Assembly (NCBI RefSeq): GCF_002814095.1
Contig: NZ_CP021918.1
Coordinates: 1 to 38,612, forward strand
DNA: 38,612 nucleotides
Reading direction: 5' to 3'
Source of the DNA: Sagittula sp. P11
GTDB lineage: Bacteria; Pseudomonadota; Alphaproteobacteria; Rhodobacterales; Rhodobacteraceae
Positions 1-38,612 of the stretch are shown here, in pieces (the stretch's first letter is position 1; every line of letters starts with the position of its first letter). The translations under genes and the position numbers were made by a program. The notes below the pieces were generated by a model. It was given only the letters and a program-made list of their open reading frames with translations. It did no database searches and was not told where the DNA came from.

Positions 1-530
1 TCCTCGCGCTGGCCCTCGCGGCCTGTGGCGGGACCGAACCGCGCTTCGACGCCGCGCCCGCCGCGCCCATGGAGAAGGTGTCCTCCCGCTATGCCCGGAT
101 CGAGGTGGCCACCGTCACCCTGCCGGTCTACGCGCAGGGCGAGGAGATCCACGTGCAGGACAAGGACGGCGCCATCGTGCCGCTCGGACCGCTCTGGACC
201 GACGAGCCGTCGCGCGCCGTGACGCTGCAGATCGCCCGCGATCTCGACGCGATCACCGGGCGGCTGGTGGCGGCCGAACCCTGGCCGTTCCGCGACTACC
301 CGGACGTGAAGGTGGATGTGCGGCTGCAGGACTTCTACGCCACCGCCCGCGGCACCTTCCGCATCGCCGGGATGGTCTATGTCGCGCCGGAAGAGGCCGG
401 CCCCGACCGTGCCAAGCGGTTCGAGATCGAGGCGGTGCTGCCCGGCGAGGGCCCGGCGGCGATCGCCGCCGCGCGTTCGGCGGCGGTGGCGCAGCTCTCG
501 GGCTTCATCGCGAAGAACGGGCTGCGCTGA
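1..530 (+). CDS. pqiC: PqiC-type lipoprotein, 3' part (gene crosses the window junction)
   Basis: This is the outer-membrane-directed lipoprotein of the PqiABC lipid-transport system (DUF330/ABC-transport auxiliary lipoprotein family), inferred to link the PqiB needle to the outer membrane. The frame is open from position 3 and reads LALALAAC, a lipobox with the acylated Cys encoded at 24-26. The mature domain (IEVATVTLPVY, then a Trp-containing stretch) fits the family. The first Met inside the window (69) lies after the lipobox, so it is not the true start. The start lies at 38588 at the other end of the window. Joining the ends gives a 184-residue protein, four bases after pqiB. Family call good; substrate unknown. 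Confidence 0.8.
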   Translation, partial: LALALAACGGTEPRFDAAPAAPMEKVSSRYARIEVATVTLPVYAQGEEIHVQDKDGAIVPLGPLWTDEPSRAVTLQIARDLDAITGRLVAAEPWPFRDYPDVKVDVRLQDFYATARGTFRIAGMVYVAPEEAGPDRAKRFEIEAVLPGEGPAAIAAARSAAVAQLSGFIAKNGLR

Positions 531-620
531 GGCGCTGGCCCTAGGGCATCGCGAAGAACGGGTCGCGCCGGGGCGCAGGCCCTAAGGACATCGAAGGACC
601 GGCTGCGCGGCAGGGCAACG
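506..620 (+). repeat. Degenerate tandem repeat over the pqiC stop codon
   Basis: A 38-base stretch at 506-543, covering the last pqiC codons and the stop, recurs at 547-584 with five mismatches. A more diverged third copy follows from about 589. The period is 41 bases. The rest of the gap to the convergent kinase gene (ends 673) holds nothing I recognise. Confidence 0.5.
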
Positions 621-672
621 GTCGCCGGGTACACGGAAGGGTCCGGCAGGCCAGGGCCCGCCGGAAATCCGC

Positions 673-2799
673 TCAGCGCTGGTAGTACTTGCCGCCGTAG
701 TTCGAGTAGTTGGCGTAGCCGTAGCCGTAGCGCTTCATGCCTTCCGGGCTGATCTGGTTCAGCACGAGGCCGCTCACCGGCTTGCCGACGCTCTCGAATT
801 CGCGCAGCGCGGCCAGCACCTGCTCGGACTGGGTCTGGTCCCAGCGCACGACGAACAGCGTTGCATCGACGTTCTGCGCGATCAGGCGCGCATCCGGCAC
901 GATCAGCACCGGCGGCGTGTCGATGATGACGATGTCGTACATGTCGCGCAGGCGGCGCATCAGCATGCTGAACTGCTCGGTCGCGAAGACGTCGGCGGCG
1001 TTGCTCGGCCCCTTTTCCCCGAACAGGATGTCGGCGCCGGTCAGCTCGTCGTGCAGGATCACCTCCTCGGGCGTGGCGGCGCCGGAGAGCACCGACAGCA
1101 GGCCCTTGTCGCTGGAGACGGAGAGGTAGTCCTTGAAGACCCGGCGGCGCAGGTCGCCCTCGATCAGCAGCACGCGCTTGCCCATGGCCGCGTAGTTCTG
1201 CGTCAGCGCGAAGGCGACCGTGGTCTTGCCTTCGCCGGGCAGGGACGAACAGGTCATCAGCACCTTCGGCGGGTTGTCGATGTTGAACAGCATGACCGAG
1301 GTGCGCAGGTTGCGCACCGCCTCTGCCGGGGCGGAGGCCGGTTTCGTCTTCAGGTGCTCGATCAGCGGACGGCGCTTCTTGATCGGGAACATCGGGATCT
1401 GGCCGACCACCGTGTAGCCGGTCGTCGTCTCGAGATCCTGCGACGTGCGGAAGGCGCGGTCGCGCAGCTCGCGGAGCAGGATGTAGGCGCTGCCCAGGAG
1501 CAGGCCGATCATCGCCGCCATGGCGAGGATCAGCGGCTTGCGCGGGGAGGAGGGCTGGATCGGCACGACGGCGGGCGAGATGATCCGGCTGTCGGCCTGC
1601 TGGATGCCCTGCTGCGCCGAGGTCTCCTTCAGGCGGGTCAGGAAGTACTCGTAGAGCAGCCGGCTGGCCTCGGCCTCGCGGGTGAGCTGCTGGAGGGTGA
1701 TCAGGTCCTCGTTCTGGCGGGTGATCTGCTCCTCGCGGGAGGTCAGCGAGCGTTCCAGCAGCGCAAGCTGGTCCTGCTGCCGCTCCACGTCGGTGCGCGC
1801 CCTGACGAGGTTCTGGTTGAAGCGGTTCTCGAAGGTCTGCGCCGTGGCCTCGTCGTCGATGTTGTTCAGCAGGCGCTGAAGCTGCGGATCGCGCGAGGCC
1901 TCGACCTTCTGCTGCGGGGTGTCGGCGGCCTCCATCTCGGCCAGGCGGGCCTGCGCGGTCACGAGCGAGGATTCGGCGTCGAGGATCCGGTCGCGCAGGT
2001 CCTTCACCTGGATCTCGAGGCTGGAGAGCGCCTCCTGGCTGATCAGCGTGGTGGCGGCGCGGAAATCGGTGACCTTGGCCTCGGCGGCTTCCAGCGCCTG
2101 CTGCAGGCCGCTGACGCGCTCGGTCAGCCAGCTGGTGGCCTGCTCGGTGGCGGCGAACTTCACCTCGAGCTGGTTGAGGATGTAGGTGTCGACGATGGTG
2201 TTGGCGATCAGCGCGGACTTGCGCCGGTCGGTGGTCTCGACGGTGACCTGGAAGACCACGCTCGAGGGCACGTTGCGGATGCTCGTGGCGCCCAGCAGGC
2301 GGTTGATCGCCGCCTCGCGCTGACGCTCCTCCTCGGGGATCTCGGCCGGGGCGGAGGGACGGGGCAGGATGGCGTTGCGGATCTGCGTCCGGACCATGTC
2401 GATCCGGCCGGGGTCGCGCAGGGAGGGGTTGAACTCCGGATCGGTGGTCAGGTCGAGCTGGTCGACCACCTTGCCCAGCAGCACGCGGCTCTTGAGCACC
2501 TCGACCTCGGTGTTGACGACGGTGCTGTCGGACCCCAGCCCGCCGATCACGTTGTTCAGGTCGACGACCTGTTCCTCGCGGTTGTTCAGCATGACGACGG
2601 CGGTCGACTGGAACATTGGCGTGGCCGCGACATAGGCGTAGTAGCCGCCGATCAGCAGGGCCACGAAGACCACGAACCCGATCAGGATCTTGCCCCGCCA
2701 GACGGCGGACAGCAGCGCCAGCGGATCGATCTTGCTGGCCTGATCGGCCTTGGGAGAGGAGGGGATGGTCTGCGGACCGCTCTTCATATCGTTCAACAT
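673..2799 (-). CDS. Wzc/ExoP-like polysaccharide co-polymerase with BY-kinase domain
   Basis: Inner-membrane protein that sets polysaccharide chain length and couples assembly to export through autophosphorylation. It has 708 residues, the usual size for a fused Wzz-kinase. A first membrane segment lies near residues 38-58 (ILIGFVVFVALLIGG), a long coiled periplasmic region follows, and a second segment (LILAMAAMIGLLLGSAY) precedes the cytoplasmic kinase. Walker A is at about 522-527 (GEGKTT), Walker A' at 543-553 (VLLIEGDLRRR) and Walker B at 623 onward (IVIIDTPPV). The C-terminus carries a seven-Tyr cluster between 691 and 706, the expected autophosphorylation tail. The ATG at 2799 has a GGAG just upstream. 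It is last in the rml operon, 182 bases after rmlA. The matching phosphatase and Wza are not on this replicon. Confidence 0.9.
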   Translation of the reverse strand: MLNDMKSGPQTIPSSPKADQASKIDPLALLSAVWRGKILIGFVVFVALLIGGYYAYVAATPMFQSTAVVMLNNREEQVVDLNNVIGGLGSDSTVVNTEVEVLKSRVLLGKVVDQLDLTTDPEFNPSLRDPGRIDMVRTQIRNAILPRPSAPAEIPEEERQREAAINRLLGATSIRNVPSSVVFQVTVETTDRRKSALIANTIVDTYILNQLEVKFAATEQATSWLTERVSGLQQALEAAEAKVTDFRAATTLISQEALSSLEIQVKDLRDRILDAESSLVTAQARLAEMEAADTPQQKVEASRDPQLQRLLNNIDDEATAQTFENRFNQNLVRARTDVERQQDQLALLERSLTSREEQITRQNEDLITLQQLTREAEASRLLYEYFLTRLKETSAQQGIQQADSRIISPAVVPIQPSSPRKPLILAMAAMIGLLLGSAYILLRELRDRAFRTSQDLETTTGYTVVGQIPMFPIKKRRPLIEHLKTKPASAPAEAVRNLRTSVMLFNIDNPPKVLMTCSSLPGEGKTTVAFALTQNYAAMGKRVLLIEGDLRRRVFKDYLSVSSDKGLLSVLSGAATPEEVILHDELTGADILFGEKGPSNAADVFATEQFSMLMRRLRDMYDIVIIDTPPVLIVPDARLIAQNVDATLFVVRWDQTQSEQVLAALREFESVGKPVSGLVLNQISPEGMKRYGYGYANYSNYGGKYYQR

Positions 2800-2924
2800 A
2801 TCGCTCCAGGGCGCTGGACTGCTGCGGCAGGGCGCGGACGCCCCGCCGGACGGATCATCCTACCATGTCTGGCTGCCGGATGTAGGCCTATATGCCTGAC
2901 GGACCGGTCCGGTGCCAGCCGGAC

Positions 2925-2940
2925 CCGCCCTTCGGGGCGG
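2925..2940. terminator. Hairpin with TTCG loop upstream of the kinase gene
   Basis: Perfect 6-bp stem CCGCCC/GGGCGG closed by TTCG, in the 182-base gap between rmlA and the Wzc-like gene. There is no T-run. It may attenuate read-through or stabilise the upstream mRNA. Confidence 0.35.
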
Positions 2941-2956
2941 TGCGGTGGCGGCACTT

Positions 2957-2973
2957 TGCCCGCGGAACGGGCA
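2957..2973 (-). terminator. Terminator-like hairpin directly after rmlA
   Basis: TGCCCG/CGGGCA stem with a 5-base loop, starting 9 bases downstream of the rmlA stop. The same stem with the same flanking GACA occurs at 16053-16070 after another minus-strand operon, which suggests a shared 3'-end signal. No U-tract, so intrinsic termination is not certain. Confidence 0.45.
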
Positions 2974-2981
2974 GACAGGGG

Positions 2982-3861
2982 TCAGGTTCCGGCGGGCAGC
3001 AGGGATTTCAGGTACTTGCCATACTCGGTCTTCTTGAAGGTCTCGGCGTGTTGCCGCAGCAGGTCGGCGTCGATCCAGCCCTTGCGGTAGGCGATCTCCT
3101 CCGGGCAGCCGATCTGCAGGCCCTGGCGCTGCGACATGGTGCGCACGAAGTTGCCCGCGTCCAGCAGGCTGGCGTGGGTTCCGGTGTCCAGCCAGGCAAA
3201 GCCGCGGCCCATGGTCTGCACGCTCAGCGACCCCTCGTCGAGGTAGGTCTGCAGGAGCGAGACGATCTCCAGTTCGCCGCGCGCCGAGGGCTTGACCGCC
3301 CGCGCCCGCGCCGGGGCCTCCGCGTCGAGGAAATAGAGTCCGGTCACCGCGAAGTTCGACGGCGGGACCTCCGGTTTCTCGATGATCTCCTGCGCGGTGC
3401 CGTCCGCGTCGAAGGCCACCACGCCGTAGCGTTCCGGGTCGGCCACCTGGTAGCCGAAGACCGTGCCGCCGGCGGGCTGGGCATCGGCGGCCATCAGCAT
3501 CTCGGGCAGGCCGTGGCCGAAGAAGATGTTGTCCCCCAGCACCATGGCCGAGGGCGCGCCGTCGAGGAAGTCCTCGGTCAGCAGGTAGGCCTGCGCCAGA
3601 CCGTCGGGGCTTTCCTGCACCACGTAGGTCAGCGACATGCCCCACTGGCTGCCGTCGCCCAGCAGGCGCCGGAACTGGTCCTGGTCGTGCGGGGTGGTGA
3701 TCAGCGCCACCTCGCGGATGCCCGAGAGCATCAGCACCGACAGCGGGTAGTAGATCATCGGCTTATCGTAGACCGGCATGGTTGTTTCGAGACGCCCATG
3801 GTCAGCGGGTAGAGCGGGTGCCCGACCCTCCGGCGAGGATGATGCCCTTGCGCGTGGTCAT
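2982..3861 (-). CDS. rmlA: Glucose-1-phosphate thymidylyltransferase (two apparent frameshifts)
   Basis: First enzyme of dTDP-L-rhamnose synthesis, joining dTTP and glucose-1-phosphate. The start is the ATG at 3861, overlapping the rmlD stop as ATGA. The N-terminal signature LAGGSGTR lies in that frame. The reading then shifts at about 3814 (one base missing in the CGCCTC context) and again at about 3781 (one base missing before ATGCCGGTC). The intact part from 3779 encodes 265 residues starting PVYDKPMIYYPLS and including the WLDTGTH region. Restoring the two bases gives 293 residues, the normal family length. Everything else is conserved, so I read this as a functional gene with sequence errors rather than a pseudogene. 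Confidence 0.88.
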
Positions 3862-4706
3862 GTCTGTTCTCCAAGGTCTTGCAGCACCTCGCCCAGGTCC
3901 CGGCGCCAGTCCGGCCGGTCGATCCCGAAGGTGGCGAGCGTCGCGCCAGTCGAGCCGCGAGTTGAGCGGCCGGCGGGCCGGTGTCGGGTAGTCGCCGGAC
4001 GGGATGCCCGTCACCGTGACCTGCCGCCCGGCCGCGACAAAGATCGCGCGGGCGAAGTCGGCCCAGCTTGCGTCCGGGCCGCCGGTGAAATGGTAGACGC
4101 CGGAGGTCCCGGCGTCGCGGGCCAGCACCGGCACGATGGCGAGGCAGGCCTCGGCGATCCGCGCCGCCGAGGTCGGGCCGCCGATCTGGTCGTCGACGAC
4201 GTTCAGCGCGTCGCGGGTCCCGGACAGGCGCAGCATGGTCTTCACGAAGTTGTTGCCGTGGGCGGAAAACACCCAAGAGGTGCGCAGCACCGCCCAGCGT
4301 CCGCCGGCGGCGCGCACCGCCTCCTCGCCCGCCAGCTTCGACCGGCCGTAGGCGTTCAGCGGCGCGGTGGGGGCGTCGGGCGCGCGGGGCGTGTCCCGCT
4401 GCCGTCGAAGACGTAATCGGTGGAGATCTGCACGAAGGGGATGTCGCGCGCGGCGCAGGCCTCTGCCATGGCGGCGGGGGCCTGCGCGTTGATCGTGGTG
4501 GCCAGCGCCTCGTCGTCCTCCGCCTTGTCGACGGCGGTGTAGGCGGCGGCGTTGATCACCGCCGAGGGCGCGTGCGCCGCGATGGCCGCCGCGGCAGGCG
4601 TCGGGGTCGGAGAGGTCGGCCTCGGCCCGCGACAGGAAGACCGCGTCCGGCGCCCGCCGCGCCAGTTCGATGGCGACCTGTCCCGAGGATCCGAAACACC
4701 AAGGGG

Positions 4707-4710
<4 letters not shown>
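3858..4710 (-). CDS. rmlD: dTDP-4-dehydrorhamnose reductase (three apparent frame shifts)
   Basis: Last step of dTDP-L-rhamnose synthesis, an NAD(P)H-dependent SDR-type reductase. The N-terminus has the FGSSGQ nucleotide-binding motif. The central part ([23 protein letters not shown]) is in another frame, and the C-terminal half ([11 protein letters not shown], the Tyr-x3-Lys site, then [10 protein letters not shown]) returns to the first. Frame changes lie near 4594 (one extra or two missing bases), 4388 (one C missing) and 3946 (one extra base or two missing). Repairing them gives about 283 residues, the family length. The gene overlaps rmlB and rmlA by ATGA at both ends, typical of a translationally coupled operon. 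Confidence 0.87.
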
Positions 4711-6328
<1,618 letters not shown>

Positions 6329-6765
6329 CAATCGTCCTTTTCCGAGACCTGTTGCATCTGTTCGATCGTACAGGATCGGCAATCCGTAACGCGGCGTGGT
6401 CCCGTCTTGCAAACACTCTCACGGACCGCCCCGGGACAATATCCCACGGCAATGCTGCAAGTGCAAAATACCGGGCTTTTCCACGATCGCAACCCTAATG
6501 ATTTTGCCATTCCGCCTGCTTTTCGACCTTCCCTGCCGCGCGCGTGGCCGCCGCGAAGCCCTGTCAGGGATGATCTGCGGCGTCTCGGCGGACGAGTGCC
6601 CAGCCAAGTGGCGTTGGTGCACGTCAACCCGCCGCCCGGACCCCGAAATGACGTCTCGGCCATTGCGATGGTGGGCAGTTCCCGCTACCGAACGGTTACG
6701 CTGCGCTGCCGCGAACCCGTGGCGGACTTGGACCTGAAATCGTTTTTCACAATGGATACGGCCTG
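6329..6765. promoter_or_regulatory. Divergent intergenic region, rmlC versus sulfotransferase
   Basis: 437 bases without a convincing gene. The part at about 6400-6530 is less GC-rich than its neighbours and should hold the promoters for both directions. I found no clear -35/-10 pair or strong inverted repeat. Open frames here (6328-6663 minus, 6396-6737 plus) have no recognisable protein character. Confidence 0.4.
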
Positions 6766-7494
6766 ATGAACACCCTCCGAATGACCGAAGTGGCCAGAGA
6801 CAGCCTGCGTTCCTCTCCTGTCACCCGACGGTTGTTCCCCTCCGCCTTCGGGGGCGTGGCGGTGGAGCCCTCGTCGCGGCTTTGCCTGGAGGGTGCGGCG
6901 CGCTCCGGAAACACCTTCTCGAGCCTGATGATCCATGCCGCCTGGCCCGAGCTGAAACTCGGCCACCACACGCATTGCTTGTCCAACATCCGCGAGGCGG
7001 TGCGCTACGGCGTGCCGACGATCGTGCTGTTCCGCAGCCCGAAGGACTGCGTGCCTTCCTCGATGCTGCGCCAGAACATGAAGTTCGGCCAGAACGACGA
7101 ACGCCACCTGATGCGCGCGCTGGTCCGCTTCATCCGCATCTACAGCTACGCGCTGGAAAAGATCGACGACATCTACCTGATCGACTTCAAGGACATGACC
7201 GCGGCGCCGGAAAAGCTCCTGTTCCTGGCGTCCGAACAGCTTGACGCGCTATACGTCCTGACCGAGGAAGAGGCGAAGGGCGCGGTTGAGCGCGCCCGCG
7301 CCGCCAGCCCGCGCATGGCGCAGCAGGACAACGGAGCGGAGAAGGCCGTCTGGGGCGGCTTCACGCCCGACGAACGCCGCGAGGAGGCGAAGCTGAAGGT
7401 GCGCGAGCTGCTCGAAACGAAAATGGCCGCCGAGCTGTCGGAGGCCATGGAGATCTTCGAAAGATGTATGCAGAAAAAGCACCGCTTGGCCTGA
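6766..7494 (+). CDS. Sulfotransferase-like P-loop protein
   Basis: Predicted PAPS-dependent carbohydrate sulfotransferase of 242 residues. The sequence EGAARSGNTFSS near residue 42 resembles the 5'-phosphosulfate loop, and LFRSPKDCVPSSML near residue 87 resembles the 3'-phosphate-binding motif (Arg then Ser). It is shorter than typical family members, and the C-terminal third is rich in Ala, Glu and Lys and probably helical. There is no strong ribosome binding site before 6766; a second in-frame ATG is at 6781. It overlaps the following membrane gene by 31 bases, so the two are probably co-translated. Its place in a polysaccharide cluster suggests the repeat unit or a precursor as acceptor. 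The specific acceptor is unknown. Confidence 0.65.
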   Translation: MNTLRMTEVARDSLRSSPVTRRLFPSAFGGVAVEPSSRLCLEGAARSGNTFSSLMIHAAWPELKLGHHTHCLSNIREAVRYGVPTIVLFRSPKDCVPSSMLRQNMKFGQNDERHLMRALVRFIRIYSYALEKIDDIYLIDFKDMTAAPEKLLFLASEQLDALYVLTEEEAKGAVERARAASPRMAQQDNGAEKAVWGGFTPDERREEAKLKVRELLETKMAAELSEAMEIFERCMQKKHRLA

Positions 7495-8474
7495 ACGCGG
7501 TAAACGAGCAGCAGCGCAACTTCACCATCGCGCTGGTCAGCCACATCCTGTTCGCGCTGCTGTTCATCTTCTTCATCCCGCTGAACATGATCGACAACGA
7601 TCACGATCTGGGGATCCGGGTTTTCGAAGGCTTCGTGGACATGTCGTCCATCGGGATCTTCCGCGACGACGCCTTCTACTCGACCACCGGCGAGCGGTTC
7701 TTCCGCCTGACGCTGTTCTTCATCAGCTTCGCCACGGTCTGGGCGCTCTACGGGATGCGGCTCATCACCCCCACGACGCTGGGGCTCTATTTCATGTGGC
7801 CCTACGCGGCCTACCTCGCGACCCGCATGAAGGTGGAGTTCATCGTCTTCCCCTTCTACATGATCCGCACCGACCTGAAGTGGCGGCACGAGGCGCTGGT
7901 GATCCTCGCGATGCTGGTGCTGGGGGAGCTGATCGGCGAGCGGAACTTCCAGCTCTTCGCGCTGTTCCGGGTCGCGCTGGTGATCTACGACCGGGTGGAT
8001 TCGCCCAAGGCCTACGTCATCGGGGCGATCGTCGCGGCCGTCATGATCGAGCTGTCCTTCGACTTCCTCAAGACGCTCAGCGTCACCATCGCGAAGTTCA
8101 ACTACACGCGGACCGTCGCCAACCCGAACTACTCCGTCCTCGAGAGCGTGGGCGTGCTGGTCGCCTCGCACAACCTTTCGATCAACCCGACCAAGGGCTG
8201 GATGGTGCACCTGCCGTTCGGGGTGATGCTGATCCTGCTGTCGTGGCGCGACATCTACAGGCACGCGGACCGGCGCGGCATGTTCAGCGGATTCGCCCTG
8301 TACCTGACGATGACCTCGCTCACCCATGCCTTCCAGAAGGCCAGTTATTACCTGTTCTTTCTGCCGTCCATCTACGGCCCGATCTACGAACGGCGTTTCC
8401 CGATGCTGTTCATCATGTCGTGGCTGCATGTGCTGGTCGCGCTGACCTTCTATCAGCTCCTGATCGAATACTGA
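7464..8474 (+). CDS. Polytopic membrane protein, candidate Wzy/EpsG-like polymerase
   Basis: Inner-membrane protein of 336 residues with about eight to ten hydrophobic segments, including LFALLFIFFIPL near the N-terminus and MLFIMSWLHVLVALTFYQLL at the C-terminus. No conserved family motif is readable by eye, as expected for polysaccharide polymerases, which are defined by topology. The fold size and its position between two sulfotransferases in a cluster that has a Wzx flippase and a Wzc kinase make it the best candidate for the repeat-unit polymerase. It has several Arg/Tyr-rich loops (RTDLKWRHEA; YDRVDSPKAY). The start at 7464 lies inside the preceding gene. The 563-residue membrane protein ending at 16101 is the main alternative for the Wzy role. 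Confidence 0.6.
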   Translation: MYAEKAPLGLNAVNEQQRNFTIALVSHILFALLFIFFIPLNMIDNDHDLGIRVFEGFVDMSSIGIFRDDAFYSTTGERFFRLTLFFISFATVWALYGMRLITPTTLGLYFMWPYAAYLATRMKVEFIVFPFYMIRTDLKWRHEALVILAMLVLGELIGERNFQLFALFRVALVIYDRVDSPKAYVIGAIVAAVMIELSFDFLKTLSVTIAKFNYTRTVANPNYSVLESVGVLVASHNLSINPTKGWMVHLPFGVMLILLSWRDIYRHADRRGMFSGFALYLTMTSLTHAFQKASYYLFFLPSIYGPIYERRFPMLFIMSWLHVLVALTFYQLLIEY

Positions 8475-8486
8475 GGAATTCCAAGC

Positions 8487-9170
8487 ATGAAGTCTGACGC
8501 CCGGAAGTTCATTTTCGTCCATATTCCGAAGTGTGGCGGGACGTCGATCGAGCGGATCCTCTTCCCGCGCGAGGAGCGCACGGAGGAAAACTTCTGGATG
8601 GGGTTCGTGGGCATCAGCGCGCTGCCGGGCCTGCGCCGCCTGCCCCGGCGGGTGATGCGCCCGGTGATGAAGATGAACCGCTACCAGACCGACGCGCTCC
8701 AGCACCTCACGGCGCTGCAGATGCGCCACGCCATGGGGCGCGACCGGTTCTACGACTACTACAGGTTCGCGATCGTGCGGCATCCCACCAAGCGGATCCT
8801 GTCGCAGTACAAGTACATGCAGAAGCGGGCGGACCTGCGGTCGTGGATCGGCATGAAGCGCGACGACAGCTTTCTCGAGTACCTGAAGAAGACCTACCGC
8901 CGCCACCACGTGCACTGGCAGGACCAGGTCTCGTTCCTCTACGACCACCGGGGCGAATGCATGGTGAACGACATCGTCAAGCTCGAGGAGATCGACAGCG
9001 GGATGAACGTCGTCTTCGACAGGCTGGGGATGGAGCGGATCGAGATCCCCCACGTCAACAAGAGCAAGGACGCCCCGGCAAAGCGCCCCACCCTCTCGGA
9101 GAACGAGAAGGACATCATCTGGGAATTGTTCAAGGACGATTTCGAGGTGCTGGGCTACGACATCGACTGA
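8487..9170 (+). CDS. Sulfotransferase family 2-like protein
   Basis: Predicted PAPS-dependent carbohydrate sulfotransferase of 227 residues. KFIFVHIPKCGGTSIE at residues 6-21 is the classic HIPKxGGTS 5'-phosphosulfate-binding motif of the Sulfotransfer_2 group. FAIVRHPTKRILSQYKYM near residue 94 is the matching 3'-phosphate site. No membrane anchor or signal peptide is seen, so it should act in the cytoplasm on lipid-linked or nucleotide sugars. The ATG at 8487 follows GAGGAATTCC, a good ribosome site, 12 bases after the membrane gene. Third and last gene of this plus-strand unit. Confidence 0.85.
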   Translation: MKSDARKFIFVHIPKCGGTSIERILFPREERTEENFWMGFVGISALPGLRRLPRRVMRPVMKMNRYQTDALQHLTALQMRHAMGRDRFYDYYRFAIVRHPTKRILSQYKYMQKRADLRSWIGMKRDDSFLEYLKKTYRRHHVHWQDQVSFLYDHRGECMVNDIVKLEEIDSGMNVVFDRLGMERIEIPHVNKSKDAPAKRPTLSENEKDIIWELFKDDFEVLGYDID

Positions 9171-9194
9171 ATAGCGGCGCACCGCCGGCCGGAT

Positions 9195-9240
9195 CCGGGA
9201 ACCGGGAGGGCGCGCCCGCGCCGCCCCGGTCCCGGTCCCT
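9195..9240. terminator. GC-rich inverted repeat between convergent genes
   Basis: In the 100-base gap between two convergent genes, CCGGGAACCGGGA near 9195 pairs imperfectly with TCCCGGTCCC near 9230. It could serve as a bidirectional terminator. No T-run is present, so this is a weak call. Confidence 0.3.
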
Positions 9241-9270
9241 CCGCCTCCCGGTGTCCCCGGGCGCCGGCCG

Positions 9271-11303
9271 TCAGGTGGCGATCAGCCCGTGGCCGCGCAG
9301 CGCGGCGAGGATCGCGTTGATCTTCGACACCTCGTCGCCGCCGGCGCTGTCGGCGATGGCCGCCTGCTGCGTGCCGACCACCTTGGTGTTGCCGACCAGG
9401 TAGGCCCCGTCGTGCCGGATCGCGAATCGCGTGACCGCAGCGCCCGCGGCCTCGGAGACCCCCTCGACGAAGTTCTTGCCGTCGGTCGACGCCTTGCCGG
9501 TGCGGATCTGCAGCTCCGTCGAGGTGTTGCCGGAGGTGCGCGTCTGTTCGACGATGGCCACCGGGCGCTGGTAGCTGCCGCTCTGGATCAGCGCCGCCAC
9601 GTCGCCGACGCCCGAGCCGTAGCCCAGGCTGTAGAGCGCGTGCAGCGCCGGGCCCTTGTTGTCGCTGTCCTGTTCGAAGTAGGAGCGGCCCTCGGCGTAT
9701 TTCGGCTTGCCCCCGGCCACGACCCGGTGCGTCGCGTTCGGCGAGGGCACGCCCGTGGGGGCGCCCTGGTAGACCGCCCATTCCGCCGGGCCGAGCGTCA
9801 GCGGCTTGCCGGCGGTGCGGGTGTCGCGGATCGCCGGGTGAACGTAGCCGTCGTAGACGTTGCCGCTGATGATGTGCCCGCCGGCGAAGGTGTTGCTGCC
9901 GGTGATCTCGATCGGCGAGATGCCGTCGTTGTTGCGGAAGATGTTGCCCGCGATGTAGCACTCGCCGTTGATCAGGCGCAGGTAGGTGCTGCAGGTCGCG
10001 GCGGCCACGGGCCCGGAGTGGTTGGCCAGCCCGTTGCCGACGAAGACCGTGCTGTCGGACAGCTCGATGGCGGGCAGCGGCAGGGTGCCCTTGTGGTTGC
10101 TGATGGCGTGGAACTTGCTCTGGATGACGCTGTGGTGCAGGCCTTCCATCTTCATCATCGGGCCGTCGATGTCCTCCCAGCGGCACTGCAGGAACTGGTT
10201 GTAGTTGCTGTTCTTCGTGCTGGCGGTGCTGTTGCGGATGTTGACGCAGGCGGTGCCGTCCGGCACGCCGCCGCCGGTGAAGGTGACCTGCGTCCACTGG
10301 CAGTCCCAGGCGTTGGTCAGGTTGATGCAGGGCGTGTGGCCGCCGTTCATGCGGACGTTGGTCACCCGCCACTCGATCGCCTGGTGGCCGTGGATCAGGC
10401 CGTTCTCCGAGGGGTCTCGGCGATGGCGGCGTCGCGCTGCATGGAGAAGTTGCGCAGCTCGACGCCGATGCACTTGCCCGCGTCGGTGTTCAGCGGGAAG
10501 CCGGTGTAGAACAGCGGCTCCGTGCCGGTCGCGACGACCCAGGTCCCGTCGGCGGCGTTGAAGATCTCCTTGCCCGCGCCCTGCCCGATCACCGTGACCC
10601 CGCGCGGCAGCGTGGCGGTGGAGGAGACGCGGATGATCCCGCGCGGCAGCAGGACGGTGGGCGGGCCGCCGAGGTTGTTGCCTTCGACCATCTCGGCCAC
10701 CGCCGCCCACAGCCGGTCCCAGGCCTCGGTGTTGTCCGCCGTGCCCGAGGGCTTGACCCCGAAGGCCTCGGCGTTGATCACCCGCGCGCGGTAGGTCAGC
10801 TTCACGCCGCCCCGGGTCATCAGGTGGTAATTCTCCGAATCCTCCGGCATGCAGGTGAACAGGTGGTTGTCCTCGGCGACGCGCAGCACCTGCCCGACCT
10901 TGACCTGCTGGTACTCCGGATCGGCGCTGTACGAGAGGGTCCGGTCGTTCAGCAGCTCGTCGACGTCCGCAACGTCGAAGATGCTGCCCAGCGACACGTC
11001 GTCGGCCACCGCCACGTCGTTGATCGACAGCACCAGCGCATCGTTCCGGTCGCGGAACTCCACCCGGTAGCGGCCGTCGACCAGGTAGCACAGGGGGAAG
11101 CGGCCGGCGGGAGTCGCCATGACCGGGTTGGCGATCATGGTGGTCAGGTCCCGGTCCCGGTAGACCGGGGACAGCGTCACCGAGTTCTGTTCATAGACAT
11201 ACATCCGCCCGCCCGGCAGCAGGCCGTCCGGGTGCCCGGGAAATTGCTGGTTGTCGGCGAAGGCGGGCAGCTGTTCCACGTCCTTGGTGTTCAAGAGTCC
11301 CAT
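9271..11303 (-). CDS. Tailspike-like right-handed beta-helix protein, candidate polysaccharide lyase (one frameshift)
   Basis: About 677 residues once a single missing G/C in the run at 10411-10414 is restored. The N-terminal ~110 residues (YVYEQNSVTLSPVYRD, then NPVMATPAGRFP and VEFRDRNDALVLSI) resemble the particle-binding domain of phage tailspikes. Next comes VINAEAFGVKPSGTADNTEA, the start of a pectate_lyase_3 beta-helix, with VLLPRGIIRVSSTATLPRGVTVIG. The helix continues with short N/I/G-rich rungs (NIRNSTAS; GNIFRNNDG). The C-terminal ~60 residues are Ala-rich. No signal peptide is visible. ATG 11303 follows AGGGAG. It may depolymerise or edit the polysaccharide made by the neighbours, or be a captured phage depolymerase. 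Catalytic residues cannot be assigned by eye. Confidence 0.72.
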
Positions 11304-11404
11304 ACATCAAAGCTCCCTGCATGAAAGGCGCGCCCCGTCGGGGTTGCGGATGAGGGGCGCCGGCGCCCGAAACCTGCCGCTGGATGCCTTAAAGAAGTTC
11401 AATT

Positions 11405-11418
11405 GCACCGTACGGTGC
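11405..11418. promoter_or_regulatory. 14-bp perfect palindrome between divergent genes
   Basis: GCACCGTACGGTGC lies in the 233-base gap between the beta-helix gene (start 11303, minus) and the GT4 gene (start 11537, plus), in an AT-richer patch (TTAAAGAAGTTCAATT just before it). Position and symmetry suit a dimeric regulator acting on both promoters. The protein is unknown. Confidence 0.4.
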
Positions 11419-11536
11419 CCCCGCCCGGGCACCCCTGGGGCCCGCCGCCGGGAAAGCGCCATTTTGCGCCTTTACCCCCTGCCCGCTATGGCGCATCACG
11501 AGGCACGAGCACGGAATTCCAAGGACAGGCAGGCCC

Positions 11537-12667
11537 ATGAAAGTTGCGATCGTTCATTACTGGCTCGTGGGGATGCGCGGCGGCGAGAAGGTGCTCGAGG
11601 AGTTCTGCAAGCTCTACCCGCAGGCCGACATCTACACCCATGCGGCGATCCCCGAGAACCTCTCGGACACGATCCGCCGCCACAGGATCACCGAGACCTT
11701 CATCGCCCGGCTGCCCGGCGGCCGGAAGCACTACCAGAAGTACCTGCCGCTGATGCCCCGGGCGCTCGACCTGACCGGCTACGACCTGGTGATCTCTTCC
11801 GAGAGCGGCCCGGCCAAGGGGGTGATCACCCATCCCGACGCGCTGCACGTCTGCTACTGCCATTCGCCGATGCGCTACATCTGGGACCAGTACCACATCT
11901 ACCGGGCCGAGGCGGGCCGGCTGACGCGGCTGATGATGCCGTGGCTGGCGCACCGTCTGCGGATCTGGGACACCGCCTCGGCGGCGCGTGTCGACCACTT
12001 CGTCGCCAATTCCGGCTTCATCGCGCGGCGCATCGCCAAGAGCTGGCGGCGCGAGGCGGCGGTGATCTACCCGCCGGTGGACGTCAGCGCCTTCAGCGGG
12101 CCGGACCTCGCGGAGCCGGAGGATTTCTACCTCTACGCGGGCGAGCTGGCGAGCTACAAGCGCCCCGACCTCGTGGTCGACGCCTTCACCCGTTCCGGCA
12201 AGCCGCTGGTGGTGATCGGCGAGGGCTCTGAACGCCGCGCGCTCGAGGCGCGGGCCGGGTCCAACGTGCGGTTCCTCGGCCGGGTGTCCTTCGAGGACCT
12301 CAAGGACCATTACCGCCGCTGCCGCGCGCTGGTGTTCCCGGGCGTCGAGGACTTCGGGATCATCCCTCTGGAGGTCATGGCCTCCGGGCGCCCGGTCCTT
12401 GCCTTTGCCGAGGGCGGTGCGATGGAGACGGTGATCGAGGGCCGGACCGGCATGTTCTTCCACGAACCGACCGTCGAGGCGGTGCTCGAAGGGGTGGAGG
12501 CGCTGGAGCGCGTGCTGCCCGGCTTCGACCCGCAGGCGCTGCGCGACCACGCCGCGGGCTTCACCGCCGAACGCTTCCGGGCCGAGTTCAAGGCCTTCGT
12601 GGAGGCGCGGCAGGCCGAGCTGGCCCACCACCGCACCAACCCGCAGGGAGCCGTCGCCGCATCATGA
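11537..12667 (+). CDS. Glycosyltransferase family 4
   Basis: Cytoplasmic retaining glycosyltransferase (GT-B fold) of 376 residues that adds a sugar from a nucleotide donor to the lipid-linked repeat unit. The N-domain starts KVAIVHYWLVGMRGGEKVL, with the Gly-Gly loop of the family. The C-domain shows LYAGELASYKRPDLVVDAF and VVIGEGSERRALE. The EX7E motif is EDFGIIPLE, E271-E279. WbaZ-type mannosyltransferases share the 'MRGGEKV' start, but donor and linkage are not predictable. The ATG follows AAGGACAGG. Its stop overlaps an ATG at 12664 (ATGA), the probable original start of the flippase. Confidence 0.9.
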   Translation: MKVAIVHYWLVGMRGGEKVLEEFCKLYPQADIYTHAAIPENLSDTIRRHRITETFIARLPGGRKHYQKYLPLMPRALDLTGYDLVISSESGPAKGVITHPDALHVCYCHSPMRYIWDQYHIYRAEAGRLTRLMMPWLAHRLRIWDTASAARVDHFVANSGFIARRIAKSWRREAAVIYPPVDVSAFSGPDLAEPEDFYLYAGELASYKRPDLVVDAFTRSGKPLVVIGEGSERRALEARAGSNVRFLGRVSFEDLKDHYRRCRALVFPGVEDFGIIPLEVMASGRPVLAFAEGGAMETVIEGRTGMFFHEPTVEAVLEGVEALERVLPGFDPQALRDHAAGFTAERFRAEFKAFVEARQAELAHHRTNPQGAVAAS

Positions 12668-12695
12668 GCCAGACGTCAGGGGCGGGGCCCGCAAG

Positions 12696-14021
12696 ATGCT
12701 GAAAGGCAGCGCGTTCATCCTGATCCTCAGCCTGCTGGGCGAGGGTCTCGGCCTGATCATGATCATGATCGTCGGCAACTACTATTCCGTGGCGGAGGCC
12801 GGCCTGCTGCTGACCCTGCAGAACAACCTCTTCCTGTTCGGCACGATCGGCAGCCTCGGCCTCGGCACGGGCTTCCTGCGCTTCGCGCCGCATTACCTCG
12901 AAAGCGGGCGGCTCGACACGGTGCGCGGGCTGCAGCGCTGGATCTACGGCGTGGCGCTGGCCGGGCTGGCGCTGACGGCGGTGGGGCACACGGCCTTCCT
13001 GCTCTGGTCCGAGGAAACGCGCGCCATGGGCACCGGGCTCGCCGTGGCGGCCTCCGTGGCGATCCTGTTCTGGGGGCTGGTGACGCTGGACCGGCAGCTC
13101 CTGCGCTCGCTGAAGCAGATCTTCTGGTCGGAATTCTCCTACCAGGTCATCCGCCCGGTGGGCGGCACGCTGATCCTCGCGGCGGCGCTGCTCTGGGGCG
13201 GCGGCACCGGCGCCATCGTGGCCGCCCTGCTCCTGCCGCTGGTCGGGGGCTTCTTCTACGACCTCTGGCGCATCTCCCGCCGGATCGGCGGGCTGGCGGG
13301 CCCGGCCGATTACGCGCCGCGCCGGGAATGGCAGGCCTCGGCGCCGCATTATGCCGTCATCAACCTCTCGCGGGTCGCGCTGCAGCGGCTCGACCTCCTG
13401 GTGGTCGCGGCCATGCTCGGGCTCGAGGCGGCGGCGATCTACGGGCTCGCGGCGCGGCTCGCCACGCTCTCCACGCTGGCGGTGGAGCCGATCCGCTCGA
13501 TGTTCCAGCCGCGCGCCAGCCTGCACCACAAGCAGGGCCGCACCGAGGAACTGCAGCGCGACGTGGTGCAGGGCACGCTCTGGATCGCCGTGGTCTCGCT
13601 GGTGGTGGCGGTGGTCTTCCTGACCAGCGCGCCGTTCTGGCTGCAGCTCTTCGGCGACGTCTCCGGCGGCCGGCAGAGCATCGTGCTGCTGTTCATCCTG
13701 CTGTTCGGCTATTTCGTCATGGCCAACAGCTCGGTGGCCTCCGCGCTCCTGCTCATGACGGGGAGCGAGCGTATCCAGGGCCGGGTCAACGCGGTGCTGA
13801 TCTTCCTGGTCTATCCGCCGGCGCTCTGGCTGGGGATCACCTGGTTCGGGCTTTACGGCGCCGCCGTCGCCACCGCCCTGGTCCGCACGGTCGGGGCCGT
13901 GGTGATGATCTGGCTGACGTGGCGCAGGACCGGGATCCTCGCCATCGCCAAACCGAGCTGGCGCAACCTCGTCACCGCCTTCGGGCCGCTGGTATCGCGC
14001 CTCGGGCGCCGGGGTCGCTGA
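12696..14021 (+). CDS. Wzx-type polysaccharide flippase (MOP superfamily)
   Basis: Inner-membrane lipid-linked oligosaccharide flippase of 441 residues with about 12 hydrophobic segments, the family's usual size. The N-terminus KGSAFILILSLLGEGLGLIM and the repeated Gly-rich segments (GTIGSLGLGTGFLRFAP) are typical. An ATG at 12664 overlaps the GT4 stop but runs to a TGA after 12 codons. Adding one base in the GGGGCCC region at about 12684-12690 would fuse it in frame and add 11 residues. The true start may therefore be 12664, with a sequencing deletion, as in rmlABD. It would export the repeat unit begun by the sugar transferase at 24020-24703. Confidence 0.88.
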   Translation: MLKGSAFILILSLLGEGLGLIMIMIVGNYYSVAEAGLLLTLQNNLFLFGTIGSLGLGTGFLRFAPHYLESGRLDTVRGLQRWIYGVALAGLALTAVGHTAFLLWSEETRAMGTGLAVAASVAILFWGLVTLDRQLLRSLKQIFWSEFSYQVIRPVGGTLILAAALLWGGGTGAIVAALLLPLVGGFFYDLWRISRRIGGLAGPADYAPRREWQASAPHYAVINLSRVALQRLDLLVVAAMLGLEAAAIYGLAARLATLSTLAVEPIRSMFQPRASLHHKQGRTEELQRDVVQGTLWIAVVSLVVAVVFLTSAPFWLQLFGDVSGGRQSIVLLFILLFGYFVMANSSVASALLLMTGSERIQGRVNAVLIFLVYPPALWLGITWFGLYGAAVATALVRTVGAVVMIWLTWRRTGILAIAKPSWRNLVTAFGPLVSRLGRRGR

Positions 14022-14024
14022 ATC

Positions 14025-14093
14025 GGCCACAGGCGTGTGGCCCACTTATATCGCGCCAAAGGCGCGTGGGCCGCTTAATCGCGCCTCAGGCGC
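14025..14093. terminator. Hairpin-rich bidirectional terminator region
   Basis: Between convergent genes. A GGCCAC/GTGGCC stem lies at 14025-14042. Overlapping it, GGCCCAC (14039-14045) pairs with GTGGGCC (14066-14072) around an inner CGCGCC-AAA-GGCGCG stem (14052-14066). GCGCCT-C-AGGCGC follows at 14081-14093. Mutually exclusive folds are possible. TTATAT lies inside the loop region. Best read as a two-way transcript end. Confidence 0.5.
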
Positions 14094-14937
14094 CGGGGGC
14101 GTGCGCCTCGATGTCCCGCACCCAGCCGTCCAGCGGGCGGTCGATCATCTTCTCCAGCCGGCGGATGTTGTCGATGTAGCGCGCGATCTCCTCCGGCGGC
14201 AGCTCCTCGTAATGCGCGGTGTTGTCCACCGTGATCGGCTTGTAGAGCACCTTCTGCACCATTGCGCTGTTCTTCAGCGCGCCCAGAAGGTTGTGCAGCC
14301 CCGCCGCGCGCAGCGCCGAGGCGACCTTCTTGCCCAGCTTGTTCACGCCGGGGGCCCGCGCCTTCGACGCGGCGCGCACGCGCTCGCCGATCCGGTCGTA
14401 TTCGAAGTAGGGCACGCCGAGGAAGTCCGAGATCCGCCGCGCCAGCGCCTCGGGGTCCTCCAGAAGGTCGTCGTAGAGGAAGACCAGCACCTGTTCGCGC
14501 GGGAAATGCGCGTAGACGTGTTCGAGGTCGTCGGCATAGCGCCCCTCGGAGAACAGGCCCGGGTCCTTCGCGCCGTGCTCCCGGATCGAGGGCTCCACCA
14601 GCCCGTGCCGCGCGGCGTAGAGATAGGTGGAGATCACCCGGTCCACCGGCTGGCGCAGCGAGCAGATGAGCTTTGCGTCGGGATAGTCGGCGGCGATCCG
14701 CGAGATGGCCTCGCGGTTGTGCAGGTAGTCGTGGCAGATCTCGCCGGCCACCTGCCCGGGTTTCGCCGGGGCGAAGAAGCCTTCGTACCAGGCGGTGCCC
14801 TTGTGGTAGTAATCCTTGAAGAAATAGATGTCCTTGGCGGTGGGCACGAAGATGTCCGGGTGGCGGACGAAGTAGTTGTGCAGCCACGAGGAGCCGGACT
14901 TGCTGGCGCCGAGGAAGATGAAGTCGGGTTTCGTCAT
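14086..14937 (-). CDS. Sulfotransferase (third copy)
   Basis: PAPS-dependent sulfotransferase of 283 residues (Sulfotransfer_1/3 type), close to family length. PDFIFLGASKSGSSWLHNYF at residues 4-23 holds the 5'-phosphosulfate loop (SKSGSSWL). ICSLRQPVDRVISTYLYA holds the 3'-phosphate-binding Arg and Ser. VLVFLYDDLLEDPEALARRI near the middle and FLGVPYFEYD are conserved family features. No signal peptide, so cytoplasmic. The start at 14937 overlaps the stop of the GT2 gene as ATGA. That close coupling suggests the sulfate is put on the sugar added by, or next to, that transferase. Confidence 0.9.
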   Translation of the reverse strand: MTKPDFIFLGASKSGSSWLHNYFVRHPDIFVPTAKDIYFFKDYYHKGTAWYEGFFAPAKPGQVAGEICHDYLHNREAISRIAADYPDAKLICSLRQPVDRVISTYLYAARHGLVEPSIREHGAKDPGLFSEGRYADDLEHVYAHFPREQVLVFLYDDLLEDPEALARRISDFLGVPYFEYDRIGERVRAASKARAPGVNKLGKKVASALRAAGLHNLLGALKNSAMVQKVLYKPITVDNTAHYEELPPEEIARYIDNIRRLEKMIDRPLDGWVRDIEAHAPGA

Positions 14938-15926
14938 TTGCCGATTGCCCGCGCCGATTTCTTCATCGCGAGACACAGGCTCGGCGGCAGCATGCAGGTC
15001 GCGTAGTACTTCATCCGTGCCGCCCCCTCGATGCCGAAGGTGCTGAACAGCGTGGGCAGGCTGTCCCAGGTGATCAGGTTCTCCGACCGGCGCGACAGCA
15101 TCCACATCGGGCTGTCGTACTGGAAGGTCACCTCCGCCTTGCGGGCGCGGTATTCCTCGATCGTGCACTTGCCGTGGCTCTTGCAGGACAGCTCGATCAT
15201 CCGCCACCAGCCGTGGATCACGTCGAACATCTGGTCCGACCAGCTTGTCACCCGGATGTCGCCGGCGCGGTTCAGCACCACGGGGCTCGACCACCAGCCG
15301 ATGGTGCAGGCCTCGTCGAACAGGATGTTGAGCGCCGCGCCCACGTGGTTGAACCAGGTCCCGAGGAACGCCGGGTCGGCATGGCTGCGGTAGGCCTCGG
15401 TGCGGAACAGCACGGAGCCGAGGAAGCCCAGCTTGGTGCCGCGCGCGAAGAGGAACCGCCGCCGCGCCTCGATGGTCGAGAAATCCGGCGCGGGGCCGAG
15501 GTCGATCACCTGTTCCTTCTGCATGGTCAGGTCCTCGTAGACGTAGCTGTATTCCACGAGGGTGAGGTCGTCGCCGATCGTCGGCAGCGCCTCCAGCAGG
15601 GCGATGAAGTTCGGCACGTTCACCCGGTCGTCGTCGCCGATGGCCAGCACGAATTCCGTCTCCGCCGCGGCAAGGCAGCGGTCGATGTTGCGGTCGATCC
15701 CGAGGTTCTCGTCGTTGCGCGAGATGGTCAGCCACTCGAGCTTTTCCTCGGCATAGGCGCGGGTCGCCTCGTAGGCCTCTTCGGGGCCCTTGTCGTTGAT
15801 GATGACGACCCGGAACTGCGCCGTCTTCTGCGCCTCCGCGAGGTCGTCGATCAGCTCGCAGACTTCCTTGACGCGCCTGTAGGCAGGCAGCACGACAGAC
15901 AGGTCCGCGACGAATTTCTGGGTCAT
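14934..15926 (-). CDS. Glycosyltransferase family 2
   Basis: Cytoplasmic inverting glycosyltransferase of 330 residues (GT-A fold). SVVLPAYRRVKEVCELI opens the domain. VVIINDKGPEE gives the first acidic site, and LAIGDDDRVN near residue 100 carries the DxD-type metal site. The open frame reaches 16064, but the Met at 15926 (MTQKFVADLSVVLP) is the sensible start. It is coupled to the downstream sulfotransferase by ATGA. The upstream gap of 174 bases contains an AT-richer patch near 15930-15950, probably its promoter. Donor sugar not predictable; rhamnose or a uronic acid would fit the plasmid's own supply genes. Confidence 0.88.
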   Translation of the reverse strand: MTQKFVADLSVVLPAYRRVKEVCELIDDLAEAQKTAQFRVVIINDKGPEEAYEATRAYAEEKLEWLTISRNDENLGIDRNIDRCLAAAETEFVLAIGDDDRVNVPNFIALLEALPTIGDDLTLVEYSYVYEDLTMQKEQVIDLGPAPDFSTIEARRRFLFARGTKLGFLGSVLFRTEAYRSHADPAFLGTWFNHVGAALNILFDEACTIGWWSSPVVLNRAGDIRVTSWSDQMFDVIHGWWRMIELSCKSHGKCTIEEYRARKAEVTFQYDSPMWMLSRRSENLITWDSLPTLFSTFGIEGAARMKYYATCMLPPSLCLAMKKSARAIGK

Positions 15927-16052
15927 GTCAAATCGCTTTTTATTGTGGGTTGGAAGGTACGTTTCCCCGGGGGAAGAGCATGGCCGTTCTCTACCATGCG
16001 CCCCTTGGGGATTGAAGGCGGCGCAGGGCCTCCGCGGGCGGTTTGGCGGGCA

Positions 16053-16070
16053 TTGCCCGAACAACGGGCA
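16053..16070 (-). terminator. Terminator-like hairpin after the seven-gene operon
   Basis: TTGCCCG-aacaa-CGGGCA, 31 bases downstream of the stop at 16101. Same stem and GACA flank as the hairpin after rmlA (2957-2973), supporting a shared 3'-end function. Confidence 0.45.
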
Positions 16071-16100
16071 GACACCCGCCGACCGACCCGGGAAACACGC

Positions 16101-17792
16101 TTAAGGTGAGTTCTGGTAGCGGATGCAGTATCCTTCGTTGCACTCCATTTCGGGGTAGAGCGTGAGGATCTCCGCCTCCAGCGCGGGGAAGCGCTCGTTC
16201 ATCGGCAGGCCGTCGATGGTGTAGCTCCAGAAGTCGGAGTTGTAGACGATGGCCGCGGGGCGGGTCTCCTTCAGGTCGGCGATCAGCCGCTCTTCGTGCT
16301 CGGCCCCGGCATAGACCGGATAGGTGAACTGCGAACAGGCCGGACGGCGGCTGACCGCCAGGATCAGCCCGGCATTGACCATGTCGAAGGTGCAGGCCGC
16401 GTCGCGCGCCGCCAGCTGCTCGCCGGCCCAGATCACCCCCGGCCCGAGGATGTCGGAGGTCGCGACCCCCTCTGCCGCCGCAAGGTCCCCGACCCAGCCG
16501 TAGGCCCCGGCCCGGGCGCTGTCCTGGACGCGCAGCAGGGCCAGCCCGAGGCTGCCGAGGCAGAGGGCCACCAGCGCCGTCAGCGCCGTGGCCCGGGTGA
16601 CGCGGAATGCCGGCAGGGCGAGGGCCATCAGCAGGATCAGCGCGATCGGGAAGAGGATCTCGCGCACCGGCGCGCCGGTCACGTAGACCGCCAGGGCGCC
16701 GGCCACGGCCAGCCCCGCGGCGGCATAGACATGCACCGGCTTCAGGAGCCCGTCGCCGCGCCCGTCCCGGCCCGCGGCCACCGCGCCGAAGACCAGCGAC
16801 AGCGGCAGCACCGGCATCCAGAGCGCCATCTCGAGGTGGTTCATGTCGAAGCGCGACAGGCCGATCTTGACGTAGAAGGCCGACAGCAGGGCCAGCGCCG
16901 CCAGCAGCACGGTCTGCGGCATGGCGGTCTTCTTCGCCAGCACCATCCACAGCGCCGCGAGGATCGCCGCGCCGTTCAGGGCGGCGATGAAGCCCATCAC
17001 CGCGTAATGCTTGCCCGACAGCGCCTGCTGCCACTTCGACGAGGTCTCCATCAGCATCAGGAAGTTGTCGAAGTAATGCGTCAGGCTGGTGCCCGGCAGG
17101 GTCAGCCCGAAGACCACGACGAACAGCGCGAAGGTGCCGATGGCGATGGCCACGCCGCGGTGGCGGTGGATCACGAAAAGCAGCGGCACGCCCAGCCCCA
17201 CGGCCATCACCGCGCCGCGGTTGAACGACCAGTAGATCCCGAAGGCCGAGACCACGCCGAACAGCACGAACAGCCACGTCCTGCGGGTCTCCGGGGTGGC
17301 GATGGCCTTCAGCACGGCCGCGAAGAGGATCAGCCCGATGCAGACGAACAGCTCGCGCCAGGCCACGAGGTAGCCGGCGCAGAGCGCGAAGGGCAGCATC
17401 GCCACCGGCCTCACCCCGAAGAGCGCGGCGCAGCGCAGGGCGGCGACGGCGGCGAGCAGGGCGGCGAGCACCGACATCAGCGGCACGAAGGCGGTGGCAT
17501 AGCCCACCAGCATGTGGTCGGGCACCCCCGCGAGGGTCAGCAGGTAGGCCGGCAGGATGTCGACGAGCCCGTGGATGGTGTACGGCAGGGCGGCGCCGTC
17601 CCTGCCCTCGATCAGCGAGATCGCCGGGGCGAGGAACTCGCCGAAGTGGAACGGGTCGTCGATCGGCAGGGTGAACTTCGTCACGTGCCTCTGGATGGCC
17701 AGCAGGGCAGCGGCGAGGACGACGAACAGCGGCATGGCCCATGAGGCGGCGGCGGGGCGCGCCGCCTCCATCGGCAGCTCCGCCCTACTCAT
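16101..17792 (-). CDS. Large polytopic membrane protein, GT-C/GtrC-like or polymerase candidate
   Basis: Inner-membrane protein of 563 residues with roughly a dozen hydrophobic segments (SWAMPLFVVLAAALLAIQ near residue 17 onward). A soluble C-terminal domain of about 150 residues begins near LLRVQDSARAGAYGWVG and contains four Cys and a DFWSYTIDG segment, probably periplasmic. The early periplasmic loop has IDDPFHFGEFL, acidic residues in the position where GT-C transferases keep their catalytic Asp. It is last in an operon behind a GT2 gene and a GtrA gene, the layout of O-antigen modification modules (GtrA, GtrB, variable GtrC). The start at 17792 overlaps the GT2 stop by 8 bases. A Wzy role is possible. 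Confidence 0.6.
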   Translation of the reverse strand: MSRAELPMEAARPAAASWAMPLFVVLAAALLAIQRHVTKFTLPIDDPFHFGEFLAPAISLIEGRDGAALPYTIHGLVDILPAYLLTLAGVPDHMLVGYATAFVPLMSVLAALLAAVAALRCAALFGVRPVAMLPFALCAGYLVAWRELFVCIGLILFAAVLKAIATPETRRTWLFVLFGVVSAFGIYWSFNRGAVMAVGLGVPLLFVIHRHRGVAIAIGTFALFVVVFGLTLPGTSLTHYFDNFLMLMETSSKWQQALSGKHYAVMGFIAALNGAAILAALWMVLAKKTAMPQTVLLAALALLSAFYVKIGLSRFDMNHLEMALWMPVLPLSLVFGAVAAGRDGRGDGLLKPVHVYAAAGLAVAGALAVYVTGAPVREILFPIALILLMALALPAFRVTRATALTALVALCLGSLGLALLRVQDSARAGAYGWVGDLAAAEGVATSDILGPGVIWAGEQLAARDAACTFDMVNAGLILAVSRRPACSQFTYPVYAGAEHEERLIADLKETRPAAIVYNSDFWSYTIDGLPMNERFPALEAEILTLYPEMECNEGYCIRYQNSP

Positions 17793-18612
17793 GCCGGGCG
17801 CTCCGCTTCGGGGCGAAGCTGCCGGTGGCGGCGCCGATCGCCTGCTTGAGCACGTCGAACTTGCCCCCGAAGCCGGTGATCTTGGTGGGCGTCTTCTCGT
17901 TCTTCGGATAGCGCCGCTCGACCGGGACATGGGCGATGCGGAACCCCAGCTGGCCGGCGCGGACGGTCAGGTAGAACAGCAGCTCGTAGCGCTGGAACAC
18001 GTCGCGGAAGGGCTGCACCCGCGGGTCCAGCAGGTAGCGCGCCGAATAGCCCCGGAAGCCGTTGGTGGTGTCGGTGTACCACTGCCGCCCCGCCAGGCTG
18101 AGCAGCGGCGCATGGACGAGGCGGTTGGCGATGGTGCGTTCCAGCGGCGTGTGCTCGGCCAGCCCGCCGGGCAGGTAGCGCGAGCCCTGCACGTAGTCGT
18201 AGCCCTCGTCGAGCTTCGCGACCATGTCGGCCACCGCCCCGACCCCGTCCTTGCCGTTGCCGTCGATGGTGACGATGCCGTCATAGCCCTGCCGGAGGCA
18301 CCAGGCATAGGCCATGCGCAGCTGCGCGCTCAGCTTGCCCGGCCCGGTCTTGGTCAGCACGGCGCGCACGTTCACCGTCTCGACGAAGGACGGATCGAGC
18401 GAGCCGTCGGTCGACCCGCCGTCGGCCACGACCACGTCGACCGGCAGCCCGGCGGCCTGGATGCGCTGCAGCTGCCCGCGGATTCGGTCGCCTTCGTTGA
18501 TGACGGGAATGACCAGCGCGTGGCGGTGCGCCTTGGGGAAATAGACGGCCTCGTCGTGGCTCGGAACCTGCCAGGCGCTGCCGTTTGCTTCGGGACGTGT
18601 GTGTTCGGGCAT
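17785..18612 (-). CDS. Glycosyltransferase family 2 (DPM1/GtrB-type catalytic domain)
   Basis: 275-residue GT2 enzyme without C-terminal membrane helices. It shows ALVIPVINEGDRI, then DVVVADGGSTDGS, and the metal site in GIVTIDGNGKDGVG (Asp-Gly-Asn variant seen in dolichyl-phosphate-mannose-synthase-like proteins). WYTDTTNGFRGYSARYL is a further family block. It probably charges a polyprenyl phosphate or adds a branch sugar. The Met at 18612 (MPEHTRPEANG) gives the sensible start; the open frame upstream to 18915 overlaps gtrA and lacks protein character. It lies 5 bases from the gtrA stop and overlaps the following membrane gene by 8. Confidence 0.83.
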   Translation of the reverse strand: MPEHTRPEANGSAWQVPSHDEAVYFPKAHRHALVIPVINEGDRIRGQLQRIQAAGLPVDVVVADGGSTDGSLDPSFVETVNVRAVLTKTGPGKLSAQLRMAYAWCLRQGYDGIVTIDGNGKDGVGAVADMVAKLDEGYDYVQGSRYLPGGLAEHTPLERTIANRLVHAPLLSLAGRQWYTDTTNGFRGYSARYLLDPRVQPFRDVFQRYELLFYLTVRAGQLGFRIAHVPVERRYPKNEKTPTKITGFGGKFDVLKQAIGAATGSFAPKRSARHE

Positions 18613-18617
18613 CTGGA

Positions 18618-19010
18618 TCAGTCGGCTTTCAGGGAAGGGTTGGAGAAGACGAATATCTTGCTGAGGGCGAAGTTGACGAAGAACGACACGCCCGCCCCGC
18701 AGATCAGGATGGCCAGCGGGTAGCGGCCGTCGAGCGCGCCTTCCAGCACCGCGACCACGGCGATCCGGGTCAGCAGCGTGGCCACAGAGGCGCCGAGGTA
18801 CTTCATGGCGCGGACCCTTGAGAGGCGCCGGGCGCCGTCCCGGAAGGTCCAGATCTCGTGCAGCATGTAGTTCACGCCCGCGGCGGCGATGAAGCCCAGG
18901 GCGGCGGCGATCCACAGCGGGATGCCGGTGTGGCTGGCCAGCGCATAGGCCACCGCGATGTCGAAGATCACCCCCAGGAGCGACACGCCGAAGAACCGGA
19001 CCACCTCCAT
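18618..19010 (-). CDS. GtrA-family membrane protein
   Basis: Small inner-membrane protein of 130 residues with four predicted helices (FFGVSLLGVIFDIAVAYALA; PLWIAAALGFIAAAGVNYML; YLGASVATLLTRIAVVAVL; LAILICGAGVSFFVNFALS). The block VNYMLHEIWTFRDG, where most relatives read Asn-aromatic-x-x-x-x-x-x-Trp-x-Phe, and the end NFALSKIFVF mark the GtrA family. Relatives flip a polyprenyl-phosphate sugar to the periplasm. It sits between an FAD oxidoreductase gene (TGATG overlap at 19008-19012) and a GT2 gene, so it probably moves the sugar made by that GT2 to the large membrane protein further down. Confidence 0.85.
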   Translation of the reverse strand: MEVVRFFGVSLLGVIFDIAVAYALASHTGIPLWIAAALGFIAAAGVNYMLHEIWTFRDGARRLSRVRAMKYLGASVATLLTRIAVVAVLEGALDGRYPLAILICGAGVSFFVNFALSKIFVFSNPSLKAD

Positions 19011-20161
19011 CACGCGCACCTGTCGAGCACGAGCCCGTCGTGGGCGCCGGAGAACTCGCTGCCGGTCTGCCGCACGAGGTCGAAGAGGTCGTAGATGTTG
19101 TCGATCTTGCCGCCGAGGATCGAGATCACGTGGCTCTCCGCCGGTTTCTGCTGGTAGAGGATCGGCCGCCCGTCGTCGCCCTCGTTCTTGATGAGAACGG
19201 TCTTCACGTCGAAGATCGAGCGTTCGTAGCGGCACCGCGCGAGACAGGGCATGTAACGCTGCGCGTCGCGCAGCATGTGGGCATAACGCGTCTCCAGCGT
19301 GCGGCCGGCGAAATAGGCGTAGGGGTCGCGCAGGCTCACGTCGTCGGCCCAGCTGTCGTGCGGCGTGTAGCGCACGTGGGTCAGCGAATAGAGGTTCTCC
19401 GACGGGTAGGGCATGCAGGAGAAGAACGGCCCGTCCATCACCGTCACGCCGATGTTCTGCATCTCGGGCGGCGGGGTGACCAGCGCCAGCTCCGCCAGCT
19501 CGTGCTTCAGCTGCGCCCTGGGCAGGCCGGCGGCGGCGAGCACGGTGTTGATCTGCGAATAGGTGATGTTGAAGGCGTAGCGCGCCGTCACCTCCGTGCC
19601 GTCCGACAGCCCGGCCACCACCCCGTCGGCCGTGTCGGAGAGGGTCTCCAGCTTCGTCGAGAGCCGCACGTGGACCCCCGCCGCCGCCAGCCGCTCCGCC
19701 ATCAGCCGTTCGAGGACGGAATAGTCGAAGGACACCTCGAAGCAGGCAAAGGCCGCCTCGATCATGTCGGGGTCGAACAGCGCCAGCTGGTTGGGGGTGG
19801 CGGGCTCGATCGGCGCGCCCATGTCGCGGAACATCCGGTAGAACTTCTTGGCCCCGACCTTCGACCGGCGCCGCGCGATGGCGTAGAGCATCTGGAAGTC
19901 GTCGACGACCGCCTCGGGGAAGTCGCGCAGGAAGCGGCGGTGCAGCAGCATGGACTTCACCGCCGTCACCGCCGAGCGGGGATAGTGGAACCCGGTGTGC
20001 ACCCGCGCCTGGTTGACCCGCGAGGCCCGGCTCATCAGCTTGTCCGAAGCCTCCACCAGCAGCACCCGCTCCGAGATCGACCGCAGGTACAGCGCCAGGC
20101 AGCAGCCGTAGAAGCCGCCGCCGACGATGACGTAGTCGAACTGGGTCGACGGGCCGGTCAT
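19010..20161 (-). CDS. FAD-dependent oxidoreductase (DAO family)
   Basis: 383 residues. The N-terminal FDYVIVGGGFYGCCLALYLR carries the GxGxxG FAD site, followed by the acidic end of beta-2 in LLVEASD. RASRVNQARVHTGFHYPRS fits the DAO fold, where the flavin and substrate meet. The C-terminal part has DIFDVKTVLIKNEGDDGRP and SILGGKIDNIYDL. It may oxidise an amino or hydroxy acid or a sugar. Such genes occur in polysaccharide loci but I cannot name the substrate. ATGA overlap with the upstream GT2-like gene (20158-20161) and TGATG with gtrA place it firmly in the operon. Confidence 0.8.
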   Translation of the reverse strand: MTGPSTQFDYVIVGGGFYGCCLALYLRSISERVLLVEASDKLMSRASRVNQARVHTGFHYPRSAVTAVKSMLLHRRFLRDFPEAVVDDFQMLYAIARRRSKVGAKKFYRMFRDMGAPIEPATPNQLALFDPDMIEAAFACFEVSFDYSVLERLMAERLAAAGVHVRLSTKLETLSDTADGVVAGLSDGTEVTARYAFNITYSQINTVLAAAGLPRAQLKHELAELALVTPPPEMQNIGVTVMDGPFFSCMPYPSENLYSLTHVRYTPHDSWADDVSLRDPYAYFAGRTLETRYAHMLRDAQRYMPCLARCRYERSIFDVKTVLIKNEGDDGRPILYQQKPAESHVISILGGKIDNIYDLFDLVRQTGSEFSGAHDGLVLDRCA

Positions 20162-21204
20162 CCGGGGTTTCGCTGCGGCGCGGGCGGGGCGTCGCTCTCC
20201 AGTTCGACGTTCAGGTCCGAGGCCACCTTGCCGAACAGGTCGATCCGGTTGATCTCGTCGGCGACCCGCTCCACGTCGGTGCTGTTCTGCCGGTTGAGGA
20301 GCTGCTGCATCCCGAGGCTCAGCCCCAGCATCGACAGCCCCATGAAGGCGGCGCTCAGGCTCAGCATGGCCGAGGTCGTCAGCCAGCCCGGGGCGAGGTT
20401 CTCCACCACGAACCAGGCGCCCACCACGTAGAAGGCATAGCCGATGCCGAGCAGCGCGAGGATGGTCGAGGAGATCGAGACCAGCATCAGGATGGACGGC
20501 GCGAGGTAGACCAGCAGCTTCTGCAGAAGCTGGACGCGGCGCTGGAACTTGCCCAGCCCCTTGCGCGACGGCACGTTCTGCTCGGCAAAGAAGAAGTCGA
20601 GCGGAAAGCGCGGGTCGCGCGGCGGGAAGCGCAGCGCCAGCTCCGGCTCGCCGTGCGAGATCAGCTGGTTCAGCAGCGTGCGCGGCATCGCGATGCTCTG
20701 CAGGTCGTTGAGGTTGACCTTGAACCCGGCCAGCCGGCCGAGCGCGATGATCGGCGAGGACAGCCCGGTGCGCATCTGCCGCCGCTCGGAGCGGGTCGCC
20801 AGCACGATGGAATTCGTCCGTTCCGCCTGCTCCAGCAGCGCCAGCAGGTCGAGATGCGCCATCTCCTCGGCGCTGCCGATCAGGACGATGTCGCCGATGG
20901 CCTCCTCGGCGGCGATCACCCGGCGGTCGTAATAGCCGCTGCCGGGGCGCACCGCGAAGAGCCGCAGGTCCGGCACCTGCTGCACCAGCGGCAGGTAGCT
21001 GTCGCGCTCGGCGTCGTCGACGATCAGGATGATCTCGCGGAAGCGGTAGTGCGCGTCGAGGCTGTCGCTGAGGTCGCGCACCGCGCGGAAGGCGGCATCC
21101 GTCGCCGGCAGGTCCGAGAAGCAGACCGAGACGACCACGTCCTCGCGCAGCCGCGCCGGGGGTTCGCGCAGGCGCGCGGGGGGGAGCGCTCCGGTATCAG
21201 GCAT
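20158..21204 (-). CDS. GT2-like protein with two C-terminal membrane helices, degenerate active site
   Basis: 348 residues built like GtrB/DPM synthases: an N-terminal GT-A-like domain, then two hydrophobic segments (ILMLVSISSTILALLGIGYA; LSLSAAFMGLSMLGLSLGM). The first acidic block survives as EIILIVDDAERDS. The position where the DxD metal site is expected reads GDIVLIGSAEEMAH, without DxD. The acceptor block is also weak (SIAMPRTLLNQ). It may be an inactive paralogue acting as a scaffold or partner for the separate GT2 at 17785-18612, or an enzyme with an unusual site. It overlaps the isomerase gene by 8 bases and the oxidoreductase gene by ATGA. Confidence 0.65.
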   Translation of the reverse strand: MPDTGALPPARLREPPARLREDVVVSVCFSDLPATDAAFRAVRDLSDSLDAHYRFREIILIVDDAERDSYLPLVQQVPDLRLFAVRPGSGYYDRRVIAAEEAIGDIVLIGSAEEMAHLDLLALLEQAERTNSIVLATRSERRQMRTGLSSPIIALGRLAGFKVNLNDLQSIAMPRTLLNQLISHGEPELALRFPPRDPRFPLDFFFAEQNVPSRKGLGKFQRRVQLLQKLLVYLAPSILMLVSISSTILALLGIGYAFYVVGAWFVVENLAPGWLTTSAMLSLSAAFMGLSMLGLSLGMQQLLNRQNSTDVERVADEINRIDLFGKVASDLNVELESDAPPAPQRNPG

Positions 21205-22051
21205 GGTGCGTGTCCATGTTTTCCGCGTCCTCGAAGGCCCGCGTCAGCCGGGCGACCGCAGATCCGACGCCCGCCAGCCCGTCCTCGGGGCGCTTCATCT
21301 CGATCGAGACGGCCTTGTCGTAGCCCCCTGCCCGCAGCGCCTTCAGCACCGGGGCCAGCGCCGCCGGGTCCGCCGGGGCGGGGGCGAGGTTCGGCTCGCT
21401 CACGTGGACATGGTTCAGCTTCGGCATCAGGCCGGGCACCGCGCCCGGCACCGTGGCGAAGCTGCCGTTCATGTGCATCGCGCCGAGGTCGAGGATCAGC
21501 ACGACCCCCGGGTGGTCGGCGCGGGCGACGAAGCCCGCCGCCTCGTCCAGCGTGTTGAGGAAGTTCGTGCCGTAGGCCGCGGGGTTCGACTCGATGGCGA
21601 TCCGGGTCCCGGCCTCCAGCGCGGCATCGCCCAGCCTGCGGAACACCGCCGCGCCCTCGTCCAGCGCCTGCTCCATGGCCATGCCCTCGGGCACGCGGCG
21701 CTGCCCCGGCGAGCCGAAGACCAGGTTCGGAATGCCGAACCGGCCCGCCAGTTCGATGGCGCGGATCATCCCCGCCTCCAGCGCGGCGCAGGCCTCGGGA
21801 CCGTCGAACAGCCCGGCGCCGGAAACCCCGAACAGCAGCGACTGCATCGACACCAGCGACAGGCCGGCCCCGGCGATCTCGTCCATGGCGGCGCGGGCCA
21901 CGGCCTCCCCGGGCACGAAGGGGTCCTCCGCGGCGTGGAAGAACAGGCCCGGGGCGATCTCCAGCCCGGTGATCCCGGCCTCCGCCAGAAGGCCGTAGGC
22001 CGCGATGCGCTCGTCCGGCGCCCAGGCGATGTTCGACATGGCGGCCTTCAT
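21197..22051 (-). CDS. Sugar-phosphate isomerase/epimerase (TIM barrel, AP-endonuclease-2 family)
   Basis: 284-residue (beta/alpha)8 barrel. Metal-ligand candidates are the Glu in LEIAPGLFF, Glu in RIAIESNPAAYG, Asp in VLILDLGAMHMNG, His in LNHVHVSEPN and Glu in VSIEMKRPE, each at the end of a predicted strand as in xylose-isomerase-like proteins. It probably interconverts a keto/aldo sugar or a related polyol. It follows the SDR gene with ATGA overlap (22048-22051) and precedes the degenerate GT2, so a modified sugar specific to this operon is likely. Substrate unknown. Confidence 0.8.
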   Translation of the reverse strand: MKAAMSNIAWAPDERIAAYGLLAEAGITGLEIAPGLFFHAAEDPFVPGEAVARAAMDEIAGAGLSLVSMQSLLFGVSGAGLFDGPEACAALEAGMIRAIELAGRFGIPNLVFGSPGQRRVPEGMAMEQALDEGAAVFRRLGDAALEAGTRIAIESNPAAYGTNFLNTLDEAAGFVARADHPGVVLILDLGAMHMNGSFATVPGAVPGLMPKLNHVHVSEPNLAPAPADPAALAPVLKALRAGGYDKAVSIEMKRPEDGLAGVGSAVARLTRAFEDAENMDTHHA

Positions 22052-23028
22052 GACGGCTGCCTTTCCGCGGCGAAGAACCCGGCCAGCCGGTCCAGCACGC
22101 TGTCGGCATCGTCGAGGTAGCGGCCCGTCCGGCCCCAGAGCCCGGCGTGCCGGGTCTGCATGTCCTCGTGGTGCAGCCGTGCGCCGGTGTCGGGCATCGC
22201 GCGCCCGGTCAGGCGCTCGTGGATGCGCGCCGCGCGCAGCGGCTCGGAGACGAGGTGGATGTGCGACAGCCCCGCCGCCGAGGCGGTGCCGATGTCCGAC
22301 CACAGGCGGCTCATGTCGTAATACTGGTAGGTGGTCTCGGGGTTGTGGAACTGCGTGGCCGAGAAGCCGAGGTCGGTCACCGCCTCCTCCAGCGCCGCCC
22401 GGCGCGGATCGCTGTCCAGCTTCGTCCGGTCCACCTTGACCATGCCGGTCACCGGGTCGGGGGCGTAAAGCGTCTTCAGCCAGGCCGCGAGACCGTCGTC
22501 GAGGGCGGCGGAGAGGTCCGCGAGCTTCGCCTCCGTCAGCATCGAGGGCACCGGGTTCAGCAGGTCGAAGATGAAGTTCTTGCGCAGCCCGTGGCCGAAC
22601 AGCGCCGGCAGCCGCACCACGAGGCTGTCGGCAAAGCGGTCCTCGACGAAGGCCTCCAGCGCCCGGCGGTGGCGGCCGTAGGCCAGCTTGTCCTGGAAGG
22701 CGGTGGTGGTCTCGTCGTCGCCGCCGGCGAAGTCCGCCAGCACCGCGATGGAAGAGATCAGCACGAAGCGCTTGGCCTCGACCGCCGACAGCCGCTCGAT
22801 CAGGGCCTGGATCTGCGCCTCGTCGCGCTCGGGGAACTTGTTGGCCTCGAACATCGATCCGGGCGCCGCCGCGCAGACCACCGTGTCGAAGCCCTGCCCG
22901 CCGATCCCGGAGATCGTCCGGCTGTTGAACTGCGCCGCAAACGAGGTCTGCCGGGTGAGAGTGCCACCGACAAATCCCGTGTGGCCAATGAGGCAGTTGC
23001 GCTCACCGCTGAGGGTCGTGTCACTCAT
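22048..23028 (-). CDS. NAD(P)-dependent SDR/epimerase-like protein
   Basis: 326 residues, first gene of the seven-gene operon. The N-terminal CLIGHTGFVGGTL is a TGxxGxxG nucleotide-binding loop, and FVLISSIAVLAD gives the catalytic Ser region. The expected Tyr-x3-Lys is LAYGRHRRAL, with Arg instead of Lys, which could alter or abolish activity. The C-terminal half (ETTYQYYDMSRLW; GLSHIHLVSEPL) is not one I can place. It probably acts on a nucleotide or carrier-bound sugar. No clear ribosome site before 23028; the promoter should lie in the gap upstream. Confidence 0.7.
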   Translation of the reverse strand: MSDTTLSGERNCLIGHTGFVGGTLTRQTSFAAQFNSRTISGIGGQGFDTVVCAAAPGSMFEANKFPERDEAQIQALIERLSAVEAKRFVLISSIAVLADFAGGDDETTTAFQDKLAYGRHRRALEAFVEDRFADSLVVRLPALFGHGLRKNFIFDLLNPVPSMLTEAKLADLSAALDDGLAAWLKTLYAPDPVTGMVKVDRTKLDSDPRRAALEEAVTDLGFSATQFHNPETTYQYYDMSRLWSDIGTASAAGLSHIHLVSEPLRAARIHERLTGRAMPDTGARLHHEDMQTRHAGLWGRTGRYLDDADSVLDRLAGFFAAERQPS

Positions 23029-23097
23029 GTCTTAAACTCGTTTGTCGTCAAATTTCGTGGCCGTTCCCGGCCGGGTCGTGCCGCTCCGGAGCCGACA

Positions 23098-23112
23098 GTG
23101 CCGCTGCGGCAC
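23098..23112. promoter_or_regulatory. 15-bp palindrome upstream of the SDR operon
   Basis: GTGCCGC-T-GCGGCAC, a perfect 7+1+7 palindrome 70 bases upstream of the SDR start. GTGCCGCT also occurs as a direct repeat at 23078-23085. Operator or mRNA hairpin in the 5' leader. Confidence 0.35.
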
Positions 23113-23230
23113 GGGTCGGGAAAGCGTCGGGTTTCTGCTACGCCATCCATGGAAGTTTGTCTCCCCCTCGCTCGAAGAATCCGCCTGAAAAAGCCGCATG
23201 GGGCCCGCCTTGTCCTGTTTTGTGAGCGTG

Positions 23231-23255
23231 TTAACACTATGAGTAATAGTGTTAA
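23231..23255. promoter_or_regulatory. Inverted repeat, candidate recombinase core site or operator
   Basis: TTAACACTAT-GAGTA-ATAGTGTTAA: perfect 10-bp arms with a 5-bp spacer, 90 bases upstream of the tyrosine recombinase start. The size resembles the core of tyrosine-recombinase sites (two arms around a short crossover), so it may be a resolution site. A repressor operator is equally possible. Confidence 0.45.
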
Positions 23256-23343
23256 GCACAGGGCGCCCCGTGTCACCGTCCGGGCCCCCTGCCCGGCGCG
23301 TTTCCGCTTCCGCGTTTAACGGTATTCGGGCAGAGTGTTCACC

Positions 23344-23958
23344 ATGAGCGAAATGCGCCTCTACGACGACACCGGGAACCGGCTCTATCTCAACGCCGAG
23401 GAGCGCGCCGCCTTCCTCGCCGCGGCCCGCCGCCAGCCCGCCCGCGACCGCACGCTCTGCGAGACGCTGCACTGGACCGGCTGCCGCCCTTCCGAACTCC
23501 TTGAGATCACGCCCGCCCGGGTCGACCTCTCGGGCGGGACCCTCGCGATCCGCTGCCTGAAGAAGCGCCGCGACGCCTCGGGCCGCCCGAAGATCGTCTT
23601 CCGCGCCGTCCCCGTGCCGCCGGACTACCTCGACACGCTCAACACCGCCCACGGCATCCGCGAGGCGCAGGCCTCCCGCCGGAAGGCCATCGAACCGGTC
23701 TGGCCGCTCAGCCGCGTGCGGGTCTGGCAGATCGTCAAGCGGATCATGATCGAGGCGGGCATTCCCGACGCGCCGCACCGCAGCCCGAAGGGCCTGCGCC
23801 ATGGCTTCGGGATCAATGCAACGGTGAACGGCATCCCGCTGCACATGCTTCAGAAGTGGATGGGGCATGCGCAACTCAGCACCACGGCGATCTACGCCGA
23901 TGCGGTGGGCAGGGAGGAACAGGACATCGCGGCGCGGATGTGGGGGCGGGGGAACTGA
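23344..23958 (+). CDS. Minimal tyrosine recombinase (phage-integrase family)
   Basis: Site-specific recombinase consisting almost only of the catalytic domain (about 204 residues; no N-terminal SAM-like core-binding domain). Catalytic residues, counted from the alternative GTG at 23335, are R51 in HWTGCRPSEL, K76/K77 in CLKKRR, R155 in PKGLRHGFG, H178 in WMGHAQLSTTAIY and Y187. The usual His of box II (HxLR) is Lys152 here. The ATG at 23344 is preferred over the GTG, but the evidence is slight. A likely role is resolving plasmid multimers or past integration of the cluster. It faces away from the SDR operon and converges on the sugar transferase gene. Confidence 0.85.
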   Translation: MSEMRLYDDTGNRLYLNAEERAAFLAAARRQPARDRTLCETLHWTGCRPSELLEITPARVDLSGGTLAIRCLKKRRDASGRPKIVFRAVPVPPDYLDTLNTAHGIREAQASRRKAIEPVWPLSRVRVWQIVKRIMIEAGIPDAPHRSPKGLRHGFGINATVNGIPLHMLQKWMGHAQLSTTAIYADAVGREEQDIAARMWGRGN

Positions 23959-24019
23959 CCCCGGGCCGCGCGGCGTGGTCGAAGGGGACCTGCCCGGGCT
24001 GTCCCGGACAGGATCCGGA

Positions 24020-24703
24020 TCACTTGCCGGTGGGCATTGCCACGACAAGGGCGGTCTTCGCGATCAGGCCCAGGTCGCGCCGGAAGGACATGCTCTTGAC
24101 GTAGTCCACATCCAGCTGGACGCGTTCCTCGTAAGAGATGTCGTTGCGGCCCGACACCTGCCACAGGCCGGTCACGCCCGGCTTGACCGAGGTGTAGATC
24201 GGGCGGTGGATGCCGTACTTGTGCATTTCAAGACGCACGACCGGACGCGGGCCGACAAAGCTCATGTCGCCCTTCAGCACGTTCCAGATCTGCGGCAGCT
24301 CGTCCAGCGAGGTCCGGCGCAGGAAGCGCCCGACGCCGGTGATGCGCGGATCGTTTTCCAGCTTGTGGTCGCGGGCCCATTCGGCCGCGGCCTCGGGGTT
24401 GTTGGCCAGATGCTCGCGCAGCCGGGTTTCGGCGTCCAGGACCATGGTCCGGATCTTCCAGCACTTGAAGACCTTGCCGTTCTTGCCGATGCGGCGGTGG
24501 CCGAAGAAAAGCTTCGATCCCTCGCCCGACGCCGTCATGATCACCGCCACGACACCCACCACGATCAGCGCGAAAGGCGCGATCAGAAGGGCGAGGACGA
24601 TGTCGGTGATCCGCTTGCCGATGATCTTGTATAGGTTGCGCGGCGTAAGGGCGCGCGCCGTGGAAACTCTGAAATGCTCGCCTGTCGCTGTGTACTCGCG
24701 CAC
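24020..24703 (-). CDS. Undecaprenyl-phosphate sugar-1-phosphate transferase (ExoY/WcaJ-type)
   Basis: Initiates polysaccharide synthesis by moving a hexose-1-phosphate from UDP-sugar to undecaprenyl phosphate at the inner membrane. It has 227 residues, the short ExoY-like form with one membrane segment (DIVLALLIAPFALIVVGVVAV near residue 34). Family motifs are all present: KCWKIRTMV, NDPRITGVGRFLRRTSLDEL, NVLKGDMSFVGPRP and PGVTGLWQVSGRN. The start is GTG at 24703, preceded by GAGGA. It stands alone, with an AT-rich upstream region containing a CtrA-type site, so its expression may gate the whole pathway. Confidence 0.94.
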   Translation of the reverse strand: MREYTATGEHFRVSTARALTPRNLYKIIGKRITDIVLALLIAPFALIVVGVVAVIMTASGEGSKLFFGHRRIGKNGKVFKCWKIRTMVLDAETRLREHLANNPEAAAEWARDHKLENDPRITGVGRFLRRTSLDELPQIWNVLKGDMSFVGPRPVVRLEMHKYGIHRPIYTSVKPGVTGLWQVSGRNDISYEERVQLDVDYVKSMSFRRDLGLIAKTALVVAMPTGK

Positions 24704-24778
24704 GGAATAATCCTCGCCTTTGGTCGGAATGTTCGACCCGTTTTATCTCGATCTTCTTCTTTGAACTACGTAACGAAG

Positions 24779-24794
24779 TTAACATGCTCTTAAC
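24779..24794 (-). promoter_or_regulatory. CtrA-type site TTAA-N7-TTAAC upstream of the sugar transferase
   Basis: TTAACATGCTCTTAAC matches the full alphaproteobacterial CtrA box (two TTAA half-sites 7 bases apart) and reads as TTAA-N7-TTAA on both strands. It lies 76-91 bases upstream of the GTG. A GTCAACC/GGTTGAC inverted repeat spans about 24796-24832, and TTGACT near 24797 on the minus strand could be a -35 element. Confidence 0.55.
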
Positions 24795-24900
24795 AGTCAA
24801 CCACCCCGGTGCAAATGAATTGGACGGTTGACCCGGGGAGAACGGCACTTTTTTGGGCAGAATTTTGCCGTGTGACGCGTAAACCGCATCATGTCGTCTG

Positions 24901-24930
24901 TGCAGCCGCAGCAATATTTCTGCGGCTGCA
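24901..24930 (-). terminator. 11-bp stem hairpin downstream of the par operon
   Basis: TGCAGCCGCAG-(8 bases)-CTGCGGCTGCA, a perfect stem 27 bases past the stop of the partition partner gene (24957). No U-run follows. Likely the 3' end or a stabilising stem of the parA transcript. Confidence 0.5.
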
Positions 24931-24956
24931 TGATTCGCCGGTGGCGATCGCGCGAA

Positions 24957-25481
24957 TCAACCCTGGGGTGTGCGGCCTTCGAACTGGTCCATGAGGATTT
25001 CCAGCATGTCGTAATAGGCGCGCCGGTCCGCCTTGCACATCGCCCGGAACCGGTCGAGCACGTGGCGCGGACCTTTCAGATTGAGCTGCCCGTCGGTCGC
25101 CGCTTCACGTGACGGGAAATGCGAAACCGCGTCGATGGCCCGCCGCGTCTCGGCGGCGGAGGGTACGTGACGCGCCGCGGCCGGGGCCTCTGCCGCACGC
25201 GATTTGCGGCGCGGTGCCTCGGCCGGCACGGTTTCCGTCACCGCCTCCCCCTGCCCTTCCGGGTCCTGCATGTCCGCCTGTCCGGCGGCCCCGGGGTTTT
25301 CCCCGGCGCGGCTGCCGCCACTCTCCCCAGACTTGCGGCTTGCGCCGCTTTCCCCGGTCCTGCGGCTTGCGCCGCTTTCCTCTGTCTTGCGGCTCCCGCC
25401 GCGGGGCGCAAAATCGTCCAGATCGTCGAAGCTGGGCATCGCCAGCGCCGTGCGGGTGCCCTCGGCCGGTCCGCCGCTCAT
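24957..25481 (-). CDS. Small DNA-binding partition partner, ParG/RHH-like
   Basis: 174 residues, coupled to parA by ATGA (25478-25481). Residues 30-56 hold three 9-residue repeats of the type SRxTGESGA, followed by a degenerate fourth, all low-complexity and probably disordered. The last ~45 residues (DGQLNLKGPRHVLDRF, then a long helix ending LEILMDQFEG) look like a ribbon-helix-helix unit: one strand, then helices. In type Ib systems such a protein binds the centromere upstream of parA and stimulates the ParA ATPase. No ParB/Spo0J motif is seen. The family call rests on position and fold pattern. Confidence 0.65.
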   Translation of the reverse strand: MSGGPAEGTRTALAMPSFDDLDDFAPRGGSRKTEESGASRRTGESGASRKSGESGGSRAGENPGAAGQADMQDPEGQGEAVTETVPAEAPRRKSRAAEAPAAARHVPSAAETRRAIDAVSHFPSREAATDGQLNLKGPRHVLDRFRAMCKADRRAYYDMLEILMDQFEGRTPQG

Positions 25482-26173
25482 GCTGCCCTGCCCTTCTCGG
25501 CGGCGTCGCGGATCGCGCGCAGCCGGGAGATGACCTCGGTGCGGAAGGCCTCGATGTTCTCCAGCGCCTTGTCGAGCCCGTTGACATATTTCGGCGACAT
25601 GCCCGCCACCGTGCCGCCCATCGAGAACATCGCCGCGAAGGCGTCGCGCTCGTGGATCTCGGTCTCGAAGCAGTCGATGTGGGCGTTGCCGCGGAACTGC
25701 GCCGCGATGTGCCGCGCGGTGCGCGACTTCACCGCCGCCCGGCTCTGGGTGAACAGCACCGAGTACGGGATCTTGCGCCGCGTCGCCTTCATGTCGCGGT
25801 GGATCTCCTGGATCACGTCGAGCGCGGCCAGCGCGTCCTGCTGCTGCTCCTTCATCGGGATCACCACGAGGTCCGACTGCGAGATCGCATAGCTCATCAG
25901 CCGCGAGGCGGTGCCCTCGAGGTCGATGATGACGAAGGGATCGCGGGCGGCGGCCTCCTCGATCTCGTCGAGGATGGTCTTCTCGCTGTCGTTGGTGACG
26001 ACGCTCAGCGTGTCGGGGCGGCCGGGCTTCTCGGCCCATGTGGTGATCGGGTGCCGGGGGTCGGCGTCGATCAGGGTGGTGGGGCGATGGGCGGCAAGGG
26101 CCTGGGCCAGCAGAAGCGCGCTTGTCGTCTTCCCGCTGCCGCCCTTGGAATTGGCGAATGCGATCACCGGCAT
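25478..26173 (-). CDS. parA: ParA-type partition ATPase
   Basis: Walker-type ATPase of 231 residues that moves plasmid copies apart. VIAFANSKGGSGKTTSALLL is the deviant Walker A motif with the signature Lys. Walker A' follows as TLIDADPRHP and Walker B as FVIIDLEGTAS. There is no N-terminal HTH, so it is a short type Ib ParA. Two in-frame ATGs exist: 26191 and 26173. I prefer 26173 because AGGA sits 8-11 bases before it, inside the longer frame. It is followed by the RHH-like partner and preceded by repeats that fit a centromere. ParA-like proteins act on the nucleoid surface. Confidence 0.93.
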   Translation of the reverse strand: MPVIAFANSKGGSGKTTSALLLAQALAAHRPTTLIDADPRHPITTWAEKPGRPDTLSVVTNDSEKTILDEIEEAAARDPFVIIDLEGTASRLMSYAISQSDLVVIPMKEQQQDALAALDVIQEIHRDMKATRRKIPYSVLFTQSRAAVKSRTARHIAAQFRGNAHIDCFETEIHERDAFAAMFSMGGTVAGMSPKYVNGLDKALENIEAFRTEVISRLRAIRDAAEKGRAA

Positions 26174-26286
26174 GGGTGGGTGTCCTGTCATGTCTCGGGC
26201 CGCATGGTGCGCGGACCCGGTGTTGCTGCTCTCCCGCCATGGCGGGCCTTTGTCTCCGCGTTGCCGCGGGTGGCCTCTCCGGGCCC

Positions 26287-26295
26287 TGTGGATAA
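26287..26295 (-). promoter_or_regulatory. Exact DnaA box
   Basis: TGTGGATAA on the plus strand is TTATCCACA on the minus strand, the perfect DnaA 9-mer. It lies 114 bases upstream of parA, beside a TAACC-TTAGCATA-GGTTA inverted repeat (26293-26310). It could be part of the origin or regulate parA. Confidence 0.55.
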
Positions 26296-26345
26296 CCTTA
26301 GCATAGGTTAGGCTACTCTACCAAGGGGAACCTTGGGCTATCTTC

Positions 26346-26611
26346 GGGTACCTCTTGTTAGCATACCGTACCATAGCGTTTGATACCCAAGGGAAGTCCG
26401 GGGTAGCCATAGGTACCCTGTTGCGGGAGAGATGCCCGGGAGGGCGGCGCGGCGTTTGCCCGGTACCCTATGGTACTGCAGGATAGCCCGCATCCCGATC
26501 CCCCGTGTTGCCGGTGTCTGGCGGCAGGACGGACGGCGCGCGGCAGCCGGTCCATGCTGGGCCCGCGCGGCAAGACAGATGGGTACCCTGTGGTAGCCTA
26601 CCGTACCACGG
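26346..26611. repeat. Candidate parS: 31-bp repeats and TACC/GGTA palindromes
   Basis: Two 31-bp copies (26346-26376 and 26581-26611) agree at 24 positions and share GGGTACC and TACCGTACCA. Shorter copies of GGTACCCT lie at 26412 and 26462; the latter is in GGTACCCTATGGTA, an imperfect palindrome. TTAGCATA also occurs at 26298 and 26358. Placement directly upstream of parA fits the centromere of a type Ib partition system. Confidence 0.6.
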
Positions 26612-26895
26612 CACCCCGTCTTAACCTTTCCGACGCAACGTCACGCGCCGCGCCCCCTCCGCCCGGGGGCAAAGGTTAACAACCGGCCGGAAAGACCCCC
26701 CTTACCGGCCGGGACTCACCTTAACGGGCGCGACACGGCGTTCATCTTTGTGCAGGGCCTTGTGGCGGGGCAGGGCGCCGCCCCCCGGATCTTGCGGCGC
26801 ACGGTGCGTTCATCCCGGCGCACGCCGCGTTAAGGCGGCAATCCGGGGCCCCGCGGACCCCGATTAATGAATTCCGCGCACGGTTTGCACCCCCG

Positions 26896-28299
26896 TCACA
26901 CCCCCGGCGGATTGCCCTGGTCGCGGTCGGCCGGCGGAGACAGGGGCACCGCCTCGCAGATGTCGCGCAGGGCGGAGCGCAGCCCCTCCTCCAGCGTCGG
27001 ATGGTAGAAGGGCTGGTCCAGCAGATCGCCCGCCGTGGCGCCGGTGGCCATCGACCAGGCCAGCAGGTGGCCCAGGTGATCGGCCCCGGGGCAGAACAGG
27101 TCCGCGCCGCGGATCCGGCCCTCTCGGTCCGCGTAAAGCTTTGCCAGACCTGTGTTTTCCCCGTCGACGCTGGCGCGCCCCTGGTCGGTGTAATCGGAGT
27201 GGCCGGTGATCCGGTCGCCGTTCTCACCCGGCGCCTCGCCCACCGAGACCAGCGGCGGCTCCGTGTAGGTGACGGTAAATGCCACCTTGCGCGCCGAGCG
27301 CTGCGTGTCGGGAAAGGCCACGGCGTTGCGCCCGGCAATGGCCCCCTCGTCCGAAGCCTCGTGCAGCACCGGCCTGAGCCCGTTCACGTCGCCCGCCATG
27401 AAGATCGGCGCATCGCCACATTGCAGCGTGTTTTCATCCACTTGCGGCATCCCGTGATCGTCGAGCTCCAGCCCCGTGGCCTCCAGCTCCAGCCCCTTCA
27501 CGTTCGGCGGCCGCCCGGTGGCGACCAGCACCCGCTCGAACCAGGCCGACTTGCCGTCCCAGTCGATGCGCACCCCGCCGTCCTCGGCCCGGGGCTCGGG
27601 CGTCACGCCGAGGTGCAGCTCCATCTCCTCTGCCATGGCGTCCTTCAGCGCTGCGTGCACCGCGTCGTCGCGCACCCCGGCCAGCCGCTCCTCCATGTCG
27701 AAGAGCGCCACGGCGACCCCCAGCCGGGCCATGGCCTGCGCCAGTTCCAGCCCGATCACCCCGCCGCCGATCACCGCCAGCCGGCGCGGCAGGTCCTGCA
27801 GTTCGAAGACCGTCTCGTTGGTCAGCACCGCCTCGCCAAGTGCCTGATACGGCTTAGGAACCATGGGGGAGGAGCCGGTGGCGATCACCACCGCGCGGGC
27901 CTCCACCCGGCGGCCGTCGTCCAGCTCCAGCGTGGCGGGGCCGGTGAAACGCGCCCGCGCCTTCACCCGCGTGCCCTCGGGCAGGTTGTCGAACCCCTCG
28001 CGTACCGAGGCGGCAAAGCGGTCCCGTTCGGCGCGCAGCCGCGTCATGACCGCCGGGCCGTCGACCCGGACCTCGCCCGTGTGCACGCCGAACAGCGCGG
28101 TGTTGCGCGCCCGGTGCGCCGCGCGGGCGGCCGCGATCAGCAGTTTCGAGGGCATGCAGCCCACCGTCGCGCAGGTGGTGCCGTTGAAGGCCGGATCGAT
28201 CAGCAGCGTCCGCGCGCCCTGCCTGCGGGCGCTGCGCTCTGCCGCAAGCCCAGCCGTTCCGGCGCCGATCACCGCCACGTCACACGTCAAGTCTGTCAT
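26896..28299 (-). CDS. Dihydrolipoyl dehydrogenase/mercuric-reductase-like flavin disulfide reductase
   Basis: 467 residues, the size of the pyridine-nucleotide disulfide oxidoreductase family. FAD site VAVIGAGTAGLAAE at residues 8-21, redox-active C43 and C48 in GTTCATVGCMPSK, NAD site LAVIGGGVIGLELAQ, second FAD block APIFMAGDVNGLRPVLHE, and the C-terminal base in FYHPTLEEGL. All catalytic residues are present. No MerA-type metal-binding domain or C-terminal Cys pair is seen. The ATG follows AAGGGGG. It stands alone, with no lipoyl-enzyme genes nearby, so it may act in redox protection or on another disulfide. Its link to polysaccharide formation is unclear. Confidence 0.9.
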   Translation of the reverse strand: MTDLTCDVAVIGAGTAGLAAERSARRQGARTLLIDPAFNGTTCATVGCMPSKLLIAAARAAHRARNTALFGVHTGEVRVDGPAVMTRLRAERDRFAASVREGFDNLPEGTRVKARARFTGPATLELDDGRRVEARAVVIATGSSPMVPKPYQALGEAVLTNETVFELQDLPRRLAVIGGGVIGLELAQAMARLGVAVALFDMEERLAGVRDDAVHAALKDAMAEEMELHLGVTPEPRAEDGGVRIDWDGKSAWFERVLVATGRPPNVKGLELEATGLELDDHGMPQVDENTLQCGDAPIFMAGDVNGLRPVLHEASDEGAIAGRNAVAFPDTQRSARKVAFTVTYTEPPLVSVGEAPGENGDRITGHSDYTDQGRASVDGENTGLAKLYADREGRIRGADLFCPGADHLGHLLAWSMATGATAGDLLDQPFYHPTLEEGLRSALRDICEAVPLSPPADRDQGNPPGV

Positions 28300-28414
28300 G
28301 AATGCCCCCTTGGTCAGCTAGGCCAACGGGGCAGGGGGGTGGGGGGTTCCGACAAACCGCCGCCGGCAGCGGCCTGTACACGCCCATGCCGGGGCAGGGC
28401 GGCGTCAGCCGGCC

Positions 28415-29425
28415 TCAGGCACGGTAATAGTCGCGGTACCAGTCGACGAAGCGCTTTACGCCCTCGCGCATGTCGGTTTCCGGACGGTAGCCGGTCAGCC
28501 GCTCCAGCAGCCCCGCATCCGCCCATGTGGCGGGCACGTCGCCGGGCTGCATGTCCATCATGTTGCGCGTGGCGGTCATCCCCAGCGCGTCCTCGATGGC
28601 CGCGATGAAATCCGTCAGCCGCTCCGACCGGGAATTGCCGATGTTCACCACCCGGTAGGGGGCCACGGGGCTGAGGCTGTCGCCCTCCGGCACCACGCCG
28701 TCCTCCGGGCGTTCCGGCACCGCCTCCGTCATCAGGAGCCGGATGGCCCGCACCAGATCCTCGACATAGGTGAAGTCGCGGAACATGTCGCCGTGGTTGT
28801 AGACGTCGATCGGATCGCCGTTCAGCGTCGCCTTCACGAACTTGAAGAGCGCCATGTCCGGCCGCCCCCAGGGCCCGTAGACGGTGAAGAAGCGGAACAT
28901 GGTGGTCGGCAGCCCGTGCAGGTGGGCATAGGCATGGCCCATCGCCTCCGTCGCCTTCTTGGTGGCGGCGTAGATCGTCATCGGCGTGTCGGCCTTGTCG
29001 GTCTCGGCAAAGGGCATATTGGTGTTGGCGCCGTAGACCGAGGAGGTCGAGGCCATCATCAGGTGCCCCACCCGGTGGCGCAGCGCGCCCTCCATCACGT
29101 TGAAGGTGCCGGTGACGTTGGCGTCGACGTAGGCCCTTGGGTTCTCAAGCGAATACCGCACCCCGGCCTGGCCCGCGAGATGCACGACCACGTCCGGCCC
29201 GAAGGCGTCCATGGCGGCGTCCAGCGCGCCCTGGTCCTCCAGCATGGCCTCCGTCGCGGAGAAGCCGGGGGACTGCATCAGCATGGCGTGGCGGCGCTGC
29301 TTGAGCGTGACGTCGTAGTAGTCCGTCATGCCGTCGAAACCCGCCACCACGTGACCCTCGTCCAGCAGCAGCCGGGCGAGGTGGTAGCCGATGAATCCGG
29401 CGGTGCCGGTGATGAAGATGCGCAT
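28415..29425 (-). CDS. UDP-glucuronate 4-epimerase-like NAD-dependent epimerase
   Basis: Likely makes UDP-galacturonate from UDP-glucuronate for the polysaccharide. 336 residues, typical length. The N-terminus MRIFITGTAGFIGYHLARLL has the Rossmann motif. ASTSSVYGANTNMPF gives the catalytic Ser, IYAATKKATE gives Tyr-x3-Lys, and MFRFFTVYGPWGRPDMALFKF is the block that distinguishes uronate epimerases (LpsL/WbnF-like) from GalE. A strong AAGGAGG lies upstream of 29425. Single gene between the flavin reductase and the sulfotransferase genes. UDP-glucose dehydrogenase is not on the plasmid, so UDP-glucuronate must come from the chromosome. Confidence 0.9.
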   Translation of the reverse strand: MRIFITGTAGFIGYHLARLLLDEGHVVAGFDGMTDYYDVTLKQRRHAMLMQSPGFSATEAMLEDQGALDAAMDAFGPDVVVHLAGQAGVRYSLENPRAYVDANVTGTFNVMEGALRHRVGHLMMASTSSVYGANTNMPFAETDKADTPMTIYAATKKATEAMGHAYAHLHGLPTTMFRFFTVYGPWGRPDMALFKFVKATLNGDPIDVYNHGDMFRDFTYVEDLVRAIRLLMTEAVPERPEDGVVPEGDSLSPVAPYRVVNIGNSRSERLTDFIAAIEDALGMTATRNMMDMQPGDVPATWADAGLLERLTGYRPETDMREGVKRFVDWYRDYYRA

Positions 29426-29490
29426 GGGCCGGGCCTCCTTGCGGAGTCCTTGGCCCGCATGGCGCCCGAACGCAAGCGCCGCGGGACGGT

Positions 29491-30555
29491 TCAGCCCCGT
29501 GCGGCCATCCCTTCCGTCCCCGCGGTGCGCAGGGTGGCATAGAGGTCGCGGCACTCCGCCAGCAGGGCGGGGTCCAGCCCCTCGGGCGCGTCCTTCGGCG
29601 GACGCAGCGACAGGGTGTCGCCCGCCTCGGCGTCGGGGTCCAGCCCGGCCATCCCGGCCAGCGACGACCAGACGCCGGGATCGGCGCAGAGGTCCTCGTA
29701 GCAGACGAAGACCGCCTTGTCGCTGTGCTGCTCCAGCAGGTAGGCGTAGGTGTCGCGCCACATGCGCAGCCAGTAGGCCAGCGTCGCGGGGGTGTCGCCC
29801 TCGGCCGAGGGCAGGGTGCCGCCGAAGCAGAACGGCCGGTGCGTCAGCCCGAACTCGTGGTGCGCCAGCCAGCCCATGTACTTCTGCACGAAGGGATCGT
29901 CGGCCTGCATGCCGCAGAACAGCTCGTGCTGGCGCATGAGCGAGGCCGCATGCGCCACCGGATCGCGGAACGGCACGAGGATCAGCGCCTCGGGCAGCGC
30001 CTTTCTGAGGGCGCCGATGCGCAGGATGTTGTTGTTGTTCTTGGACAGGTAGCGGCGCGGGCCGCCCTCGTCCTGGGCGGCCAGGATCGCGCCCACGTAG
30101 CCGCGGAACTGGTCGCGCACCTCGTCCGGCACGCGGTGCGGCACCAGCCGGTCCTTCTGCAGGTAGTCGTCGCCGCAGAACACCCGCCAGAACACCTCTT
30201 CCAGCGCCTCGGGGCTGTCGGCGTCGACCTCGACCCCGTCGCCATGGGCGCGGACGTGCCGCTCGATGTCCTTCGAGGACACCCCGCTCATCCGCTTCCA
30301 CATGTTCGGCGCCAGCACGAAGGGCATGTCGCGGTAGGTGAGCGAGCGGAACGCGCCGGAGGCGTGGAAGCGCCGCATCAGCACCGTGGTCCCGGCCCGC
30401 GCCAGCCCGGAGACGAAGACATGCCGGCCCTGCGCCACCCCGGCGCGGTCCACGGCGGCGATCTTCTGGTCGATGTCGAAGCTCATCTCGGTGACCGCCG
30501 GCATCTGCAGCGCGACGCGGTGCAGCAGCTTCTCGATGCCCGAGTACGCGCTCAT
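29491..30555 (-). CDS. Sulfotransferase (fourth copy, long form)
   Basis: 354 residues. FVSGLARAGTTVLMRRF near residue 47 is the 5'-phosphosulfate loop, and ILVPFRDPVAHAASLM provides the 3'-phosphate-binding Arg and Ser. YLSKNNNNILRIGAL and VFVCYEDLCADP are further conserved blocks. No signal peptide, so cytoplasmic with PAPS as donor. The start overlaps the small membrane gene by ATGA (30552-30555). It is the last gene of a four-gene unit that begins with an arylsulfotransferase, so this unit combines two different kinds of sulfuryl transfer. Confidence 0.87.
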   Translation of the reverse strand: MSAYSGIEKLLHRVALQMPAVTEMSFDIDQKIAAVDRAGVAQGRHVFVSGLARAGTTVLMRRFHASGAFRSLTYRDMPFVLAPNMWKRMSGVSSKDIERHVRAHGDGVEVDADSPEALEEVFWRVFCGDDYLQKDRLVPHRVPDEVRDQFRGYVGAILAAQDEGGPRRYLSKNNNNILRIGALRKALPEALILVPFRDPVAHAASLMRQHELFCGMQADDPFVQKYMGWLAHHEFGLTHRPFCFGGTLPSAEGDTPATLAYWLRMWRDTYAYLLEQHSDKAVFVCYEDLCADPGVWSSLAGMAGLDPDAEAGDTLSLRPPKDAPEGLDPALLAECRDLYATLRTAGTEGMAARG

Positions 30556-30932
30556 GCCGCCGCTCCCGTGCGCAGCCTGACCCGCACCGCGGCCCAGGCG
30601 ATGCCGAAGACCAGCGTGACGGCCAGCCCGGTCCAGCCGATGATGAACTCGGAGAAGCCCGGATGCACCAGGTCGAGCAGCCAGATCCCCGCCACCGCCA
30701 GCACCACCACGAGGCCGATCATCGCCGCGAGGATCGCCGTCAGCTTGAAGGAGGTCTTGGCATAGGCGCCCATGGCGAGTTCCTTCCAGTGGTCGGAAAT
30801 CGCCGGGGAGCGCACCACGCGTGCCGCCTTGGAGGACACGGTGAGGAACTGCGTGCCCTTCTCGGCCAGCGGCAACCGCAGGAAGACCTCGACGAGGCCC
30901 GCGGTCAGCAGGCAGGACAGGACCCAGTTCAT
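30552..30932 (-). CDS. Small membrane protein of unknown function
   Basis: 126 residues with an N-terminal hydrophobic stretch (MNWVLSCLLTAGLVEVFL) and two strong helices (AILAAMIGLVVVLAVAGIWLL; FIIGWTGLAVTLVFGIAWAAV) ending in an Arg-rich tail. A soluble middle part (GTQFLTVSSKAARVVRSPAIS) separates them. I do not recognise the family with certainty; it resembles small membrane proteins found beside sulfated-polysaccharide genes. ATGA overlaps on both sides show it is translated with the genes around it. Confidence 0.65.
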   Translation of the reverse strand: MNWVLSCLLTAGLVEVFLRLPLAEKGTQFLTVSSKAARVVRSPAISDHWKELAMGAYAKTSFKLTAILAAMIGLVVVLAVAGIWLLDLVHPGFSEFIIGWTGLAVTLVFGIAWAAVRVRLRTGAAA

Positions 30933-31153
30933 TCGCCGGGATTGGCCTGCTTCGCCCGTGCGGCCTGCTTCTTCTTGCGCATGCGCTTGATCGGGTACCA
31001 GAGCACCGCGAAGAAGGCCATGAAGATGGATCCGAGGATGCCCAGGACCACCGCGAGGGTGCCCGCACCAAGCCCCGGGCCGATGTATGCGTGCGCGGGA
31101 GAACTCAGCGCCAGCAGGAGCACGACGCTCGGAATCAGTTGGCGGATGAACAT
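30929..31153 (-). CDS. Small YIGPG-motif membrane protein with signal peptide
   Basis: 74 residues. The frame is open to 31189, but the Met at 31153 gives a clean signal peptide ending SSPAHA before YIGPGLGAG. One membrane helix (LAVVLGILGSIFMAFFAVLWYP) and a Lys/Arg-rich tail follow. Short proteins with the YIGPG start after signal cleavage are common beside periplasmic enzymes in proteobacteria; function not established. It overlaps the end of the arylsulfotransferase gene by 19 bases and the next gene by ATGA. A role as membrane partner of the arylsulfotransferase is an inference. Confidence 0.7.
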   Translation of the reverse strand: MFIRQLIPSVVLLLALSSPAHAYIGPGLGAGTLAVVLGILGSIFMAFFAVLWYPIKRMRKKKQAARAKQANPGE

Positions 31154-32517
31154 TCGAAATACTCCGTGCTGAGATAGTCTTCGGGCCACCAGCTGTACTG
31201 CGTGACCGTGTAAGTCCGTTGCGGATCAGTGTCCGGCTTGAGGTTCAGGAATTCAAGAACAGGCGTCCCGTCGGGCCCGATTTCGGCGGCAAACCCCTGC
31301 TGGGAGCTTGCAAAGAAGACAGTCCCGTCCTCGAGGATCTGATGCTTGCCCCGGACGCGGGTGTAGATGCCGTGATCGGCGCCGTCGAAGACCGCCTCGC
31401 TCCGGTAGGTCTCGGGGTCGATGGCGCGGATCACGCTGTGGTCCTGGCCCATCCGGTTGTCGAGCACGGTGATCCGCCCGTCGAGGCCCCAGTCGGGATC
31501 GTGCTGGCGCCGGGTGTCGCCCATGCGCCACCACTTGATCTTCGCGGTTTCGGGGTCGACCACGAACAGCAGGTTCAGCGAGCGCAGGCTGACCAGCAGG
31601 TCGCCGGCGTCGAACATCGGGAAGCGGTCCGCCAGCGAGGCGGGCAGCGGGTCGACGTCGTTGGCGTGGTAGAGGTCGTTGAACTTGGAGGCCTTGGGAT
31701 CGCGCGAGTTGGTCCCGAGCGGCGGGAAGTAGCGCTGCATCCGCGGGCCGAAGAGGTCGTGCTCGAGGTTGGCGTTCTCGATGTCCGCGGCGGTGATCCG
31801 GGACATCACGCTGCCGTCCTCGCTGCTGACCTGGCTCAGGGTGAACTGCCGGTCGAGCGTCCACATGGACTGCTTGTCCTCGGTCAGCGTGACCGAGTGG
31901 TGGTATTCGGCGCCGTCGTCGGTGTCGAGGCTGGTCCACATGCGGTTGCCGCAGGCGTCGAGCCGCTGCAGCGAGCCCGCGACCCCGTCCCAGGTGAAGA
32001 CGACGGAACCGTCGGGCAGCATGTCGACGCCGTGCACCACGCGGCGCCAGCGGTCGCTCAGCTCGGCGCCGTCGGCGGTCTTGTCGTCGACGGTCCAGAC
32101 CTGTGCCACCTCGAGGTCCGGCGACAGCAGGACCACGGCGTTCTCGACGCCGCCGTCCAGCGAGAAGACGCCGCTCAGCAGGCGCCAGCCGCGCTGCGGC
32201 TCGGCCGCGCCGCGGCGCATGCCCAGCCCGCCGAAGCGGTCCTCGGCCAGCGGCGTGAAGCCCTCGGAGTCGATGGTGTCGTCGAGCGGCACGGTGAAGT
32301 GGATGTCGGCGCTGCCGGTGGCGCTGTTCCAGACCTGGTCGACGGCCTCGACCACCAGGTCGGGGAAGCGCGCGATGACGAGGGAGCCCTTGCCGACCAC
32401 GCCGAGGCTGCTCGGGGAGGCGGATGCGCGCAGCGTCGCCCAGCTGATTCCGACCACTGTCAGCGCCGCCAGCAACAGCAGAAAGAGCACCAGCCAGACA
32501 GGGACGGATCGATTCAT
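31135..32517 (-). CDS. Arylsulfotransferase family protein (ASST-like)
   Basis: 460 residues. An N-terminal anchor or signal (PVWLVLFLLLLAALTVVGIS) targets it to the periplasmic side. The rest is beta-propeller-like, with repeated W/D-rich blades (VVHGVDMLPDGSVVFTWDG; EYHHSVTLTEDKQSMWTLD; NDLYHANDVDPLP; GQDHSVIRAIDPE). The regularly placed His residues (VVHG, YHHS, YHAND, QDHS) fit the active-site ring of PAPS-independent arylsulfotransferases of the Arylsulfotran_2 type, where a His is sulfated. It could move sulfate between phenolic or carbohydrate acceptors outside the membrane. First gene of a four-gene operon; AGAGG precedes ATG 32517. Confidence 0.82.
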   Translation of the reverse strand: MNRSVPVWLVLFLLLLAALTVVGISWATLRASASPSSLGVVGKGSLVIARFPDLVVEAVDQVWNSATGSADIHFTVPLDDTIDSEGFTPLAEDRFGGLGMRRGAAEPQRGWRLLSGVFSLDGGVENAVVLLSPDLEVAQVWTVDDKTADGAELSDRWRRVVHGVDMLPDGSVVFTWDGVAGSLQRLDACGNRMWTSLDTDDGAEYHHSVTLTEDKQSMWTLDRQFTLSQVSSEDGSVMSRITAADIENANLEHDLFGPRMQRYFPPLGTNSRDPKASKFNDLYHANDVDPLPASLADRFPMFDAGDLLVSLRSLNLLFVVDPETAKIKWWRMGDTRRQHDPDWGLDGRITVLDNRMGQDHSVIRAIDPETYRSEAVFDGADHGIYTRVRGKHQILEDGTVFFASSQQGFAAEIGPDGTPVLEFLNLKPDTDPQRTYTVTQYSWWPEDYLSTEYFECSSAN

Positions 32518-32552
32518 GGGAAACCTCTTGTGGCGGTGCCTTCAATCGCGGC

Positions 32553-32567
32553 CAAGTTACAAACTTG
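32553..32567. promoter_or_regulatory. CAAGTT-ACA-AACTTG palindrome in the arylsulfotransferase promoter
   Basis: Perfect 6+3+6 inverted repeat, 36-50 bases upstream of the ASST start, within the 140-base gap to repA. Typical position for an operator; the regulator is not encoded nearby. Confidence 0.4.
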
Positions 32568-32657
32568 CAAGGTGATGTCCACCGGATAGGGCGCCGCACG
32601 GTCAATAGTCGCGCATCTGCTCAAAGCGCGTGCATCCGCCCCCCGAAGACGTGGAAA

Positions 32658-33686
32658 TCAGGGCCGTCCGCGCCGCTGGAACCACTTCCTGCAGAAGCCG
32701 AGGAAGGCCATTTCCGGGTTCTTCGGCACTTCGCTGGCCCAGTCGCGCCATTCCGCCTCGATCTGGCGCACGTCCCAGCCAGGCGCGGCGGAGCGGGCCA
32801 TCTCGTAGACCTCCGGATCGAGCGGCGGGATGTTGACCTCGCCGCCGCCTTCCGGCCCCACCGTCCCGCGCGAGGTCGCCACGAGGTGGTCGCGCTGCTC
32901 GTCGATGCGGATGCGGTAATCGGGCATGTGGTTGTATTCGGCGTCTTCCTTGGCGATCGCCGCCACCAGGCGGCGGAATTCGCGCAGGGTCGAGCCGGAG
33001 CCGCACTTCTTCTGCAGGACCTCCATGGAGACCCGCCATTCCTTCTGCCGGCCGCAGTGCTTGCGGGCCAGTTCGTAGACCCGGCGCTCCAGCGGCTTGC
33101 GCAACCGGAAGTACTCACGACTCAGGGTCAGCACCTCCTGTGCGCGAATCGCATTGAACACCCAGTCGCTGAGCTTGACCTCCACCTCCTGCATCCGGCC
33201 GTCGCGGGTCTCGCGGACGATGCGGGCGCGTTCGATCAGGCCGAAGGTCTCGAAGATCTCCTGCCCGCCGGTGTTGATGTTGGTCGAGATCCGCGTGCCC
33301 GCCAGCCGCTCCATCGCCGCCTTCAGCAGCGCGTAGCCCCGGCCGGTGGTCATCCGGTTGGTGGCCTTCAGCAGGTCGGCGGCCTGGAAGCGGATCACCT
33401 GCTGGGGCTCCTTGCCATCGTTCATCCCCTTGATGAGCGAGGAGATGCAGTAGATCAGCACGTCGCGGTCGTGCACCGTGGCCAGCCCGTCGGTCGAGGG
33501 CTTGATCTCGATGGTGATGTTGTTGTGCTCGTAGCGCCGGGGGCGGGTGTCGGGTTTCGTCGACAGCGAGAAGATCGGATGCTCCATCGAGCCCACGTCG
33601 CCCTTCGGCGCCGCGTCGAGGATGTCGCAGACGAAGAAGTCGCCCTGCGGGTGCCGGTCGGGCAGCAGAGGGGAATGGTCGGCCAT
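32658..33686 (-). CDS. repA: Plasmid replication initiator RepA
   Basis: Replication initiator of 342 residues from the RepA (RPA) family common on roseobacter plasmids. The N-terminus (GDFFVCDILDAAPKGD, then MEHPIFSLSTKPDTR) and RYEHNNITIEIKPSTDGLATVHDRDVL... are family blocks. The middle (DLLKATNRMTTGRGYALLKAA; LARKHCGRQKEWRVSME) should form winged-helix DNA-binding domains. It binds the iterons just upstream and opens the origin. ATG 33686 is preceded by AAGGAGA, a strong site. Iterons between 33764 and 34000 overlap the promoter region, so self-repression by RepA is likely. Confidence 0.92.
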   Translation of the reverse strand: MADHSPLLPDRHPQGDFFVCDILDAAPKGDVGSMEHPIFSLSTKPDTRPRRYEHNNITIEIKPSTDGLATVHDRDVLIYCISSLIKGMNDGKEPQQVIRFQAADLLKATNRMTTGRGYALLKAAMERLAGTRISTNINTGGQEIFETFGLIERARIVRETRDGRMQEVEVKLSDWVFNAIRAQEVLTLSREYFRLRKPLERRVYELARKHCGRQKEWRVSMEVLQKKCGSGSTLREFRRLVAAIAKEDAEYNHMPDYRIRIDEQRDHLVATSRGTVGPEGGGEVNIPPLDPEVYEMARSAAPGWDVRQIEAEWRDWASEVPKNPEMAFLGFCRKWFQRRGRP

Positions 33687-33763
33687 GGCGGGTCTCCTTG
33701 TCCTGCGGCCCCGGCGGGGCAGCCTGTCCTGCGCGCCCCGTCCGGCGGGCGGCCCGGCCCGAA

Positions 33764-33860
33764 CGACACTTCACACACGGTGCAGGATAAAACGACACTT
33801 CACACACGCCAACCCCAAAACGACACTTCGCCCACGGTGCTACGACACTTCACACACGCT
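33764..33860. repeat. Iteron group A, four copies
   Basis: CGACACTTCACACACG at 33764, 33793 and 33843, and the variant CGACACTTCGCCCACG at 33821. Start-to-start spacing is 29, 28 and 22 bases. Direct repeats upstream of the initiator gene are the expected RepA binding sites; the copies nearest repA may also control its promoter. Confidence 0.85.
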
Positions 33861-33934
33861 CCGGCCCGGAAAATCCGAATCGTGACAGGCGTTTGGGCCC
33901 CTGTTTTCATGGCGGAAATCAACCCCGATTCGGG

Positions 33935-34000
33935 AATCACCACTTTGCACACGGTGAATCACCACTCTGCACACGCAGAATCACCACTTTACACACGGGG
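33935..34000. repeat. Iteron group B, three copies at exact 22-base spacing
   Basis: AATCACCACTTTGCACACGG at 33935, AATCACCACTCTGCACACGC at 33957 and AATCACCACTTTACACACGG at 33979: a contiguous 22-base array, two helical turns per unit. They share CACTTNNCACACG-like bases with group A but differ at the 5' end. Confidence 0.87.
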
Positions 34001-34052
34001 GGTCCCGGCAAGCCGCTGGAATCCCCGGGAAAAACGGCGTCCGGAAGGGGCG

Positions 34053-34081
34053 TAACACTATATATAACACATATCTAACAC
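34053..34081. other. AT-rich block, candidate DNA unwinding element
   Basis: 28 bases almost free of G, with TAACAC at 34053, 34065 and 34076 around TATATA. It stands out sharply in a GC-rich replicon and lies 53 bases from the last iteron, as expected for origin opening. TATATA may also serve as a -10 element for the pqi operon. Confidence 0.6.
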
Positions 34082-34172
34082 CCCCTGGCCGCGTTGCCCG
34101 TGCCGCGCCGCCGCACTAGGATGCAGGGAAGGGCGCCCGAAGCGGCGGGCCCCGCCTTGGAAGGGACCGGGA

Positions 34173-34865
34173 ATGACGGCTCAGACGGATCGCACGGATG
34201 CCGGGAAGGGGCTGGACGGGACGGACCCGGCCGCGCTGATCGGCTGCCCGAACTGCGACGAGGTCTACGTGGCGCGGACCCCGCCCGCGGGGCGCCGCGC
34301 CGTCTGCGACCGCTGCGGCACGGTGCTGATCTCCAGCCGCGAGAACGCCGGGATCCCGATCCTCGCCCTGTCGCTGGCGGTGCTGATCCTGGTGCTGGCC
34401 GCCGCCTTTCACCCCTTCCTGTCGATCAACGCCGCGGGGCTGGGGAACCGGGTGTCGCTGCTGGACGTGGCCACCAGCTTCCGCTCCGGCGTGCTGGTGC
34501 TGGTCTCGGTGGCGACGGTGATGCTGATCGTGGCGCTTCCGGCGCTGCGCGTGGGGCTGCTGATCTACGTCATCGCCCCGCTCGAGATGGGGCTCAGGCC
34601 CGCGCGCCACGCCCGCGGCGCCTTTCGCGCCGCGCAGGAGCTGAAGCCATGGTCGATGACGGAGGTCTTCTCCATCGGCTGCGCGGTGGCGCTGGTGAAG
34701 GTCTCCGACCTCGCCCGGCTGGAATTCGGCCCGGCGTTCTGGATGTTCGTCGCGCTCTCGGTGATCGTGGTGGTCTCGGACCGGTTCATGTGCAGCTGGT
34801 CGATCTGGCAGGCCATCGACGAGGCCGAGGGTGACGCAACGGCATCTGCCCGCGAACCGGTCTGA
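34173..34865 (+). CDS. pqiA: PqiA-family membrane protein, first half-size copy
   Basis: Inner-membrane part of the PqiABC lipid-trafficking system. 230 residues, about half of E. coli PqiA, corresponding to one repeat. An N-terminal zinc ribbon (CPNCDEVYVA ... CDRCGTVL) precedes four helices (ILALSLAVLILVLAAAFHPF; VLVLVSVATVMLIVALPALR; FSIGCAVALVKV; FWMFVALSVIVVV). The motifs HPFLSI and LKPWSMTEVFSIGCAVALVKVSDLA are diagnostic. ATG 34173 follows AAGGGA. It is first in an operon with a second pqiA, then pqiB and pqiC. PqiA supports transport by the PqiB tunnel; lipid direction is unknown. Confidence 0.9.
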   Translation: MTAQTDRTDAGKGLDGTDPAALIGCPNCDEVYVARTPPAGRRAVCDRCGTVLISSRENAGIPILALSLAVLILVLAAAFHPFLSINAAGLGNRVSLLDVATSFRSGVLVLVSVATVMLIVALPALRVGLLIYVIAPLEMGLRPARHARGAFRAAQELKPWSMTEVFSIGCAVALVKVSDLARLEFGPAFWMFVALSVIVVVSDRFMCSWSIWQAIDEAEGDATASAREPV

Positions 34866-35158
34866 GTGGCCTTCGCGGGCGCTTTGATCCCCACCGCGGG
34901 GGAGGGTCGTATTGCCGATGCCCCGGTGCCGGACTATCCTGTGGTGCCCGGGACGCTGCGGCATGCCCGGGGGAAAACGGGCCGGACAGACCGGGCACGA
35001 AAGACGGGGCGGGACGGCACCGGGTCCGGGGGCCTCGGAGCGGGCCGGTCACCCGGCCCCGCAACCTGGGCCCGCCATTTGGGGATGAGAGCAGCCATGC
35101 AGGACCGCGAAGGCACACCGTCCGGACAGGACGGACGCGGCGGACGCGCAGGCGCGCG
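34866..35158 (+). other. 293-base gap between the two pqiA genes
   Basis: An open frame runs through the gap and ends in TGA overlapping the next ATG (35159-35162), but the peptide is Gly/Arg-rich and has no recognisable domain. A GCCCG/CGGGC inverted repeat sits near 34966-34983. An in-frame ATG at 35097 would give only 21 residues. Most likely an untranslated spacer; a coupling leader peptide cannot be excluded. Confidence 0.4.
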
Positions 35159-35803
35159 ATGAGCACCGCCCGCGAGATGGGGCTGGTCACCTGTACCGCC
35201 TGCGCCCGCGTCTGGCCCGCCGGCACGCCGGAGTGCGGCCGCTGCGGTCACCGCCTGCAGTCGCGCCACGAGGGCAGCCTGCAGATGGTCTGGGCGTTCT
35301 GGGTCACCGGCCTGCTGTGCTACATCCCCGCCAACCTCTACCCGATGCTCGTGACCTCGACCCTCGTCAGCACCGAGTCCAACACCATCGTCGGCGGCGC
35401 GGTCGAGATCGCCCGCCACGGCGAGATCGCCATCGCCGCCATCGTGCTGATTGCCTCGGTCGTCATCCCGGTCGCCAAGTTCATCGCCATCGCCTATCTC
35501 GCGCTGTCGGTGCAGCGCGGCGCGGTGCAGGGCGCGCACGGCAAGATGCACCTCTACGAGATCGTCGAGTTCATCGGCCGCTGGTCGATGATCGACGTCT
35601 TCGTGGTCGCGATCCTCAGTGCATTGGTGCAACTGTCCGTCGTGGCGTCGATTCATCCCGGTCCGGCGGCATTGACCTTTGCGCTCTCCGTCATATTCAC
35701 CATGCTGTCTGCCAGGTCGTTCGACACGCGCCTGATCTGGGATACCCACGTCCCGCACGGCCAGACGGCCGCCACGCTGCCCCCGAGCCACGGATCCGAA
35801 TGA
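35159..35803 (+). CDS. pqiA: PqiA-family membrane protein, second half-size copy
   Basis: 214 residues. A zinc ribbon (CTACARVW ... CGRCGHRL) is followed by helices with the PqiA signature YIPANLYPMLVTST, then EIAIAAIVLIASVVIPVAKFIAIAYL and HGKMHLYEIVEFIGRWSMIDVFVVAIL. With the first copy it equals the two halves of a full-length PqiA, so the pair probably forms one functional unit from two chains. The stop overlaps the pqiB start as ATGA. Confidence 0.92.
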   Translation: MSTAREMGLVTCTACARVWPAGTPECGRCGHRLQSRHEGSLQMVWAFWVTGLLCYIPANLYPMLVTSTLVSTESNTIVGGAVEIARHGEIAIAAIVLIASVVIPVAKFIAIAYLALSVQRGAVQGAHGKMHLYEIVEFIGRWSMIDVFVVAILSALVQLSVVASIHPGPAALTFALSVIFTMLSARSFDTRLIWDTHVPHGQTAATLPPSHGSE

Positions 35804-38583
35804 CCGATCAGTCCTCCCAGACCCGCGACGTGCCGCTTTCGAAGCCGTCCCGCCGCCCCACCAGCCTGTCGCTGATCTGGCTGATCCCGGTGATCGCCAT
35901 CCTCGCCGCGCTCGGCGTGGCCTGGCAGAACTGGAACGACCGCGGCCCGCTGATCGAGGTCGCCTTCGACCAGGCCGCCGGGGTCAGCCCGCACGAGACC
36001 GAGCTGCGCTACCGCGACATCGCCGTGGGCGTGGTGGAAGGCGTGCACTTCTCCGCCGAACTGGACCGCGTGGTCACGGAGATCCGGCTGGACAAGACCA
36101 TCGCGCCATACGTCGACGCCGACTCCAGCTTCTGGATCGTCCGCCCGGAGGTGACCGCGCAGGGCGTCACCGGCCTCGATACCGTGCTGTCGGGCGTCTA
36201 CATCGCCGGCGCGTGGGACGGCGAGCCGGGCACGCCCGAGGACCGCTTCGTCGGTGTCAACGATGCGCCGATGCTCGCGCTCGGCGAGGAAGGCGTGACC
36301 TTCACCCTCCGCTCCGAGAACGGGCTGCCTACCGACAACACCCCGATCCTCTACCGCGGCGTGCAGGTCGGCCGGATGGGCCGCACCGAGGTCTCCGACG
36401 ACGGGCTGACCGTGACCGCGCAGGCGGTGGTGCTGGAACCCTACACCCGGCTCGTGACCTCCTCGACCCGGTTCTGGGACATCTCCGGCTTCAGCTTCTC
36501 GATCAACGCGCAGGGCGCCAGCCTCGACTTCTCGTCGCTGGCCTCGCTGATCTCCGGCGGCGTCACCTTCGAGACGCTGGCCTCCGGCGGCACGCCGCTG
36601 CGGGACGGGGTGACCTTCACCCTGCATCCCGACGAGGAGACCGCCCGCGAGGACTTCTTCCTCGAGGGCGAGGGCGGCTCGATCACCATGATGATGATCT
36701 TCGAGGAGAACCTCGCAGGCCTCAGCGCGGGCGCGCCGGTGACGCTGGGCGGGTTGCGCATCGGCGAGGTGGAGTCGATCTCCGGCCTCGTGGACGCGGA
36801 ACGCTTCGGCGACCCGCAGGTGCGACTGGCCACCACCATCCGGATCAACCCGGGCCGCATCGGGCTCGAGGAAGGGGTGAGCGAGGAGGGCTTCCTCGAC
36901 TACCTCGAAACCCGCGTGCAGGAGGGCCTGCGCGGCCGCCTGACCAACGCCTCGCTGCTGACCGGCGGGCTGAAGATCGACCTCGTCGACCTGGCCGAGG
37001 TCGCCCCGGCGGAGCTCGACCGCGACGCCACGCCCTATCCGCTGCTGCCCACCGCGCCCTCGGACGTGGCCAACATCGCGGCGACGGCGCAGGGCCTGCT
37101 GGCCCGGGTCGACGCGCTGCCGGTCGAGGAGGTCATGCAGGAGGCCATCGGCCTGATGGGCGACCTGCGCGGCGTCGTGGGATCGGAAGAGGTGCAGCAG
37201 GTGCCGGAATCGGTGCTGGCGACGCTGGAGGCGGTGCGTGCCTTCGCCGCGAGCGAGGAAGTCGCCGCGCTGCCCGAACAGATCGGAGAGCTGGCAGGCG
37301 GGCTGACGGAGGCCTCGGCCACGCTGAACGGCCTTCTGGGCGAGATCCGCGACGAGCAGGTGGTGGCGGCGGTCTCCGAGCTCATCGCCTCGCTGGACGA
37401 GACGGCGGCGACCCTGCCCGACCTTGCCGGGCAGGCGGGCGCTGTGCTCGCCAAGGCCGAGGGCCTGCCGCTGGACGAGCTTTCGGCGCAGCTTTCCACC
37501 CTTCTGGGCAATGCCGACACGCTCATCACCGACGAGAACCTGACCGCGATCCCCGCCGACCTGCGGGCGACGCTGGACGCGGTGCGCGAGATCGCCACCA
37601 GCGAGGAGATCGCCGCGCTGCCCGCGCAGGTGGGTGAGCTGGCGGGCGGGCTGACCGATGCCTCCGACAAGCTGAACGCGCTCCTGGGCGACGTGCAGGA
37701 CCAGGCGGTTGTGGCGGCGGTCTCCGAACTCATCGCTTCGCTGGACGCCACGGCCGAGACCCTGCCGGCGCTGGCCGACCAGGCGGGCGCGGTGCTGTCG
37801 AAGGCCGAGAACCTGCCGCTCGAGGACATCTCGGCCCGGGTGACGACGCTGCTGGACGACGCCGACGCGATCCTGGCCGACCCGGACCTGAAGGCGCTGC
37901 CCGCCGATGTGCGCGCCACGCTCGACGGGCTGCGGCAGGTCGTGACGGCCGAGGAATTCGCCGCGCTGCCCGCGCAGGTGGGCGAACTGGCATCCGGGCT
38001 GACCGACGCCTCCGACAAGCTCAACGCGCTTCTGGAGGAGGCCCAGCAGGAGCGTATCCTCGCCTCCGTCTCGGAGCTGGTCGACAACCTCGGGACCACC
38101 GCCGACAAGCTGCCGGGCATCGCCGACCAGGCCAGCGCCGTGCTCTCGGACGCCGAGCAGCTCTCGCTCGACGAACTGGCCGAGCAGGCCCGCGCGCTCC
38201 TCGAGAGCGTCGACGCGCTGGTCGACCAGCCCAGCACCCGCGAACTGCCCGCGCAGGTGAACGGCACGCTGGCCGAACTGCGCCTCGCGCTCGAGGAGCT
38301 GCGGCAGGGCGGGGTGGTGACCAACGCCAACGCCACGCTGGCCGCGGCCCGCCGCGCCGCCGAGGCGATCTCGGACGCCAGCCGCTCGCTGCCGGCGCTG
38401 GCCGACCGGCTGACCGTGGTCGCCAACCAGGCCGGGGTGACGATCTCCGACTACGGGCGCGGCTCCGACTTCGGCCGCGAGATGTCTTCCGCCCTGCGCC
38501 AGATCGAGGAGGCCGCCTCGTCGATCGACCGGCTGGCAAAGCAGATCGCGCGCAATCCCAATTCCCTGATCACCGGACGATGA
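35800..38583 (+). CDS. pqiB: PqiB-family MCE protein with extended repeat tail
   Basis: Periplasmic lipid-tunnel protein anchored by one N-terminal helix (SLIWLIPVIAILAALGVAW). Three MCE domains follow (near GPLIEVAFDQAAGVSPHETEL; GVTFTLRSENGLPTDNTPIL; EENLAGLSAGAPVTLGGLRIG). The protein has 927 residues, far longer than E. coli PqiB (about 546). The extra length lies in the tail, which has 116-residue repeats: LPxQxGELAxGLT recurs at codons 37270, 37618 and 37966, and a partial copy at 38245. They are rich in Ala, Leu, Glu and Asp and should form long helices, lengthening the needle that reaches the outer membrane. Start at 35800 by ATGA overlap; stop 4 bases before pqiC. Confidence 0.93.
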   Translation: MTDQSSQTRDVPLSKPSRRPTSLSLIWLIPVIAILAALGVAWQNWNDRGPLIEVAFDQAAGVSPHETELRYRDIAVGVVEGVHFSAELDRVVTEIRLDKTIAPYVDADSSFWIVRPEVTAQGVTGLDTVLSGVYIAGAWDGEPGTPEDRFVGVNDAPMLALGEEGVTFTLRSENGLPTDNTPILYRGVQVGRMGRTEVSDDGLTVTAQAVVLEPYTRLVTSSTRFWDISGFSFSINAQGASLDFSSLASLISGGVTFETLASGGTPLRDGVTFTLHPDEETAREDFFLEGEGGSITMMMIFEENLAGLSAGAPVTLGGLRIGEVESISGLVDAERFGDPQVRLATTIRINPGRIGLEEGVSEEGFLDYLETRVQEGLRGRLTNASLLTGGLKIDLVDLAEVAPAELDRDATPYPLLPTAPSDVANIAATAQGLLARVDALPVEEVMQEAIGLMGDLRGVVGSEEVQQVPESVLATLEAVRAFAASEEVAALPEQIGELAGGLTEASATLNGLLGEIRDEQVVAAVSELIASLDETAATLPDLAGQAGAVLAKAEGLPLDELSAQLSTLLGNADTLITDENLTAIPADLRATLDAVREIATSEEIAALPAQVGELAGGLTDASDKLNALLGDVQDQAVVAAVSELIASLDATAETLPALADQAGAVLSKAENLPLEDISARVTTLLDDADAILADPDLKALPADVRATLDGLRQVVTAEEFAALPAQVGELASGLTDASDKLNALLEEAQQERILASVSELVDNLGTTADKLPGIADQASAVLSDAEQLSLDELAEQARALLESVDALVDQPSTRELPAQVNGTLAELRLALEELRQGGVVTNANATLAAARRAAEAISDASRSLPALADRLTVVANQAGVTISDYGRGSDFGREMSSALRQIEEAASSIDRLAKQIARNPNSLITGR
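37140..38270 (+). repeat. 348-base (116-residue) tandem repeats in pqiB
   Basis: Anchor codons CTGCCC-CAG-GAGCTGGC at 37270, 37618 and 37966 are exactly 348 bases apart. The next copy at 38245 is shortened to 279. DNA similarity between copies is high (GTGGCGGCGGTCTCCGA near 37370 and 37720), so unequal crossing-over could change the copy number. Confidence 0.8.
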
Positions 38584-38587
38584 CGCC

Positions 38588-38612
38588 ATGACAAAGCTGC
38601 CCCTCGTGACCG
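38588..38612 (+). CDS. pqiC: PqiC-type lipoprotein, 5' part (continues at position 1)
   Basis: ATG 38588 reads MTKLPLVT and runs off the end with one base of a codon left. Joined to TC at positions 1-2 this base makes a Val codon, and the frame continues into LALALAACGG of the 1-530 part. The result is a complete lipoprotein signal peptide. It follows pqiB by four bases. Confidence 0.85.

Follow-up and report, generated by a model that had tools for sequence, protein, structure and literature searches.

Organization of the pqi locus at the ends of the contig

The window, by which we mean the whole stretch of 38,612 nucleotides that was analyzed, corresponds to the entire contig C6 (1-38612) of a seven-contig genome (5,576,178 nucleotides over all seven contigs). 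One gene is shared between its two ends. The last 25 bases (38588..38612, forward strand) contain codons 1-8 of pqiC and the first base of codon 9, and the first 530 bases (1..530, forward strand) contain the remainder of codon 9 through the stop. When the ends are fused, these 25 + 530 bases form a pqiC of 555 nt, i.e., 184 codons and a stop. The ends do not overlap and no bases are duplicated at the join. The start codon of pqiC (ATG at 38588) follows the stop codon of pqiB (TGA at 38581-38583) with a 4-nt spacing, the junction codon (G + TC) encodes Val9, and the joined protein presents the lipobox LAAC, ending at Cys17. As is characteristic of PqiABC systems, a PqiC-type auxiliary lipoprotein with a lipobox is encoded immediately 3' of pqiB. 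These results agree with the first-pass annotation, which had placed the beginning of pqiC in the last 25 bases right after pqiB and its completion in the first 530, with an in-frame junction codon completing a lipoprotein signal peptide.

The 175-aa part of PqiC translated from base 3 matches the lipoprotein family PF03886 (ABC_trans_aux) above the Pfam cut-off (4.5e-23). The joined protein gave no match against NCBIfam at E up to 0.001 and no match against PDB sequences with phmmer at E up to 1. Approximately 2.5 imperfect tandem copies of a 41-nt unit (506-608) start in the final bases of pqiC.

Upstream of pqiC, pqiB (35800..38583, forward strand) encodes a protein of 927 aa with a long, repeat-bearing C-terminal tail. 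MlaD is matched in three stretches, giving this protein the three MCE domains of a PqiB, and its score against the model NF008070 is 370.6 bits, below the cut-off of 525. A search of plasmid records with blastn identified 35 records matching the pqi region, two of which cover at least 80% of it: Sagittula sp. MA-2 p1 (NZ_CP126146.1, 72,609 bp) and S. stellata E-37 unnamed4 (NZ_CP155733.1, 84,064 bp), both complete circular records. The first half of pqiA (34173..34865, forward strand, 230 aa) matches PF04403 and is 98.7% identical to the MA-2 half. The second (35159..35803, forward strand) encodes 214 aa, which align with the C-terminal half of two PqiA models at scores under their cut-offs and are 100% identical to the MA-2 protein. 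This division of PqiA over two half-length genes (34173-35803) is likewise present in MA-2, in E-37 and in four of six other plasmids. In the other two, one half-length pqiA appears in the listed stretch, in which the record begins or genes may be missing from the table.

The operon has the order pqiA-pqiB-pqiC found in E. coli, where PqiB is described as a syringe-like hexamer of ~230 A, proposed to span the periplasm, and PqiC as an outer-membrane lipoprotein (PMC10897342). In contrast to the E. coli system, PqiA is here encoded by two genes and PqiB is a 927-aa protein with a repetitive tail. By analogy, PqiABC would work as a lipid conduit from the inner to the outer membrane, with PqiC as its outer-membrane lipoprotein.

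The PqiB tail

Three tandem units of 116 aa (348 nt) are present in the PqiB tail (37264..38307, forward strand; residues 489-836). PqiB is 927 aa long in the window and in E-37 and 811 aa long in MA-2, a difference of exactly one 116-aa tandem unit. In six further plasmids the protein measures 683-698 aa (five plasmids) or 819 aa (one). The E. coli protein has about 546 aa.

We then considered the tail across the family. Among the 149 genomes that were drawn, 56 presented a match, our own included. One of the other 55 had split matches and was left out and one runs off its contig, leaving 53 genomes with measured tails. The lengths of these tails after position 420 cluster in steps of ~100 residues: 159 residues (1 genome), 180-189 (5), 252-282 (23), 359-391 (12), 475-521 (6) and 554-682 (6), and the two largest groups are further subdivided in steps of 7. 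As a single period, 102 fits best; its score was reached by none of 5,000 jittered sets, an analysis in which genomes are treated as independent and their kinship is ignored. In a limited search of the literature on PqiB needle length and tandem repeats, none of the titles and abstract openings listed mentions a stepwise tail, and passages of PMC5561183 contain nothing on it.

Replication, partition and transfer genes

The gene repA (32658..33686, reverse strand) encodes an RPA-type replication initiator (PF10134, E 1e-84), the only such match in the genome. Upstream of it lie seven iteron-like repeats of ~22 nt in a 4+3 layout (33762..34001, forward strand; the seven pattern matches fall at 33767-34001), followed by an AT-rich stretch at about 34053-34090. 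The contig therefore has the initiator and the adjoining iteron array of a RepA-type (RPA, PF10134) plasmid, and RepA is among the Rhodobacterales plasmid types listed in PMC9025767. RepA would replicate the plasmid from the iteron-like repeats. MA-2 presents seven matches to the iteron pattern, also in a 4+3 layout and with nearly identical spacing, and the pattern was found at 25 of 80 RepA loci (the best 80 of 139 relatives). The pqi genes adjoin the iteron-like repeats in the window and in both Sagittula plasmids. At the same 80 loci, again the best 80 of 139 relatives, no pqi gene was found at E up to 1e-8 in the sequence available, and hence no general linkage of repA and pqi in roseobacters. 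Many of these loci are short or are cut off where their contig stops; the set includes a contig of Sagittula salina, 6.2 kb long, on which repA and parA are present. The neighborhood of rep and pqi genes thus rests on the two Sagittula plasmids.

A ParA-family ATPase is encoded at 25478..26191 (reverse strand); it is named ParA in both relatives and is 98.7% identical to the MA-2 ParA. This protein matches VirC1 (PF07015) above the Pfam cut-off and the NCBIfam model ParA_partition below cut-off, so that its role in partition is putative. VirC1 serves transfer rather than partition in known systems; here the VirC1 match occurs on a plasmid without a match to the relaxase families PF03432 or PF03389. 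The small gene after parA (24957..25490, reverse strand) has a weak ribbon-helix-helix match (RHH_10, below cut-off), and the repeats upstream of parA (26326..26608) constitute a candidate centromere by their position. The ATPase and its small neighbor would segregate the plasmid.

A profile search of the contigs of the genome detected no match to PF03432, PF03389 or PF03135 on C6. Matches to the relaxase family PF03432 and to the VirB4-type family PF03135 were found on C3 and C4, and PF03389 was not matched anywhere in the genome. Judged on these three transfer-gene families, the plasmid is apparently not self-transmissible.

Polysaccharide cargo

The first gene beyond pqiC encodes a Wzc-like polysaccharide tyrosine autokinase (673..2799, reverse strand). 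It is followed by a region with rmlA, rmlD, rmlB and rmlC (2997..6325, reverse strand). All four rmlABCD genes are recognizable and rmlC occupies one frame, but rmlA, rmlB and rmlD are each spread over at least two reading frames, with frame changes at about 3.8-5.6 kb. The pieces of these split genes are 42-94% identical to relatives, and ten backbone proteins that were compared each align in one frame. The frame changes may reflect decay or local sequence error, which are indistinguishable here; their number at 3.8-5.6 kb makes the base accuracy locally doubtful, and sequence error is perhaps the source of the splits. The RmlD encoded here is the only strong RmlD match of the genome. A roseobacter "biofilm plasmid" with a rhamnose operon has reportedly been described by Michael in 2016.

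Further cargo comprises glycosyltransferases, sulfotransferases, a sugar transferase and a flippase-like protein, the last below Pfam cut-offs. One gene (9271-11303) presents a weak pectate-lyase-like match in its first part and an apparent frame change near 10.4 kb. In addition, ~3.8 imperfect tandem copies of a 28-nt unit (13994-14098) extend over the ends at which the flippase-like gene and the sulfotransferase gene face each other.

The first-pass annotation had proposed that absences from the window are meaningful. This holds for the three transfer-gene families. It does not extend to the intactness of genes, because decay and sequence error are indistinguishable for the split rml genes.

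Open frames across the join are expected by chance

The same annotation had argued that a join in frame is unlikely by chance. We evaluated this by rejoining the DNA (~69% GC) at random 2,000 times, taking 1,500 nt from either side and measuring stop-to-stop frames in all six frames. In 1,955 cases the join was spanned by a frame open for 190 codons or more, 190 being the length of pqiC's own frame measured in this way. An open frame across the join was rejected as evidence of circularity on this basis: because the DNA is so GC-rich, a spanning frame carries little weight by itself, and it is homology that carries the case instead. The GC3 phase across the C6 join is also uninformative, as only 25 nt of pqiC precede it.

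The other contigs of the assembly gave varied results. C2 presents a terminal redundancy of 541 nt at 99.8%, like a circle left untrimmed. C4 and C5 apparently close: their joined ends are crossed by an open frame whose GC3 phase is coding-like. No overlap or seamless gene was seen by eye, from translations, at the ends of C1, C3 and C7; those of C1 may miss a join by one or two bases. Within this assembly, clean closure does not seem to come as a matter of course.

Continuity of the join with closed Sagittula plasmids

In both MA-2 p1 and E-37 unnamed4, pqiC is an uninterrupted gene of 555 nt located 4 nt after pqiB. The joined pqiC agrees with that of MA-2 at 535 of 555 nt and with that of E-37 at 508 of 555 nt (182 and 173 of 184 aa, respectively), and over its first 60 nt the agreement is 60/60 with MA-2 and 58/60 with E-37. 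Using a 6-kb joined piece, the alignment to E-37 runs through the join over 3,525 nt without a gap (93.1% identity; 3,000 nt on the left and 525 nt on the right). The alignment to MA-2 covers 1,586 nt through the join at 97.0% identity with one gap opening, and both alignments stop no more than 10 nt from where pqiC ends. In the window, MA-2 and E-37 alike, the join is flanked by pqiAB on one side and by rml on the other. An ungapped alignment of 3,525 nt across the join cannot reasonably be attributed to chance. Finally, a tblastn search with the joined 184-aa PqiC matched 16 records of the plasmid collection, 11 of which were covered over at least 80%, and in both Sagittula plasmids residues 1-184 aligned in one piece, as had been predicted of full-length proteins for a genuine join.

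Circular replicons were reported for both strains, in the case of E-37 from a hybrid ONT/Illumina assembly (PMC11556119). By comparison with the relatives, no base is missing at the C6 join: missing or duplicated bases were looked for and none was found, the length being identical to that of both relatives. These observations bear on the possibility that C6 is only part of a larger replicon and that an insertion between its two ends was lost. Related plasmids are indeed bigger (72.6 and 84.1 kb) and other contigs of the assembly did not visibly close. Most inserted elements, however, leave a short target duplication, and the joined pqiC has exactly the length found in the relatives, without such a duplication, an argument that holds for elements that leave duplications. 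We regard a lost insertion as highly improbable.

The likeness to MA-2 p1 extends well beyond the join. RepA is 97.4% identical, ParA 98.7%, the pqiA halves 98.7% and 100%, and the joined PqiC shares 182 of 184 aa; the gene order repA-pqiA-pqiA-pqiB-pqiC, then rml, is the same and the iteron layout matches. Identities to MA-2 proteins of 82-100% were found for repA, both pqiA halves, pqiB, pqiC, parA, an epimerase, a dihydrolipoyl dehydrogenase-like protein and the sugar transferase, and of 70% for the small gene after parA. However, MA-2 p1 is nearly twice as long as the window and carries other polysaccharide cargo, and its rml proteins are 43-72% identical to those of the window (gapped alignments). 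E-37 unnamed4 resembles the window in its RepA (95.9%), its PqiC (173 of 184 aa), a PqiB that is likewise 927 aa long and four iteron-pattern matches adjoining pqiA in the stretch that was scanned. It differs in its size of 84 kb, in a YjbH-domain gene that separates pqiA from repA and in being typed as mobilizable with a MOBP relaxase, whereas the window has no match to PF03432 or PF03389.

A very probable complete circular plasmid, opened inside pqiC

Our results indicate that the window is almost certainly one complete circular RepA-type (RPA) plasmid of 38,612 bp from a marine roseobacter; judging by the closest plasmids, this is probably a Sagittula or a close neighbor of that genus. Circularity is supported by two closed plasmids in which the sequence runs on across the join. 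The earlier proposal of a closed circle and whole plasmid is upheld by this exact continuity, by the identity of the window with an entire contig and by the presence of the initiator, the iteron-like repeats and the ParA-family gene. The break that the assembler introduced would lie at an arbitrary position within pqiC, and it is for this reason that the gene looks split although it would be whole in the cell.

The join alone cannot separate a monomeric circle from a head-to-tail array, in which case the 38.6 kb would be a single repeat of a tandem multimer or tandem-integrated element, with a real join but a free circle of another size than 38.6 kb. The presence of RepA, iteron-like repeats and a ParA-family gene, and the fact that the two relatives are free circular plasmids, stand against such an array. 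So do the ends of the window, which outside C6 match only 51 bases (first 600 bases of the window) and 34 bases (last 500 bases) of C1. We consider an array of either kind very unlikely. Linear genomes that are circularly permuted, for example those of phages, likewise assemble as circles, and a recombinase of the phage-integrase family (PF00589) encoded in the window speaks for this reading. No phage structural protein was named in Pfam scans of the window proteins examined, however, and the relatives are plasmid records, making a permuted linear molecule the most improbable of the readings considered.

That a gene should be divided by the opening of a complete plasmid is an ordinary fact, useful rather than unusual, and it suggests that circularity in GC-rich DNA should be tested by ungapped homology to closed relatives and not by an open frame over the ends. 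Being a whole replicon, the window can be taken to show the full gene content of a plasmid, with one RepA replicon, a pqi operon and polysaccharide cargo, and without the three transfer-gene families. The only PqiB-type protein of the genome is encoded on this plasmid (one match at E up to 1e-30). We therefore raise, as a tentative and rather doubtful suggestion, that the plasmid may carry an envelope function not readily dispensable to its host, despite a second PqiC-family match on the host chromosome, and that the length of the PqiB conduit may be adjusted stepwise, through gain or loss of coiled-coil modules of ~93-123 residues and by single heptads.
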